This document shows, one piece after another, positions 1 through 64,000 of a DNA stretch of 64,000 nucleotides. The DNA comes from Corallococcus macrosporus DSM 14697. GTDB lineage: Bacteria > Myxococcota > Myxococcia > Myxococcales > Myxococcaceae. Positions within the stretch are counted from its first letter, which is position 1. Each line of letters opens with the position of its first letter. The DNA lies in contig NZ_CP022203.1 in the NCBI RefSeq assembly GCF_002305895.1, positions 3,450,501-3,514,500 on the forward strand, read 5' to 3'. Both the position numbers and the translations under genes were made by a program. The notes under the pieces were generated by a model that worked only from the letters and a program-made list of their open reading frames with translations, had not been told where the DNA came from and made no database searches.

Positions 1-1390
<1,390 letters not shown>

Positions 1391-1995
1391 GTCGCCACCC
1401 TCCGCGAGTTCACTGTGAGTTTCGATGCAAAATTTTGCAAAACGCTAACGTCGCGAGATCCCGATGGATCCGATGGATCAGCCCGGGGCAAGCCGGGGGT
1501 GACATCGGAGCGGATTCGCGACGACGAAGCAGGGGCGCGCCCGGCCCCTCGATTGTTTTTCGGAGATGCCCGCCAGCCCGCCGGACGAGGCCATGGATAG
1601 ACCCCTGTAGCAGCCCCGTCAAAGAATCTATCGGTACAACAAATGGTAGCCATCAAGTCTATGCCCACCACGGATTGTGTGTAGCCGCGAAGTGAGCCCC
1701 CGAGGCCTGCCTGCCTGCCCCGCTGCTGCGGCGTTGCGCGCGGAAGGGCGATCTAGAGGGCTCCGCCTGCCATGGCAACACATGCTTTACGGTGAATGAA
1801 TCCAGATGGCGAGCCATGTATCGTCACTTCGAGGCAAGCGAGCGTGATCACTGGGAGACGTTTGCTGTGAGTCTGTGCACGACTCGTGGGGGATCAACCG
1901 GGCCGAGCCACCAGGGGTGGCGGATCAGCCCAGGCGCCGGTCGGCTGGTGAACGAGGCCGTCGATTTCGGCCCGCCCGCGCGTTAGGAGGCGGAC
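1391..1995. other. Long intergenic region between nrdJ and the ferredoxin gene
   Basis: About 600 bases without a convincing gene. Besides the palindrome at 1426-1439 it holds a small hairpin, AGGGGC (1531-1536) pairing with GCCCCT (1544-1549) and followed by a T-rich run on the plus strand. This looks terminator-like, although no rightward gene precedes it. A short reading frame at 1792-1986 lacks a ribosome site and any recognisable motif. AGGAGG at about 1985-1990 serves the next gene. Confidence 0.4.
1426..1439. promoter_or_regulatory. AT-rich 14-bp palindrome upstream of nrdJ, possible operator
   Basis: TGCAAAATTTTGCA is a perfect palindrome, strikingly AT-rich for this genome, 36-49 bases before the nrdJ start codon, where a promoter or operator would lie. 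It does not look like the usual NrdR box, and no binding protein is identified. Confidence 0.4.
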
Positions 1996-2337
1996 ATGGC
2001 TCCTCCCTTCCAGCGCCACGTCTTCGTCTGCACCAATCGCCGTCCGGACGGCCACCCCAAGGGGTGCTGCGCCACCAAGGGCGCGGAGGAGGTCCGCGCC
2101 GCGTTCAAGGCGGAGCTGGACAAGCGCGGCATCAAGGGGAGCATGCGCGCCAACGCGGCGGGGTGCCTGGACACGTGCAGCTTCGGCGTCGCCGTCGTCG
2201 TCTACCCGGAGGGCACCTGGTATGGCGGCGTGAAGGTGGAGGACGTGAAGGACATCGTCGAGCAGCACCTGGTGGAGGGCCGCCCCGTGGAGCGGTTGCT
2301 GATGCCCTTCTCCCGCAAGGTCCTCGCCCAGGACTGA
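1996..2337 (+). CDS. Thioredoxin-like [2Fe-2S] ferredoxin
   Basis: A 113-residue soluble protein of the (2Fe-2S) ferredoxin family with a thioredoxin fold, likely a small electron carrier or cluster protein. Candidate cluster ligands are Cys12, Cys24 or Cys25, Cys57 and Cys61; the spacing C-x11-C and C-x3-C late in the protein fits the family. The sequence begins with the typical HVFVCTNRR block. The start is fixed by a perfect AGGAGG seven bases upstream. It stands alone between nrdJ and the chitinase gene, so its redox partner is not shown by context. Confidence 0.85.
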   Translation: MAPPFQRHVFVCTNRRPDGHPKGCCATKGAEEVRAAFKAELDKRGIKGSMRANAAGCLDTCSFGVAVVVYPEGTWYGGVKVEDVKDIVEQHLVEGRPVERLLMPFSRKVLAQD

Positions 2338-2492
2338 ATCGCGCTTCCCGGTATTAACCCGAAAAAATCGATGCCTGCCTCTGATGGCGTGAACCCGCAG
2401 TGGAGCTGCGCGGACGCGTCGTCGGGAAGCCTGGGGCGGCTGTGCTCCAGGGCACGGCCAGGCGTGTGTCCGACGCGGCGAGGAGCACACGC

Positions 2493-4292
<1,800 letters not shown>

Positions 4293-4385
4293 ACGCCCGG
4301 ACGTTGACTGAGATTGTGAGCGGGCCGTGAAGCCATACGCCGGGGGACTTCTGTTCCCCGGCGTCATGGCGTTAGGGTTTGCCGC

Positions 4386-5585
4386 ATGTCCTTCGCGGCC
4401 GCTGTCCTGCTGGTGGCGCTCTCCAGCTCTTCCGTGGCCGCCGAGCCGTGGACCGCCGTCGTCCGCGTGGCGTCCGACGAGGACCGCGCCTTGCTCGTGC
4501 GGTTGCGAGGGCAGAGCAGCGACCTGGCCGTGCGGCTCAACGTCTCTCCGGGCGCGCCCTTCGACGGGCACCCGGGGGGCGCGTGGCTCGCGGCGGAGCG
4601 GCTGGCGGAGCGGCACCAGGCCCGGGCCGTCCTCTGGTTCGCGCGCGAGGGCGGCGACGTCCGCGTGCAGGTGGCCGAGTTCGACAGCCGGCGCCTGTTC
4701 ACCCGGGCCGCGCGGTTGGGACAGTCCGTGGGCTCGCTGGAGTGGTCCACGGGGGCGGAGGCCCTGGCGCTCGCGGCGCGCTCCGCGTTGCGCGCCGTGG
4801 AGGTGGGTGCGCCGCTGGGGGACGTGGTGGCGGTCGCGCCGCCGCGTCCTCCGTCCGCCGATGCGAGGTTGAAGCCCGGCGGTGTCATGGGCGCGAGCCA
4901 TCCTCTCGACGATGTGGCGTCTGGCGATGGGGGCGCGACGACGCGGTCCGCGCACGCTGGAGGCGCCGCCCCCGTGGCGGAGGTTGTCATGGCTCCCGTG
5001 CGGGAAGGCATGGCCGCGGCTCGCGAGGGTTCGGGGGCACCTGATGGCTTGGAGCACCCTGGGCGCGGCGTGTGGCTCTCGGTGGGCGGGCATGCCGCGC
5101 TGGATGGCTACACGCGCACGGGCCATCAAGGGGTGGCGGTCGGCGTGGGATTCCAGCCGGGCCGGCTGCGGCTGCGCGCGCAAGTGCTGGCCAGCGTGCC
5201 AAGGCGGCTTCGCGATGCCCGGACGGAGCTGACGCTGGGGCAACACGCGGCGTCGGTGTGGGCGGGGCGTCCCTGGGCGGTGACCGAGCGCTGGGACGTG
5301 GAGGCCGGGCTGGGCGCGGGCGCGGTGCTCTTCACCCGACGGACGCAGGCCCTGGCGGCGGAGGTGGAGGCGGCGCCGCCGGGCTCCATGCTGGCCCTGC
5401 TCGTGGGGCCCGAACTGCGCGCCCGGTGGATGGGGGCGCGTGTCGGCCTGGAGGCGAGCCTCGCCGGTGAGGTCCTCCTGGGCCGCCCCGAGCTCCACTA
5501 CGCCATTGACGGAAACTTCGTGTCACGCGGTGCGGGTTGGGCCGTTCGTCCACGGCTGGGGTTGGCGATGGTGGTTTTTCTGTGA
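4386..5585 (+). CDS. Exported protein with predicted outer-membrane beta-barrel C-terminus
   Basis: A 399-residue protein with a short cleavable signal peptide (cleavage near VAA-EP, about residue 19). The first half looks soluble. The second half (about residues 215-399) has alternating hydrophobic/polar strands rich in Gly, Arg, Leu and Trp and ends in hydrophobic residues (VVFL), as in outer-membrane barrels. No enzyme motif is seen. Its stop codon overlaps a GTG start of the sigma-factor gene, and it heads a four-gene translationally coupled set. A role as surface sensor or output protein of that set is inference only. Confidence 0.6.
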   Translation: MSFAAAVLLVALSSSSVAAEPWTAVVRVASDEDRALLVRLRGQSSDLAVRLNVSPGAPFDGHPGGAWLAAERLAERHQARAVLWFAREGGDVRVQVAEFDSRRLFTRAARLGQSVGSLEWSTGAEALALAARSALRAVEVGAPLGDVVAVAPPRPPSADARLKPGGVMGASHPLDDVASGDGGATTRSAHAGGAAPVAEVVMAPVREGMAAAREGSGAPDGLEHPGRGVWLSVGGHAALDGYTRTGHQGVAVGVGFQPGRLRLRAQVLASVPRRLRDARTELTLGQHAASVWAGRPWAVTERWDVEAGLGAGAVLFTRRTQALAAEVEAAPPGSMLALLVGPELRARWMGARVGLEASLAGEVLLGRPELHYAIDGNFVSRGAGWAVRPRLGLAMVVFL

Positions 5586-6223
5586 GCGCGGATGACCCGA
5601 TTGGTCCGGCGCCTCCCTCCATGGCGGCAATGAGGAGCTCGGGCTCACACGCAGCGGACCCACGTCGTGCGGCGGAGGACCCTCGCATCCAGGCGGCCAT
5701 CCAGGGCGAGCGTGAGGCGACAGGGGCTTTGTTGATGGAACTGCTCCCCCGGGTTCGCAACCTCGTGCGCTACCTGGTGCGCGGGGATGGGGACGTGGAG
5801 GACATCGCGCAGGAGGCGCTCATCGCCCTGGTGCGGGGGTTGCCGTCATACCGCGCGGAAGGCCGCTTCCAGTCCTGGGCGGACCGGGTGGTGGCGCGGA
5901 CCACGTTCGCGTGGCTGAAGCGCTCCCGGGGCAGGGACGCGCGGCACGCGGATGCGCCCGTGGAGCTCGTCGCGGTTCCCTCCGAGGACGCGCTCCCGGA
6001 CGAGTATGTTCATCGCCGGCACATGGTGACCCTCCTGGACCGGCTTTCGAACGAGCAGCGGCATGCACTGGTGTTGCATCACGTGCTGGAGTTGAGCGTG
6101 CCGGAGATTTCGACGGAGCTGGGCATTCCCTTCGAGACGGTGCGCAGTCGGCTCCGCTTGGGTCGGACGGCGCTGCGCGCGCTGGCGACCGTGGAGGACG
6201 ACGGAGGGGAGGGGCTGGGATGA
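5582..6223 (+). CDS. ECF-type RNA polymerase sigma factor
   Basis: About 213 residues when started at the GTG that overlaps the previous stop (GTGA); an ATG at 5621 is an alternative, and neither has a strong ribosome site. Region sigma2 spans roughly residues 40-110, with the characteristic DVEDIAQEALIAL segment. Region sigma4 spans roughly 150-200 and carries a helix-turn-helix around VPEISTELGIPFETVRSRL. It directs RNA polymerase to a dedicated promoter set. The next gene starts inside its stop codon (ATGA) and encodes a membrane-anchored protein that probably restrains it. Confidence 0.88.
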   Translation: MSADDPIGPAPPSMAAMRSSGSHAADPRRAAEDPRIQAAIQGEREATGALLMELLPRVRNLVRYLVRGDGDVEDIAQEALIALVRGLPSYRAEGRFQSWADRVVARTTFAWLKRSRGRDARHADAPVELVAVPSEDALPDEYVHRRHMVTLLDRLSNEQRHALVLHHVLELSVPEISTELGIPFETVRSRLRLGRTALRALATVEDDGGEGLG

Positions 6224-7128
6224 GTGACTTCAGGGAAGAGGGGGATGGGGCCCTGAACGCGCTGGTCCTGCCGCTCGATGAGGCCGCGGGGCCGGCCCGG
6301 CGCATCTCCCGGGAGCGGTCCGCGCAGATGGTGCTGGCCGCGCTGGAGGCAGGCGCGCTGGTGGCGCAGCCCGCGCCCAGGCCGCGGGCGAAGCGGCCTC
6401 CCGTGTGGTTGATGACGGGCGCGCTCCTCGTCGCGGGGGCCGCCGCCGCGGCGGTGTGGAGCTTCACGCGTCCGGGGGCGGTACCGACGCCGCAGGTCGA
6501 GGACGCGTCGCTCACGGCGGCTCCGCGGCCGCGACCGGGCGACCCTGGAGCCAGGGGCTCCGAACCGTCGCCGAGGGGCGCGTTGTCCGCGCGCGACGCG
6601 GAGGGGGACTCAGGCGCGCACGGGGCCAGCGCAGCGGCTCGGGTGACAGAGGGTCCGCCGGGAGCGGAGGCGCTGCCTGCCGCGTCCAGCGCGGGAGCAC
6701 CCGGTCCAGCACGCTCACTCGCGCCAGCGGCCTCCGCGAAGCCGGGGGCTCAGGAGGACCTCCTGCTCAAGGCCAACGGGCTCCGCTCGGAAGGCCGGTG
6801 GAAGGAGGCCGAATCGCTCTACCTGCGCGTCATCCGCGCCGAGCCGTCATCGCTGGCGTCCTATGTCGCGCGTGTCGCCTCGGGCTCGCTGCGGCTGGAG
6901 CACCTGGGGGACGCGCCTGGGGCCCTGCGGCAGTTCAAGGCCGCCCTTCGCCTCCAGCCGCGCGGAGTGCTCGACCAGGAAGCGCAGCACGGTATCGCCG
7001 AAGCGCACCGTGTCCTCGGCGACCGGGACGCGGAGCGCGGCGCGCTGGAGGCCTTTCTCGCGGCACACCCGGATTCACCGCTCGTGCCGTCTGCTCGCGC
7101 GCGCGTTCGGGAGCTCACCGCGCCATGA
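6220..7128 (+). CDS. Single-pass membrane protein with TPR-like C-terminus, probable anti-sigma factor
   Basis: A 302-residue protein with a short N-terminal cytoplasmic part, including RISRERSAQMVLAALEAG, and one transmembrane helix at about residues 66-86. A long Ala/Pro/Gly-rich linker (about 90-180) follows, then TPR-like helices (about 185-300; e.g. AESLYLRVIRAEPSS). This layout, directly after and overlapping an ECF sigma gene, is what is expected of a membrane-bound regulator of that sigma factor. There is no zinc-binding anti-sigma motif, so the role rests on context. Its own stop overlaps the next start (ATGA). Confidence 0.65.
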   Translation: MSDFREEGDGALNALVLPLDEAAGPARRISRERSAQMVLAALEAGALVAQPAPRPRAKRPPVWLMTGALLVAGAAAAAVWSFTRPGAVPTPQVEDASLTAAPRPRPGDPGARGSEPSPRGALSARDAEGDSGAHGASAAARVTEGPPGAEALPAASSAGAPGPARSLAPAASAKPGAQEDLLLKANGLRSEGRWKEAESLYLRVIRAEPSSLASYVARVASGSLRLEHLGDAPGALRQFKAALRLQPRGVLDQEAQHGIAEAHRVLGDRDAERGALEAFLAAHPDSPLVPSARARVRELTAP

Positions 7129-8356
7129 ACAGGCGATGGGCGTTGGCGGCGATGGTCGCGGCCTTGGCGGCAGGCTGTACCCGAGGCGACCTGGTCGCCA
7201 TCGTCCAGTCGCCTGACGCGGGCAGCGTTGGCTCCTCGGTGGATGCCGGTGCCCCCGACGCTGGTGGCCCGCCCGATGACTGGGTGGCGTACTGCGCGGG
7301 GCGCGGGCCTCCCATCCTCGTGGGAGCTGCCGACACCGATTCGCAGGTGTGCAGCGGGCGCCTGGCGGAACGCACCTTCCGTCAGGCGCTGTGTACCTGC
7401 GAGGGGCTCGCCCTGGGCGCGTCCTTTGAGACGGACGCCTTTCACGGCACCACGGGGACGTACCCGCCCGGAGGCGTGGGGGGCGACGTCGGAGTGAATG
7501 GCGCGCTGTCGGCGAATGACGCGGTGTCGGTGGGGGCTCGCTGTGGGTTGGCGGCGCGGGGGGCGCACAGCTTGGACAGACGTTCCGCGTGGGCGAGGCG
7601 TTGCACTGTGGGGGGCCGCTCACTGGCGACCCTGTCACCGCCACGGTGGTGGGAGATGCCCGCGTGCGAGGTGACGTGTCGTTGCCCGCCTTCAGCGTTG
7701 GCGGCGTGCTCACCGTTCCAGAAGGCCATGCGCTGGGGCCGGTACAGGCCGCGGAAGTCCGTCGCGAGCCCGTGGAGCCGCTCACTCCGTGCGCGTGTGA
7801 CGCGGCGTCACAGGTGGACGTCTCAGGCCTCATCGCCCGGCATGTGCTCGACAATGACAACGCGGCCATCGGCCTGGCCGCGACGGCGCTGGAGGACATC
7901 GAAGGCGAACGCGCGCTGGAGCTGCCCTGTGGCCGTTTCCACCTGACGCGCATCACCGGGACGGGCCACGCCACGATCTCGATCCGCGCGCGCACGGCGC
8001 TCTTCGTGGAGGACATGGTCGACCTGGGCGATGGACTGACGGTGGAGGTCCAGGCGCCTGGCGAACTGGACCTGTTCCTGGGGGGCTCCGTCGCCGTGGC
8101 GGGACCGCTCAGGCTGGGCTCCACCGCCGCGCCTTCGCGCGTGCGCGTATACGTCGCGGGGACGAACGTGCTGGCCCTGTCCGCGGGCAGCACGCTCGCG
8201 GGCAATCTCTATGCGCCCCGTGCCGCCCTCAGCTTGAGCGGTGGCGCGGAGGTCTTCGGCTCCGTGTTCGTCCGTCACGTCGAGGCGTCCGGGCCGCTCC
8301 GCCTGCACTACGACGCGGACATCCGCGACGCGGGTGCGGAGTGTACGGATGGCTGA
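7125..8356 (+). pseudogene. Frameshifted lipoprotein gene, last member of the sigma-factor module
   Basis: Starts MNRRWALAAM with a lipobox LAAGC (Cys18), an Asp/Gly-rich linker and a Cys-containing domain. The frame then breaks near the run GGGGG at 7532-7536. Adding one G restores reading from ...NDAVSVG into GSLWVGGAGGAQLG and on to the stop at 8356. The second part is rich in short Gly/Val strands (VRGDVSLPAFSVGG, TLAGNLYAPRAALSLSG), like beta-helical surface proteins. The full product would be about 410 residues. Either a recent one-base loss or a sequencing error; the downstream frame has no independent signal or ribosome site. Confidence 0.75.
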
Positions 8357-8562
8357 GGCGCGCGGCATCCGGCTGCGTCGCCGCGCCATGCCGCCGTCGT
8401 TTGTTTGATGGCCCTGCGCCCCGGAATCCGGCGTCGTGCGCGCAGGGGCGGAGGCTCGATGCTCCTGTCCACCGCATTATCCGACCTGCGCCCCACGGGT
8501 GGCTGGTGATGGGCGTGCAGGTCCCCAGCTTTCCGCCGTTGTTCGCGAAGGGGAGGCTGCAC

Positions 8563-9846
8563 ATGAAGCGGGAAGTGAAGGCCGGCATCACCGGGCTGGT
8601 GTTCGGGTCCATGCTGGTCGGCTGCGGGGTGGCGCCGGAGCAGGACGGGCAGGGCGGAGTGGAGGACGCGACGACGGAGGCACAGGCACAGGCGAGCACC
8701 GAGCGCGTGCTCGAGGAAAGCGGCGGCTACGTCGAGCCCGACCCGCTGGCGCGCTACTGGCCAGCGGTTGCGTACGGCGGGGGCAAGTTCCTCGCGGTCT
8801 GGACCGACGTGCGGACCGGTGGCATCTACGGCACGCGGGTGAAGCCGGACGGCACGGTGCTCGATGGGGAGGGCATCCGCGTCAACATCGGGGACGAGGA
8901 GGGCGTCCGGCCCGGCATCGGTTTCAACGGGAAGTACTTCTTTGTCGTCTGGGAGAGTCGGGATGGTGTTGACGGCGTGCGCGTGAAGCCGGACGGCACC
9001 GTCGTGGGCCCGGTGTTCCGCGCCATCCAGACGGGGGAGTCGTTCGGTCCCGTGCGCGTCGCCTGCTCCCCGAAAATCTGCCTGGTGACGTACACCATCT
9101 CCGGTGACTTCTCGACCATCTACTTCACACGGGTGACGAAGGACGGCGTCGTCCTCAGGACGGCCGACCGGACGCTCAGCGCCTCCAACACCTTCGCGTA
9201 TGACGCGTCGCCGACCTGGAACAACAAGACGAAGGAGTTCCTGGTCGTCTGGTCCGACGAGCACGGCGAGGGCCCGGAGAACGCGGACATCTACGGCAAC
9301 AGGGTGAAGGAGGACGGCACCATCCTCGATGGCAACGGCTTTCCCATCTCGGACGCGGAAGGCACCCAGTCGACGCCGGACGTGGAGTGGACGGGCAAGA
9401 GCTACCAGGTCGTCTGGACCGATGACCGGAACGGGAACCCGGACATCTACGGCGCGCGCGTGAGCAAGACGGGCACGGTGAAGGACCCCGAAGGCATCCC
9501 CATCTCCACCGCCGCGGGCGCGCAGGCCGATCCGCGCATCGCGCACCACAACGACAAGTCCCTGGTCGTCTGGGACGACCAGCGCGACGGCCCGCACAGC
9601 ATCTGGGGCGCGCGGTGGGGCGAGGACGGGGACGTATGGGACCCCGCCGGCTTCCCCATCTCCACCGGGGACCAGCCACAGGAGTACGTGCCGGATGTCG
9701 CCTATGGGTCCAACAAGTTCTTCACCGTCTATGCGGGCCAGGAGACGTTCGAGCCCTTCGAACCGCACTTCATCCTGGGCACGCGGGTGACGCACCAGGC
9801 GGAGCTGAAGGACGTGCCCGCCATCCCGCTCACGCGCGAGCCCTGA
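8563..9846 (+). CDS. Lipoprotein with beta-propeller-like repeats
   Basis: A 427-residue predicted lipoprotein, lipobox MLVGC (Cys21). The start is chosen for AAGGGGAGG a few bases upstream and for the signal; the frame is open further upstream without one. From residue 60 on it is built of about seven repeats of roughly 50 residues, each with a core like VVWTDDRNGNPDIYGARV followed by DGTVLDGEGI. This suggests a propeller made of one blade per repeat. No catalytic residues are recognised. It lies just downstream of the frameshifted lipoprotein and just before the insertion sequence. Confidence 0.75.
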   Translation: MKREVKAGITGLVFGSMLVGCGVAPEQDGQGGVEDATTEAQAQASTERVLEESGGYVEPDPLARYWPAVAYGGGKFLAVWTDVRTGGIYGTRVKPDGTVLDGEGIRVNIGDEEGVRPGIGFNGKYFFVVWESRDGVDGVRVKPDGTVVGPVFRAIQTGESFGPVRVACSPKICLVTYTISGDFSTIYFTRVTKDGVVLRTADRTLSASNTFAYDASPTWNNKTKEFLVVWSDEHGEGPENADIYGNRVKEDGTILDGNGFPISDAEGTQSTPDVEWTGKSYQVVWTDDRNGNPDIYGARVSKTGTVKDPEGIPISTAAGAQADPRIAHHNDKSLVVWDDQRDGPHSIWGARWGEDGDVWDPAGFPISTGDQPQEYVPDVAYGSNKFFTVYAGQETFEPFEPHFILGTRVTHQAELKDVPAIPLTREP

Positions 9847-9949
9847 GGCGTTGAGGGCGCGCGCCTCGCCGCGGTGCGCGCCTCGGGGGCATGCGCCGGC
9901 GCATCCACGCCGGCCCTGCCCGTCACGCGGGTCCTGGCTGTTCAGCGGA

Positions 9950-9977
9950 CTAAACCGCCTCGACGAGTCCGCTAAAC
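9950..9977 (+). repeat. IS630 left terminal inverted repeat
   Basis: Begins CTAAACCGCCTCGACGA and is the reverse complement of the right end, except for two bases. The stop codon of the transposase (complement of 9972-9974) lies inside it. Confidence 0.9.
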
Positions 9978-10556
9978 ATCCAGCCCAGCGTGCTCGAAGA
10001 AGGAGCGAAGGACGTCGGGACGATGCTGTAGGGCCCGAAATTCCCTTCGCGCCAGGCGCATGAGGTCCGAAATGGCAGGGGGCGTTGCGTTGAGCAATGC
10101 CTCCTTCACCACGCCATTGCAGCCCTCCTCTGGGTTGAGGTCAGGAGCGTACGGGGGCAGCCACTCGACGAGGACGTCCTTCGAGTGGCGTTGCAGCCAG
10201 GCCCTGACCGCCTTGGAACGGTGCGCCTGAAGGCGGTCCCAGATGATGACGAGCGGACGTCCGAGGCGCCGATGGAAGTACCTCAATGCGGCGATGACTT
10301 CCTTGTCGTGGACAGCGCCGACGAAGTGGCGGGCGAACACCTTGGGGCGTTCACGCCCCCGCGGCGCCGTCAGGAGCACGACGCTGGAAATCTCTCGGCG
10401 CCTGCTCAGACGCTTGAGGACTCGGACTTGTCCCACCGGCGCCCAGGTGGTGCCCAGGCGGGCCCGAAACGTGTGACCCGTCTCATCCAAGAAGGCAATT
10501 GTCCTCCCGCTTCTTCGAGCCCCCTTTTTATTCGAGGCCAATCTCTTCGCACCCAA
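9972..10556 (-). CDS. IS630 transposase, DDE catalytic part (second frame)
   Basis: About 194 residues in the -1 frame relative to the upstream transposase frame. It contains the DDE catalytic core: Asp in IAFLDETG, Asp in VIIWDRLQAH, and Glu in PYAPDLNPEE. The convincing homology begins near KKGARRSGRTIAFLDETG, so it is probably made as a fusion with the first frame by frameshifting at the A5-G5 run around 10522-10531. The start at 10556 (TTG) is only the limit of the open frame. Cuts and joins DNA at TA sites. Confidence 0.85.
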   Translation of the reverse strand: MGAKRLASNKKGARRSGRTIAFLDETGHTFRARLGTTWAPVGQVRVLKRLSRRREISSVVLLTAPRGRERPKVFARHFVGAVHDKEVIAALRYFHRRLGRPLVIIWDRLQAHRSKAVRAWLQRHSKDVLVEWLPPYAPDLNPEEGCNGVVKEALLNATPPAISDLMRLARREFRALQHRPDVLRSFFEHAGLDV

Positions 10557-11014
10557 GCTTCGATGAGCGCATCATCCCGCTCGCTGGCCTGGGAACGAGG
10601 GCGGTGCGCGGAGAACCCGAGCCGATGCAGCGGCCTCGTCAGGGAGCGTGGGTGGTACCGCACGCCCCAGCGGTGCTCGATGAGATGTGCGATGCGTGGA
10701 AGGGTCCACCGCTCCGTGGGAAAGCCGGCCCTGACAGCGCCGGCATTGAGCGCTCGGGCCACTTGCTTCCACTGCGAGGGGCTCAGCTGCGAGGGACGCC
10801 CCTGATGCGGCTTGCGCCGCAGCTTCCTGACACCGCCCTGTGCGAGGGCTTTGCACCATTGAGACACCGCCCCCCGGGTGACACCGCACTCGTCCGCTAC
10901 GTCGACTGGGCGCCAGCCCGATTTCAGCAGTGAAGCGGCGAACAATCGCCGCTCCTCCATCTGCTCGGGCGTCAGCCTGAATGGCTGCTGCCCCATCACC
11001 ACCACCCCCTTCAT
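10406..11014 (-). CDS. IS630 transposase, DNA-binding part (first frame)
   Basis: A 202-residue frame whose first ~160 residues form helix-turn-helix and winged-helix domains that recognise the terminal repeats (VADECGVTRGAVSQWCKAL, then WTLPRIAHLIEHRWGVRY). After RDWPRIKRG the sequence stops resembling a transposase and the homology continues in the -1 frame at ATAAAAAGGGGG. A joined product of about 340-350 residues is the normal IS630 size. A second ATG at 10996 with AAGGGGG upstream is an alternative start. Confidence 0.82.
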   Translation of the reverse strand: MKGVVVMGQQPFRLTPEQMEERRLFAASLLKSGWRPVDVADECGVTRGAVSQWCKALAQGGVRKLRRKPHQGRPSQLSPSQWKQVARALNAGAVRAGFPTERWTLPRIAHLIEHRWGVRYHPRSLTRPLHRLGFSAHRPRSQASERDDALIEAWVRRDWPRIKRGLEEAGGQLPSWMRRVTRFGPAWAPPGRRWDKSESSSV

Positions 11015-11032
11015 TGGAACAACCGTTCCGGG

Positions 11033-11060
11033 GTTTAGGGGATTCGTCGAGGCGGTTTAG
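11033..11060 (-). repeat. IS630 right terminal inverted repeat
   Basis: On the minus strand it begins CTAAACCGCCTCGACGA and matches the left end at 26 of 28 positions. Its outermost TA contributes to the stop codon of the adjacent ATP-grasp-like gene. Confidence 0.9.
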
Positions 11061-12529
11061 AAGGCCTTCCACGCCATCAGCAGCTTGGAGGCGACCTCCG
11101 TGGTGATGAGCGGCAGCACGCCACCGCCCCCCACGATGTTGACGATTTCGGACAGGGAGCCGCGGCACACGCCGCCCCACGCGGGCTGCCGCGCCAGCCC
11201 CACGGAGGCATAGGCGGAGTAGTCCACGAAGAAGGAGGCCGGCAGCACCGTGCCGTTGGGCTCGCAGAGCAGGTGGTCCTCGGGCGGTGAGTCCACCACC
11301 TCCTGCACCACGAAGCCGCCGCCGGCCCTGTCCGCCGCCGTCCGCGCGCACAGCTCCGCCCACGTCATGGGGGCGCCGTAGGCGGCCTGCACCCGCTCCG
11401 TGTACGGGACGGTGCCCGCCGAACGGCCCAGGAAGACGGCGCGGCCGCCATAGTCCCAGGACCGCTTGAGCACGAAGCGCGCGGGCGTCGCGGCCACCAG
11501 GGCCACCATGTCCTCCACCTGCTCGCCGTCGGGGCCCCGCGTCGGGCCGGGCTGGAACACCCGCGTCCACGGCACGGAGGCGCGCACCGCCTCCAGCTCC
11601 TCGCCGGTGAGCTGCGCCGCTTCGGCCAGGGCGGGCTCGGCCAGCGCCTGTGACAGGCGCGCGAAGGTCAGCTTCACCTCCACCTGCGAGGCGGGCGGGT
11701 TGAGGAACACCGCCTTCTTACCGGGCACCGTGCCCAGGAAGTCCTCGACCCAGAGAGAGGGGGACTCCTCCAGCCGCCGGACGAAGAGGTGCCGATACAC
11801 CAGGTCGTATTTCTTGCCGTGGGCCACGAAGGCGTCGTCGCCGGAGACCTCGTCCGGGTGGACCAGGTCCGCGTCGGCGCCGAACTCGCGGAAGCGCTCG
11901 CACAGCCAGCGCAGCTCCGTGATCTGCGCGTCATTGCGGCGGCACAGCAGGGCCACCGTGTCGGGCATCCGGCCGTTTCGTTCGGCCGCGTAGCCGTCCA
12001 GCAGCGAACGGTACAGCGCCAGGGCGTTGCTTCCGTTCAGCGACAGCAGCGCGTGCAGCGCCTTCTCCGGGTAGCGGAAGTAGCGGCCCACCACCTCGAT
12101 GAAGGTCCGGGCCGCGATGTCGGAGTACCCCTGCATGGCGGGGATGGTGGCGTTCACCTCCAGCGCCCAGGGCGTGCCTCCGGCGACGAAGTAGTCCACG
12201 CGGGTGGTGGCCAGCCGGGTGGACTGGCGCCAGGTGCGCTCGGCGAGCACGCGCTCGAGCGGGGAGAGGGCGCCCAGCAGCGCCTCGGCGTCCGGGCCCT
12301 GGAGCTGCGCCTGCGCCATCTTCACCGTGGCGGAGGACAGGCGGGCGGACAGCTCCGCCCGGCGGCGAATCTCCGCGGCGTCCAGCACCACGGGGGTGGC
12401 GGTGATGGGGATGGGACGGGTGGTGCCGTCCGGCCGCGTGACGGCCAGGCCTCGCTGGTAGGCGAGCCGCGCCAGGTCGGGGGCGATGTGCCGCGCCTGG
12501 CTCCGGAGCACGTCGATGAACTCTTGCAC
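11057..12529 (-). CDS. ATP-grasp-like protein of unknown substrate
   Basis: A 490-residue cytoplasmic protein starting at GTG. The C-terminal half has ATP-grasp traits: FVLKRSWDYGGRAVF (nucleotide-binding lysine and glycine loop), FVVQEVVDSPPEDHL, and the late NIVGGGGVLPLI loop with a preceding CRGSLSE. An upstream part (VALLCRRNDAQITELRWLCE, then DLVYRHLFVRRLEE) resembles the pre-ATP-grasp fold of glutathionylspermidine-synthase-like enzymes. This suggests ligation of a carboxylate to an amine, but no substrate can be named. The gene stands alone, and an IS630 copy has landed exactly in its stop codon without changing the protein. Confidence 0.6.
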   Translation of the reverse strand: MQEFIDVLRSQARHIAPDLARLAYQRGLAVTRPDGTTRPIPITATPVVLDAAEIRRRAELSARLSSATVKMAQAQLQGPDAEALLGALSPLERVLAERTWRQSTRLATTRVDYFVAGGTPWALEVNATIPAMQGYSDIAARTFIEVVGRYFRYPEKALHALLSLNGSNALALYRSLLDGYAAERNGRMPDTVALLCRRNDAQITELRWLCERFREFGADADLVHPDEVSGDDAFVAHGKKYDLVYRHLFVRRLEESPSLWVEDFLGTVPGKKAVFLNPPASQVEVKLTFARLSQALAEPALAEAAQLTGEELEAVRASVPWTRVFQPGPTRGPDGEQVEDMVALVAATPARFVLKRSWDYGGRAVFLGRSAGTVPYTERVQAAYGAPMTWAELCARTAADRAGGGFVVQEVVDSPPEDHLLCEPNGTVLPASFFVDYSAYASVGLARQPAWGGVCRGSLSEIVNIVGGGGVLPLITTEVASKLLMAWKAF

Positions 12530-12867
12530 GAAGTCGTGTCCTCGGTGGTGCGCCCGGGCGTCTTCCGGGCGGCGCGCACCCTACGCCCGGACGGGTTCGC
12601 CGGTCCATGGGCCCGGCGCCCCCCAACGTGCCAGGCTCAGCCGATTCTTCCACCGGACGCCCTCCGGGAGGCCGGCCAGCCGCCCCCCCAGGCGGACCTG
12701 GAAGCTGGCGCCAGCAATGGGCTTTCTGGTTGCTTTTGTCTCTGTGTTGCTGTTGTTTCGGTGCCAGGGGATGTTCCCTGGTGGATGTCGCGTGAGACAG
12801 TCTGACTTGCGCGAACGTCCTGTCTGGCTTACAAGCGTGGACGCTGTTCAACCGGGAATGTCCTGAC
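12530..12867. other. Intergenic region between divergent genes
   Basis: About 340 bases separating a leftward and a rightward gene, so it should hold both promoters. A T-rich patch lies near 12720-12760, and an imperfect pair GACAG / CTGTC lies about 20 bases apart near 12795-12824. No convincing promoter hexamers, RNA or open frame is seen. Confidence 0.3.
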
Positions 12868-13302
12868 GTGAGCCGCTCTACCTATCGCCAGCCCGTGAGT
12901 TCCGTCCGGTCGCGCCGTCTGGCGCTGCCGTTCGCGCTCGTGTGCGTGCTGGCGTACCTGGGGAGCGTCATGCACTTCGCCCTGGTCCAGCACGCCACGT
13001 GCCTGGAGCATGGCGAGGTGATGCACGTGGAGGCCGGAGACGCCCACGGCGCCGGGCACGTCGAGGACTCCTTCGATGACGTGCGGCTCGCCTCCAAGCG
13101 CACGGAGGCGGACTCCCACGGGGCGGACGCCCACTGCGTCCACGCCTTCTTCCGGCGGGAGGCACCCCCTCCCCAGCAGGCCACGGCCTCCCTCCTGGTG
13201 GCGCCCGCTCGCTCCGAGCCCGCGCTGGCGGTGTTCCGCTTCCACGCGGAGCCCGTCGCCCGGCTGCACCTGGCTCCCAAGGCGTCTCCGCCCCGCGCGT
13301 GA
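12868..13302 (+). CDS. Small membrane protein with His/Cys motif (DUF2946-like), possible metal-binding
   Basis: A 144-residue protein started at GTG, with one N-terminal hydrophobic helix (about residues 18-35) and a His-rich exported part. The stretch after the helix has M35-H36, H42, C45 and H48, and the C-terminus reads LAPKASPPRA. The leftward gene at 22499-22924 has the same plan (M-H, H, C-x2-H after the helix, and APKASPP near the end), so the two are distant relatives. That copy heads a metal ABC transporter operon, which suggests metal binding or sensing here too. Start and function are uncertain. Confidence 0.6.
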   Translation: MSRSTYRQPVSSVRSRRLALPFALVCVLAYLGSVMHFALVQHATCLEHGEVMHVEAGDAHGAGHVEDSFDDVRLASKRTEADSHGADAHCVHAFFRREAPPPQQATASLLVAPARSEPALAVFRFHAEPVARLHLAPKASPPRA

Positions 13303-13577
13303 GGCCCGGGAGTCTGCTCGCTCACCCGGCCTGTCCGCGCCGTGTGAGGCCCTCCGTCCGCTAAAGCCAGACACGGCTCCGTCCGCCGCGCGCGGTCCGT
13401 GAGTCATTGCGGCTTCGCGTCCACGACGGCTGAGCTGTCTCACCGCGTCTGTGTTTCGTGCTCCGTGCACGCCCCTTCCATTCCCACGCACCCGTGGCGG
13501 CCCCTCCATGTCCTGGCGGCGTCCGTTGCTGGCGCGCGGGCGTGGCACACCCGCAGTCCATTCCGTGGAGTAGCACC

Positions 13578-14078
13578 ATGAAGAAGAAGCTCCTGGCCGC
13601 GTTCCTGCTGTCCACCGCGCTCGTCTCCGCCGGCTGCGGCGACGACCACCCCGAGGAAGAGGGCGTCGACGCCGAGGCGTGCGAGCACCTGCAGGAAGGT
13701 CCCGCCTCCGCCGTCACCGCCACGCTCGGCACCGATGCGGCCCCCGCGATTCGCGCGGACCACCGCCGCTACGACGTCACCCTGGCGGACGGCCCGGACG
13801 GGAAGCAGGGCGCCGTGTCCTTCGCCGCGGACGAGGCCGCCGACTACGTCATCTACACCAACGCGGACGTGGACCTCTCCATCACCACGGCCAGCGGTGT
13901 GGCGGTGGAAATCGAGGAGAGCGCCAGCAGCTCCGAGGGCTGCGCCGACATCAAGGGCCGCCACGTCGTGCCCCTCACGGTGGGCACGCACTACCTGACC
14001 TTCGGCCCCACCTCCGCGGCCACTGTCGGCGTCCTCATCGAGGAGTCGCACGACGAGCACCACGGCCACGAGCACTGA
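13578..14078 (+). CDS. Lipoprotein with histidine-rich tail
   Basis: A 166-residue lipoprotein (signal MKKKLLAAFLLSTALVSAGC, Cys20), mostly acidic. Its folded middle region (about 30-155) probably forms beta strands. The tail HDEHHGHEH looks like a metal-chelating end. Two Cys remain in the mature chain (in EACEHL and EGCADI). The start is set by GGAG seven to ten bases upstream. It follows the His/Cys membrane protein gene in the same direction after 275 bases, so a shared role in metal handling is plausible but not shown. Confidence 0.65.
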   Translation: MKKKLLAAFLLSTALVSAGCGDDHPEEEGVDAEACEHLQEGPASAVTATLGTDAAPAIRADHRRYDVTLADGPDGKQGAVSFAADEAADYVIYTNADVDLSITTASGVAVEIEESASSSEGCADIKGRHVVPLTVGTHYLTFGPTSAATVGVLIEESHDEHHGHEH

Positions 14079-14110
14079 CGCCGTTCCCGGGCCCCTGGCC
14101 CGTTCACCCG

Positions 14111-14136
14111 GGGGCCGGTGCCGAGGCGCCGGCCCC
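14111..14136 (+). terminator. GC-rich hairpin after the His-tailed lipoprotein gene
   Basis: GGGGCCGG (14111-14118) pairs perfectly with CCGGCCCC (14129-14136), followed by TCGTTCCCC. It lies 33 bases after the stop. The T-run is poor, so termination strength is uncertain. Confidence 0.45.
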
Positions 14137-14159
14137 TCGTTCCCCGAAGAGAGAAGACC

Positions 14160-14534
14160 ATGGGTTCCTTCCAGCAGTTCCTCACGGACAAGAACATCCC
14201 CTCCGAGAAGCTCCTCCGCCTGTCGCGCCAGCTCGAGTCCAACGGCTCCGAGGGCCGCACCCTGCGGACGAAGCGCGTCGCCAGCCGCCGGGGCAAGGAC
14301 ACGCAGGGCAAGAGCTACGAGTCGCTGTCCATCGCCAAGCCGAAGAGCGGCCGGGGCATCAGCACCCAGCAGCTCCAGGCCGCGCTGGGTGACCGGCCGC
14401 TGCCGGCCCGCGTGCGCGGAAAGCTGGTGCGCGCGGTGAACGCGGTGCTGGGCAAGCAGGGCGGGAGCCCGGTGGACGCGCCCACGCTCTTTGGTGCCAG
14501 CCCCGTGCGCCGCGGCGCCGCGAAGAAGTCCTGA
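14160..14534 (+). CDS. Small basic protein of unknown function
   Basis: A 124-residue, Lys/Arg-rich soluble protein beginning MGSFQQFLTDKNIP; the GAAGAGAGAAG purine stretch acts as ribosome site. It has two parts: an N-terminal helical segment (IPSEKLLRLSRQLES) and a C-terminal helical segment (RVRGKLVRAVNAVLGK). The basic linker between them includes RTLRTKRVASRRGKD. No family is recognised. Charge and size would allow nucleic-acid binding, which is only a guess. It is followed closely by the next two rightward genes. Confidence 0.6.
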   Translation: MGSFQQFLTDKNIPSEKLLRLSRQLESNGSEGRTLRTKRVASRRGKDTQGKSYESLSIAKPKSGRGISTQQLQAALGDRPLPARVRGKLVRAVNAVLGKQGGSPVDAPTLFGASPVRRGAAKKS

Positions 14535-14554
14535 GCTGAGAGGAGCCAGCGCCC

Positions 14555-15157
14555 ATGTCCGGCCATGCCATGTCCACCGTGATTCCCTGTGAGCTGCGAC
14601 GCGATGGAGACCGGCTGTTCGACGTCTCCATGTGGTGCCTCGGGCGGGATGTCCTCTGCCCGGAGGGGAACCTCCTCGTTCGCCGGGGGCTCGTGCGTCA
14701 CGCGCGTCCCGAGGGCGCGGAGGGGCAGAGTCCGTACACGGTGGACCTGCCGGACGGTGGGCGACTGACGCTGTGGGGCTTCGGCGCGCTGTGCGAGTGC
14801 GGCGAAGCCATCTTCGTCCCGCGGGCGGGCTTCTCGCCCGTCCTGCTGGACGGCGTGCCGGGCCGCTTGCCGTTCCGCGCGGAGGCGCTGGGCCCTTTGC
14901 GCCCGCCGACGACGGGCCACGAGCGGCGAGCCCTGCGCGCGGGACTGGCCTCGTTGGCGGGGTGGCTGGCCGAGCACGAGGACTGGGTGGCCGCAGAGGT
15001 GGGCCCGGCCTGGCGGCGTGAGTGCTTCGAGGCGCGTCGCAAGGCGCCTCCGGTCGCCGCCGACGGCCTGGCCTCGGCGTGGCGGCGCTTCGCCTCCCGC
15101 CTTCGTTCCCTGGATTCTGGATTCAACGTCTGCACCGCCCCGGTCGCCGGGGCCTGA
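14555..15157 (+). CDS. Hypothetical cytoplasmic protein
   Basis: A 200-residue protein without signal peptide or membrane helix, not recognised. It has two close cysteines (CECGEAIF) that could bind a metal, a beta-rich first half and an Arg/Ala-rich helical second half. The start codon is preceded by GAGAGGAG. It sits 20 bases after the small basic protein gene and 10 bases before the TPR gene, whose ribosome site overlaps its stop, so the three are probably co-transcribed. Confidence 0.6.
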   Translation: MSGHAMSTVIPCELRRDGDRLFDVSMWCLGRDVLCPEGNLLVRRGLVRHARPEGAEGQSPYTVDLPDGGRLTLWGFGALCECGEAIFVPRAGFSPVLLDGVPGRLPFRAEALGPLRPPTTGHERRALRAGLASLAGWLAEHEDWVAAEVGPAWRRECFEARRKAPPVAADGLASAWRRFASRLRSLDSGFNVCTAPVAGA

Positions 15158-15167
15158 GGAGGACCTC

Positions 15168-16901
15168 ATGTTGGCGCGACTGCTCCGAGCCGATGAACCT
15201 TCCGTCCATGCCCGCGCGCCGTGGGAGGACGTCGCCGATGACGCGCTCCCCGCGCCGCTGCTTCGCACGGGCCTGGGTGATGCACACCTGGCCGTCACCA
15301 CCGCGAATCCTCGGGCCCAGGCCTGGTTCGACCAGGGGCTGCGGCTGATGCACCTGGGCTGGGGTGGTGAGGCCCGCCGCGCCTTCGCGCAGGCCACGCG
15401 GGAGGATGCCGCGCTGGCCATGGCCTGGTGGGGGCTCGCGCTCACGCGAGGCCCGGGCGCCCGCTTCGCCTCGGCCCGCGCGGAGGCCATGGGTCGCGCG
15501 CTGGCGCTGAGCGAGGGCCTCTCGGACCGCGAGCAGCGCTACATCGTCGCGGCCAGCCTGCTGGCGGAGAAGGGCCCGGCCAATGGCCGTCACGCCTTCG
15601 TGCGCGACATGGAGTGCCTCATCGACCGCTATCCCGAGGACGGCGACGCGCGGCTGCTGCTCGCGGGCTTCCTCCTGGACGGCTACGAGCCGGATGGCCG
15701 GCCGGGGCAGGGGCAGCCGTATGCGCAGGCCCTGCTGCGCGAGCTGCTGCGCTCGCACCCGGACCATGCGGGCGTCCACCATGCGTGGGTGCAGGCCATG
15801 CTGAACAGCGGCCGGCCTGACGCCGCTCGTGACAGCGCGCGCCGGTTGGTGACGCTGGCGCCGCGTGCCAGCCCCGCGCTGCTCTCCGCGGGGCGCCTGC
15901 TTCAGCGCGTGGGATTGATGGCGGAGGCCCAGCGCGTGCTGGAGACGGCGGTGGCCGCGGACGACGCGTACCTGGCCGAGGAAGGACTGCTCCCTGCCGC
16001 CGCGCCGAGCGCGGAGGCCGCCATGCGCCTGCTGAGCCAGGGGTGCGCCGAGGCGGGCCAGTACGGCGAGGCCCAGGCGTGGGCGCGTCGGCTGCGGCAG
16101 CGCGTGGAGGGCGCGGGGGGGGACGACCAGGCGATGTTGTTCGCCGCGGCCACGATGGTCTCCGCGCACCTGCGCTTCGGCTTCTGGCGCGCGGCGGCGG
16201 ACGTGCCCATGGAGCTGTCCGATACGGCCAGCCCGGCGGAGCGGGCGCTGCGGGACGGGATGCGCCAGTACACGCGGGGCCTCAGTCTGTTGGAGGCCTC
16301 GCGGTTGGGCGAGGTGGAGCGCGTGTGCAGCGCGCTGGACGCGCAGCATGCGCTGCTGGCGGAGGCGCGCCGCTCGGAGGACCTGTCCTTGTGCCCGAGG
16401 GATGTGGCGCGCGTGGTGGAGGTGGCCGCGCAGGAGCTGCGGGGCGCGCTGGAGGCTCGCAAGGGCGAGGTGGGCCGCGCAGAGGCCACGCTGACGCGCG
16501 CGTGGCGGCTGGAGCGGCGGTTCCGGGCCGCGGGGCCAGCGGCCTTCTCCCGGCCCGCGCGTGAGGCCCTGGTCCGGCTGCGGCTGCGCACCGACCGCGA
16601 GGGAAAGGCGGTGGAGCTGGCGAAGGCGCTGGTGTCGGAGCGGCCCGGCTGCGGGCACCTGCGGCTGCTCGCCGCGGAGTCCCAGGTGGCGCTCGGCGCG
16701 TGGAGTGACGCGGTGGAGGACTTCACGGCGTTCCTCGACTGCTGGCGGGACGCGGACCCGCACCTGCCGGAGCTTCGTCGCGCCCGGGCCTTCATCGCCG
16801 GGCGGGGCCGGTTGCTGCGGCTCGTGCGCCCGCCGGAGATTCTGGCCCTGCGGGAGACGGGCACGCCGAGTCTGGCCGCGCACGGGACGGCGTCCTGCTG
16901 A
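15168..16901 (+). CDS. Large TPR-repeat protein
   Basis: A 577-residue soluble protein made of helical repeats. The first repeats (QAWFDQGLRLMHLGWGGEARRAF, split here as WFDQGLRL and GEARRAF, followed by MAWWGLAL) match the TPR family in which a WFDQGL motif opens the array. Repeats continue through most of the chain (about 45-540). No signal or catalytic domain is visible; it probably scaffolds partners. The start has AGGAGG six bases upstream. It is the last gene of a three-gene rightward cluster. Confidence 0.75.
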   Translation: MLARLLRADEPSVHARAPWEDVADDALPAPLLRTGLGDAHLAVTTANPRAQAWFDQGLRLMHLGWGGEARRAFAQATREDAALAMAWWGLALTRGPGARFASARAEAMGRALALSEGLSDREQRYIVAASLLAEKGPANGRHAFVRDMECLIDRYPEDGDARLLLAGFLLDGYEPDGRPGQGQPYAQALLRELLRSHPDHAGVHHAWVQAMLNSGRPDAARDSARRLVTLAPRASPALLSAGRLLQRVGLMAEAQRVLETAVAADDAYLAEEGLLPAAAPSAEAAMRLLSQGCAEAGQYGEAQAWARRLRQRVEGAGGDDQAMLFAAATMVSAHLRFGFWRAAADVPMELSDTASPAERALRDGMRQYTRGLSLLEASRLGEVERVCSALDAQHALLAEARRSEDLSLCPRDVARVVEVAAQELRGALEARKGEVGRAEATLTRAWRLERRFRAAGPAAFSRPAREALVRLRLRTDREGKAVELAKALVSERPGCGHLRLLAAESQVALGAWSDAVEDFTAFLDCWRDADPHLPELRRARAFIAGRGRLLRLVRPPEILALRETGTPSLAAHGTASC

Positions 16902-17056
16902 GGTGAATGCGAGGCAAGCGGGGCTCCGGCGCGGGCATCTCGCGGGACACGGGTGGACTGTCACCGGCTGGAAGTCCTCGCCGTGGGGGCGTCCACCATC
17001 AGCGCTGGCGGCTCCCGCCGCTTGACGGGCCCGCGCCGTTCGCGCGAGGAGGGGGC

Positions 17057-17608
17057 ATGCCCACCTTCCGCCTCAAGCAGGACCAGGCCGCGTTGCTCGT
17101 CGTGGACATCCAGGAGCGCCTGTGCGCCGCCATGGACCGGGACGCCTTGGACCGGATGCTCAGCCGCACCTCCGCCGCCATCGAGGGTGCCCGCGCGCTG
17201 GGGCTCCCCATCCTCCTCACCGAGCAGTACCCCAAGGGGCTGGGCCCCACGCACTCGCTGCTCCGCATGCGCGCGCTCAAGGACGTCAAGCCGGTGGAGA
17301 AGCTGGAGTTCAGCGCCGCCGTGCCGGACGTGCTGGCCGCGCTCGGCGGGCGCACGCAGGTGCTGGTGGTGGGCATGGAGGCGCACATCTGCGTCTTCCA
17401 GACGGTGCGCGACCTGGCCGAGCGCGGCCTGTCGCCGTTCCTGCTCGCGGACGCCGTCCTGTCCCGCGCGCAGGAGGACCGGCAGGTGGGCCTCCAGCTC
17501 TGCCGCGACGCGGGCGCGCACGTCGTCACGGTGGAGGCCGCCCTGTTCGACCTGCTCGGGCGCGCGGGGACACCCGAGTTCAAGCAGGTCTCCGCCGCGG
17601 TGCGCTGA
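17057..17608 (+). CDS. Isochorismatase-like cysteine hydrolase
   Basis: A 183-residue cytoplasmic hydrolase of the isochorismatase/nicotinamidase superfamily. The catalytic triad is visible: Asp17 (LLVVDIQERL), Lys82 (EKLEFSA) and nucleophile Cys112 (GMEAHICVFQT). It resembles the YcaC-like branch, for which natural substrates are unclear; it lacks features that would make it a sure nicotinamidase. The start is preceded by GAGGAGGGGG. It converges with the metal-transport permease gene, whose stop is only a few bases away. Confidence 0.85.
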   Translation: MPTFRLKQDQAALLVVDIQERLCAAMDRDALDRMLSRTSAAIEGARALGLPILLTEQYPKGLGPTHSLLRMRALKDVKPVEKLEFSAAVPDVLAALGGRTQVLVVGMEAHICVFQTVRDLAERGLSPFLLADAVLSRAQEDRQVGLQLCRDAGAHVVTVEAALFDLLGRAGTPEFKQVSAAVR

Positions 17609-17614
17609 GCCCGC

Positions 17615-18529
<915 letters not shown>

Positions 18530-19266
18530 ACTGGCGGCGGAAGGCGGGGTGACAGAAGACGGTGCGGGCATCGCCCACGACGAAGGCGGACGTCTCGCGG
18601 TCCACGAAGACGAGCACGTCCGCGTGCTCGGCGGCGACCTCCAGGTCGTGGCACACCACCACCACGCCCAGGCCCCGCTCACGCGACAGGGTGCACAGCC
18701 GCTGCATCGTCTCGCGCTCGGCCACCGCGTCCATGGCGGCGGTGGGCTCGTCCAGCAGCACCAGGTCCGCCTCGGTGGCCACCAGCCGCGCCAGCAGCGT
18801 GCGCTGCTTCTGGCCCTCGGACAGCTCCCGGTAGGGCCGCGCCGCGAAGGCCTTCGCGCCGGCCGTCTCCAGCGCGCTCTGCACCGCCTGCCGGTCCGTC
18901 TTCCGGGCGAAGGGCCACAGGAAGCTCCACCCGCGCAGGCGGCCCCAGGCCGTCAGCTCCCCCGCGCGCAGCGGCAGCAGCGAGTCGATGGCGGACGTCT
19001 GCGGCACGTAGGCGCTGCGCACCTGGGCCGAGGCCCGGGAGATGGTGCCGGACACCGGCGGCAGCATGCCCAGCAGCGTCCGGAACCAGGTGCTCTTGCC
19101 GGAGCCGTTGCGGCCCACCACCGCCACGAACTGGCCGCGGCGGATGGTCAAGTCGATGGGCGGCAGGAGCGCCTTGCCGTCGTAGCCGATGACCAGCTTC
19201 TCGCAGGTGAGCAGCGCGTCGCCCGGTGTGAACGTGGCGGGCACCGCATGGGGGCGGTCCGCGGAC

Positions 19267-20109
19267 TCATCGGTCTTCACGCTGGACCTCCGCTTGGGGC
19301 TCCAGGGTGGCCAGCGCTTCCACGATGGCGGTCCGGACCGCGGCGTTCTCCGCCGCGTTCAGGTCCACCACGCCGTCCGCGCCAGGCGTGGTGGCGCTCC
19401 AGTCCACCGCGTCGAACAGCGCGGGCGAGAGCGCCAGGCGCAGGGCCAGCTTCACGCGCGGCTTGTTCTCCCGGTCCGAGGGGATGTCGACCGTGCCCCG
19501 CAGCACCAGCAGCGGCGCGTCCGTCGCCGTCAACGCGAGCCGGAAGCGGCGCTCGCCATGGAGGCGCGGCGTGGCGCGGCTGTCGCGCACGGCGCCTTCC
19601 AGGTCCACCGCCGCCACGTCCCACTGGTAGCGGGTGACCTGGGTGCGGCCCAGCTCACAGGACGGCTCGCACTCAGGAGACAGCGTCTGGTCCGCCAGCA
19701 GGTCCAGGTCCGCGTCCACGTGGAGGCTGGCCACCGTGGCCTCGGCGCCGCCGCCACCGCCGTCCAGCTCCGCCTGGATGTCCTCGTAGTCCACCAGCGC
19801 GCCGTCGTCGCGGTGGCAGTGGCCGTTGTGGCAGTTGGTGTAGCCGGGCGGTGGGTTGGCCGGGTCGAAGGTGGTGGGGCCGCTGGCGCCGCCGCCGCCC
19901 ACCAGGTCGATGTGCTCCACGCCCAGCGCGGCGCCATCCAGGCGAAGCTCGAAGTCGGAGGCCAGCCGCTGGAAGCCATTGCCCACGTCGCGCGTGGCCA
20001 CCGGCGTGTAGTCCGCACGGACGGTGGGCTCCAGCACCGCGAAGCTCTCTCCGGGCTCCAGCGCGCAGCCGGACAGGAGGAGCAGGGGAAGGAGGAGGCG
20101 CGTCCTCAT
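19267..20109 (-). CDS. His/Cys-motif lipoprotein within the metal uptake operon
   Basis: A 280-residue lipoprotein (LLLSGC, Cys15). The striking element is the cluster C93-H94, H97, C98, H99 (NCHNGHCHRDD), a good metal-binding candidate. A second Cys pair follows in CEPSCELG. The rest is beta-rich, with no known domain recognised. It lies three bases after the binding-protein gene and overlaps the ATPase gene, so it is made together with the transporter. It may hand metal from the outer membrane to the periplasmic binding protein; that role is inference. Confidence 0.75.
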   Translation of the reverse strand: MRTRLLLPLLLLSGCALEPGESFAVLEPTVRADYTPVATRDVGNGFQRLASDFELRLDGAALGVEHIDLVGGGGASGPTTFDPANPPPGYTNCHNGHCHRDDGALVDYEDIQAELDGGGGGAEATVASLHVDADLDLLADQTLSPECEPSCELGRTQVTRYQWDVAAVDLEGAVRDSRATPRLHGERRFRLALTATDAPLLVLRGTVDIPSDRENKPRVKLALRLALSPALFDAVDWSATTPGADGVVDLNAAENAAVRTAIVEALATLEPQAEVQREDR

Positions 20110-20112
20110 GGC

Positions 20113-21036
20113 TCAGGTCCCCTTGCCAGCGAGCCCCTTCTCCAGGCGCTCGACCATTTCATTGATGTGCTGGAGGTACGTCTCCTTCGCCTTGAAGTCC
20201 GTGCCGCCGTGCAGGGTGACGAGCGGCGCGGGAATCTTCGAGGCCACCAGCCGCGCGGTGGTGTCCGGGTAGTAGCTCTCCATCAGCACCATGCGCGCCT
20301 TGCGCTGGCGGCCCTGGGCCAGCACGCTCGCGACGTGCGACGGGTTGGGCGGGATGCCCGGCTTGGGCTCCAGGTAGGCGATGGTGTCGAAGCCCAGCCA
20401 GTCCGCCAGGTACGCCATGGTCCGGTGATAGGCGATGACGGGCTGGCCCTTCATGGACGCCATCCGCTTCTCCCAGTCCGCGCGCGACTTCTCCAGCTCC
20501 GCGGTGAAGGTGGCCAGGTTGGCGCGGTAGGCCTGCGCGTTCTTCGGGTCCAGCTGCGCCAGCCGGTCGGTGATGCCGCGCGCGACGGCCAGCGCCTGAC
20601 GCGGGTCATAGAGGAAGTGCGGGTTGCCGCCGGGGTGGACGTCTCCCTGGCCCCGGTCCACCTGCACGGTGGGGACCTCCAGCAGCCTGGCGAACTGCGA
20701 GGCCACCAGGTAGCCCGGGCTGCCCACGAGAATCCTCGGGTTGCGCGCGCCCACCTGGAGCGTGGGGAGCCAGCCGACCTCAAGCTCCAACCCGATGGCG
20801 ATGAGCAGGTCGGCGCGGTTGAGCGCCAGCGCGAGGTTCGGCTTGGCGTCCACGAAGTGCGGGTCCTGGCTGGACAGCGCCAGGGCCTGCACCTGCACGT
20901 GCTTGCCGCCCACGGCCTTCGTCAGCGCGGCCAGGTCAGGCAGGGTGGTGACGACGTTGAGGTCCGCGCGAGCGGGGGCGGCGACGAAGAGGGTGAGGGC
21001 GGCGCACACGGCCGCGAACAGTCGGGAGAGACGCAT
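20113..21036 (-). CDS. Periplasmic metal-binding protein of the ABC importer (ZnuA/TroA type)
   Basis: Captures the metal ion in the periplasm. A 307-residue protein with signal peptide (about 24 residues, ...APARA) and the cluster A-1 ligand pattern: His60 (SQDPHF), His140 (NPHFLYD), His204 (AYHRTMAYL) and an acidic ligand in ESYYPDTT (Glu253/Asp258). There is no His-rich loop. ATG at 21036 is preferred over the ATG two codons upstream because AGGAG then lies eight bases away. It sits between the outer-membrane channel gene and the His/Cys lipoprotein gene. Confidence 0.9.
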   Translation of the reverse strand: MRLSRLFAAVCAALTLFVAAPARADLNVVTTLPDLAALTKAVGGKHVQVQALALSSQDPHFVDAKPNLALALNRADLLIAIGLELEVGWLPTLQVGARNPRILVGSPGYLVASQFARLLEVPTVQVDRGQGDVHPGGNPHFLYDPRQALAVARGITDRLAQLDPKNAQAYRANLATFTAELEKSRADWEKRMASMKGQPVIAYHRTMAYLADWLGFDTIAYLEPKPGIPPNPSHVASVLAQGRQRKARMVLMESYYPDTTARLVASKIPAPLVTLHGGTDFKAKETYLQHINEMVERLEKGLAGKGT

Positions 21037-21059
21037 GGTCATGACTCCTGCGAAAAGGG

Positions 21060-22421
21060 TTAGAAGGCGTGGGCGCCGTGGGCGCCCGTCACCAGCTCGA
21101 GCGCGAGCATGAGGGAGTAGCCGGCTTCGTCCCGCCAGCGGGCATCGTCCCGGGCGGCCTGGAGGCGCAGCCGGGAGAACTCGGTGGGCCAGAAGGTGAC
21201 GTTGGCGGACACGCGGTTGCGCGACTCCGTCCACTCCGGGTCCAACGGGTCGGTGACGCGTTCGCCCCCTTCGCCCCGCGCCGCCGTGCCCAGCTCGTAG
21301 CGCAGCGCGGTGGCCCAGCGCGGCGAGAAGCGCCACGCGGCCTGGGCGTAGGTGTTGAAGTCCGTCAGCACGTCGCCCGGCACCTGGCGGCGGCGGTAGT
21401 AGGCCTCCGCCTGGAGCGTGACGAGCGTGGTGTTGTAGGCCTGGGTGATGGGCCGGTAGCGCAGGTACAGGTCCGTGCCGAACACGTCCGAGCGGTTGCG
21501 GTGGCCGGTGGGGTTGGGGCCGGTGGCGGTGGACAGGCCCCACATCAGGGACACGTCGTCCGACAGCGGGAAGAACTGCTTCACCGCGCCGGTGGCCTGC
21601 AAGTCCAACGGGGACTGCACGCGCTCGCTCTGGGCGCCCAGGAAGCTGCGCGCGGTGGCCTCGCCCGTGGCGTCCGTGACGCTGCCAAGCACCTCCACGT
21701 ACCACGGGAGCGGGGCCAGCCAGGACACCTCGGCGCCCAGGCCGCGGTTGCCTTCCGCGCCGAAGATGCGGCCCACGGCGAAGGGCTGGTCCACGAAGTC
21801 CCAGGAGTGCGGGTGCGTGGGGTTGATGCGGCCGAAGCGCGTGAGGAACTGACCCGCGCGCACCTGGAGGTTGTAGGGCAGCGCCAGCGTGGTGCCGTAG
21901 GCCTCCTCGATCTCCACGCCGAACTGGCTGAAGACGATGTTGCCGTCGAAGCGGAAGTAGGGGTCCACCACCGAGCCGATGGACAGCTCGAGCTGCTGGA
22001 GGTTGAAGCCGTTGCGCGTGGGGTCATGCGCGCCGCTCTGCAAGGGCTCCTTGTCCGTGAAGGCCGCGGCGGCGACGTCCAGGATGAAGCTCAGGTCCAG
22101 GAAGTTCGCGTTGGGGTTGGTGTTGTTCACCCCGGGGATGGACAGCGCGGAGCCGCTGCCCGGCAGCGACGACGGAGGCGCCGCGGTGCCGGTGGGCGCG
22201 CTCTGCTGCGCGGCCGCGGCGTCGCTGCCCAGCGCCTTCTCAATCTCCTCCAGCTCCTCGGGCGTGAGCGCGGGCGCGGCGTCTTCCGGCGGCGGTGCCT
22301 GCACGGGCGCGTCCGCGGGCGGCGCGGCCGCGTCCTGGGCGCTGGCGCCGCTGGCGAACAGGAAGGGGGACAGGGAAACGGCCATGAGAGCGCCGTGAAC
22401 ACGGCGCGAACGGATTGCCAC
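21060..22421 (-). CDS. Outer-membrane channel/porin-like protein of the metal uptake operon
   Basis: A 453-residue protein with signal peptide (cleavage near ASA-QD), an Ala/Pro/Glu-rich segment (30-95), then a beta-barrel-like region ending ...LVTGAHGAHAF with a terminal Phe, as in outer-membrane proteins. Barrel strands such as FNLQQLELSIG and PYNLQVRAGQFLTRFG resemble porins of the phosphate-selective type. There is no TonB box or plug domain, so it is more likely a diffusion channel than a TonB receptor. The GTG start is supported by GAGGAG eight bases upstream. It probably lets metal complexes cross the outer membrane. Confidence 0.75.
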   Translation of the reverse strand: MAIRSRRVHGALMAVSLSPFLFASGASAQDAAAPPADAPVQAPPPEDAAPALTPEELEEIEKALGSDAAAAQQSAPTGTAAPPSSLPGSGSALSIPGVNNTNPNANFLDLSFILDVAAAAFTDKEPLQSGAHDPTRNGFNLQQLELSIGSVVDPYFRFDGNIVFSQFGVEIEEAYGTTLALPYNLQVRAGQFLTRFGRINPTHPHSWDFVDQPFAVGRIFGAEGNRGLGAEVSWLAPLPWYVEVLGSVTDATGEATARSFLGAQSERVQSPLDLQATGAVKQFFPLSDDVSLMWGLSTATGPNPTGHRNRSDVFGTDLYLRYRPITQAYNTTLVTLQAEAYYRRRQVPGDVLTDFNTYAQAAWRFSPRWATALRYELGTAARGEGGERVTDPLDPEWTESRNRVSANVTFWPTEFSRLRLQAARDDARWRDEAGYSLMLALELVTGAHGAHAF

Positions 22422-22498
22422 CTGGGATGCTCCTCGAACGGGGCGCCCGCGACGCGGCCACGCCCACCCATCACCTGACAGACCTCACACGACGCACG

Positions 22499-22924
22499 TC
22501 ACGCGTGCGCGGGAGGCGAGGCCTTGGGGGCGGTGTCGAGGATGGAGAGGGGCGGCTGGACGCGGGGCGGCGCGGTGGCCGGGCGGCTCACGGCGAGCAG
22601 CGTCAGCACGAGCGACGGCCGGTAGGGTGTCAGCAGCTCCGGCCGGGAGCCGGACGTCACCAGCGGGCATTCCTCGTGGGTGAGGGCCGCCGAGTCCGCC
22701 ACGGCTTCGGGTTGGGCGGACAACTGGGGGCTCAGCTCGATGGCCAGCCGTGACAGCCGGGCCCCGGTGCCAAGCGCCGTCTCCTCGAAGGTCTGATGCT
22801 GCGGACAGAAGCGATGCGCGTGCTCGTCCTGCGCGTGCATCAGCGCGCCCAGCGGCTGACACAGCCACAGCGCGACGAGCAGCGTCGCGGTGCAGCGGGC
22901 GAAGGTGTGGGCTCGCTGATTCAT
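22499..22924 (-). CDS. Small His/Cys membrane protein (DUF2946-like) heading the metal uptake operon
   Basis: A 141-residue protein with one N-terminal hydrophobic segment (about 12-29) followed by M29-H30, H35, H37, C40 and H43, and a C-terminus APKASPPAHA. The gene at 12868-13302 shares this plan. Small proteins of this kind often accompany metal transport genes. It is the first gene of the leftward set that continues with the outer-membrane channel, so it probably takes part in metal acquisition or sensing. No catalytic motif is visible. Confidence 0.65.
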   Translation of the reverse strand: MNQRAHTFARCTATLLVALWLCQPLGALMHAQDEHAHRFCPQHQTFEETALGTGARLSRLAIELSPQLSAQPEAVADSAALTHEECPLVTSGSRPELLTPYRPSLVLTLLAVSRPATAPPRVQPPLSILDTAPKASPPAHA

Positions 22925-22947
22925 CGGAAGGGACGGTTGCCCGGGTG

Positions 22948-22976
22948 CTCTAATGACGCGGCACGGCGGGTGTCAA
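22948..22976 (-). promoter_or_regulatory. Candidate promoter of the metal uptake operon
   Basis: On the minus strand a perfect TTGACA (complement of 22971-22976) is followed after about 15 bases by CATTAG (complement around 22950-22955). It lies some 25-50 bases upstream of the first operon gene, so the leader would be short. The -10 match is only partial and no Zur-like palindrome was recognised. Confidence 0.35.
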
Positions 22977-23048
22977 GGCACGGTATCACGCTCTTTTACG
23001 TCCGGGTGGGGATGTGTCGGCCCCGGGTGGACGTTGGGGACTGCAGGG

Positions 23049-23390
23049 ATGAACGGACAGATGGACGGCGGATTCATTCCAGTCGCGACGCTGGACGTGC
23101 TCGACGCAGGCGGCCGCGCGGTGGTGCAGGTGGACGGGGTCGCGGTGGCCCTCTTCCGCGTGGGGGAGGAAATCCTCGCGGTGGCGGACGCGTGTCCCCA
23201 CCGGGCCGGCCCCCTCTCCGAGGGCGACCTGGTGGGGGACGTGGTGCACTGCCCGTTGCACACCTGGCCGTTCGACCTCCGCTCGGGGCTGTGCACCCGG
23301 CATCCCGGCGTGCAGGTCCGCACCTACGCGGTACGGATTCAGGGAGCGCACATCCTCGTGTCCGCATCGGGTAGGGTCCCAACCCCCTGA
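23049..23390 (+). CDS. Rieske-type [2Fe-2S] ferredoxin
   Basis: A 113-residue soluble Rieske protein of the NirD/BphF type. Cluster ligands are complete: Cys49 and His51 (CPHRAG), Cys68 and His71 (CPLHTW). The start is the ATG at 23049; the frame is open earlier but lacks Rieske homology there. It ends 30 bases before GTP cyclohydrolase, with which it is probably co-transcribed. It may supply electrons to an oxidoreductase. The downstream flavin oxidase is a candidate partner only by position. Confidence 0.9.
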   Translation: MNGQMDGGFIPVATLDVLDAGGRAVVQVDGVAVALFRVGEEILAVADACPHRAGPLSEGDLVGDVVHCPLHTWPFDLRSGLCTRHPGVQVRTYAVRIQGAHILVSASGRVPTP

Positions 23391-23420
23391 GTGTCGGCCT
23401 CTTCCAGGAGCGATTCCGCT

Positions 23421-24050
23421 GTGACTTCGTCTCGAGCCCGCCGCAAAGCCCCCGCCGCCTCCGCCCCCGCCGCTGCCCCGGATACGGCGGCCATGGCGCG
23501 CGCCGTGGCGGACTTCCTGCGCGCCGCCGGTCTGAACCTCCAGGACGTCCACCTGTCGGAGACGCCCGCGCGCGTGGCCGAGGCCTGGACCTCCGAGTTC
23601 CTCGACGGCTACGGCCGCACGCCAGAGCAGGCGCTGGGGGAGGCCTTCCCCGTGCCGCCCGGGTCCTCCGGCGAGCTGGTGGTGGTGACGGACCTGCGCT
23701 TCCACTCCATGTGTCCGCACCACCTGCTGCCCCTCACCGGGCGGGCCCACGTGGCCTACGTGCCCGGCAAGCAGGTGGTGGGTTTCGGCCGGTTGTCGGC
23801 GCTGGTGGACTGCTTCGCGCACCGGCTCATCCTCCAGGAGGACCTGGCGCGCGAGGTGGCACGCTCCCTGGCCCGGGTGCTGGGCAGCCCGGCCACCGCG
23901 TGCATCATCGAAGCGGAGCAGGCGTGCCTGCGCCTCCGGGGCGACAAGCAGCGCGACGCCGTCACCCACGCGGAGGCCTATGAAGGCGCGCTGCGGCGCG
24001 ACGGCCCCCTGCGCCGCGAGCTGTGGGCCCGGCTGGGGGCCCGGCGATGA
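23421..24050 (+). CDS. folE: GTP cyclohydrolase I, divergent form
   Basis: Converts GTP to 7,8-dihydroneopterin triphosphate, the first step to folate and pterins. 209 residues from a GTG with AGGAG nine to ten bases upstream. The core is recognisable: SMCPHHLLPLTGRAHVAYVP (zinc ligand Cys98; His100-His101) and VVGFGRLSALVD. Divergent points are CPHH in place of the usual CEHH, FAHRLILQED where most have SRRLQVQE, and EAEQACLRLRG where the family has H-x-C-M. The second cysteine ligand is kept. Activity is likely but substrate handling may differ. Its stop overlaps the next start (ATGA). Confidence 0.85.
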   Translation: MTSSRARRKAPAASAPAAAPDTAAMARAVADFLRAAGLNLQDVHLSETPARVAEAWTSEFLDGYGRTPEQALGEAFPVPPGSSGELVVVTDLRFHSMCPHHLLPLTGRAHVAYVPGKQVVGFGRLSALVDCFAHRLILQEDLAREVARSLARVLGSPATACIIEAEQACLRLRGDKQRDAVTHAEAYEGALRRDGPLRRELWARLGARR

Positions 24051-25471
24051 GCGCGCCCGTGCCGGGGCCCCGCGTGGCGCCCGAGCGCGTGGCCCGGGTG
24101 CGCGAGGCGCTGGCCGCTGTCCTGGCCCCGGAGCAGCTCCGCGTGGACGAGGCCGCGCTGGCCGCCTACGCCCGGGACGAGTCCGACAGCGGCGTGTACG
24201 CGCCCGACCTCGTCGTCTTCCCCGCGGATGCGCGCCAGGTGTCCGAGGTCTTCAAGGTCTGCGGCGCGCACGGCGTGCCCTTCACCCCTTGCGGCGCGCG
24301 CAGCGGCAAGAGCGGCGGCTCGCTGCCCCTGCACGGTGGGGTGGCGGTGAGCCTGGAGCGGATGAACCGCATCCTCTCCATCTCCCCGGAAGACCTCACC
24401 GCGGTGGTGCAGCCCGGCGTCATCACCGGGGACCTGATGAAGGCCGTGGAGGCCGTGGGCCTCTTCTATCCCCCGGACCCCAACTCCTGGGAGCAGTGCA
24501 CGCTGGGCGGCAACGTGGCGGAGAACGCCGGCGGCCCTCGCGCGCTCAAGTACGGTGTCACGCGTGACTATGTCATCGGGCTGGAGTGGGTGCTTCCGGA
24601 CGGTGAGGTGGTGCGGGTGGGCCGGCGCACCATCAAGGGCGTGGCGGGGTATGACCTGGTGGGCCTCTTCGTCGGCTCGGAGGGCACGCTGGGGGTGGCC
24701 ACCGAAATCACCGTCCAGCTCATCCCGCTGCCGCGCGAGGTGCTGACCGCCCTGGTGGTGTTTCCGTCCGTGCTGCACGCCGCGCGCGCGGTGTCCGCCG
24801 TGCTCGCCGCCGGCATCCTCCCGCGATGTCTGGAGCTCATCGACGACGTGGCCCTGCGCGCGGTGGATGGACGCGGCTTCCAGTTCCCTCCAGGCGCGGG
24901 CTCCGCCGTCATCGTGGAGGTGGATGGCAACGGCCGCGAGGGCCTGCTCACTGAGCTGTCTCAGTTGGGTGACATCTGTGCTGCCCAGGGCGCCACGGAG
25001 ACCTTGGTGGCCCAGGACGCCTCCCAGCGCGAGAAGCTGTGGGCCGCGCGCCGGGTGATTTCCCCAGCCCTCCGGGCCCTCAAGCCTCGCAAGATTTCCG
25101 AGGACATCGTCGTGCCCCGCTCGAGGATTCCCGAGGTCATCGAGCGGCTGAAGGCCATGGGCGCTGAGCTGGGCCTCACCGTGGCCACATATGGCCATGC
25201 GGGTGACGGCAACCTGCACGCAAACATCCTCTATGAGGGCGCCCACCAACGGCCGCTGGTGGACGAGGCCCTGCGGCGCATGCTGGTGATGACCGTCGAG
25301 CTGGGAGGCACCATCACCGGCGAGCACGGGGTGGGCCACGCGAAGCGGGAATATCTTTCGCTGGAGCAGTCCCCCGCGCTCATCGACCTGCAGCGCCGGC
25401 TCAAGGCCTTCTTCGACCCATCAGGGCTGCTCAACCCGTCGAAAATCTTCCCCGCGCCCAAGCGTTCTTGA
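24047..25471 (+). CDS. glcD: FAD-binding oxidase, GlcD/D-lactate dehydrogenase family
   Basis: Flavoprotein that oxidises a 2-hydroxyacid such as glycolate or D-lactate. 474 residues. The N-terminal PCMH-type FAD domain (about 45-225) has the phosphate-binding stretch CGARSGKSGGSLPLHGG and the SWEQCTLGGNVAENAGGPR loop (given in two pieces: CTLGGNVAEN, AGGPR). The C-terminal substrate domain carries YGHAGDGNLHANI and GEHGVGHAKREY, which include histidines of the active site. No iron-sulfur subunit gene is adjacent. The start overlaps the folE stop. Confidence 0.87.
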   Translation: MSAPVPGPRVAPERVARVREALAAVLAPEQLRVDEAALAAYARDESDSGVYAPDLVVFPADARQVSEVFKVCGAHGVPFTPCGARSGKSGGSLPLHGGVAVSLERMNRILSISPEDLTAVVQPGVITGDLMKAVEAVGLFYPPDPNSWEQCTLGGNVAENAGGPRALKYGVTRDYVIGLEWVLPDGEVVRVGRRTIKGVAGYDLVGLFVGSEGTLGVATEITVQLIPLPREVLTALVVFPSVLHAARAVSAVLAAGILPRCLELIDDVALRAVDGRGFQFPPGAGSAVIVEVDGNGREGLLTELSQLGDICAAQGATETLVAQDASQREKLWAARRVISPALRALKPRKISEDIVVPRSRIPEVIERLKAMGAELGLTVATYGHAGDGNLHANILYEGAHQRPLVDEALRRMLVMTVELGGTITGEHGVGHAKREYLSLEQSPALIDLQRRLKAFFDPSGLLNPSKIFPAPKRS

Positions 25472-25671
25472 TTCGTGGCCGACGCGGCTCGTTTTCGTCC
25501 TGGCGTCGAGCGGCTTACCGTCCAAGTCGTGGGAAGGGTTGGGAATGCCGCGCGAAATGCTGAATCGGATCTGGAATGAGAAACCCTTTCGCTCGTTGCG
25601 CGTCTTAGTTCCAGGTGGACGCGAGGCGGCGGGGGAGAGCGCGTCCGGCATCAAACGGAGGACGGGAAATC

Positions 25672-26418
25672 ATGGCCAATTCGACGAAGTACGCAGCGGA
25701 AGGCCTGTCGAGCTACCTTCGGAACCTGGGCGGGCACCAGCAGCTGACGCGCGAGCAGGAGTACGAGCTCGCTCGCCGCGCCCGCAAGGGTGACGAGTCC
25801 GCGCGGCAGACGCTCGCCAGCTCCAATCTGGCCTTCGTTGTCGCCGTGGCGAAGAAGTTCGCCAATCGCGGCGCGCGACTGGATGACCTCATCCAGGAGG
25901 GCAACGTCGGTCTCATGAAGGCGATTGAGCACTTCGACCCCAAGAAGAACGTGCGCTTCGCCACGTATGCGGTGTGGTGGATTCGCGCCTACATCACCCG
26001 GTACCTGAAGGACAACCGCAGCCAGGTGCGCGGCGGTGAGGCCGAGCGCGGCAGCATGGTGGACTTCTCGCTGGACGCCACCATCGACGAGGACGGCGAG
26101 ACGACCTTCCTGGACCGACTGGAGGACAACAGCCCTTCGCCTCAGCAGGTGTTCCTGTCGCACGAGCAGGACAGCGAGATTCAGGAGGCGCTGGCCAAGG
26201 TGCGCAAGCGCATTGGCGACCTGGGCTGGGACATCCTCCAGGAGCGGCTGACGCAGGACAAGCCGCTGACGCTGGAGGAGCTGGGCCAGCGCTGGGGTGT
26301 GTCGCGCGAGCGCGTGCGCCAGGTGGAGCTGAAGACGAAGAACTTCCTGGAGCGCTACCTGCAGGCGTTCAACGAGAACGAGGAGCACCTGGGCGAGCAG
26401 GCCGCCGACGCGGCGTGA
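25672..26418 (+). CDS. RpoH-type (group 3, sigma-32 family) sigma factor
   Basis: A 248-residue alternative sigma factor. Region 1.2/2 begins LSSYLRNLGGHQQLTREQEYEL; region 2 carries DDLIQEGNVGLMKAIEHFDP and, for -10 melting, RFATYAVWWIRAYITRYL. Region 4 ends with LTLEELGQRWGVSRERVRQV, a canonical helix-turn-helix. It is shorter than E. coli RpoH and resembles the developmental/heat-shock sigma factors that myxobacteria have in multiple copies; which paralogue cannot be said. GGAGGACGGGA gives the start. A hairpin terminator follows at 26461. Confidence 0.9.
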   Translation: MANSTKYAAEGLSSYLRNLGGHQQLTREQEYELARRARKGDESARQTLASSNLAFVVAVAKKFANRGARLDDLIQEGNVGLMKAIEHFDPKKNVRFATYAVWWIRAYITRYLKDNRSQVRGGEAERGSMVDFSLDATIDEDGETTFLDRLEDNSPSPQQVFLSHEQDSEIQEALAKVRKRIGDLGWDILQERLTQDKPLTLEELGQRWGVSRERVRQVELKTKNFLERYLQAFNENEEHLGEQAADAA

Positions 26419-26460
26419 GCGCCCGGACAGGAGCCTCCCCACCCGGGAGGGCGCGCCATC

Positions 26461-26509
26461 GAGGCGGGACGGACCGAGTCACTTCGGGCCGCTCCCGCCT
26501 CTTGTCATT
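26461..26509 (+). terminator. Terminator of the sigma-factor gene
   Basis: GAGGCGGG (26461-26468) pairs with CCCGCCTC (26494-26501) around a 25-base loop, followed by TTGTCATTT. It lies about 45 bases after the stop codon. Confidence 0.55.
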
Positions 26510-26532
26510 TGGCGGATGTTTGACCGCCCCTG

Positions 26533-26550
26533 GTTTGCTAGCGAGCAAAC
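26533..26550. promoter_or_regulatory. Perfect inverted repeat, probable operator of the acyl-CoA ligase operon
   Basis: GTTTGCT-AGCG-AGCAAAC is a perfect 7-4-7 inverted repeat, 23-40 bases before the first start codon of the TPR/acyl-CoA-ligase operon. Position and symmetry suit a dimeric repressor, such as the TetR or FadR types that often control fatty-acid genes. No regulator gene is adjacent. Confidence 0.5.
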
Positions 26551-26572
26551 GTGCGTGCTAAGCCCCGCGCTT

Positions 26573-27313
26573 ATGCGCCCGATTTCATTTGCTTTGTGCC
26601 TGCTCCTGAGCCTGCCTGCCTGGGGGGCTGACGCATCCCTGCTGTCCGAGCTTGACGGCCTGTACGCGAAGCGCGGCGAGCCGGGCGGGGAGAAGGCCTA
26701 CGAGGGCGCCCTGAAGACGGCGCTGGACGCCGCGCCGGAGGACTACGAGCTGGTCTGGCGCAAGGCGCGCATCCTCCAGTGGCAGGCGGATGGGGCGGCC
26801 AACGAGAAGCTGAAGAAGGTGCTGGGCCGCCAGACGTGGGACTGGGGTGACAAGGCCGTGAAGCTCAACCCCGCCCGGGTGGAGGGCCACTACTACGCGG
26901 CCGCCGGCATCGGGGCCTACTCCCAGGCCGTGGGCGTGATGAAGGCGTTGGGGGAGGGGCTCGAGGGCAAGTTCAACGAGCGGCTGGACAAGGCCATCCA
27001 GCTTGATCCGGACTATGACCGGGGCGCGCCGCTGCTGGCCAAGGGCCGCTACCACTACGAGCTGCCCTGGCCCAAGCGCGACCTGGCGAAGTCCGCCAGC
27101 CTCTATGAGAAGGCCAGCGCGAAGCACCCGCAGATGCTGCGCGCCTACTACTTCCTGGCGGAGACGCTCCTCAAGGACGGCAAGCCGGAGAAGGCGCGCG
27201 AGGCCATTCAAAAGGTGAAGCAGGGCAGCGTCGCGTACGACCCCGCGGAGGGGCGGCGCGTGAAGGAGTGGTCCAAGAAGGTCGAAGCCGACATCGAGAA
27301 GGAGCTCAGATGA
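26573..27313 (+). CDS. Exported TPR-like protein coupled to acyl-CoA ligase
   Basis: A 246-residue protein with signal peptide (MRPISFALCLLLSLPAWGADA), then helical TPR-like repeats (WRKARILQWQADG, AIQLDPDYDRGAPLLAKGRY, AYYFLAETLLKDGKPEKA). It resembles the TatT-like TPR proteins associated with TRAP transporters, but no TRAP genes are near. The start is chosen for the signal peptide. Its stop overlaps the start of the ligase gene (ATGA), so the two are made together. It could present or bind fatty acids in the periplasm; that is inference. Confidence 0.7.
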   Translation: MRPISFALCLLLSLPAWGADASLLSELDGLYAKRGEPGGEKAYEGALKTALDAAPEDYELVWRKARILQWQADGAANEKLKKVLGRQTWDWGDKAVKLNPARVEGHYYAAAGIGAYSQAVGVMKALGEGLEGKFNERLDKAIQLDPDYDRGAPLLAKGRYHYELPWPKRDLAKSASLYEKASAKHPQMLRAYYFLAETLLKDGKPEKAREAIQKVKQGSVAYDPAEGRRVKEWSKKVEADIEKELR

Positions 27314-29172
27314 GGGCAGAGAATCAGGTGGCGGCTCCCGCCACCGCGGGGGGGGATGCGACGCTGGTCCAACTGCTCATCCAGCGCGCGAAGAACGCGT
27401 CGACGGTGGGCGCATGCCACAAGAAGGACGGCCGCTGGCACGACGTCACCTTCGCCCGGTTCCTGGACGAGGTGAAGGCGCTCTCCGCGGGCCTGGTCGC
27501 CCAGGGGGTGAAGCCCGGGGACCGGGTGGCCATCTTCGCCAACACCAGCCTGCAGTGGCTCATCTGTGACGTGGCCATCAGCGCCGCGCAGGCCATCACC
27601 GTCCCCATCTACGCGTCCAACACGCCGGAGGAGTGCCGGTACATCCTCAACCACTCCGAGACGACGCTCGTCTTCGTGGACAACGACGAGAAGGACGCCC
27701 GGCAGCCGGGCCGGCTCACGCGCCTGCGCCAGAAGCTCCCGCAGTGTCCTTCCGTCCGCCGCGTCGTCGCCTTCGAGGGCCCCGTCGCCGGTGGCGCCGA
27801 GCTGTCCCTGGCAGACGTGGTGACGCAGGGCCGCGCCGAGCACGCCGCCCGGCCGGACGACTTCGAGGCCCGGGTGAACGGCGTGTCCATGGAGGACACC
27901 GCCGCCATCATCTACACGTCCGGCACCACGGGGGACCCCAAGGGCGTCATCCTCACGCACCAGAACTGGGCCTACGAGGCGAAGGCCGCCCAGTCGGTGG
28001 GGATGATGGTGCCCGGCGACTCGGTGATGTTGTTCCTGCCGCTGGCGCACGTCTTCGCGCAGGTGGTGAAGGCGGCCTGGCTGAGCATGGGCTACCGGCT
28101 CGTGGTGGCCGAGTCGGTGGACAAGCTGCTGGCCAACCTGGCGGAGACGCGCCCCACGGCGTTGCCCTCGGTGCCGCGCGTCTTCGAGAAGGTCTACAAC
28201 AACGTCGTCACCAACGGCTCGGCCACGCCCGGCCTCAAGGGCCGGCTCTTCCGCTGGGCCTTCAAGCTGTTCGACGAGTACGTCGAGGCCCGTCAGCAGG
28301 GCCGCGAGTATTCCTCGCTGGGCTTCGCGCTGGCGAAGAAGCTGGTGTTCTCCAAGGTGCACGCGACCATCAGCGAGAAGCTGGGCGGCAACATGCGCGT
28401 GTTCATCTCCGGCGGCGCGCCCCTGTCCCCGAAGATTGGCTACTTCTTCGACCTGCTGGGCCTCAAGGTGCTGGAGGGCTACGGCCTGACGGAGACCTCC
28501 GCCGGCACCACCATCAACCGCGAGCACCGAATCAAGATTGGCAGCGTGGGCGCGCCCCTGCCGGGCACGGAGGTGAAGATCGCCTCCGACGGCGAAATCC
28601 TCATCCGCGGCCCGGGCGTGATGAAGGGGTACTACAAGAACCCCGAGGCCACGGCGGACGCCATCGACGCGGAGGGCTGGTTCCACACCGGGGACATTGG
28701 CGCGCTGGACGCGGACAACTACCTGCGCATCACCGACCGCAAGAAGGACCTCATCGTCACCGCGGGCGGGAAGAACGTGGCGCCGCAGAACCTGGAGAAC
28801 GCGCTCAAGACGTACCCCATCATCAGCCAGGCCATGGTGTACGGCGACAAGCGGCCCTACCTGGTGGTGCTCATCACCGTGTCGGAGGAGGGGGCGCGCA
28901 AGCTCCTGCAGGATCAGGGCGCCCCGGTGGGCAGCTCCGCGGACAACGCCCGGCGCCCGGAGGTCCACGCGGCGGTGAAGGCCGCGGTGGACCAGGTCAA
29001 CGCGCAGCAGCCGCCCTACGCCACCCTCAAGCGCTTCACGGTGCTGGAGAACGACTTCAGCCAGGAGACGGAGGAGCTGACGCCCAAGCTCAGCGTCAAG
29101 CGGAAGGTCTGCACCCTGAAGTACAAGGCGCAGCTCGACCGGATGTACGAGGGCACCGCCGTCATCGACTGA
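27310..29172 (+). CDS. fadD: Long-chain fatty-acid--CoA ligase
   Basis: Activates long-chain fatty acids to acyl-CoA with ATP, at the inner membrane face. 620 residues of the FAA1/AMP-forming type, with AMP-binding P-loop IIYTSGTTGDPKG, LPLAHVFAQ, the linker YGLTETSAGTT, and the C-terminal core motif WFHTGDIGALD followed by RKKDLIVTAGGKNVAPQNLE containing the catalytic-domain lysines. A complete, ordinary length. Translationally coupled to the exported TPR protein and probably controlled through the inverted repeat at 26533-26550. Confidence 0.92.
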   Translation: MRAENQVAAPATAGGDATLVQLLIQRAKNASTVGACHKKDGRWHDVTFARFLDEVKALSAGLVAQGVKPGDRVAIFANTSLQWLICDVAISAAQAITVPIYASNTPEECRYILNHSETTLVFVDNDEKDARQPGRLTRLRQKLPQCPSVRRVVAFEGPVAGGAELSLADVVTQGRAEHAARPDDFEARVNGVSMEDTAAIIYTSGTTGDPKGVILTHQNWAYEAKAAQSVGMMVPGDSVMLFLPLAHVFAQVVKAAWLSMGYRLVVAESVDKLLANLAETRPTALPSVPRVFEKVYNNVVTNGSATPGLKGRLFRWAFKLFDEYVEARQQGREYSSLGFALAKKLVFSKVHATISEKLGGNMRVFISGGAPLSPKIGYFFDLLGLKVLEGYGLTETSAGTTINREHRIKIGSVGAPLPGTEVKIASDGEILIRGPGVMKGYYKNPEATADAIDAEGWFHTGDIGALDADNYLRITDRKKDLIVTAGGKNVAPQNLENALKTYPIISQAMVYGDKRPYLVVLITVSEEGARKLLQDQGAPVGSSADNARRPEVHAAVKAAVDQVNAQQPPYATLKRFTVLENDFSQETEELTPKLSVKRKVCTLKYKAQLDRMYEGTAVID

Positions 29173-29199
29173 CGGGCCCCGTCCGGCGCGGGAAATGCG

Positions 29200-29241
29200 A
29201 ACGCCCGGCCCACCCCTGCTGGCGGGGGTGGCTCGGGCGTT
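29200..29241. terminator. Bidirectional terminator between fadD and tatA
   Basis: AACGCCCG (29200-29207) pairs with CGGGCGTT (29234-29241), and an inner CCACCCC pairs with GGGGTGG. The stem is strong and sits between converging genes. There is no clear U-run on either strand. Confidence 0.55.
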
Positions 29242-29298
29242 GCGCGCTCCAGGGCACTGTTCACGCACTTCCGGGCAGCCAGGCCACCCGGAGGCGGC

Positions 29299-29538
29299 TC
29301 AGACGTGGCCGCTGGGCGTCTGGCTCTTGGCGACGTCGTTCTGGACGCCGGTGCTGCTGGACAGCGAGCCGCCGGCCTTCTTGTCCGCCTGGGCCTCGTC
29401 GCCCTCGCCGCCGAACCCCCGCTTGAAGTTGCGGATCGCGCTTCCCAGCGAGGAGCCGAGCTGAGGCAGCCGCGACGCTCCGAACAGGAGCAGCAGCACC
29501 GCCATGATCAGCAGGATTTCCATTCCCTTCAAACCCAT
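29299..29538 (-). CDS. tatA: Sec-independent protein translocase TatA
   Basis: Forms the pore of the twin-arginine export system for folded proteins. 79 residues: one N-terminal helix (MEILLIMAVLLLLFGASRLP), the hinge RLPQLGSSLG, an amphipathic helix with FKRGF, and a hydrophilic tail. This is the standard TatA/E layout. Start ATG with AAGGAG about nine bases upstream. tatB and tatC are not adjacent; the gene stands alone. Confidence 0.93.
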   Translation of the reverse strand: MGLKGMEILLIMAVLLLLFGASRLPQLGSSLGSAIRNFKRGFGGEGDEAQADKKAGGSLSSSTGVQNDVAKSQTPSGHV

Positions 29539-29614
29539 CACTCGACTCCTTCGCGAAGACGCCAAGGAGCATACCGACGGGCGTCGCCGACCGCCAGCAA
29601 GACCGGTGGGCGAT

Positions 29615-30598
29615 TCAAGCCTGCATGGTTGCTGGAGAACCGAGCGCCGCCGTGGGGGCCTGGGCCAGCGTGAGGAAGAGGGTGCTGCCCCCCGGGTCCG
29701 CCTCCACGCCCACGCTGCCGCCATGGGCCTCCACTTCCTGCCGGGCCAGGTAGACGCGCAAGGGGTCCTCCAGCCGCTTCTCCCGGAAGGCGCGCTCCTC
29801 GCGCTGGAAGACGGCGGCGGCGTCCTCGTCCGTCAGGGGGGCGCCGTCCCGGCGGACCTCCACGCGCACCCGGGGCGGGAAGGGGCGGATGCGCACGCGG
29901 ATGACCTCGCCCGGCTGGGCGCGCGCCAGGTGGTACTGGATGAAGGACTCCAGGGCGTGCTGGATGCGGGCCCCGTCCACGACGACGTCCGGCACCGCGT
30001 CCGCCGGGCCCACGTCCAACACGAGCGCCACCTGGGCCGCGGAGGCCGCGGCGCGCTGCCGCTCCACCGCCGCGTCCAGCAGGGGCAGCAGCGACTGGCG
30101 CTCCGGCTCACAGGGCAGCGCGCCCAGGTCCGCCCGGCTGGCGTCGAAGAAGTCCTGGGAGAAGGCCAGCGAGCGGTCCGCGTTGCGGAGGATGGTCTCC
30201 AGGCCCCGCTGCACCTTGGGCTCCAGGGGCACCCGGCCGTTGAGCAGCAGGGCCGCGTACGAGCGGACGTTGGCCAGCGAGCCGCGCAAGTCATGGGACG
30301 CCATGGACAGGTAGCGCACGCGCCGGCGCACCCCGGCCTCGTCCCACGCCAGGGGCTCGGTCCACAGCAGCAGCGCGCCGTCCTCCAGCGCCTCCTCGCC
30401 CGCCCTCAGCACCTGGCCGTCCCGCTCCCACAGGCCGCCGCTCCCGGCGCGCCGCTGGAAGCCCGCCGCCGCCATCAGCTCCGGCAGCGAGCCCACGCGG
30501 GCGGGCAGCACCTCCAGGCCGAGCTGCTCCAGCAAGGAGCGGCCGAGCAGGCGCGGGGTGCCTCCGCGCGGCAGGAGCAGGAGCCCTGGTGCCGCCAT
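29615..30598 (-). CDS. Histidine-kinase-like protein with degenerate ATP domain
   Basis: A 327-residue cytoplasmic protein (ATG at 30598 with AAGG nearby; a GTG 42 bases upstream is possible). A unique N-terminal sensory part (1-90) precedes a good HisKA box, SMASHDLRGSLANVRSY, with phospho-acceptor His102. The following ATPase region keeps the fold pattern but lacks a normal N-box and a clear DxGxG motif (VRRDGAPLTDED instead). Kinase activity is therefore doubtful, and it may act as a phosphotransfer or dimerisation partner. Divergent from a receiver-protein gene with which it may pair. Confidence 0.75.
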   Translation of the reverse strand: MAAPGLLLLPRGGTPRLLGRSLLEQLGLEVLPARVGSLPELMAAAGFQRRAGSGGLWERDGQVLRAGEEALEDGALLLWTEPLAWDEAGVRRRVRYLSMASHDLRGSLANVRSYAALLLNGRVPLEPKVQRGLETILRNADRSLAFSQDFFDASRADLGALPCEPERQSLLPLLDAAVERQRAAASAAQVALVLDVGPADAVPDVVVDGARIQHALESFIQYHLARAQPGEVIRVRIRPFPPRVRVEVRRDGAPLTDEDAAAVFQREERAFREKRLEDPLRVYLARQEVEAHGGSVGVEADPGGSTLFLTLAQAPTAALGSPATMQA

Positions 30599-30793
30599 GT
30601 CGCCTGCCTTCAGCTCCCCCGGGCTCGCCACGTTCCACACCCCCAGTCCATCAAGTCACGGAAAGGGTGGGCAGTGACTGTCGGTTTTGCAACGTGGGCC
30701 CATGTCCGGCGGCGTGGGCGCATTTTCTTGCGCCGCCGCGTGGGAGGATGGTTGAAGAATCCCAGCGTCGCACCTCGGGAGACTGCCCTGACC

Positions 30794-31201
30794 TTGCACA
30801 ATGCACAGCATGCGGGCGCCCCGGTCGTCCTGGTCGTCGATGACGACCCGGACATCCTGGAGGCCCTTTCAGAGATTCTGGAAGCCGAAGGCTTCGAAAT
30901 CCGCCGGGCGCGGAACGGGAAGGAGGCGTTGGAGCGGCTCGAGCCCGAACCCCCCAACCTCATCCTCTTGGACCTGATGATGCCGGTGATGGACGGGTGG
31001 GAGTTCGCCCAGCGGATGCGGCAGAAGCCGCCCGAGGTGGCGCGCATCCCGCTCATCGTCCTCAGCGCGGACCGGAACGTGGGCAGCAAGGCCTCCGACA
31101 TTGGCGCGGTGGGCCACCTGGCCAAGCCCTTCGAGCTCAACGACTTGTTGGACATGGTTCGCCGCTCGCTGAACCCCGCCGCCGCGTCCACCAGCGCGTG
31201 A
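30794..31201 (+). CDS. Single-domain response regulator
   Basis: About 135 residues consisting of a CheY-like receiver only. The acidic pocket is DDDPDI (Asp16-18), the phospho-acceptor is Asp60 in LILLDLMMP, then comes the switch region LIVLSADRN, and the conserved Lys is in GHLAKPFEL. No ATG is available. The TTG at 30794 gives a normal receiver N-terminus, and a TTG at 30752 with GGGAGG four bases upstream is the alternative. Divergent from the histidine-kinase-like gene; the roughly 195-base gap has the hairpin GGCGCA/TGCGCC (30717-30734). Confidence 0.82.
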   Translation: MHNAQHAGAPVVLVVDDDPDILEALSEILEAEGFEIRRARNGKEALERLEPEPPNLILLDLMMPVMDGWEFAQRMRQKPPEVARIPLIVLSADRNVGSKASDIGAVGHLAKPFELNDLLDMVRRSLNPAAASTSA

Positions 31202-31297
31202 CATCCGCCGCATCCGTGGCTTGACCTGCCAGGGGGCCGCCATTACGGTTTCCCCGGCTTTGACTTTCAAATCAACGGTCAGTCCAAGGAGTGTGGC

Positions 31298-31621
31298 ATG
31301 AACGCGAAGGACATCATCGAGAACCAGATTCCGGAGTCCCTCAAGGCGAAGCCGGAGCTGGCGAAGGAAATCAACGCCGTCATCGTGTTCGACGTCTCGG
31401 GTGAGGGCGGCGGGAAGTGGACGCTGGACACCACCAAGTCGGAGGGCTGGGTGACGGAAGGCGCCGCGGATGGCGCGAAGATGACCATCAGCGTGAGCAA
31501 CGACGACTTCGTGAAGATTCGCGAGAAGAAGCTCAACGCGCAGATGGCGGCCATGCAGGGCAAGCTGAAGTTCAAGCCCATGGACATGGGCCTCGCGATG
31601 AAGCTCGCGAAGCTGCTCTAA
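31298..31621 (+). CDS. SCP2 sterol-binding domain protein
   Basis: A 107-residue single-domain SCP2 (sterol carrier protein 2) family member, a small lipid or acyl-chain carrier in the cytoplasm. It shows the typical VIVFDVSGEGGGKWTLD strand pair, WVTEGAADGAKMTISVSNDDF and the closing LKFKPMDMGLAMKLAKLL helix (last two given as LKFKPMDMG and AMKLAKLL). Start ATG with AAGGAG. It stands immediately before a CoA-transferase gene, fitting lipid metabolism. Confidence 0.9.
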   Translation: MNAKDIIENQIPESLKAKPELAKEINAVIVFDVSGEGGGKWTLDTTKSEGWVTEGAADGAKMTISVSNDDFVKIREKKLNAQMAAMQGKLKFKPMDMGLAMKLAKLL

Positions 31622-31746
31622 TCCCCGGCGGACCGGAGCGAGGCGGGCCTCCCGCCCGCTGGCTTCTGTCGCATGCGGCGCGTCTCCTTCACAGGGGCGC
31701 GCCGCAGTCGTTTCCACGCCCCGACGCTCACCTTCGAGGAATGCCC

Positions 31747-32919
31747 ATGTCGTCGCTCCCGCTTGCTGGCCTGCGTGTGTTGGACCTGTCCCGCCTGCTG
31801 CCCGGCCCCTATGCCACCCTGGTGCTGGCGGACCTGGGCGCCACCGTGGACAAGGTGGAGGAGCCGGAGGGCGGGGACTACGTCCGGCAGATGCCCCCCC
31901 TGCGGGACGACGTCAGCGGCCTGTTCTACGGCCTCAACCGGAACAAGCGCTCGCTCACGCTGAACCTGAAGCAGCCCGAGGGGCGCGACGCGCTGAAGCG
32001 CCTGGCGCGCGGCTACGACGTGCTGGTGGAGAGCTTCCGCCCGGGCGTCATGGACAAGCTGGGCGTGGGCGAGTCCGTGCTGCGCGCGGAGAACCCCCGC
32101 CTCATCTACTGCGCCATCACCGGCTACGGGCAGACGGGGCCGGACCGGCTGAAGGCGGGGCACGACTTGAACTACGTGGCCCGCGCCGGCCTGCTGGGCT
32201 ACGGCGGCGAGCCCGGCGGCGCGCCGGCCTTCCCCGGCGTGCAGATGGGGGACATTGGCGGCGGCAGCCTCTTCGCGCTGGTGGGCATCCTGGCGGCGCT
32301 GCACGAGCGCGAGCGCACGGGGCAGGGCCGCCTCGTCGACGTGTCCATGACGGATGGCGCGCTGGCCTTCCTCCACATGCACCTGGCGTCGCGCCTCTAC
32401 CTGGGGGCGGAGGGCGCCGCGCTCCAGCGGGGGACGGAGGCGCTCAACGGCGGCTACGCGTGCTACGGGCTGTACCGCACGGCGGATGAGCGGTGGCTCG
32501 CGGTGGGCGCGCTGGAGCCCAAGTTCTTCGCCGGCGTGTGTGAGCGGCTGGGGCGGCCGGAGCTGCTGGAGGACGCCTATGCCCCGGGGGCGCCCGGCGC
32601 GCGGGTGAAGGCGGAGCTGACGCGCCTGTTCGCCGAGCACCCGCTGGCGTACTGGCGGGAGCGCTTCGCCGGCTCGGACCTGTGCATCGAAGCGGTGGCG
32701 GAGGGGGACGAGGTGCTGAGCGACGCGCAGCTCCAGGCGCGGGGCCTGTTCGTGGAGGCGGAGGACGCGGCGCTGGGGCGCAAGGTGACGCACCTGCTCA
32801 CGCCGCTGCGCCTGGGCCCCACGCCGCTGCGCGCGCCGCCCGCGCTGGGGCAGCACTCGCGGGAGATTCTGGAGGAGGCCGGCTTCAGCGAGGCGGAGCG
32901 GGCGCGGCTGGGACACTGA
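31747..32919 (+). CDS. CaiB/BaiF family CoA transferase (alpha-methylacyl-CoA racemase-like)
   Basis: A 390-residue family III CoA-transferase/racemase. Signature elements are VLDLSRLLPGPYAT, DYVRQMPPLRDD, NRNKRSLTLNLK, and the active-site Asp140 within GHDLNYVARAGLLG, the pattern of AMACR, followed by GQGRLVDVSMTDG. Racemase of methyl-branched acyl-CoA or CoA transfer are both possible; the GHDLNY form favours the racemase side. The ATG at 31747 is used because GAGGA is six bases upstream, not the ATG six bases earlier. Its end overlaps the converging gene by 35 bases. Confidence 0.88.
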   Translation: MSSLPLAGLRVLDLSRLLPGPYATLVLADLGATVDKVEEPEGGDYVRQMPPLRDDVSGLFYGLNRNKRSLTLNLKQPEGRDALKRLARGYDVLVESFRPGVMDKLGVGESVLRAENPRLIYCAITGYGQTGPDRLKAGHDLNYVARAGLLGYGGEPGGAPAFPGVQMGDIGGGSLFALVGILAALHERERTGQGRLVDVSMTDGALAFLHMHLASRLYLGAEGAALQRGTEALNGGYACYGLYRTADERWLAVGALEPKFFAGVCERLGRPELLEDAYAPGAPGARVKAELTRLFAEHPLAYWRERFAGSDLCIEAVAEGDEVLSDAQLQARGLFVEAEDAALGRKVTHLLTPLRLGPTPLRAPPALGQHSREILEEAGFSEAERARLGH

Positions 32920-34114
32920 GCCCGGCCTCGCGCCACAGCGCCTCGCCGCGCGCGGCGTGGCAGGTGTCACCCACCAGGTCCAGCGCGAGCTGGGGCTGCC
33001 GCGCCGCCAGCGCCGGCAGGTCCTCGAAGGCCCCCGCGTCCTCCAGCCGGCGCACGGTGTGCTCCAGCGCCGCGCGCGCGCGCTCCACCGTCTGGCGCTG
33101 GGCCTTCGTGGGGCGCCAGCCCGTGTCGTCCCGGTAGCGGCCCAGCGTCTCCAGCAGGTGCCCCTGGAACTTCAGCATCTGCACCAGCAGGGGCAGCCGG
33201 TACGCGAAGGGCGCGGTGGCCAGGGCCGCCTCGTACTGCCGGCCCTCCGAATCCAGCCGGTACAGCAGCACCTCCAGCTGCGCGTCCAGCCGCTTGCGCC
33301 ACGCCTTGCGCACGGAGGGGTGGCGCGCCCAGCCCGTGACGGCCTGGAAGTAATGGAGGCCCCCGCACGGGTGGGCGTAGATGCCCTGCTTGCGCTTGGG
33401 CACCTGCGCCTGTCCCGCCCGCATCCCCGCGGACAGCTCGGCCTGGGCGGCTTCGAGCGCGGCGAGCGCGCTGCGCATCACCGCGTCGATGCGCACCGTC
33501 GCGCCCTCGCCGTTGCGGAAGGTGGCGCCGGGCTCCAGCGCCAGGGCCAGCGCGTCCAGCGTCCAGGCGCTCTCCGGGTTGGCCACGAGGGCAGGGCGGA
33601 AGTCGTGCTTCAACTGGTCCACCAGCGCCTGCACCGCCACGGGGCCCCCGGGGGTGTCGAAGCGGTGGGACAGGGGGTACCCGGCGCGCAGCAGGCTCTT
33701 GATCTGGAGGGCCGGGTGGGGCTCCACGGGCGTGCCGTCCGGCGTCCGGGCGTCGAAGAAGAGGCGCTCGCGGGCGGGCGCGGTGTTCGGCTGGGGCGGC
33801 GCGCGGCGCAGGTAGCGCGCCAGGATGACGTTCGCCGCGGGCTGGCCGCCGCGGGCGCGGAAGTCCCGGCCGTCCAGCACCAGGCCATGGGCCAGGGCCC
33901 ACGGGTTGGCGGGCTCGGAGGCCCACTGCCTGCACCGGGAGGCCAGCAGGGGGAAGATGTCGGGGGGCGGCGTGGTGTCGGGGGCGCGGCGCAGGTCGGC
34001 GGAGCGCGGGGACCGCATGGCCGCCGGCCAGGGCTCATCCGCGCGCGCGGGGTCGGGCGCCGCGGCGCTCAAGCCCAGGGTCAGGCTCACGAGGAGGGAG
34101 GCGGTCATCGTCAT
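32885..34114 (-). CDS. Secreted protein of unknown function
   Basis: A 409-residue protein with an N-terminal signal peptide (ATMs at residues 1 or 3; LGLSAAAPDPARA region), then a helix-rich domain. Notable conserved-looking pieces are QGIYAHPCGGLHYFQAV, with a Cys and His, and RLPLLVQMLKFQGHLLETLG. No family is recognised. It converges with and overlaps the CoA-transferase gene by 35 bases, and is preceded on its other side by a strong hairpin that separates it from the efflux operon. Confidence 0.6.
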   Translation of the reverse strand: MTMTASLLVSLTLGLSAAAPDPARADEPWPAAMRSPRSADLRRAPDTTPPPDIFPLLASRCRQWASEPANPWALAHGLVLDGRDFRARGGQPAANVILARYLRRAPPQPNTAPARERLFFDARTPDGTPVEPHPALQIKSLLRAGYPLSHRFDTPGGPVAVQALVDQLKHDFRPALVANPESAWTLDALALALEPGATFRNGEGATVRIDAVMRSALAALEAAQAELSAGMRAGQAQVPKRKQGIYAHPCGGLHYFQAVTGWARHPSVRKAWRKRLDAQLEVLLYRLDSEGRQYEAALATAPFAYRLPLLVQMLKFQGHLLETLGRYRDDTGWRPTKAQRQTVERARAALEHTVRRLEDAGAFEDLPALAARQPQLALDLVGDTCHAARGEALWREAGLSVPAAPAPPR

Positions 34115-34157
34115 GCGGGGTGCAGCCTACTGGAGACGCCGGGGCCCTCACGACGTG

Positions 34158-34195
34158 AACGCGCGCCGGCTCCGAAAGAGGGGCCGGCGCGCGTT
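34158..34195. terminator. Strong 13-bp perfect hairpin after the efflux operon
   Basis: AACGCGCGCCGGC (34158-34170) is exactly complementary to GCCGGCGCGCGTT (34183-34195), around a 12-base purine-rich loop. It begins 12 bases past the MarR-gene stop and probably ends the leftward efflux transcript. Confidence 0.7.
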
Positions 34196-34206
34196 GAAAA
34201 GGCTGC

Positions 34207-34802
34207 TCAGCCCGCCTGGGAGTCGTCGTCGGCCGCCTCGGCCTCGGCCGTCAGCCGCGCCAGCATCCGCTCCAGGATGCCGAACACGGCGTCCCGGTCC
34301 TCGGGGCCCATCAGGTCCAGCACGCGCCGCAGGCTCGCGTCCAGGCCCCGGTCGATGCGGGCGAAGACGTTGCTGCCCGGCTGGGTGAGGCGCACGACGA
34401 CGGCGCGCCGGTCCTCCACGTCACGGGTCCGCTCCACCAGGCCCATGCTCTCCAGCCGGTCCACCACCCCGGTGATGGTCTTCCGGGTGATGCCCACCCG
34501 CTGGGCCAGGACGCCCACCTGCACCGGACCGTCGTTCCCCAGCCACGACAACGCATGCATCTGCGTGGGCGTGAGCTGGAGGTCCTCGCAGATGCCCGCC
34601 AGCGGGTTCTTCAGGGAGCGGTAGCGGCTGAACTCAATCAGCAACGCGTGGAGGCGCCGCGACTCGGGCGTGGAGGCGTCCACCTCGTCCTCCAGACCGT
34701 GGCTCTCCTCGGAGCCGCCGTCCTCGGGGAGGTCCTGTCCCTCCGCGCCCGCGTCGCCTCGCCGGTTCGCGAGAGCGGCCGGTCTGTCCTCCGGCCGCCG
34801 CA

Positions 34803-34803
<1 letters not shown>
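34207..34803 (-). CDS. MarR-family transcriptional regulator
   Basis: A 198-residue winged-helix regulator. A charged N-terminal extension (about 1-45) precedes the MarR domain: LQLTPTQMHALSWLGNDGPV, GVLAQRVGITRKTITGVVDR (recognition helix) and the wing DVEDRRAVVVRLT. Such proteins repress drug-efflux genes and respond to aromatic ligands. Its ATG shares one base with the stop of the RND pump gene (TGATG), so it is the last gene of the operon and most likely controls it. Confidence 0.88.
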
Positions 34804-37943
<3,140 letters not shown>

Positions 37944-37978
37944 TCAGGGGCTCCGAACTTGAAAGGGGAGGGCAGGCG

Positions 37979-39073
37979 TCACTGCACCACGCGGACGGCC
38001 GTGCCCTCCTTCACGTCCAGAGAGGAGTCGGCGAGCACGCGCTCGTCGGCGCCCAGTCCCTGGAGGATGCGGACATAGCCAGGCAGCACCCGCTCGACGC
38101 GCACATCCCGCTTGCGCACCGTGCCGTCCTGCACCACCCACACGAAGCCCTCCTGCCCCCGGGCGCTGACGGCCTGGGTGGGGAGGAAGAGGCCCTTGTC
38201 GTCGGCCTCGCCCGCGGTGGAGAAGTCCAGCTCCACCAGGGCGCCGGGGCGCAGCGCCGTGGAGGGCTCGCCCACCACGTCCGCCAGGACCTCCACCGTG
38301 CGGTTGGTGGCGTCCACGACCGCGCCCACGACGGCGACCTGCACGTCGAAGCGCGCGCCGCTGGGGCTCAGCGTGCCCTGCGTCTTGCTGCCCACCTGGA
38401 CCTTGTCCACCACGGACTCGGGGACCTGCGCGCGGACCTCCAGCCCCGTCGTGTCGACGATGCTGAAGACCGGGGTGGAGGGCGTCATGGCCACCGAGTC
38501 ACCGACGTTCTTCGTCCGGGCGGTGATGACGCCGTCGAAGGGCGCGGTGATGGAGTGGTCGCGCAGCATCTCCTCCGCCAGCTTCAGCGACGCGGCGGCC
38601 TGGGCGGCCTGGGCGGCGGCCTGCTTCTGGGCAATCACCGCCTGGTCCAACCCGGCGGCGGCCACGCCACCGGACTCCGCCACCTTGCGGGTGCGCTCCA
38701 GGGTGCTGGTGGCCAGCTCCAGCCCGGCGTCCGCCGCCTGCTTCACGGCCCGCGCCTGCTCCACGTTGATGTAGACGTTGGAGGCGTCCAGCACCGCCAG
38801 CACCTGGCCCTTCTTCACCTTGTCACCCACCCGCACGTTCATCTTGGAGATGGTGCCGGTGGCCTGGGGGCCGAGGACCGCCTCGTTCTTCGAGCGGATC
38901 TGCCCCGTCACGCGCGTGACGTCGGCGCTCAGCTCCGTGGACGGAGCGATGGCGCGCACGCCCAGGGCCGCGGGGCCCGTCTGCTCGGGAAGGGCCGGCT
39001 TGTTGCCGGCCTTGCCACAGCCCGTCGTCACCACCGCTGCCATTGCCGCGGCCATCCACATGCGTCGAATCAC
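37979..39073 (-). CDS. RND efflux periplasmic adaptor lipoprotein
   Basis: Links the RND pump to an outer-membrane channel. A 364-residue lipoprotein (VVTTGC, Cys19) with the usual adaptor order: lipoyl half GTISKMNVRVGDKVKKGQVL, a coiled-coil helical hairpin (about 95-165), the second lipoyl half APFDGVITARTKNVGDSV, then beta-barrel and membrane-proximal domains. The GTG at 39073 is chosen because AGGA lies seven bases upstream; a GTG 24 bases earlier is weaker. First gene of the efflux operon. Confidence 0.9.
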   Translation of the reverse strand: MIRRMWMAAAMAAVVTTGCGKAGNKPALPEQTGPAALGVRAIAPSTELSADVTRVTGQIRSKNEAVLGPQATGTISKMNVRVGDKVKKGQVLAVLDASNVYINVEQARAVKQAADAGLELATSTLERTRKVAESGGVAAAGLDQAVIAQKQAAAQAAQAAASLKLAEEMLRDHSITAPFDGVITARTKNVGDSVAMTPSTPVFSIVDTTGLEVRAQVPESVVDKVQVGSKTQGTLSPSGARFDVQVAVVGAVVDATNRTVEVLADVVGEPSTALRPGALVELDFSTAGEADDKGLFLPTQAVSARGQEGFVWVVQDGTVRKRDVRVERVLPGYVRILQGLGADERVLADSSLDVKEGTAVRVVQ

Positions 39074-39160
39074 GGTCGTCCTGCTCCTGCCGGTCACGGG
39101 GCATCTGTCCCCAGGGAGACACTTCCGCGCCGGCTTCTACATGGAAATTCTGCGCCCCGG

Positions 39161-39190
39161 AAACTACAGCCTCTGAACTGTCTGTCAAGG
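39161..39190 (-). promoter_or_regulatory. Candidate promoter of the RND efflux operon
   Basis: On the minus strand TTGACA (complement of 39185-39190), then 18 bases, then TAGTTT (complement of 39161-39166). This leaves about 80 bases of leader before the adaptor start. The -35 is perfect and the -10 is fair. Confidence 0.4.
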
Positions 39191-39352
39191 GGATACTCCG
39201 GGATGCGGACTATCTCCTCTCCGGCACGTCTAATGCCCGACCGCGGAGCGGGCAGGGGAAAATGACACGGCGCGGGACGTGTGTCCCTTGGCCACGGGGA
39301 GGGGAACTGTGTGCCGAGGTGGCGGTGCTTGTGGCACCTGGAGGCGCCTGTT

Positions 39353-39370
39353 ATTGACTTGAGAATCAAT
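39353..39370. promoter_or_regulatory. Imperfect inverted repeat upstream of acyl-CoA dehydrogenase
   Basis: ATTGACTTGAGAATCAAT has arms ATTGA and TCAAT around an eight-base centre. It is AT-rich against its surroundings and lies 20 bases before the start codon. It could be an operator; the arms are short. Confidence 0.3.
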
Positions 39371-39389
39371 CCTTTCGCGAGGACACCCC

Positions 39390-40529
39390 ATGCCCCACCC
39401 ATTCACAGAGGAACACGAGGCCTTCCGCAACACGGTGCGCAGCTTCGTGGAGAAGGAGATGACGCCGCACAGCCTCGAGTGGGACCGGGCGGGCATCTTC
39501 CCCAAGGAGTTGTTCAAGCAGGCGGGCGAGCTGGGCTTCCTGGGCATCAACCACGACCCGAAGTACGGCGGCAGCGGGCTGGACTACTGGTACGTGACGG
39601 TGTTCGCGGAGGAGCTGAGCCGCAGCCTCAACGCGGGGGTCAACATGGCGCTGCTGGTGCAGAGCCAGATGGCCACGCCCATCATCAACGAGATTGGGAC
39701 GGACGAGCAGAAGCGCGAGTTCCTGGAGCCGGCGCTCAAGGGTGAGAAGATCGCCGCGCTGGGCGTGAGCGAGCCGGGCTGCGGTTCGGACGTGGCCAGC
39801 ATCAAGACGACGGCGCGCCGGGACGGGGATGACTACGTCATCAACGGCTCGAAGATGTGGATCACCAACGGCACGCGGGCGGACTTCATCACGCTGGCGG
39901 TGCGCACGGGCGAGGCCGGCTACGGCGGCATCTCCCTGGTGACCTTCCCCACGGACGTGAAGGGCTTCGGCGTCTCCAAGAAGCTGGACAAGGTGGGCAA
40001 CCTGTCCTCGGACACGGCCGTCCTCTACTTCGAGGACTGCCGGATTCCGGCCCGCTACGTGCTGGGCGAGGAGAACGAGGGCTTCTACCACATCATGACC
40101 AACTTCCAGGGTGAGCGCCTGGTGGGCGCCATCACCACGGTGGCGGGCATGGAGCGGATGGTGGAGGACTCCATCCAGTACGGCAACGAGCGCGAGGCCT
40201 TTGGCCGGCCGCTGATGAAGTTCCAGGTGTGGCGCCACAAGTTCGTGGAGCACCTGACGGCCATCGAGGCGGCCAGGCGGCTGACGTACCACGCGGTGGA
40301 CCTCTTCGACCGGAAGGAGAACCCGGTGAAGGAGGTCTCCATGGCGAAGCTGTTCGCCGGTGACCTGGCCCAGCGCGTGGCCTACGACTGCCAGCAGTTC
40401 TACGGCGGCATGGGCTACGTGGAGGAGACGGCCATCGCCCGCATGTGGCGCGACGTGCGCCTCATCACCATCGGCGGTGGCACCTCCGAGGTGATGAAGG
40501 AGATCATCTCGAAGATCTACGGCTTCTGA
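39390..40529 (+). CDS. Acyl-CoA dehydrogenase
   Basis: FAD enzyme that makes trans-2-enoyl-CoA from acyl-CoA. 379 residues with the standard domains: helical N-domain, FAD/substrate strand EPGCGSDVASIKTTA and KMWITNGTRADF, and C-terminal bundle with REAFGRPLMKFQ and GGMGYVEE. The position used as catalytic base in short/medium-chain enzymes (Glu before GTS) is Gly here (IGGGTSEV). Glu242 in GERLVGA aligns with the base of isovaleryl-CoA and long-chain dehydrogenases, so a branched- or long-chain substrate is inferred. GAGGA precedes the start. Confidence 0.9.
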   Translation: MPHPFTEEHEAFRNTVRSFVEKEMTPHSLEWDRAGIFPKELFKQAGELGFLGINHDPKYGGSGLDYWYVTVFAEELSRSLNAGVNMALLVQSQMATPIINEIGTDEQKREFLEPALKGEKIAALGVSEPGCGSDVASIKTTARRDGDDYVINGSKMWITNGTRADFITLAVRTGEAGYGGISLVTFPTDVKGFGVSKKLDKVGNLSSDTAVLYFEDCRIPARYVLGEENEGFYHIMTNFQGERLVGAITTVAGMERMVEDSIQYGNEREAFGRPLMKFQVWRHKFVEHLTAIEAARRLTYHAVDLFDRKENPVKEVSMAKLFAGDLAQRVAYDCQQFYGGMGYVEETAIARMWRDVRLITIGGGTSEVMKEIISKIYGF

Positions 40530-40542
40530 AAGCCGCGCCGCC

Positions 40543-41832
40543 TCAGGTGCCGTGGCCCAGGTTCAACCCTTCCAGGGGCTTGGGCCCGCTCGCCAGCTCG
40601 GCGTGCATGACGGCGTCGTCACGCACGCCCTCCCACCTGGACACCACCAGCGTCGCCACGGCGTTGCCGATGACGTTGGTGATGGCCCGGGCCTCCGACA
40701 TGAAGCGGTCCACGCCCAGCAGCAGGGCCACGCCCTCCACCGGCACCTTGCCGTTGAGCGCCGCCAGCGTGGCCATCAGCGTGATGAAGCCGGAGCCCGT
40801 CACGCCCGCCGCGCCCTTGGACGTCAGCAGCAGCACGCCCAGCAGGGTGAGCTCCTCGCCCAGCGTCAGGTCGATGTTCACCGCCTGGGCGATGAAGATG
40901 GCCGCCATCGTCAGGTAGATGCACGTCCCGTCCAGGTTGAACGAGTACCCCGTGGGCAGCACCAGGCCCACGGCGCCCCTGTCACAGCCCAGCGTCTCCA
41001 GCCGCTTGAGCAGGCGGGGCAGGGCGGACTCGGACGATGACGTCCCCAGCACCAGCAGCAGCTCGCTGCGCATGTAGCGCAGGAGCTTCCACAGCGAGAA
41101 GCCGGACAGCCGCGCCACCAGGCCCAGGACGACGAAGACGAAGAGGGCGCAGGTGACGTAGACGGCGATGAGCAGCCGCCCCAGCGAGCTGAGGGACTCG
41201 ACGCCGAACTTGCCCACGGTGAAGGCCATGGCGCCGAAGGCGCCCAGCGGCGCCAGCTTCATGATCATCCCGACGATGCCGAAGAAGACCTGGGCCAGGT
41301 CGTCGGACAAATCCAGCACGCGCTGTCCCATGGGCCCCAGGCGCGTGAGCGCCACGCCCGTCAGCACCGCGACGAGCAGCACCTGGAGCAGCTTCCCTTC
41401 CGTGAAGGCCGACAGGAAGTCATGCGGGATGATGTCCAGCAGGAAGGGGAGGGTGCCCTGCTGGGAGGCGGACGCGCGATACTGGGTGATGCCGGAGGTG
41501 TCGATCTGCGCCGGGTCGATGTTCATCCCCACGCCGGGCTTCAGGGTGTTCACCACCACCAGCCCCACGACGAGCGCCAGCGTCGTCAGCACCTCGAAGT
41601 AGATGAGTGCCTTGAGGCCGATGCGGCCCACGTGCTTGAGGTCGCCCATCTTCGCGATGCCCGCGACGATGGTGAGGAAGATGACCGGCGCGATGATCAT
41701 CTTCACCAGCTTGATGAAGCCGTCGCCCAGCGGCTTCATGGCCTCGCCCAGGTCCGGGCGCAGCCAGCCCAGGATGACGCCCACGGCGATGGCCAGCAGC
41801 ACCTGGACGTAGAGATTCTTCAACCACCGCAT
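40543..41832 (-). CDS. dctA: C4-dicarboxylate/cation symporter (DAACS family)
   Basis: Imports succinate, fumarate or malate (or related amino acids) with cations across the inner membrane. 429 residues with about eight helices plus two hairpins. Diagnostic motifs are [16 protein letters not shown] (serine-rich hairpin 1), [19 protein letters not shown], hairpin 2 [13 protein letters not shown], and [20 protein letters not shown] (given as [10 protein letters not shown] and NVIGNAV). The pattern fits DctA better than GltP. ATG at 41832 has AGGGG five bases upstream. It converges with the acyl-CoA dehydrogenase gene. Confidence 0.88.
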
Positions 41833-41927
41833 CCGCACCCCTCTCTCGGGAGGCGCGGACTATAGCGTGCCCGTCGCGGCGCTCCTCGCGCGCCAGGGCC
41901 AGCGGGGGGCTCGCGTGGCGGGCCGCG

Positions 41928-42215
41928 TCACTTCTTGCGGAACAGCGCCTCCGCGGCGCTCAGCAGCGCGTCCCGGCGCTCCTTCTCATGGAGGCCGCCT
42001 TCGCCAATCTGGAACAGCTCACAGAAGTTGGCGCCGTCCTTGTCCTTGGGGACCTCGGCGAAGGGCTCCTTGCACTCCTTCGCCACGCCCAGGTCGAAGT
42101 GCCGGCAGTTGCGGCACGAACGGATGTCCTCTCCGCAGTGGGGACAGGCGTCCCGCCGGCCCACCTGGTTCGCGATGATGTCGAGCCGGTGTCCACAGTG
42201 CGCGCAGCCGGGCAT
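41928..42215 (-). CDS. Small zinc-ribbon-like protein
   Basis: A 95-residue protein with N-terminal metal-binding cysteines: CAHC near the start, CPHC after 20 residues, then CRNC. It therefore has a zinc-ribbon-like first half. A polar second half (HFDLGVAKECKEPF, then EKERRDALLSAAEALF) follows. The ATG at 42215 is preferred over one 12 bases upstream because GGAGG then lies five bases before it. No exact function is known; neighbours give no clue. Confidence 0.7.
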   Translation of the reverse strand: MPGCAHCGHRLDIIANQVGRRDACPHCGEDIRSCRNCRHFDLGVAKECKEPFAEVPKDKDGANFCELFQIGEGGLHEKERRDALLSAAEALFRKK

Positions 42216-42275
42216 GGCCTCCTCCATGAGACGAGGCCGCCATTGTGCCAGCGGCCCACCGCCCCCGGCGAGCCC

Positions 42276-42698
42276 TCAGCGCTGCGGACTGGGCATCAAG
42301 CCTTGAACGGACTCCTGGGAGGCGGGCTCCCGGGCGGCGCCTTCCTGCGCGCCGCCGCCCGTGGCGTCGAGCAACTGGTCGTTCAGCCGCTTGAGGAGGA
42401 ACAGCAGGTACGCGGACACCGCCGCGATGGCCGCCGCCAGCACGCCCAGCAGCATGCCGCGCTGCCACACATGCGCCTTCTCCAGGATGACCCGCCGCTC
42501 GGCGAACGTCTTGAGCTGCGCGTCCGCCGCGGCGCCGTCCAGCCGCTCCGCGTAGTCCTCCGCCTGGGCGGTGCCACGCTCCATCAACCACTGGCCCTGC
42601 ACCTGGAGGGCGTCCGCGCGGGTGTAGCAGTAGGCGGCGCCCCCCGCCGACAGCAGGGCGATGCACAGCGCCGTCATCACGCTCCGGGTGGTGCCCAT
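42276..42698 (-). CDS. Small membrane protein, two helices
   Basis: A 140-residue protein with a hydrophobic helix at residues 8-23 and another at about 80-103 (GMLLGVLAAAIAAVSAYLLF), separated by a charged helical stretch likely in the periplasm and followed by a Gly/Ala/Gln-rich tail. GGAGG lies seven bases before the start. No family is recognised. It is encoded in the same direction as the zinc-ribbon gene, 60 bases upstream of it. Confidence 0.65.
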   Translation of the reverse strand: MGTTRSVMTALCIALLSAGGAAYCYTRADALQVQGQWLMERGTAQAEDYAERLDGAAADAQLKTFAERRVILEKAHVWQRGMLLGVLAAAIAAVSAYLLFLLKRLNDQLLDATGGGAQEGAAREPASQESVQGLMPSPQR

Positions 42699-42794
42699 CC
42701 AACGTCCTCCGGACTGGCCGTTGCACGGGCAGTGACACCCGCGACTGCTCCGGCTTCCCGAAGACAGTAGCGGATGCTAGGGAGCCCCTCTGAC

Positions 42795-43415
42795 ATGGGC
42801 AAGCCCTACCGTCCTAAAGACCACTATTTCCAGAAGGCCAAGCAAGAAGGCCTGCGGGCTCGTTCGGCCTTCAAGGTCGATGAGCTCATCAAGCGCTTCC
42901 CCATGGTGAAGAAGGGGCACGTGGTGCTCGACCTGGGCGCGGCGCCGGGGGGCTTCCTCCAGATATTGGCGGAGGCCGTGGGCCCCAAGGGCCGCGTCAT
43001 CGGCGTGGACATCGTCGCCATCCGTCCCTTCAGTCAGCCCTTCGTGCAGACGGCGGTGCTGGACGTGCTCGCGGACGACTTCGACGCGAAGCTGCTGGAG
43101 CTCCACGACGGCCTCTTCGACGCCGTCATCTCCGACATGGCGCCCAAGACGAGCGGCATCAAGGCCACCGACGAGGCCCGCAGCCTGCGGCTGGCGGGCA
43201 AGGCGCTGGAGGTGTCCGCCACGCGGGGCAGGCCGGGCTCGTCCTTCGTGGCCAAGGTCTTCATGGGCCGTGACTTCGAGGACTTCCGCAACCAGCTCCG
43301 CGCCCTCTTCGAGGAGGTGAAGGTGGTCCGCCCGGAGGCCACCCGCGGCGCCAGCATGGAGGTCTACCTGGTGGGGCTTCGCCGCCGCGCGCCAGAGGCC
43401 CCCGAGGCGACCTGA
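42795..43415 (+). CDS. rlmE: 23S rRNA 2'-O-ribose methyltransferase RlmE (FtsJ)
   Basis: Methylates the ribose of U2552 in 23S rRNA using S-adenosylmethionine, late in 50S assembly. 206 residues with the FtsJ K-D-K-E tetrad: Lys in RARSAFKVDEL, Asp in AVISDMAPKTSG, Lys in SFVAKVFMG and Glu in SMEVYLVGL. The SAM loop is VLDLGAAPGGFLQ. The ATG at 42795 is used, giving the family N-terminus KPYRPKDHYFQKAK. It stands alone ahead of the alpha-2-macroglobulin gene. Confidence 0.95.
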   Translation: MGKPYRPKDHYFQKAKQEGLRARSAFKVDELIKRFPMVKKGHVVLDLGAAPGGFLQILAEAVGPKGRVIGVDIVAIRPFSQPFVQTAVLDVLADDFDAKLLELHDGLFDAVISDMAPKTSGIKATDEARSLRLAGKALEVSATRGRPGSSFVAKVFMGRDFEDFRNQLRALFEEVKVVRPEATRGASMEVYLVGLRRRAPEAPEAT

Positions 43416-43463
43416 CGTTCATTGTGGAACGTCCGGGTGCCCGGCTGTGTCTAGAGTGCCGAC

Positions 43464-46400
43464 ATGCACCGGACTCCCTGGACCCGCGCACCCCTCCTTC
43501 GCTTCTGGCTGCTCTCCCTGCTGCTGCTGGCCTCGCCCGTGCTGGGGCAGGGCAAGGCGCCTCCGTCGTGGAAGGCCATCGAGGCGATGGTCGACGAGCA
43601 GAAGCTGGAGGCCGCCGCCCAGGCCTCCGAGGCCCGCCTGACGCGGGCCAGGGCCCAGGGCGACGAGGCCGACTGGACGCGGGCCCTGGTGCGCACGGTG
43701 CAACTTCGCACCGCGCTGCATGGCCATGAAACGGCGGTGCGCTTCCTGCGCGAGCAGCCCTGGCCCAAGGGCGTGCTGCACCGCGCGACGCTGAACCTCT
43801 TCTACGCGAGCACGCTCGTCACCTACGCGCAGGTCCATGGCTGGGAGGTTCGCCAGCGCGAGGCCGTGGCGTCCACCGGGCCGGTGGACCTCAAGTCGTG
43901 GACGTACGAGGAGATTCTCACCGAGGCGCAGCGGGCCTACGAGGAGGTCTGGAAGCAGCGGCAGCAGCTCGGCGGCGAGCCGCTGAAGGCGCTGGCCGAG
44001 TACGTGAAGCCCAACACCTACCCGGTGGGCCTGCGCTCCACGGTGCGGGACGCCGTGTCCTACCTGCGCGTGGCCCTGCTGGCGGACAGCTCGCACTGGC
44101 GGCCCGAGCAGGCCAACGAGGTCTACCGCCTGGACCTGGGCGCGCTCCTGGAGGGGACGCCCACGGCGGCGCTGGCGGACCCCGGCGTCCATCCGCTGGT
44201 GAAGGTGGCGGCGGTGCTCGGGGACCTGGAGGCGTGGCACCAGGCGGCGGGCCGGCGCGAGTCCGTGCTGGAGGCCCGGCTGCAACGCTACGCGGTGCTG
44301 CACCAGCACTTCACGGACAAGGAGGACCGGACCCGCATCCGCCAGCACCTGGCCGCCTTCCTGCCCGCGTTCCGCGACGCGTCCTGGTCCACCATGGGGC
44401 AGGCGCAGCTCGCGGAGCTGGAGCACGCGGCGGACCACGCGGTGAAGGCCCATGCGCTGGCGAAGGCCTGCGCGGCCACCCATCCCCAGTCCAAGGGGGC
44501 GCAGCGCTGCCAGGCGCTGGTGAGCGCCATCGAGGCGCCCGAGTTCAGCATGGGCACGCTGTCGTCGGACGGCCCGCGCCGCCGCTCCATCGAGGTCACC
44601 CACCGCAACGTGTCCACGCTGCACTTCCGCGCGTACGCGTTCGACCTGGAGAAGCGGCTGACCCGGGTGGATGACTACAACGTGCTGCCAGAGGGCGAGA
44701 AGCTGCGCGCCCTGGTGAAGAGCCAGCGCGCCGTGGCCACCTGGAGCGTGCCGCTGCCGAAGACGGGGGACTTCCGGGAGCACCGCACCTTCGTCACGCC
44801 GCCGCTCACGGCGCGGGGCACGTACATCATCACGGCGTCCGCCCATGAGGACTACCGCGCCACGGGCAACCGCATCGTCGCGGTGTACCTGACGGTGACG
44901 CACTGGGTGCTCATCACGCGCGGCGTGGGGGGGCGGCTCCTGGAGGTCCGCGTGGTGGACGGGGACACGGGCCAGCCCGTGCCCAAGGTCCCCCTGCGGC
45001 TCATCCGCATGGACTACCAGCGCGGCTTCAGCGAGGCGGCGCGCGGCACCTCGGACGCGGACGGCATGGCCTCCTTCGACTCGGTTCCGGGCGAGGGCTA
45101 CCGCAACTTCATCCTGGTGGCCGGCCGGGGCCGCGACGCGCTGATGCACCCCGGCCACATCCCGTTCTACAAACGCCATGAGCCCGGGGACAGGCAGTCC
45201 TCGCTCGTCTTCACCGACCGCGCCGTGTACCGGCCCCAGCAGAAGGTGCAGTGGAAGGCGGTGGCCTACAGCGGCCGGGGTGAGCAGGCGCGCTACCAGA
45301 CGCTGCCGAACCATCCGCTCCACGTGACGCTGGTGGACCCGAACTACCAGGTGGTGGAGTCCCGCGAGGTCCGCACCAATGACTTCGGCTCGGCGGCGGG
45401 CGAGTTCACCATCCCCACCGGCCGGATGCTGGGCGCGTGGGCCGTGCGCGTGAGCGCGGGCGGCACCGCGCGGATTCGCGTGGAGGAGTACAAGCGCCCC
45501 ACCTTCGAGGTGACGCTGAAGGACGCCAAGGCGCCGCTGCGGCTCAACCGGCCCGCGACGTTCCACGGCGAGGCCCGTTACTACTTCGGCATGCCGGTGA
45601 CGTCCGGCGCCGTGCGGTGGCGCGCGTTCCGCGAGCCGGTGCTGCCCTGGTGGTGGTGGGGCCGCGCGCACGCTGGCGCCCGGGAGCGCCAGGTGGTGGC
45701 GACGGGCACCTCGTCGCTGGGCGCGGATGGAGGCTTCACCATCGGCTTCACGCCCGAGGCGGATGAGCGGTCCGCGGCGACGCCGGGGCTGACGTGGCGT
45801 TACCGCATCGAGGCGGACGCGACGGACGAGGGCGGGGAGACGCGCTCGGCCAGCCGCGCCTTCCGGCTGGGCTTCGTCGCCGTGGAGACGCGCGTGGACC
45901 TGGAGACGGGCTTCGCCCGCGAGGGCACCCCGGCCGAGGTCCGGCTGACGCGCGCCACGTTGGATGGGGCGCCGCAGCCGGGGCCCGGCACGTGGCGGCT
46001 GGTGGCGCTCAAGCAGCCCGCGCAGCCGCTGCTGCCCGCGGACGAGCCCCAGGGCCTGCCGGAGTACAAGGACCCCGAGGCACGCTTCACCCCCACGCCC
46101 GGCGACAGCCTGCGCCCCCGGTGGTTCGGCACGTGGTCGCCGGATTCCGCCATCCGCGGCTGGGCGGATGGGGAGGAGCGGGCGAAGGGCGCGGTGGAGC
46201 ACGACGCGGAAGGGGTGGCCGTGCTCAAGCTGCCGCCGCTCAAGCCGGGGGCGTACCGGCTGCACTACGAGACGAAGGACGCGTTCGGACAGACGTACAC
46301 CGTGGGGCGCGAGCTGCTGGTGGCTGGCCGGTCGACGCCCCTCGCGGTCCCCGCGGCGCTTGCGGCCGAGCGGGAGACGGTGCGGGTGGGCGAGGTGGCG

Positions 46401-49400
46401 CGGCTGCTGGCCGTGTCGGGGTTCCAGGGGCAGCCGCTGCTGCTCGACCTCTACCAGGGAGAGCGCCGCGTCTGGCGGCGTGAGCTCACCGGGGGGCGGT
46501 CCTCCACGGTGGTGGAGGTGCCCGTGACGGCGGAGCTGCGCGGCGGCTTCACCGTGGTGCTGTCGACGGTGCGGGACTACCAGTACATCAGCCTCTCGAA
46601 GTCGCTCTTCGTGCCCTGGGACGACAAGGAGCTGAAGCTGGAGTTCGCCACCTTCCGCGACACGCTGCGCCCGGGCGCGAAGGAGACCTGGCGGGTGACG
46701 GTGCGGGGGCCGAAGGGGGCGAAGGTGGAGGCGGGCACGGCCGAGCTGCTCGCGTACATGTACGACCAGTCCCTGGACCTGTTCGCGAAGCAGAACCCGC
46801 CCAGCGTGGCGTCGCTGTATCCCCAGCGGCACGCGTACCTGAACGTGAATCCGTCAGTGGGCCTGAGTGACACCCGCTGGGTGGTGAATGACCGGTATGG
46901 CGAGGTGGCGGGCTGGAAGCGGCCCGAGCCGGACACCCTGCGCTTCGAGGATGGCTGGGGCCTGGGCGGCCCGGGACGGCGGCGGAGCCGGCAGATGCTG
47001 CGCGGTGGCGGCTTCGGTGGCGCGCGGGAGGCGGCGAATCGGGCGGCCGCGCCCCTGGCCGTGGCGGCGCCGCCGGCTCCGGCCGCACCACCGCCACCGC
47101 CTCCGTCGCCCGCTGAGGGGGCTGCCCAATCCGGAGTGGTGACGGAGGCGAGGAAGGACGGGGCCCGGGGCGCGGGGCCGCGAGCCCGGAAGCGGCGGAG
47201 GGCCTGCGCTCCAACTTCGCGGAGACGGCGTTCTGGCTGCCCCAGGTGCTCACCGGGGCGGATGGCTCGGCGACGCTGGAGTTCACCGTGCCGGATTCGG
47301 TGACGGCGTGGAGCGTCTGGGTCCACGCCCTCACCCGGGACTTGAAGGGCGGCTCGCTGCAGCGCACCTCCCGCAGCGTGAAGGAGCTGATGGTGCGCCC
47401 CTACGTGCCGCGCTTCCTCCGCGAGGGGGACCGCGCGGTGCTGGAGGTGATGGTGAACAACGCGGGCGCGCAGCCGATGCAGGGCACGCTCACGTTGGAC
47501 ATCGTGGACCCGGACTCGCGGAAGAGCATGCTGGCGGACTTCGGCGTGCAGCAGGCCTCTCAGGCCTTCAACGTGGCGGCGGGGAAGGGGACGCGGCTGC
47601 GCTTCCCGCTCACCACGCCCACCCGGGTGGGGACGGTGGCCTTCCGCGTGGAGGCGCGCACGGCGAGCCACAGCGACGGCGAGCTGCGCCCGCTGCCGCT
47701 GCTGCCCGGCCGGATGCACCTGGCGCAGTCGCGCTTCGTCACGCTGAAGGGCAAGGACTCCAAGACGATGACGTTCGAGGACCTGCGCGCGGGCGGTGAC
47801 GCGACGCGGGTGAACGAACAGCTCGTCGTCACGGTGGACACGCAGTTGTTCTATTCGGCGCTCCAGGCCCTGCCGTACCTGGTGAACTACCCCTACGAGT
47901 GCACGGAGCAGACGCTCAACCGCTTCGTGTCCACGGGCATCCTGTCCAGCCTGTACGGGCAGTACCCGTCGGTGGCGCGGATGGCGAAGCAGCTCAGCGA
48001 GCGCTCCACGCCGTTGGAGACGTGGGACTCGGTGGACCCCAACCGGAAGATGGCCCTGGAGGAGACGCCCTGGCTGGAGCTGGCCAGGGGCGGCGCGGGG
48101 CCCGAGGCCGGACTGGTGAAGGTGTTGGATCCGAAGGTGGCCGCCGCCGAGCGCACGTCCGCGCTGGCGAAGCTGCGCAAGGCGCAGACGTCCAGCGGCG
48201 GCTTCCCCTGGTGGCCGGGGGGCCCGCCGTCGCCGTACATGACGCTCTACATCGTGCACGGCCTGTCCCGCGCGATGGAGTTCGGCGTGGAGGTGCCACC
48301 GGAAATCACGCGCGCCGCCTGGGGCTACCTGGCGCGGCACTTCCGCGAGGAGTACGCGACGAAGCTGATGAAGGAGGGACGCGGCTGGGAGTTCCTCACC
48401 TTCCTCAACTACACGGCCTCCGCGTATCCGAACGCGCGCTACACCGGGGACGCGCTCACGGCGGCGGAGCGGGAGCGGATGCTCGCCTTCAGCTACAAGC
48501 ACTGGAAGCAGCACTCGCCGTACCTCAAGGGCTACCTGGCGCTGACGCTGAAGCGGGTGGGGCGCGCCGCGGACGCCAGGCGCGTCTGGGAGAGCGTCAT
48601 GGACTCGGCGAAGACGAGCGCCGAGCTGGGCACGTACTGGGCGCCAGAGGACCGGAGCTGGCTCTGGTACAACGACACCACGGAGACGCACGCCTTCGCG
48701 CTGCGCACGCTGACGGAGCTGAACCCGAAGGACGCCCGCCGCGAGGGCCTGGTCCAGTGGCTGCTGCTGGACAAGAAGCTCAACCACTGGAAGTCCACCC
48801 GCGCCACGGCGGAGTCGCTGTACGCGCTGGTGAAGTACCTCCAGGCGGAGGGCGCGCTGGGCGTGCGCGAGGACGCCCAGGTGACGGTGGGCCCGCGCGT
48901 GGTGCGCATGTCCTTCTCTCCGGACGAGTACACGGGCAAGAAGAACCAGGTCGTCGTGCCCGGGCCGGAGCTGGACCCGGCGACGATGAGCTCGGTGGTG
49001 GTGGAGAAGACGACGCCGGGCTTCGCCTTCGCGTCCGCGACGTGGCACTTCTCCACGGAGAAGCTGCCGGACAGCGAGCGCGGGGACTTCTTCCAGGTGT
49101 CGCGGCGCTACTTCCTGCGCGAGCGGCAGGGGCGTGAGGCCACGCTGGTGCCGCTGGCGGAGGGCGCCGTCGTGCTGCCCGGGGACGAGGTGGAGGTGCA
49201 GCTCTCCCTGCGCGCGAAGCACGCGGCGGAGTACGTGCACCTGAGAGACCCTCGCGCCGCGGGCCTGGAGCCGGAGAACGTGCAGTCCCGCCACCGCTGG
49301 GACCTGGGCATCGCCTGGTACGAGGAGACGCGGGACTCCGGCACCAACTTCTTCTTCGAGCGGCTGCCCGCCGGTGAGTACACCTTCAAGTACCGGCTGC

Positions 49401-49516
49401 GCGCCAACATGGGCGGCCAGTTCAAGGTGGGCCCCGCCACCGTGCAGTCCATGTACGCGCCGGAGTTCACCGCGTACTCGGCCGGGAATGTGCTCACGGT
49501 GGGCGCGGCGAAGTAG
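43464..49516 (+). pseudogene. Alpha-2-macroglobulin family protein, very large, interrupted by one frameshift
   Basis: Bacterial alpha-2-macroglobulins trap proteases in the periplasm or at the surface through a thioester. Residues 1-1235 read in one frame from a signal peptide (...LLLLASPVLGQG), with macroglobulin-type beta domains (SLVFTDRAVYRPQQKVQWKA split as FTDRAVYRPQQ and VQWKA). The frame breaks in a Gly/Ala/Pro-rich, bait-like segment between about 47117 and 47185, where several GGGG runs occur. Adding one base rejoins NFAETAFWLPQV and the rest to 49516. The thioester motif YECTEQ (Cys codon 47900) is intact. Restored length is about 2017 residues. Real lesion or assembly error are both possible. 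Confidence 0.85.
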
Positions 49517-49536
49517 CGCGCGGCGCCGCGGGGAGT

Positions 49537-49550
49537 GGGCCGCTCGGCCC
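49537..49550. terminator. Short hairpin between converging genes
   Basis: GGGCCG (49537-49542) and CGGCCC (49545-49550) form a compact hairpin 20 bases past the alpha-2-macroglobulin stop and just before the converging EndoU gene end. No U-run. Confidence 0.3.
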
Positions 49551-49554
49551 GGGC

Positions 49555-50841
49555 TCATTCCCCGCAGGTGGCCTCGTCGTCCGTGGGGTGCAGGGTGGCG
49601 ATGCCGTAGGTGCCGTTGCGCGTGCCGCACCAGATGCGCCAGTTCGTGCCGCCCAGGTCCGGCGCCGAGTACACGCCGCCTTCCTTCCTGGCCCCGCCGC
49701 GCGCGCAGCACCTCGCGAAGGCCCGCGTGCCAATGGACATGATGCCCACCGCGTCCGGCGAGCGCGAGAAGCCGCCGATGTGCTTCTTCCCGCAGGACCA
49801 GGGGGCCACGCCCTTGAAGCGGATGGTGTAGGCGTCCCCCTTCAAGGCCGCGCCGCCGCGCGCCGGGCCCTGGTAGCAGATGCGCCCCTCCGCCTCGAGC
49901 TGCGCATAGCGCGGCAGGAAGTGGAGCCCCCCAATGGGCCCGCGCTGCCAGTCGTCTCCGCAGAAGACGTGCGTGAAGGCGTTGCGAGGCCCCGTGCTGA
50001 CCCAGAGCCCCGTGAGCCAGTCGATGTTGGCCTGCCGCGCGCCGGGGCGGCCCGCCACCGACAGGGCTCGCTGGAGGCGGGCGTCGTCATAGTGCCGGGA
50101 GAGGAAGCGCCGGACGTCGCCCTCGCTCACGCTGGCGTCTGGCCGCGCGGGGCACAGCGCCAGCACCTCGCGGTCCATGGCGGACAGGGCCGGTGGCTTC
50201 GCGAACAACGGCGCGCTGTCACACGTCGTCGCGCAGCCGGTGGCCGGCTTCCAACTCACCGGGGCCGCCTGTTCCTCGTCCGAATCGCCGGTGTCTTCGT
50301 CCGCCACGCCCTGGACGGCGGCGCTGCCCGCTGGACCTCTGAGCACGACCTGCCGTCCCTCGGCGGGAGCTCCCGGGGCTGAAGCCCGGCCTGCCTCCGC
50401 CAGCCGCTGCCGCCGGGCACCGCTGCTCGCAGGTGGCGAGTCGCTCGCGATGTTTCCGGCCTCCGCGCGGGAGCGCCCGTCCGTCGCCTCGCGCCGGGCG
50501 CCACCTCCCGCGACGCCCCGCGCCCGTTGCTCTGCGTGGGCCCGGTCCGCGGCCACCAGGTCCGCGGCGCTGGGGGCGGCGGACGCGGTGGACTCCGGCG
50601 CGCCATCACACAGCACCCAGCCCTCGGTGGACGCGCCTTGCAGCTTGCACCAGGCGCGGCTGGGGCCGCCCTTCTTCACCAGTGGGTAGGGCCGTCCGGC
50701 CTCCACCGTGAAGACGACCTTGCGGGACTCGGGCTGCTCGACGGCGTCCACCGCGACGTCGGACACGAAGACGCCGCGGGCCGCGAGCGCCGGCAGCGAC
50801 ACGCCCAGCAACAGGGCAAGACAGGGGAGGGGAAGACGCAT
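49555..50841 (-). CDS. Secreted EndoU-like nuclease with SH3-like N-terminal domain
   Basis: A 428-residue exported protein (signal MRLPLPCLALLLGVSLPALA). Residues 40-80 resemble an SH3-type domain (RAWCKLQG, TEGWVLCDG), 85-215 form a low-complexity linker, and 220-428 look like the EndoU ribonuclease fold. Likely active residues are His291 (FTHVFCGD), His307 (GGLHFLPRY) and Lys352/353 (GKKHIGGF), with the family-like SPDAVGIMSIGT segment. EndoU domains cut RNA and are common as secreted toxins. No immunity gene is evident next to it. The domain call is moderate, made from motif spacing alone. Confidence 0.6.
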   Translation of the reverse strand: MRLPLPCLALLLGVSLPALAARGVFVSDVAVDAVEQPESRKVVFTVEAGRPYPLVKKGGPSRAWCKLQGASTEGWVLCDGAPESTASAAPSAADLVAADRAHAEQRARGVAGGGARREATDGRSRAEAGNIASDSPPASSGARRQRLAEAGRASAPGAPAEGRQVVLRGPAGSAAVQGVADEDTGDSDEEQAAPVSWKPATGCATTCDSAPLFAKPPALSAMDREVLALCPARPDASVSEGDVRRFLSRHYDDARLQRALSVAGRPGARQANIDWLTGLWVSTGPRNAFTHVFCGDDWQRGPIGGLHFLPRYAQLEAEGRICYQGPARGGAALKGDAYTIRFKGVAPWSCGKKHIGGFSRSPDAVGIMSIGTRAFARCCARGGARKEGGVYSAPDLGGTNWRIWCGTRNGTYGIATLHPTDDEATCGE

Positions 50842-50937
50842 GGCGCACGGGAGTCTACAGCAGTCCCCGCCGCGCCCCTCGGGAGGAGGGGCCGGGGAGT
50901 CATCCTGCGCCTGCGACGGCCGTCACCGGCCGGAGAT

Positions 50938-52200
50938 TCAACCGAGCTTCACGCGGGCCGCCTTCAGCTTGCCCACCTGCACCGTGTACTCCCCGGCGCC
51001 CAGCTCCGCCTTGGCGTCCGTCACCTTCTCGCCGTTGACGCGCACGCCGCCCTGCGCCATCAGCTTGCGCGCCTCGGTGGCCGAGGCCACCAGCTTCGTC
51101 TCCGGGAGCAGCTTCGTCACCGGCAGCCTCTCCGCGCCGCCCAGGGACACCTCCACCAGGGGGAGCTCGTCCGTGGACAGCTCCTTCTTCGCGAAGCGCT
51201 TCTCGAAGTCCTCGGCGGCCTTCACCCCGGCCTCCGCGCCATGGAAGCGCGCCGTCATCTCCTGCGCGAAGGCGACCTTCGCCGCCTTGGGGTGCAGCGC
51301 GCCGGACTCCACCTGGGCGCGCATCTGCGCCAGCTCCTTGACGCTCTTGGAGGAGAGCAGCTCGTAGTACCGCCACATCAAGTCGTCGGTAATGCTCATC
51401 AGCTTGCCGAAGATGATGTTCGCCGGCTCGTCGATGCCCACGTAGTTGTCCAGGCTCTTGGACATCTTGGCGCCGGCAATCTTCCCCTCCACCAGCTTCG
51501 CGTCGAGCCCCTCCAGGATGGGCCCCGTCATGATGACCTGGGGCGCCATGCCGTCCTCCTTCATCAACTGCCGGCCCACCAGCAGGTTGAAGAGCTGATC
51601 CGTGGCACCCAGCTCCACGTCCGCCTTGAGCACCACGGAGTCGTAGCCCTGCAGGAGCGGGTAGAGGAACTCGTGGATGGAGATGGAGACCTCGCCGCGG
51701 AAGCGCTTCTTGAAGTCGTCGCGCTCCAGCATGCGCTGCACCGAGTAGCGCGAGGCGAGGCGAATCATCCCCTCCGTCCCCAGCGTGTCCAGCCAGGAGG
51801 AGTTGAAGCGCACCTGCGTCTTCGCCTCGTCCAGCACCTTGAAGACCTGCTTCTTGTAGGTCTCCGCGTTGGCCTTCACCTCGTCGCGCGTCAGCGCCGG
51901 GCGCGTGGCGTTGCGGCCCGTCGGGTCACCAATCAGCCCGGTGAAGTCGCCGATGAGGAACACCACCGTGTGGCCGAACTCCTGGAAGCGCCGCATGCGC
52001 GTCAGCAGCAGCGAGTGGCCCAGGTGCAGGTCCGGCCGGCTCGGGTCGAAGCCCGCCTTGATGATGAGCGGCTTGCCCGTGTCATACGAATGCCGAAGCT
52101 TCTTCTTCAGGTCTTCGGCCGAGTGGAGGTCCACCGTGCCACGGGTCACTTCTTCGAACTGCTCCTCGGGGGTCGCCTTGCGCAGCGCGTCCGGATTCAT
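50938..52200 (-). CDS. tyrS: Tyrosyl-tRNA synthetase
   Basis: Charges tRNA-Tyr with tyrosine. 420 residues, class I fold with HLGH (residues 59-62) as HIGH motif, GDFTGLIGDPTGR in the active site, and KMSKS at 245-249. A C-terminal S4 RNA-binding domain follows (KLMAQGGVRVNGEKVTDAKA). Length and motifs are complete. The downstream end is followed by a GC-rich stretch with a short hairpin (CCGGCCGGTGACGGCCG). Same direction as the phosphodiesterase gene upstream, 56 bases away. Confidence 0.96.
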   Translation of the reverse strand: MNPDALRKATPEEQFEEVTRGTVDLHSAEDLKKKLRHSYDTGKPLIIKAGFDPSRPDLHLGHSLLLTRMRRFQEFGHTVVFLIGDFTGLIGDPTGRNATRPALTRDEVKANAETYKKQVFKVLDEAKTQVRFNSSWLDTLGTEGMIRLASRYSVQRMLERDDFKKRFRGEVSISIHEFLYPLLQGYDSVVLKADVELGATDQLFNLLVGRQLMKEDGMAPQVIMTGPILEGLDAKLVEGKIAGAKMSKSLDNYVGIDEPANIIFGKLMSITDDLMWRYYELLSSKSVKELAQMRAQVESGALHPKAAKVAFAQEMTARFHGAEAGVKAAEDFEKRFAKKELSTDELPLVEVSLGGAERLPVTKLLPETKLVASATEARKLMAQGGVRVNGEKVTDAKAELGAGEYTVQVGKLKAARVKLG

Positions 52201-52256
52201 GGCGCCGCAAGCTACCCGAAGTGCGTCGGCCGTGGACGCACTTCCGCGCGGGTGTT

Positions 52257-53045
52257 TCAGGTGCCTGGCAGGTGCTCGCGCACGCGGTGGATGCTCCGCG
52301 CCCGCCCGGTGGCGTCGTCGAGGTCGGCCACCACGCCCTGCAGGTAGACGAGCCGCTCCGCCACTTCATAGGGCGCCGTCTTGCCCATGAAGCGCGCCAG
52401 CGAGGACTCCTTCTTCATCCCGATGACCGAGTCCAGCGGCCCGCACATCCCCACGTCGGTGATGAAGGCCGTGCCCCCGGGGAGGACGCGCTCGTCCGCC
52501 GTCTGCACGTGCGTGTGCGTCCCCACCACCACGGACACCCGCCCGTCCAGGTGGACGCCCATGGCGTTCTTCTCGCTGGAGGCCTCGCAGTGCATGTCCA
52601 CCAGGATGCAGGGCGTCTGCTGGCGCAGCTCCTCCACCAACCCCTCCACCACCTCGAAGGGGCTGGCCTCGGTGCGCATGAAGACGCGCCCCTCCAGGTT
52701 GATGACGCCCAGGGCGCGGCCATCCGGCAGCTTCACCAGGGCGTGGCCCTTGCCCGGCGTGCCCTTGGGGTAGTTGGCCGGACGCAAGAGCAGGTCCGGA
52801 TGCTCCTTCACCCAGGGGAGGATGGCCTTCTTGGAGTAGAAATGGTTACCGCTCGTCAGCAGCTGGACGCCGCTGTCGAGCAGGTAGTGGGCCGTCTCTG
52901 AAGTGATGCCCGAGCCCTGGTCGCTGTTCTCCGCGTTGGCGACCACCACGTCCACGCCGTGCTGCGCGCGGACCCTCGGAAGGAGCGTGCGGACCGCCTG
53001 GAGTCCCGGGCGGCCCACCACGTCCCCCATGAAGAGGACTTTCAC
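52257..53045 (-). CDS. YmdB-like metallophosphoesterase (TIGR00282 family)
   Basis: A 262-residue dinuclear-metal phosphodiesterase; YmdB of Bacillus hydrolyses cyclic nucleotides and affects biofilm and RNA turnover. Metal ligands are visible: GDVVGRPG (Asp8), AENSDQG, TSGNHFYSK, VDMHCEASSEK and GTHTHVQTAD (two His). It starts at GTG inside the stop codon of the cyclo-ligase gene (GTGA), so the two are translationally coupled. The physiological substrate here is unknown. Confidence 0.9.
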   Translation of the reverse strand: MKVLFMGDVVGRPGLQAVRTLLPRVRAQHGVDVVVANAENSDQGSGITSETAHYLLDSGVQLLTSGNHFYSKKAILPWVKEHPDLLLRPANYPKGTPGKGHALVKLPDGRALGVINLEGRVFMRTEASPFEVVEGLVEELRQQTPCILVDMHCEASSEKNAMGVHLDGRVSVVVGTHTHVQTADERVLPGGTAFITDVGMCGPLDSVIGMKKESSLARFMGKTAPYEVAERLVYLQGVVADLDDATGRARSIHRVREHLPGT

Positions 53046-53665
53046 GTATCGAGGAAGTCCCAGTCGCGGTACAGGCCGCGCAGGGACTCAGACTCCGTTA
53101 CGACCAGGTCCATGTCGACGTCATCCCCAGTCGTGGGCAGGACGGGGACCACCTGGTCGTTGAACGCCAGGCCCACCCGCCGACTGCGCTGACTGGCCGC
53201 GCGGAGGGTGGCGTCGTAGTAACCACCCCCGCGCCCCAGCCGCTTGCCTTCCCGGGTGAACCCCAGGCCCGGCACCACGAAGAGGTCAATCTGGTCCACC
53301 GCGATGAGGTCCGAGGAGTTGGTGGGCTCGCGCACCCCCAGCCGCCCCGGCTCCAGCTCGCTCTCCGACTTGATGGCGCGGAACGAAAGAATCCGCCCGT
53401 GAACATGTGAGAGCGGGTAGCAGACAATCTTGCCGTCCTGCAACGCCGCAATCAGGATATCCCGGGTAGGCACTTCTCCCCGGATGGGGGCGTACAACGC
53501 CACCGTCCGCGCCTTCTGATAATACGGTGCCGCCAGGAACCGAGACTGAACCTTGAGACCCCGCGTATCGATGAGGTCCGGCGTCATCGCCTTCCGGCGG
53601 GCCGTGAGCTCCTCGCGTAGGGTCTGCTTCCTCGCCGCCGCCTCTTCCACCACCGTCTCGCTCAC
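53042..53665 (-). CDS. 5-formyltetrahydrofolate cyclo-ligase
   Basis: Converts 5-formyl-THF to 5,10-methenyl-THF with ATP. About 207 residues from a GTG with GGAG eight bases upstream. Motifs: RKQTLREELTARRKAM (N-terminal basic helix), ALYAPIRGEVPTRDI, and the signature VPGLGFTREGKRLGRGGGYYD (split as VPGLGFTREG and RLGRGGGYYD). A long open extension upstream overlaps the 6S RNA and is not used. As in many proteobacteria, the gene (fau/ygfA in E. coli) directly follows the 6S RNA gene. Confidence 0.92.
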   Translation of the reverse strand: MSETVVEEAAARKQTLREELTARRKAMTPDLIDTRGLKVQSRFLAAPYYQKARTVALYAPIRGEVPTRDILIAALQDGKIVCYPLSHVHGRILSFRAIKSESELEPGRLGVREPTNSSDLIAVDQIDLFVVPGLGFTREGKRLGRGGGYYDATLRAASQRSRRVGLAFNDQVVPVLPTTGDDVDMDLVVTESESLRGLYRDWDFLDT

Positions 53666-53686
53666 CGACGCCGCTCCACAGAAAAA

Positions 53687-53880
53687 GTCCCCCGCAGCAT
53701 GGCCGTGTGCCCGGCGTCCATTGAACCCTCTAAAAGCCAGGTGGGAACCGAAATCATGTCTCCGCAGGCTTCCCTCATCCCTCGTGAGAGGGGAGGGCTT
53801 GCACATGGAGACCGAAACGGACCCCGGAATGGACGTATCGGTTCGAATTTCTGCCGAGCATCACGCGCCCCGCAGGGGAC
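53687..53880 (-). ncRNA. ssrS: 6S RNA
   Basis: A roughly 194-nt RNA that mimics an open promoter and holds sigma-70 RNA polymerase. The 5' end GUCCCCUGCGG pairs with the 3' end CUGCGGGGGAC, and GCUCGGC pairs with GCCGGGC, giving the long closing stem. A central bubble follows, with GUCCAUU/AAUGGAC inside, and an inner arm has GUCUCC/GGAGAC. The stretch GGUUCCCACCUG...GGGUUCA is typical of proteobacterial 6S RNAs. Five U residues follow the 3' end. Placement just upstream of the 5-formyl-THF cyclo-ligase gene is the classic ssrS-fau order. Ends are approximate. Confidence 0.8.
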
Positions 53881-54019
53881 AGCCCTTGAACAAAGCTACA
53901 GTGCTTGCAAATCCTCGAATCTATTGGGAATTCCCGCCAGAGTCTTTGGAAATGATAAGGACGGGGGGCGGCGGGGTCAAGGCATCCTCGCGCGTTTACA
54001 AGGCAGGCGCGGGACCTCT

Positions 54020-55006
54020 ATGATGGAAAGAGCCCGAATCCACCCACATATGCCGCCCTCGCTATTGAACAAGGGTCTCGCGACGGTCCTTTCCGTTGCC
54101 TCCGGCCTCGCGTGGGCGGGACCACCCACGGTGTCGAGCTCCTATCAAGGGGACTCCTTTGGCACGGTGTCCATGCGCATGCAGGGAGACCGGCTGGTGG
54201 GGTTCACGACGGGCGGCCCCTGCGGCTTCGAGCCCGATACGGAGGTGCTCTCTGGCGAGTTCCAGGACAACGTCCTGGTGGGCCAGGTGTTGCTCTGCCA
54301 GACGGGGCCGCACTGTGAGCCGCGGGTGAACCAGCCCGTGCTGGTCGTGTTCAACCCGGAAGACGGGGTGATGACTGCGCTGTTCCGCCTGAAGGACGGG
54401 TGCCACTCCCCGGTGTTGAAGGACGACGCCTTGCTGCTCCTCAAGCCCGTGGCGGGCGCCGGGGACGCGGTGGAGGCGGCGCGCCGCGCCGCCGCGCCCG
54501 CGCCCACCGCGGAGAGCGCGGGCTCGTCCGCGGCGCAGGTGGCCGCGGGCCTGGGCAAGCAGGGCGAAGTCTCCCCCGTCGAGGAGGGCCAGCGTCAGCT
54601 CCTGGCGGGCAACGCGGCGGTGGCGCAGCGCCACTTCGAGCTGGCGCTGTCGCGGGATGCGCGCAACGCCGCGGCGGTGGTGGGCCTGGGGGCCAGCCAG
54701 CTCGCGCTCAACGACGTGGCCCGCGCGGTCAAGACGCTGGAGGCGGGCAAGGGGCTGGGGCGCGCGGACGTCCACCTGTGGCTGGCCTACGCGTACCTGC
54801 GGGAGGGCAGCCGCGCGCGCGCGCGCGATTCGCTGCGCCGGGCCTATGACCTGGGCTGGACGCCGTCGGGCCGCGCGTCGGAGGCGGCGGTGGAGCAGGC
54901 GCTCCGGGAGGAGATCAAGGACCTGGAAGCGCTCATGCAGCAGCAGCGCTCCCGAAAGCGGATGCTCGGCCGCCCGCCGGCGGGAGCCGGAAACACTACG
55001 CCGTGA
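54020..55006 (+). CDS. Exported TPR protein coupled to a Ser/Thr kinase
   Basis: About 328 residues. A signal peptide is evident from the second half of the N-terminus (SLLNKGLATVLSVASGLAWA); the start may be ATG 54020, 54023 or 54050. The first domain (about 35-150) is beta-rich with several Cys (GGPCGFEPD, LLCQTGPHCEP, KDGCHSPVL). After an Ala-rich linker come TPR repeats (about 195-300; AVAQRHFELALSRDARN, RADVHLWLAYAYLREG). Its stop overlaps the GTG of the kinase gene (GTGA). A 68-base piece of the TPR part is repeated at 57041-57109. Confidence 0.72.
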   Translation: MMERARIHPHMPPSLLNKGLATVLSVASGLAWAGPPTVSSSYQGDSFGTVSMRMQGDRLVGFTTGGPCGFEPDTEVLSGEFQDNVLVGQVLLCQTGPHCEPRVNQPVLVVFNPEDGVMTALFRLKDGCHSPVLKDDALLLLKPVAGAGDAVEAARRAAAPAPTAESAGSSAAQVAAGLGKQGEVSPVEEGQRQLLAGNAAVAQRHFELALSRDARNAAAVVGLGASQLALNDVARAVKTLEAGKGLGRADVHLWLAYAYLREGSRARARDSLRRAYDLGWTPSGRASEAAVEQALREEIKDLEALMQQQRSRKRMLGRPPAGAGNTTP

Positions 55007-56004
55007 GCCAGCCGCCTCCCCCGCAGAAGACCACGCGGTTCTTCGGCAACTACGAGGTCCTCTCCGTCCTGGGGAAGGGCGGCATGGCGGAGGTGTACCG
55101 GGCGCGGGTGCTCTCCGGCCCGCGCGAGGGCTGGACGGTGGCGCTCAAGCGGCTGCTCCCGGCGCTGACGCAGGACCCGGAGTCGGTGGCGCTGTTCGCC
55201 CGCGAGGCGCAGCTGTCCAAGCAGCTCCACCACCCCAACATCGTCACGGTGCTGGATGCCGGCGAGCTGGAGGGCATCTACTTCATCGTGATGGAGCTGG
55301 TGGACGGCCGCGACCTGGGGCAGATCCTCCGGCGCTGCAAGGTGCGGGGGATTCCGCTCCCGCTCGACTTCGCGGTGTACCTGGGCAAAGTGCTGCTGGA
55401 GGCGCTCGCCTACGCGCACTCGGCCACGGGGCCGCAGGGGGAGCGGCTGGGCATCGTCCACTGCGACGTGTCGCCCTCCAACCTGTTCATCTCCCGCGTG
55501 GGCGAAATCAAGCTGGGCGACTTCGGCGTGTCGCGCGTGCTGGTGGACGGCAAGCTCCAGGGCGGAGACGTGCTGGGCAAGCCCTACTACCTGTCCCCCG
55601 AGTCGCTGCTCGGTGAGGTGAGCCCGGAGGCCGACCTGTGGGCGGCCACGGTGGTGCTCTACGAGCTGCTGACGCTGGCGCGCCCGTTCACCGGCACGAC
55701 GCCGGACGCCGTGTTCAACGCCATCCGCGCCCGGCAGTACCGGCCCCTGCGCGAGCTGCGGCCCGACATCCCCGAGGCGCTGGAGGCCGTGGTGGCCCGG
55801 GCCTTCGCGGAGCGTCCCGAGGACCGCTTCCCGACGGCCGAGGAGTTCGCCCAGGCGCTGACGCCGCACTACGACGAGCGCGTGGGCACGCCCCTGGCCA
55901 TCGCCGCCGTGGTGCGGGGCCTCTTCGGCGCCACCGACGAGGTCCCCACCGTGACGCCAGCCAGCGGCAACGGTGCGCCGCCGCCGGGCTCGCGCGCGGG
56001 GTAG
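55003..56004 (+). CDS. Soluble Ser/Thr protein kinase (Hanks type)
   Basis: A 333-residue cytoplasmic kinase. Glycine loop LGKGGMAEVY, ATP-binding Lys49 (VALKRLL), catalytic Asp155 in HCDVSPSN, and DFG Asp173 are all present. The usual HRD is HCD, so this is a non-RD kinase, which usually does not depend on activation-loop phosphorylation. The activation segment ends GKPYYLSPE. A short C-terminal tail lacks a membrane helix or sensor domain. Translationally coupled to the exported TPR protein upstream, although the two would sit in different compartments. Confidence 0.9.
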   Translation: MSQPPPPQKTTRFFGNYEVLSVLGKGGMAEVYRARVLSGPREGWTVALKRLLPALTQDPESVALFAREAQLSKQLHHPNIVTVLDAGELEGIYFIVMELVDGRDLGQILRRCKVRGIPLPLDFAVYLGKVLLEALAYAHSATGPQGERLGIVHCDVSPSNLFISRVGEIKLGDFGVSRVLVDGKLQGGDVLGKPYYLSPESLLGEVSPEADLWAATVVLYELLTLARPFTGTTPDAVFNAIRARQYRPLRELRPDIPEALEAVVARAFAERPEDRFPTAEEFAQALTPHYDERVGTPLAIAAVVRGLFGATDEVPTVTPASGNGAPPPGSRAG

Positions 56005-56109
56005 GGGAGCGGGCACGGCGGCGCGGGGGGCTGCGCGCCCTGTCCATTGCCCCATCCGATGAAGACCTTCCTGGCGTCGCGTGAGGTCGCGCGAGGGAGG
56101 AACGGACCG

Positions 56110-56286
56110 ATGGCCACTGAGCCCAAGAAGCCCGCGTCGGACCAGGACGAGAGCGAACGCAAAGCGGAAGAGGCCGCCGGGCACCCGCGGAGGCTGGACA
56201 AGGAGGCCCGGGAGGACGGGATGCCGGGGTACGGGCAGCCCGACGAGGACGTGCGCGAGCAGTCCCTGCCCGAGCAGGGCTGGTAG
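56110..56286 (+). CDS. Tiny acidic hydrophilic protein
   Basis: A 58-residue, highly charged protein (MATEPKKPASDQDESERK...), rich in Glu, Asp, Lys and Pro and probably disordered. GGGAGGA eight bases upstream supports the start. No family is recognised. Small proteins of this look occur in stress contexts, but nothing here proves it. Lies between the kinase and GST genes. Confidence 0.55.
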   Translation: MATEPKKPASDQDESERKAEEAAGHPRRLDKEAREDGMPGYGQPDEDVREQSLPEQGW

Positions 56287-56322
56287 CCCGCGCGCTCCCT
56301 GCGTGCGGCCGGGCCCCCGGGT

Positions 56323-56961
56323 TCAGCCGCGGGCCGCGACGGGCGGTGCTGGCGGCGCGGTGCGCTTCCACGCCTCCAGCGCCTGCACGCGCCCGAGCCA
56401 GGTCTGGAGGTTCGCGTAGCCGCCGAGCGGCAGGCGCGCCGGGCCGGCGAGGGCGAAGGCCGAGGCCAGGGAGAGGTCCGCGAGGGTCAGCCGGCCTTGG
56501 GCGACCCACTCCCGGCCCGCGAGGTGCGCGTCCAGGATGGGCGCGCTCTGCGCGAAGAGCGCCTCGCCTCGAGCGACCTCCGCGGGGTCGGGGGCGTCGC
56601 CCTTGAGCGCCTTCACGAAGCGCTCGAAGACGAGGACGGTCGCCGCTGGCGACATGTGGGTGGCGCACCAGGAGAGCCAGCGGTTGACGTCCGCGCGGCC
56701 CTGGGCGTCCGCCGGATACAGCGTCTGTCCCGGCGTCTGCTCCGCCAGGTACTGCATGATGGCGCGCGACTCCCACAGCAGGAACCCGTTGTCGTCCAGG
56801 ACGGGGACCCGGCCCATGGGGTTGCGCGCCAGGTGTGACGCCGCCCGTTGTTCGCCTCGGGGCAGGTCGACCACGACGCGCTCCAGCGGCAGGTCGAGGT
56901 GGGCGGCCACGAGCAGGACGCGGCGCGAGTTTCCGGACATCGGATGGAAATAGAGCTTCAT
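56323..56961 (-). CDS. Glutathione S-transferase
   Basis: A 212-residue cytosolic GST. N-terminal thioredoxin-like domain: MKLYFHPMSGNSRRVLLVA, with Ser9/Ser12 near the glutathione thiol, NPMGRVPVLDDN with the cis-proline, and ESRAIMQYLAE binding the glutathione gamma-glutamyl group. An all-helical C-terminal domain follows, with LTLADLSLASAFAL (N-capping Asp). It is similar to the phi/theta-like bacterial group. GGAGG precedes the ATG. Substrate unknown; stands alone. Confidence 0.9.
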   Translation of the reverse strand: MKLYFHPMSGNSRRVLLVAAHLDLPLERVVVDLPRGEQRAASHLARNPMGRVPVLDDNGFLLWESRAIMQYLAEQTPGQTLYPADAQGRADVNRWLSWCATHMSPAATVLVFERFVKALKGDAPDPAEVARGEALFAQSAPILDAHLAGREWVAQGRLTLADLSLASAFALAGPARLPLGGYANLQTWLGRVQALEAWKRTAPPAPPVAARG

Positions 56962-57040
56962 GGCAGTCCTCCGGGACTGACGCGGGTTGGCAGGGGGGAC
57001 GCTGCACCGCCCGGGTGACAGGGGATTGTCAGGGTTCTTC

Positions 57041-57109
57041 GGGGCGCGCGGACGTCCACCTGTGGCTGGCGTCCGCGTACCCGCGCGAGGGCAGCCGCGC
57101 GCGTGCTCG
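57041..57109 (+). repeat. Fragment duplicated from the TPR gene at 54020-55006
   Basis: About 68 bases almost identical to 54757-54825, encoding RADVHLWLA-YA/SA-YL/YP-REGSRARAR in both places. Only a handful of substitutions occur, and there is no surrounding gene. It is a decayed relic of a duplication or a gene-conversion scar. The rest of 56962-57293 has no recognisable gene apart from the upstream region of the KaiC-like gene. Confidence 0.75.
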
Positions 57110-57293
57110 CCTCCATTCCGGAGGAGCCGGGGCAGGGGGCCTTGCCGTCGCGCGCGTGTTCCGGCGTGCACCTGTCGAACAGCGTGCATCTCGGCGGCAT
57201 CCGCGCCCTGAAGTTCGAGGGAGAGGCTTGGCCTCTCATGGACGGATTGTTAGCTCTCGACCTTTCCTTCCCCGCCAATCGACGGAACCCTGA

Positions 57294-58760
57294 ATGGATC
57301 GCCGGACGTGGTCACTCTTCGAAACGGGCATCCCGAGCTTTGATGCGTTGCTGGGGGGCGGCATCCCCCGTCGTCAGTCCCTCATCGTGGCGGGAGACCC
57401 CGGCTGCGGAAAGACGGTGCTCTGCAGCCAGGTGGCCTTCCTCGCCGCGGCGCGCGGCCTGCCCGTCGTGCTGGTCACCGTCACGTCCGAGCCCCATGAC
57501 AAGCTCGTGGGCGAGCTGACCAGCTTCAGCTTCTTCAAGGAGGCGCTGCTGGACGACAAGCTCTTCGTGATGAGCGCGTACTCCTCGCTCAAGCAGGGCG
57601 CCCGGGAGACGCGTGACCTCATCATCCAGACGGTGCGCAAGCGGGGCGCGAAGCTGCTCTTCATCGACGGACTTCGCGCCATCCGGGACCTCTGGCAGGA
57701 CGAGGCGCGCCTGCGGGAGTTCCTCTACGAGCTGGGCATTGGCCTGGCCGCGGCGGACTGCATCGGCCTCTTCACCACCGAGTATCCCCTGGAGAAGCTG
57801 CTGACGCTGCCCGAGGCCACCACGGTGGACGGCCTCGTCTCCCTGTCGGTGACGAAGCTCGGCGCCCGCCGCATGCGCCGCGTAGAGGTCGTGAAGCTGC
57901 GCGGCCGGCCCCACCTGGCCGGCGCGCACCTGATGCGCATCGACGGGGAGGGGGTGTCCTTCATCCCCCGCCTGGAGGCGCTGGCGTCCGCCGGAAGTGA
58001 CACGCCGCCACCCGAGGGCCGCGTCAGCTTCGGTCTGCCGGAGTTGGACGCGTTGATGGAGGGCGGCCTTCCCCGAACGAGCGCCACGCTGCTCGCGGGG
58101 AGCATGGGCATTGGCAAGACGCTGCTGGCGGCGCACTTCGCGGCCGAGGGCGCGCGCCTGGGAGAGCACGCCCTCTTCGTGTCCTTCCATGACTCCACGG
58201 CGTCGCTCGCTGCCCGGGCGCGGCGCATCCGGCTGGACGTGGAGCGCTACGTGACGAGCGGCATGCTCATCTACCTCTACATTCCTCCCTTGGAGCTGGA
58301 GGCGGACCTCGTGGTGGACCGCATCCTCCAGGAGGTGGCGCGGCGGAACGTGAAGCGGCTGGTCATCGATGGCCTCACGACGCTGGAGCAGTCCATCGTC
58401 GATCCTGAGCGCAGGCAGCTCTTCCTGGCCGCGCTCGCGGAGCGGTTGCGCCGGGCGGGCGTGACGACGCTCTACACCCGCGAGGTCTCCAAGGTGGCCG
58501 GCACGGAGCTCGACTTCAGCGACGCGCCCGTCTCCATCCTCGGGGAGAACCTGCTCCTCCTGCGCTACGTCGAGCTGCGCGGGCGCATCCACCGCCTCCT
58601 CTCCGTGCTCAAGATGCGCGACAGCAAGTACGACAATGACTTGCGCGAGTTCCAGATCGCCGACTCGGGGATGAAGGTCCTCGCGACGATGCGCTCCGCG
58701 GAAGGGTTGTTGACGGGGCAGGCGCGGCCCCTGGGGACGCGCATCGGGGCCGAGGAATGA
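57294..58760 (+). CDS. KaiC-like ATPase with two RecA domains
   Basis: A 488-residue protein with two tandem KaiC/RadA-type domains. The first has Walker A GDPGCGKT (34-41) and Walker B LLFIDGLRAI. The second has Walker A GSMGIGKT (269-276) and Walker B RLVIDGLTTLEQS. Each is preceded by the KaiC signature, FETGIPSFDALLGGGIPR and FGLPELDALMEGGLPR. True circadian KaiC is similar in size, but no KaiA or KaiB is here; such proteins in non-cyanobacteria serve signalling. The next gene starts in its stop codon (ATGA) and encodes a receiver-kinase, so they probably act together. Confidence 0.88.
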   Translation: MDRRTWSLFETGIPSFDALLGGGIPRRQSLIVAGDPGCGKTVLCSQVAFLAAARGLPVVLVTVTSEPHDKLVGELTSFSFFKEALLDDKLFVMSAYSSLKQGARETRDLIIQTVRKRGAKLLFIDGLRAIRDLWQDEARLREFLYELGIGLAAADCIGLFTTEYPLEKLLTLPEATTVDGLVSLSVTKLGARRMRRVEVVKLRGRPHLAGAHLMRIDGEGVSFIPRLEALASAGSDTPPPEGRVSFGLPELDALMEGGLPRTSATLLAGSMGIGKTLLAAHFAAEGARLGEHALFVSFHDSTASLAARARRIRLDVERYVTSGMLIYLYIPPLELEADLVVDRILQEVARRNVKRLVIDGLTTLEQSIVDPERRQLFLAALAERLRRAGVTTLYTREVSKVAGTELDFSDAPVSILGENLLLLRYVELRGRIHRLLSVLKMRDSKYDNDLREFQIADSGMKVLATMRSAEGLLTGQARPLGTRIGAEE

Positions 58761-59854
58761 GCGGCATCCTCATCGCGGAGGACGAGGAGGCCCTGCTCGA
58801 GGTCTTCGCCGAGCTGGTGGAGGCGCTTGGCTACCGCGCCATCCGGGCCCACAACGGAGAGCAGGCCCTCATGCTGGCGCGCACGGAGCCGCCGGACCTG
58901 GTGGTCAGCGACCACATGATGCCCCGCCGGACGGGCGTGGAGTTGCTGCGCGCCATGCGGGCGGAGCCGAGCCTCGCGTCGGTTCCCTTCGTGTTGTTGA
59001 GCGCCGCGCGGCCCTCCGGCCGCGAGGAGGCGGACGTCTTCCTCGCCAAGCCGGTGGACCTGAACGACTTCGAGGAGGCCATCACCAACGCGCTTCGCGC
59101 GCGCCCGCCCGTGGCCATCCCCACCCTGGGGGAGCCGAAGGCGTCCGGCGACGCGCGCAGAGGGCCCGTCCTGGCGCGCGAGGAGGTGCTCAACTGGGTG
59201 GCCCACGAGCTGAAGACGCCGCTCTCCTCGGCCCGCCTCAACGCCCAGGTCCTGCTGCGCAAGCTGATGAAGCGGGGCTCGGAAGACGAGGTCCGCTCCA
59301 CCGAGGCGGTGCTGCGTCAGTTGGACCGGATGAGCCACCTCATCTCCTCCATCCTGGACGCCTCGCGCCTGGCCGAGGGAAAGCTGGAGCTGAAGTCCAG
59401 GCAGGACGACATCGTCGCCTTCCTCCGGGAGCTCATTCAGGAGTGGCGCGAGCTGGAGCCGCAGGTGGAGTTCGTGCTGGTGGGCGCCGAGGCGCCGGTG
59501 CTGCTGCCCTTCGACGGGGAGCGGGTGCGGCAGGTGCTCAACAACCTGCTCTCCAACGCGGTGAAGTACGGGGGCGAGGCACGGCGCGTCGAGCTGGGCC
59601 TCTCGCTGCACCCCGGGCTGGCGGACATCCACGTCCGGGACTGGGGCATCGGCATTTCGGCGGGGGCGCTCCCCTCCGTCTTCGAGCGCTTCCAGCGGGC
59701 GGACGCCGAGCCCGCCCAGGGGCATGGCCTGGGGCTCTACATCGCCTCGTCGCTGGCGAAGCTGCACGGCGGCTCGTTGTCGGTGAAGTCGGCGCTGGGG
59801 GCGGGGTCGACCTTCCACCTCCGCCTTCCCCTGAGCCGGCGCTCCGTGTCCTAG
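58757..59854 (+). CDS. Receiver-histidine kinase hybrid
   Basis: A 365-residue cytoplasmic protein. N-terminal receiver (1-118) with acidic pocket EDE (8-10), phospho-acceptor Asp52 (VVSDHMMP) and Lys in FLAKPVDL. Then HisKA with His150 (WVAHELKTPLSSARL) and a complete ATPase domain (VLNNLLSNAVKYGG, DWGIGIS, GHGLGLYIASSLAKLHGG split as GHGLGLYIA and LHGG). With the receiver first, it can take phosphate from another kinase and then modulate its own activity. Coupled to the KaiC-like gene. Its stop overlaps, on the other strand, the stop of cysteine desulfurase (CTAG). Confidence 0.92.
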   Translation: MSGILIAEDEEALLEVFAELVEALGYRAIRAHNGEQALMLARTEPPDLVVSDHMMPRRTGVELLRAMRAEPSLASVPFVLLSAARPSGREEADVFLAKPVDLNDFEEAITNALRARPPVAIPTLGEPKASGDARRGPVLAREEVLNWVAHELKTPLSSARLNAQVLLRKLMKRGSEDEVRSTEAVLRQLDRMSHLISSILDASRLAEGKLELKSRQDDIVAFLRELIQEWRELEPQVEFVLVGAEAPVLLPFDGERVRQVLNNLLSNAVKYGGEARRVELGLSLHPGLADIHVRDWGIGISAGALPSVFERFQRADAEPAQGHGLGLYIASSLAKLHGGSLSVKSALGAGSTFHLRLPLSRRSVS

Positions 59855-60996
59855 CCGGCCAGCGCGCGGACGCTGGGGACGTGCCGGACGAGCGCCTCCA
59901 CCACGCGCGTGACGTCCGCTTCCGTCGTGCCGGGCCCCAGGCTGAAGCGGAGGCTGCCCCGGGCCTGGGCCGCCGACAGGCCCATGGCCCGCAGCACGTG
60001 GGAGGGCGACAGCGTGCCGGACGCGCAGGCCGCGCCGGACGACACGCAGATGCCCTCCAGGTCCAGGGCCATCAGCAGCGACTCCCCCTCCACCGCGTCG
60101 AAGCGCAGGTTGCTGGTGTTGGGGACGCGCGGCGCATCGCCGCCGTTGACGTGTACGCCGGACAGGCGCGCCGCCACCTCTCGCTCGAACGCGTCTCGGA
60201 GCGCGGTGAGCCGGGCCGCCGTTTCGGGCAGCTCCGCCACGGCCAGCTCCAACGCCAGCGCCAGCGCTTCGGCGTAGGGCACGTTCTGCGTCCCGCCGCG
60301 GCGGCCGCCTTCCTGGTGGCCTGGCGTCAGCGCCTGGACGTCCACGCGCTTGCGCACCATCAGCACGCCCACGCCCGGTGGCCCGCCGAACTTGTGCGCG
60401 GACAGCGACAGCAGGTCGGCGTCCACCTCGCGCAGGGACAGGGGGACCTTGCCCGCGGCCTGCACCGCGTCCGTGTGGAACAGCACGCCGCGCTGCCGGC
60501 ACGCGCGCGCCACCTCCCGCGCCGGTTGGAGCACGCCCGTCTCGTTGTTGGCCCACATCAGCGAGCACAACGCCGTGTCCGGCGTCAGGGCCTCCAGCAC
60601 CTCGGCCTCGCGCACGCGTCCCTCCGGACCTGGCGCCACACGGACGACGTGCGCGCCCTCGCGCTCCAACCGCGCCGCCGCGCCCAGCAGGGCGGGGTGC
60701 TCCACCGCGGACGTCACCACCCGCCGCCGCTCGGGCCGTGGGCGGGCGTACCAGGCGCCCAGGAGCGCCAGCGCATCCGCCTCACTGCCGGAGCCGGTGA
60801 AGCTGACCTCCTTCGGCTCGCACCCGAGCACGCGGGCCACCTTCACGCGCGCCGCGTCCAGGCGCGCCCGGGCCGCGCGGCCCTCCTGGTGCACGCTGGA
60901 CGCGTTGCCGAAGCCTCCGGAAGCGAAGGCCCGCGACAGCAGCGCCACCACCTCCGGGCGCACCGGCGCGGCCGCGTTGTAGTCCCAGTACGTCAC
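59851..60996 (-). CDS. Cysteine desulfurase (NifS/IscS family)
   Basis: PLP enzyme that takes sulfur from cysteine for iron-sulfur clusters or tRNA thiolation. About 381 residues from a GTG that overlaps the DHH-gene stop (GTGA). Visible: SAVEHPALL (His stacking on PLP), ANNETGVLQP, HTDAVQAAGK, PLP-lysine in LSLSAHKFGGPPG, and the persulfide cysteine in GICVSSGAACASG. No IscU or SUF partner is nearby, so its client is unknown. Coupled to the phosphoesterase gene upstream. Confidence 0.92.
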   Translation of the reverse strand: MTYWDYNAAAPVRPEVVALLSRAFASGGFGNASSVHQEGRAARARLDAARVKVARVLGCEPKEVSFTGSGSEADALALLGAWYARPRPERRRVVTSAVEHPALLGAAARLEREGAHVVRVAPGPEGRVREAEVLEALTPDTALCSLMWANNETGVLQPAREVARACRQRGVLFHTDAVQAAGKVPLSLREVDADLLSLSAHKFGGPPGVGVLMVRKRVDVQALTPGHQEGGRRGGTQNVPYAEALALALELAVAELPETAARLTALRDAFEREVAARLSGVHVNGGDAPRVPNTSNLRFDAVEGESLLMALDLEGICVSSGAACASGTLSPSHVLRAMGLSAAQARGSLRFSLGPGTTEADVTRVVEALVRHVPSVRALAG

Positions 60997-62114
60997 GAGT
61001 CCTGCGCGTACAGCAGCGACACCGGCCGCTCGTCCGAGACGCCGAAGGCCTCCAGGAACTTGCCCACCAGCTCGCGCTTGAGGGCCTTGCGCTGCGCCAG
61101 CTTCCCGGACAGCGGCAGCCGCGCGCCCGCCATGCTGCCGTGGCCTCCGGACGAGCCGCCGTAGTCCTCGCAAATCTCCCGGATGAGGCGCCCCGCGTTC
61201 ATCCGCCGGTCCTTCACCCGCAGGCTGAGGAAGAGCTGGTTGCGGTACGTCCCGAAGGCCAGCGACCACTTCATCCCTTCCAGGAACATCAGCCGCTCGG
61301 CCACCTCCGCCACCATGTCCGGGGAGTAGACCTCCTCCAGGTCGGTGACGATGGCCGTCCCGTACACCTTCGCCCGCTCATACGCCGTGTGGTAGAGCTG
61401 GAAGTAGCGCGCGGGCAGCTCGGGGTGCTCAATCTGCGCCAGCAGCGTCTTGTCCATGCGGGGGAACAGCCACAGGTAGCTGTCCACGTCCGTGGGCGTC
61501 GTCTCCCGGCCCAAGTCCCGCGTGTCCGCCTTGATGCCGTAGAACAGGCCGGTGGCCACCTCCACGGAGGGCTCCAGCCGCGCGGCGCGCAGGTACTCCA
61601 CCAGCATGGTGGAGGTGGCGCCGAAGTCGCCCCCCACGTCCGCGAAGGGGGCCTCCAGGCTCTCCTGGCGCAGCGGGTGGTGGTCCACCACCACGTGCGC
61701 CTCCTTCTTGGCGGGCAGCGAGTGGTTGCCCACCTTCGGCTGGGTGTCCACCAGCCCGAAGAGGTCGTACTCGTCGAGGTCGAGCGTCGACACGTGCGAG
61801 ACGGGCAGGCGCAGCACCTTCACGAAGGCGATGTTCTCCGCCCGGCCGATGATGCCCCCGTAGCCGACGTGCGCCTCCATGCCCGCCTTGTGCTCCAGCA
61901 GGTGCGCCAGGGCGACGGCCGCCGCCAGCGAGTCCGGGTCCGGGTTGTCGTGGGTGAGGATGAGCGCCTTGTGGTGGCCCTGGGCCACGCGCAGGAGCCG
62001 CTCCAGCTTGTCACGGGCCGGCATATGGGCCAGCCGCGCTGGCGGGGGCTCCGTCAGCTCGCCTCCCGAGTTTCCGGCTCCGCGGCGGCTGTTGAGGGAC
62101 TGGGTCACAGGCAT
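60993..62114 (-). CDS. DHH/DHHA1 family phosphoesterase (NrnA-like)
   Basis: About 373 residues; probably degrades short oligoribonucleotides or 3'-phosphoadenosine phosphate, or cyclic dinucleotide products. DHH domain metal motifs: THDNPDPDSLAAAVAL, LVDTQPKVG and VVVDHHPLR. The DHHA1 part ends in GGSSGGHGSMAGARLP, where the family has GGGH. ATG at 62114 is used, with a second ATG at 62024 possible. Just upstream lies a structured region (62144-62203) that may control it. It is followed, with overlap, by cysteine desulfurase. Confidence 0.88.
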   Translation of the reverse strand: MPVTQSLNSRRGAGNSGGELTEPPPARLAHMPARDKLERLLRVAQGHHKALILTHDNPDPDSLAAAVALAHLLEHKAGMEAHVGYGGIIGRAENIAFVKVLRLPVSHVSTLDLDEYDLFGLVDTQPKVGNHSLPAKKEAHVVVDHHPLRQESLEAPFADVGGDFGATSTMLVEYLRAARLEPSVEVATGLFYGIKADTRDLGRETTPTDVDSYLWLFPRMDKTLLAQIEHPELPARYFQLYHTAYERAKVYGTAIVTDLEEVYSPDMVAEVAERLMFLEGMKWSLAFGTYRNQLFLSLRVKDRRMNAGRLIREICEDYGGSSGGHGSMAGARLPLSGKLAQRKALKRELVGKFLEAFGVSDERPVSLLYAQDS

Positions 62115-62143
62115 GGGTATTCTTCTTACTTCCTCCCGTCCTG

Positions 62144-62203
62144 GGATTCGAGAATCCGGGGTCTGTTGCCAACACACCAATGGTGTCGACGGACCCCGGA
62201 TTC
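62144..62203 (-). promoter_or_regulatory. Structured element with competing hairpins upstream of the DHH gene
   Basis: GAATCCGGGGTC (62152-62163) and GACCCCGGATTC (62192-62203) are perfect 12-base complements around a 28-base spacer that itself holds the palindrome ACACCAATGGTGT (62174-62186). A second, adjacent palindrome GGATTCGAGAATCC (62144-62157) shares the GAATCC arm, so the two hairpins cannot form together. It is located after the Fic-like gene and 30-90 bases before the DHH start. It may be a terminator, an operator or an attenuator. Confidence 0.5.
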
Positions 62204-62267
62204 TTCACGGCGCGCGGGAGGAGCGTGAGCCAGCGCGCTCCCCCGCCGGGCCGCCGCCGGACGTGGG

Positions 62268-63227
62268 CTAGCCGTTCAGCGCCTTGTACTTGCGCCCCAG
62301 GTCCCGGAAGTACTTCATGCCGTTGTCCAGCGAGTTCTCCATCGCGTCCATCAGCACCGTGCGGAAGGCCGCCGCGGGTCCCCGGAAGGACTCGTAGTAG
62401 CGCTGCCGGTCGATGGAGTGGATGACGGCGGGCATGTAGCCGTTGCGCAGCAGGATGAGGTTGCTGCACATGCGCCCCACCTTCCCGCTGTGCTCGGTGA
62501 AGGGGAAGATCTGCACGAACTTGTGCTGGACCGTGGCCGCCTGCTTGATGGGGTGGAACTCACGGAACTCGGCGCTGGCCGTGTAGTCCACGAGCTTCTC
62601 CAGCTCCGGCTGGATCTTCGCCGGCTGGGCGATGTCGTGGAAGTACGTGCGGTGCAGCGGCATGTCCTTGCGCAGCCCGGACCTGTCCCGCTCCTTGGCC
62701 AGCTCCTTCTCGGTGCGCTCGCGGCGCTCCATGCGCGCGCGCTCCGTCTGCGCCTCGGGCGTGTTGCCCAGGAAGAGGTCGTGCATCCGCTTGATGGTGG
62801 TCAGCGTGATCTGCGCCTGCTTCCTGGCGCCCGCCGCCTCCTCGCGGATGTAGTCGCAGACGGCCTTGTGGTTCCGGATTTCAAGGACGACCGGAATCAT
62901 GGAGGCCTCCGCGCTGGTCCGATGCGGGAACAGCGCGGCCATCAGCTCCTGATGGGTGTAGACGACTCCCTCCAGCGCGGCGTCGTGGTAGATCCACGAC
63001 ATCTCCATCTTGTCCATGAACTCGCGCGCGTCAGGTTTGTCCTTGTAGATGTCGAGGTACCCACGCAGCGTCTCGTTCTTCTCATCGATGTCCTGGTAGC
63101 GTTCCTTCACGGACTGCGGCTCCTTCTCGCTGCGGGTCCGCCGCGGGCGGTACACGAAGCATGCGGCCGAGCGGTACAACGGCGCGTGGATTCTAGAAAT
63201 TCCGCGCGGTTGTAACAACGAAATCAT
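62268..63227 (-). CDS. Fic-fold protein with a degenerate active-site motif
   Basis: Fic enzymes transfer AMP or other groups to proteins using HPFx[D/E]GNGRxxR. This 319-residue protein has the fold context (SWIYHDAALEGVVYTHQEL near the start, AATVQHKFVQI before the motif and a helix after it). The motif itself reads FPFTEHSGKVGR, residues 241-252: the catalytic His is Phe241 and GNGR is altered to HSGK. Ordinary AMPylation is therefore unlikely. Its start shares one base with the stop of the AAA+ gene (TGATG), so the two form a coupled pair. A middle insert is highly charged (ERARMERRERTEKELAKERD). Confidence 0.78.
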   Translation of the reverse strand: MISLLQPRGISRIHAPLYRSAACFVYRPRRTRSEKEPQSVKERYQDIDEKNETLRGYLDIYKDKPDAREFMDKMEMSWIYHDAALEGVVYTHQELMAALFPHRTSAEASMIPVVLEIRNHKAVCDYIREEAAGARKQAQITLTTIKRMHDLFLGNTPEAQTERARMERRERTEKELAKERDRSGLRKDMPLHRTYFHDIAQPAKIQPELEKLVDYTASAEFREFHPIKQAATVQHKFVQIFPFTEHSGKVGRMCSNLILLRNGYMPAVIHSIDRQRYYESFRGPAAAFRTVLMDAMENSLDNGMKYFRDLGRKYKALNG

Positions 63228-64000
63228 CACAGATTGACGAGGAACACCTCGCACGCCTGGTCGAGCAGGTCCTTGGAGAGCGCCGGGGGTATCTGCCGGT
63301 ATCGCGCCGCGTCCCGGATGAGGCTCACCAGGTCCCGCGGGTGACACGAGCGCAGCTCCATGCTCCGGGGCTTGTAGTAGTGCTCGATGAGGTACGTGAC
63401 GGCCTGGTCCACGTACGGGATTCCCGCCGCCTCGCAGACGCGGCTGAAGATTTCCCGGTAAGCCTCTTCGTCGGGGTTCCCGACCTCAATCTTGTACTTG
63501 ATGCGGCGCAGGAAGGCCTCGTCCACCAGCTCCTTGGGGTCCAGGTTGGTGGAGAAGACGAGGAGCTGGTCGAAGGGGATTTCGAACTTCTTGCCGGTGT
63601 GGAGGGTGAGGAAGTCCACCCGCTTCTCCAGGGGGACGATCCACCGGTTGAGCAGGTCCGTGGGGTGGACCTTCTGGCGGCCGAAGTCGTCGATGAGGAG
63701 CATGCCGCCGTTGGCCTTCACCTGGAACGGCGCTTCGTAGAAGCGGGTGCTCTCCGAATAGATGAGGTCCAGCATGGCCAGCGTCAGCTCGCCGCCCACG
63801 ACGACGGAGGGCCGGCGGCAGACCAGCCACCGGTTGTCCATTTCGAACGTCTGGCGGCGGCCCGACGTGTCCCGGCCCACCTCCAGCGACACCGGCGTGT
63901 GGATGAGCCGGTCGTAGACCTGGATGATCTGATTGCCAATCTCCAGGCAGTGGGGGACGAAGACCTCGCCGCCGAACATGTTGGAGACGGCCTCGGCCAG
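63227..64000 (-). CDS. AAA+ ATPase, C-terminal part
   Basis: 257 residues of an AAA+ protein whose N-terminus, including Walker A, lies beyond the right edge. Visible are Walker B GGMLLIDDFGR, sensor-1 LLVFSTNLDPKEL, the arginine-bearing EAFLRRIKYKIEV, and a helical lid (EEAYREIFSRVCEAAG, RSCHPRDLVSLIRDAAR). It is MoxR/chaperone-like in outline, but the subfamily cannot be fixed. Translationally coupled to the Fic-fold gene downstream, which suggests a joint function. Confidence 0.85.
   Translation of the reverse strand: MAEAVSNMFGGEVFVPHCLEIGNQIIQVYDRLIHTPVSLEVGRDTSGRRQTFEMDNRWLVCRRPSVVVGGELTLAMLDLIYSESTRFYEAPFQVKANGGMLLIDDFGRQKVHPTDLLNRWIVPLEKRVDFLTLHTGKKFEIPFDQLLVFSTNLDPKELVDEAFLRRIKYKIEVGNPDEEAYREIFSRVCEAAGIPYVDQAVTYLIEHYYKPRSMELRSCHPRDLVSLIRDAARYRQIPPALSKDLLDQACEVFLVNL

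Follow-up and report, generated by a model that had tools for sequence, protein, structure and literature searches.

A Fic-fold protein family of the Myxococcota with phenylalanine or tyrosine in place of the catalytic histidine

Results

The locus and the start of the Fic gene

The window analyzed here, a stretch of 64,000 nucleotides from Corallococcus macrosporus DSM 14697 (C1:3450501-3514500 of a genome assembled as a single contig of 8,973,512 bases), carries on its minus strand an intact open reading frame for a 280-residue Fic-fold protein without the catalytic histidine, which we call pFic (62268-63110, GTG start, stop at 62268-62270). Directly upstream on the same strand lies an AAA+ ATPase gene (Pfam AAA, PF00004), as an earlier note on this DNA had stated. 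The window holds its C-terminal part (63227-64000), and the full gene (446 aa, genome C1:3513727-3515067) runs beyond the window edge. The downstream neighbor, also on the minus strand, encodes a DHH/DHHA1 phosphoesterase (60993-62021) and is kept in much of the order Myxococcales, where genes are commonly found in the collinear order IlvE-[AAA+]-Fic-[endonuclease IV]-DHH-NifS; the endonuclease IV label was assigned by inspecting the sequence and not by a profile match. Since IlvE, endonuclease IV, DHH and NifS are conserved within the order but hardly beyond it, we take them as synteny and reject them as a clue to function. The end of the DHH gene is overlapped by a few bases by the frame of a NifS-like cysteine desulfurase (59851-60996, minus strand). 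On the plus strand, 57294-59854 encodes a two-domain KaiC-like ATPase, the stop of which overlaps the start of a response-regulator/histidine-kinase hybrid.

The earlier note had begun the Fic gene at an ATG (63225-63227) that overlaps the AAA+ stop (63227-63229) by one base, and had read this overlap as pointing to a two-component system. Six Myxococcus-genus genomes, however, carry an in-frame TAG that lies two codons upstream of the GTG at 63108-63110. A start codon is found at or beside the GTG position in all relatives examined, and most of them have a Shine-Dalgarno-like GGAG, present here as GAAGGAG (63120-63126, minus strand) at a distance of 9 bases from the GTG. This places the gene at 62268-63110, and the one-base overlap is an artefact of an over-long open reading frame. 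About 117 bases separate the AAA+ stop from the pFic start, which leaves translational coupling by overlap unsupported; this gap (63111-63226, minus strand) was once read as the N-terminus of the Fic protein, and a search of it for RNA elements returned no Rfam match. Adjacent AAA+/pFic pairs in genomes of the phylum have aligned frames mostly 87-164 bases apart, and for the most part about 125 to 140, with Fic coordinates taken from profile matches beginning at residue 2. This spacing, the sister-genome TAGs and the conserved start and Shine-Dalgarno sequence rule out proteins of 359 or 319 aa. With the start corrected, the phenylalanine previously numbered 241 becomes F202.

pFic has a Fic fold closest to that of FICD

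pFic scores 47 bits with the Pfam Fic family (PF02661), for which the cut-off is 24 (E = 4e-12 to 6e-12). All 53 of the family members scanned match this family too. pFic is the sole Fic domain in the 8.97-Mb host genome. An AlphaFold2 model built with 53 sequences is all-helical, with a pLDDT of 90.3 and a pTM of 0.88. FICD is the top match in both Foldseek and VIA-align (7b7z, Z 27.9, 2.6 Å over 244 residues, 23% identity). The nearest solved folds are those of the metazoan class II AMPylases/deAMPylases FICD/HYPE and Fic-1 (Z 25-28, 19-24% identity), which also provide the best sequence match (profile E = 6e-30). Judged by the Pfam match and by the overlay of this predicted structure on Fic enzymes, pFic has a true Fic fold, in line with what had been proposed from the sequence. 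The flap region (residues 144-162) is strand-free in the model and predicted with moderate confidence (pLDDT about 79). The match to AvrB is much weaker than that to FICD (Z about 12 vs. 28, 10-12% identity).

The catalytic histidine is absent from the whole family

Alignment of the family with FICD places the degenerate Fic motif of pFic at F202-P-F-T-E-H-S-G-K-V-G-R213 (62472-62507, minus strand). Here FPFTEHSGKVGR falls on HPFIDGNGRTSR of human FICD, with a phenylalanine codon (62505-62507) opposite the catalytic histidine and the final arginine retained, just as the earlier note had described. Across the family, FICD His363 is replaced by Phe or Tyr and GNGR by x[ST]G[KR]. No second HPF motif was found anywhere in the pFic protein sequence; the HP at residues 186-187 is the HP preceding helix α4, which FICD has too, and a true motif hidden elsewhere is ruled out. 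Among 214 aligned members the histidine position is Phe in 202 and Tyr in 12, and not one of more than 140 distinct family sequences has His there. Pro203 and Gly209 are invariant in the same alignment and the motif Asn is Ser or Thr in 210 members, while the metal-binding acid position (206) is Glu or Asp in 192 and another residue in 22 (about 10%).

A pseudogene or sequencing artefact would account for the motif change, and for nothing more. We regard this explanation as refuted by the intact reading frame, by purifying selection (dN/dS of 0.07-0.16 against six relatives) and by the lack of histidine throughout the family. Together with the confidently predicted fold, these observations identify pFic as a maintained variant and not a product of decay, as originally suspected.

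FICD without its catalytic histidine loses both deAMPylation and AMPylation (PMC8373988). Because FICD needs this residue for both, FICD-type AMPylation and deAMPylation would be impossible for pFic, and by this analogy the known reaction is very unlikely. One could still suppose that pFic transfers AMP or another NMP, with a different residue as base or slowly with none: the pocket Arg and Tyr and most of the acids at position 206 are kept, and PMC4454073 cites an IbpA mutant, His to Ala, that retains some activity. The behavior of FICD and the members that lack the acid at 206 argue against such transfer, which we consider improbable.

Conservation outside the motif

Over 142 distinct sequences, H42, G48, R147, Y156, H158, P203, G209, R213, R235 and Y238 never vary, H153 is found in 141, and positions 43 and 47 carry an acidic residue in every sequence. 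Most of these positions fall into three segments outside the motif. The first resembles an inhibitory helix. Class II Fic proteins carry such a helix of their own, with the motif (S/T)xxxE(G/N). In pFic, the conserved segment Y41-H42-D43-A-A-L-E47-G48 (62967-62990, minus strand) aligns with YHTVAIEG of FICD, so that position 47 lies on the gatekeeper Glu234 and position 43 on the Ser/Thr of the usual motif. All family members have Glu/Asp47 and Gly48, and the Ser/Thr position is always Asp or Glu. The second segment is a remodeled flap, R147-K-D-M-P-L-H153-R-T-Y156-F-H158-D-I160 (62631-62672, minus strand), and its HR.Y.H pattern is absent from the canonical Fics aligned here. The third, D234-R235-Q-R-Y238-Y239 (62394-62411, minus strand), aligns with RSDYY of FICD and retains the Arg and Tyr of the Fido pocket region. 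pFic and FICD have in common the inhibitory-helix-like segment YH.xx[LI]EG, the equivalent of Arg374 and RxxYY, but the flap of pFic (HR.Y.H[DE]) has no predicted hairpin, and pFic has no TPR part.

Distribution in the phylum

pFic was found in 61 of 61 relatives, from 28 genera. A profile of 37 sequences has matches in 178 of 195 Myxococcota genomes, or about 176 once two genomes with canonical matches only, G123 and G175, are left out of the family count. Family members score above 200 bits and canonical Fics at most 112. In a FastTree tree, all 38 sampled members form one clade that includes none of eight canonical Fics (support 0.81). Some absences appear to be assembly gaps, since G123 is missing the whole region, IlvE and DHH included, and in G156 IlvE lies at a contig edge; true loss of the gene pair was rejected for both. 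A scan of GTDB gave 247 loci, the best 80 of which look like Myxococcota or come from records labeled Deltaproteobacteria or Proteobacteria. One record labeled Comamonas sp. KCTC 72670 (BNCN01000003.1) contains a Fic protein that shares 95% identity with its Myxococcus counterpart and is probably misassigned.

These patterns suggest that pFic is a vertically inherited, near-universal protein of the Myxococcota, related to FICD and to other Fics with a built-in inhibitory helix, and that the catalytic histidine would have disappeared before the sampled Myxococcota diverged from one another. A role in a toxin-antitoxin or defense module, at which weak profile matches to the defense-associated Fic and AAA models PADLOC PDC-S04, SoFic and IetA might hint, fits poorly with a near-universal gene that, in much of the order, sits in a collinear run with housekeeping genes. 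The matches on plasmids and phages are also remote, and the histidine is present in four of the five that were examined; we hold this role to be highly improbable. A Fic protein outside the clade, encoded on a megaplasmid of Mycetohabitans endofungorum (NZ_CP062179.1, 292-1098), has Tyr for the catalytic His in an otherwise canonical motif (YPFVDGNGRTGR). By its sequence, this loss of histidine is independent of the pFic clade.

The AAA+ ATPase is a frequent but not an obligate neighbor

A close orthologue of the AAA+ ATPase is present in 103 of the 195 genomes. In 81 of these 103 it lies upstream of pFic on the same strand and within 2.5 kb (two with about 1 kb between the genes), and the genomes with adjacent genes include families of other classes. 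In about 20 genomes the two are on different contigs, some of them contig-edge cases. The association has a Fisher P of 8e-6, which, given the shared phylogeny, makes it look stronger than it is. About 74 genomes have pFic and no AAA+ orthologue at a threshold of E 1e-130, again with some contig-edge cases, whereas the orthologue occurs without pFic in a single genome, which is 79% complete. The link between the two genes that the earlier note had drawn is supported in part, but the adjacency is not universal and an obligate two-component system finds no support. Because pFic is often alone and the AAA+ gene almost never is, the ATPase seems to depend on the Fic protein and not the reverse.

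Discussion

Fic proteins are defined by one histidine, and their occurrence is often patchy, mobile or virulence-linked. A Fic protein that is phylum-wide, strongly conserved and always His-less offers a natural experiment on the capacities of the Fido fold when this histidine is missing, and the function of such a protein would have to differ from the known Fic reaction. Myxococcus xanthus is a genetically tractable model organism of the phylum. We found no description of the pFic family in the open literature, and the profile libraries searched held no dedicated model for it. Altered Fic motifs shared by an entire clade have precedents: in Doc clade D2, the catalytic His is replaced throughout by Gln (PMC4454073). 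pFic is thus a further variant and not a new kind, and it differs from clade D2, which is of Doc type, in the replacing residue and in the motif, Qx[FY]x[DE][GV]NKR in D2.

Two other proteins illustrate what a Fic or Fido domain may do without the usual catalysis. AvrB has the Fido fold but not the motif, and it catalyzes a different reaction, rhamnosyl transfer (PMC10866546). As in pFic, the motif Pro and Gly are kept and Asn is changed to Ser (PMC2686095). AvrB needs no metal. Unlike pFic, it contains an inserted lobe, and Arg occupies its metal position. BepC of Bartonella has a Fic domain that works without catalysis (PMC7842960), but BepC keeps its histidine and is altered only at the metal acid, which has become Lys.

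pFic may be a true pseudoenzyme that binds a nucleotide, or a phosphorylated or AMPylated protein, without converting it, and that serves as a sensor, adaptor or scaffold, passing the signal to the AAA+ ATPase in genomes that have it. The loss of the catalytic histidine in every member, the drift of the metal-binding acid, the retention of Gly209 and Arg213 and the example of BepC all fit this explanation, which we consider a serious possibility. It leaves the (near-)invariance of three His, two acids and two Tyr outside the canonical motif less well explained, as simple binding usually needs fewer fixed residues.

Our tentative preference is that pFic is a His-less Fido family that does not AMPylate by the known mechanism, and that a re-sited set of His and acidic residues may support a different Fido chemistry. 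We slightly favor re-sited catalysis over a binding-only pseudoenzyme because the conserved set includes three additional His and two additional acids in segments flanking the former pocket, and because AvrB is a known motif-less Fido protein with other chemistry. On the other side, ligand or protein binding by itself could also produce such strong conservation, the metal-binding acid is missing from about 10% of members, and the flap is modeled with moderate confidence. Of the old pocket, Arg147, Gly209, Arg213, Arg235 and Tyr238 are kept, and in the sequence a frozen set surrounds them (His42, acidic 43 and 47, His153, Tyr156 and His158). If catalysis has been re-sited, pFic would still bind a phosphate-containing ligand, probably a nucleotide, and would act on a target positioned beneath the flap, and the His/acid set would supply acid/base (or metal) residues. 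A fuller version, suggested by the same conserved positions, is more doubtful: a new Fido chemistry in a core gene of the phylum, with the catalytic residues no longer on the motif loop but on the inhibitory helix and flap (H42, D/E43, E/D47, H153, H158) and the AAA+ ATPase operating with it in part of the phylum.

Where it is present, the upstream AAA+ ATPase may act on pFic or on its target, as an accessory and not an obligatory partner. The host genome also encodes a second AAA+ ATPase (C1:4805793-4807028), 46% identical to the pFic partner and with no Fic gene beside it; among the Myxococcaceae genomes that were searched, most have this second ATPase.
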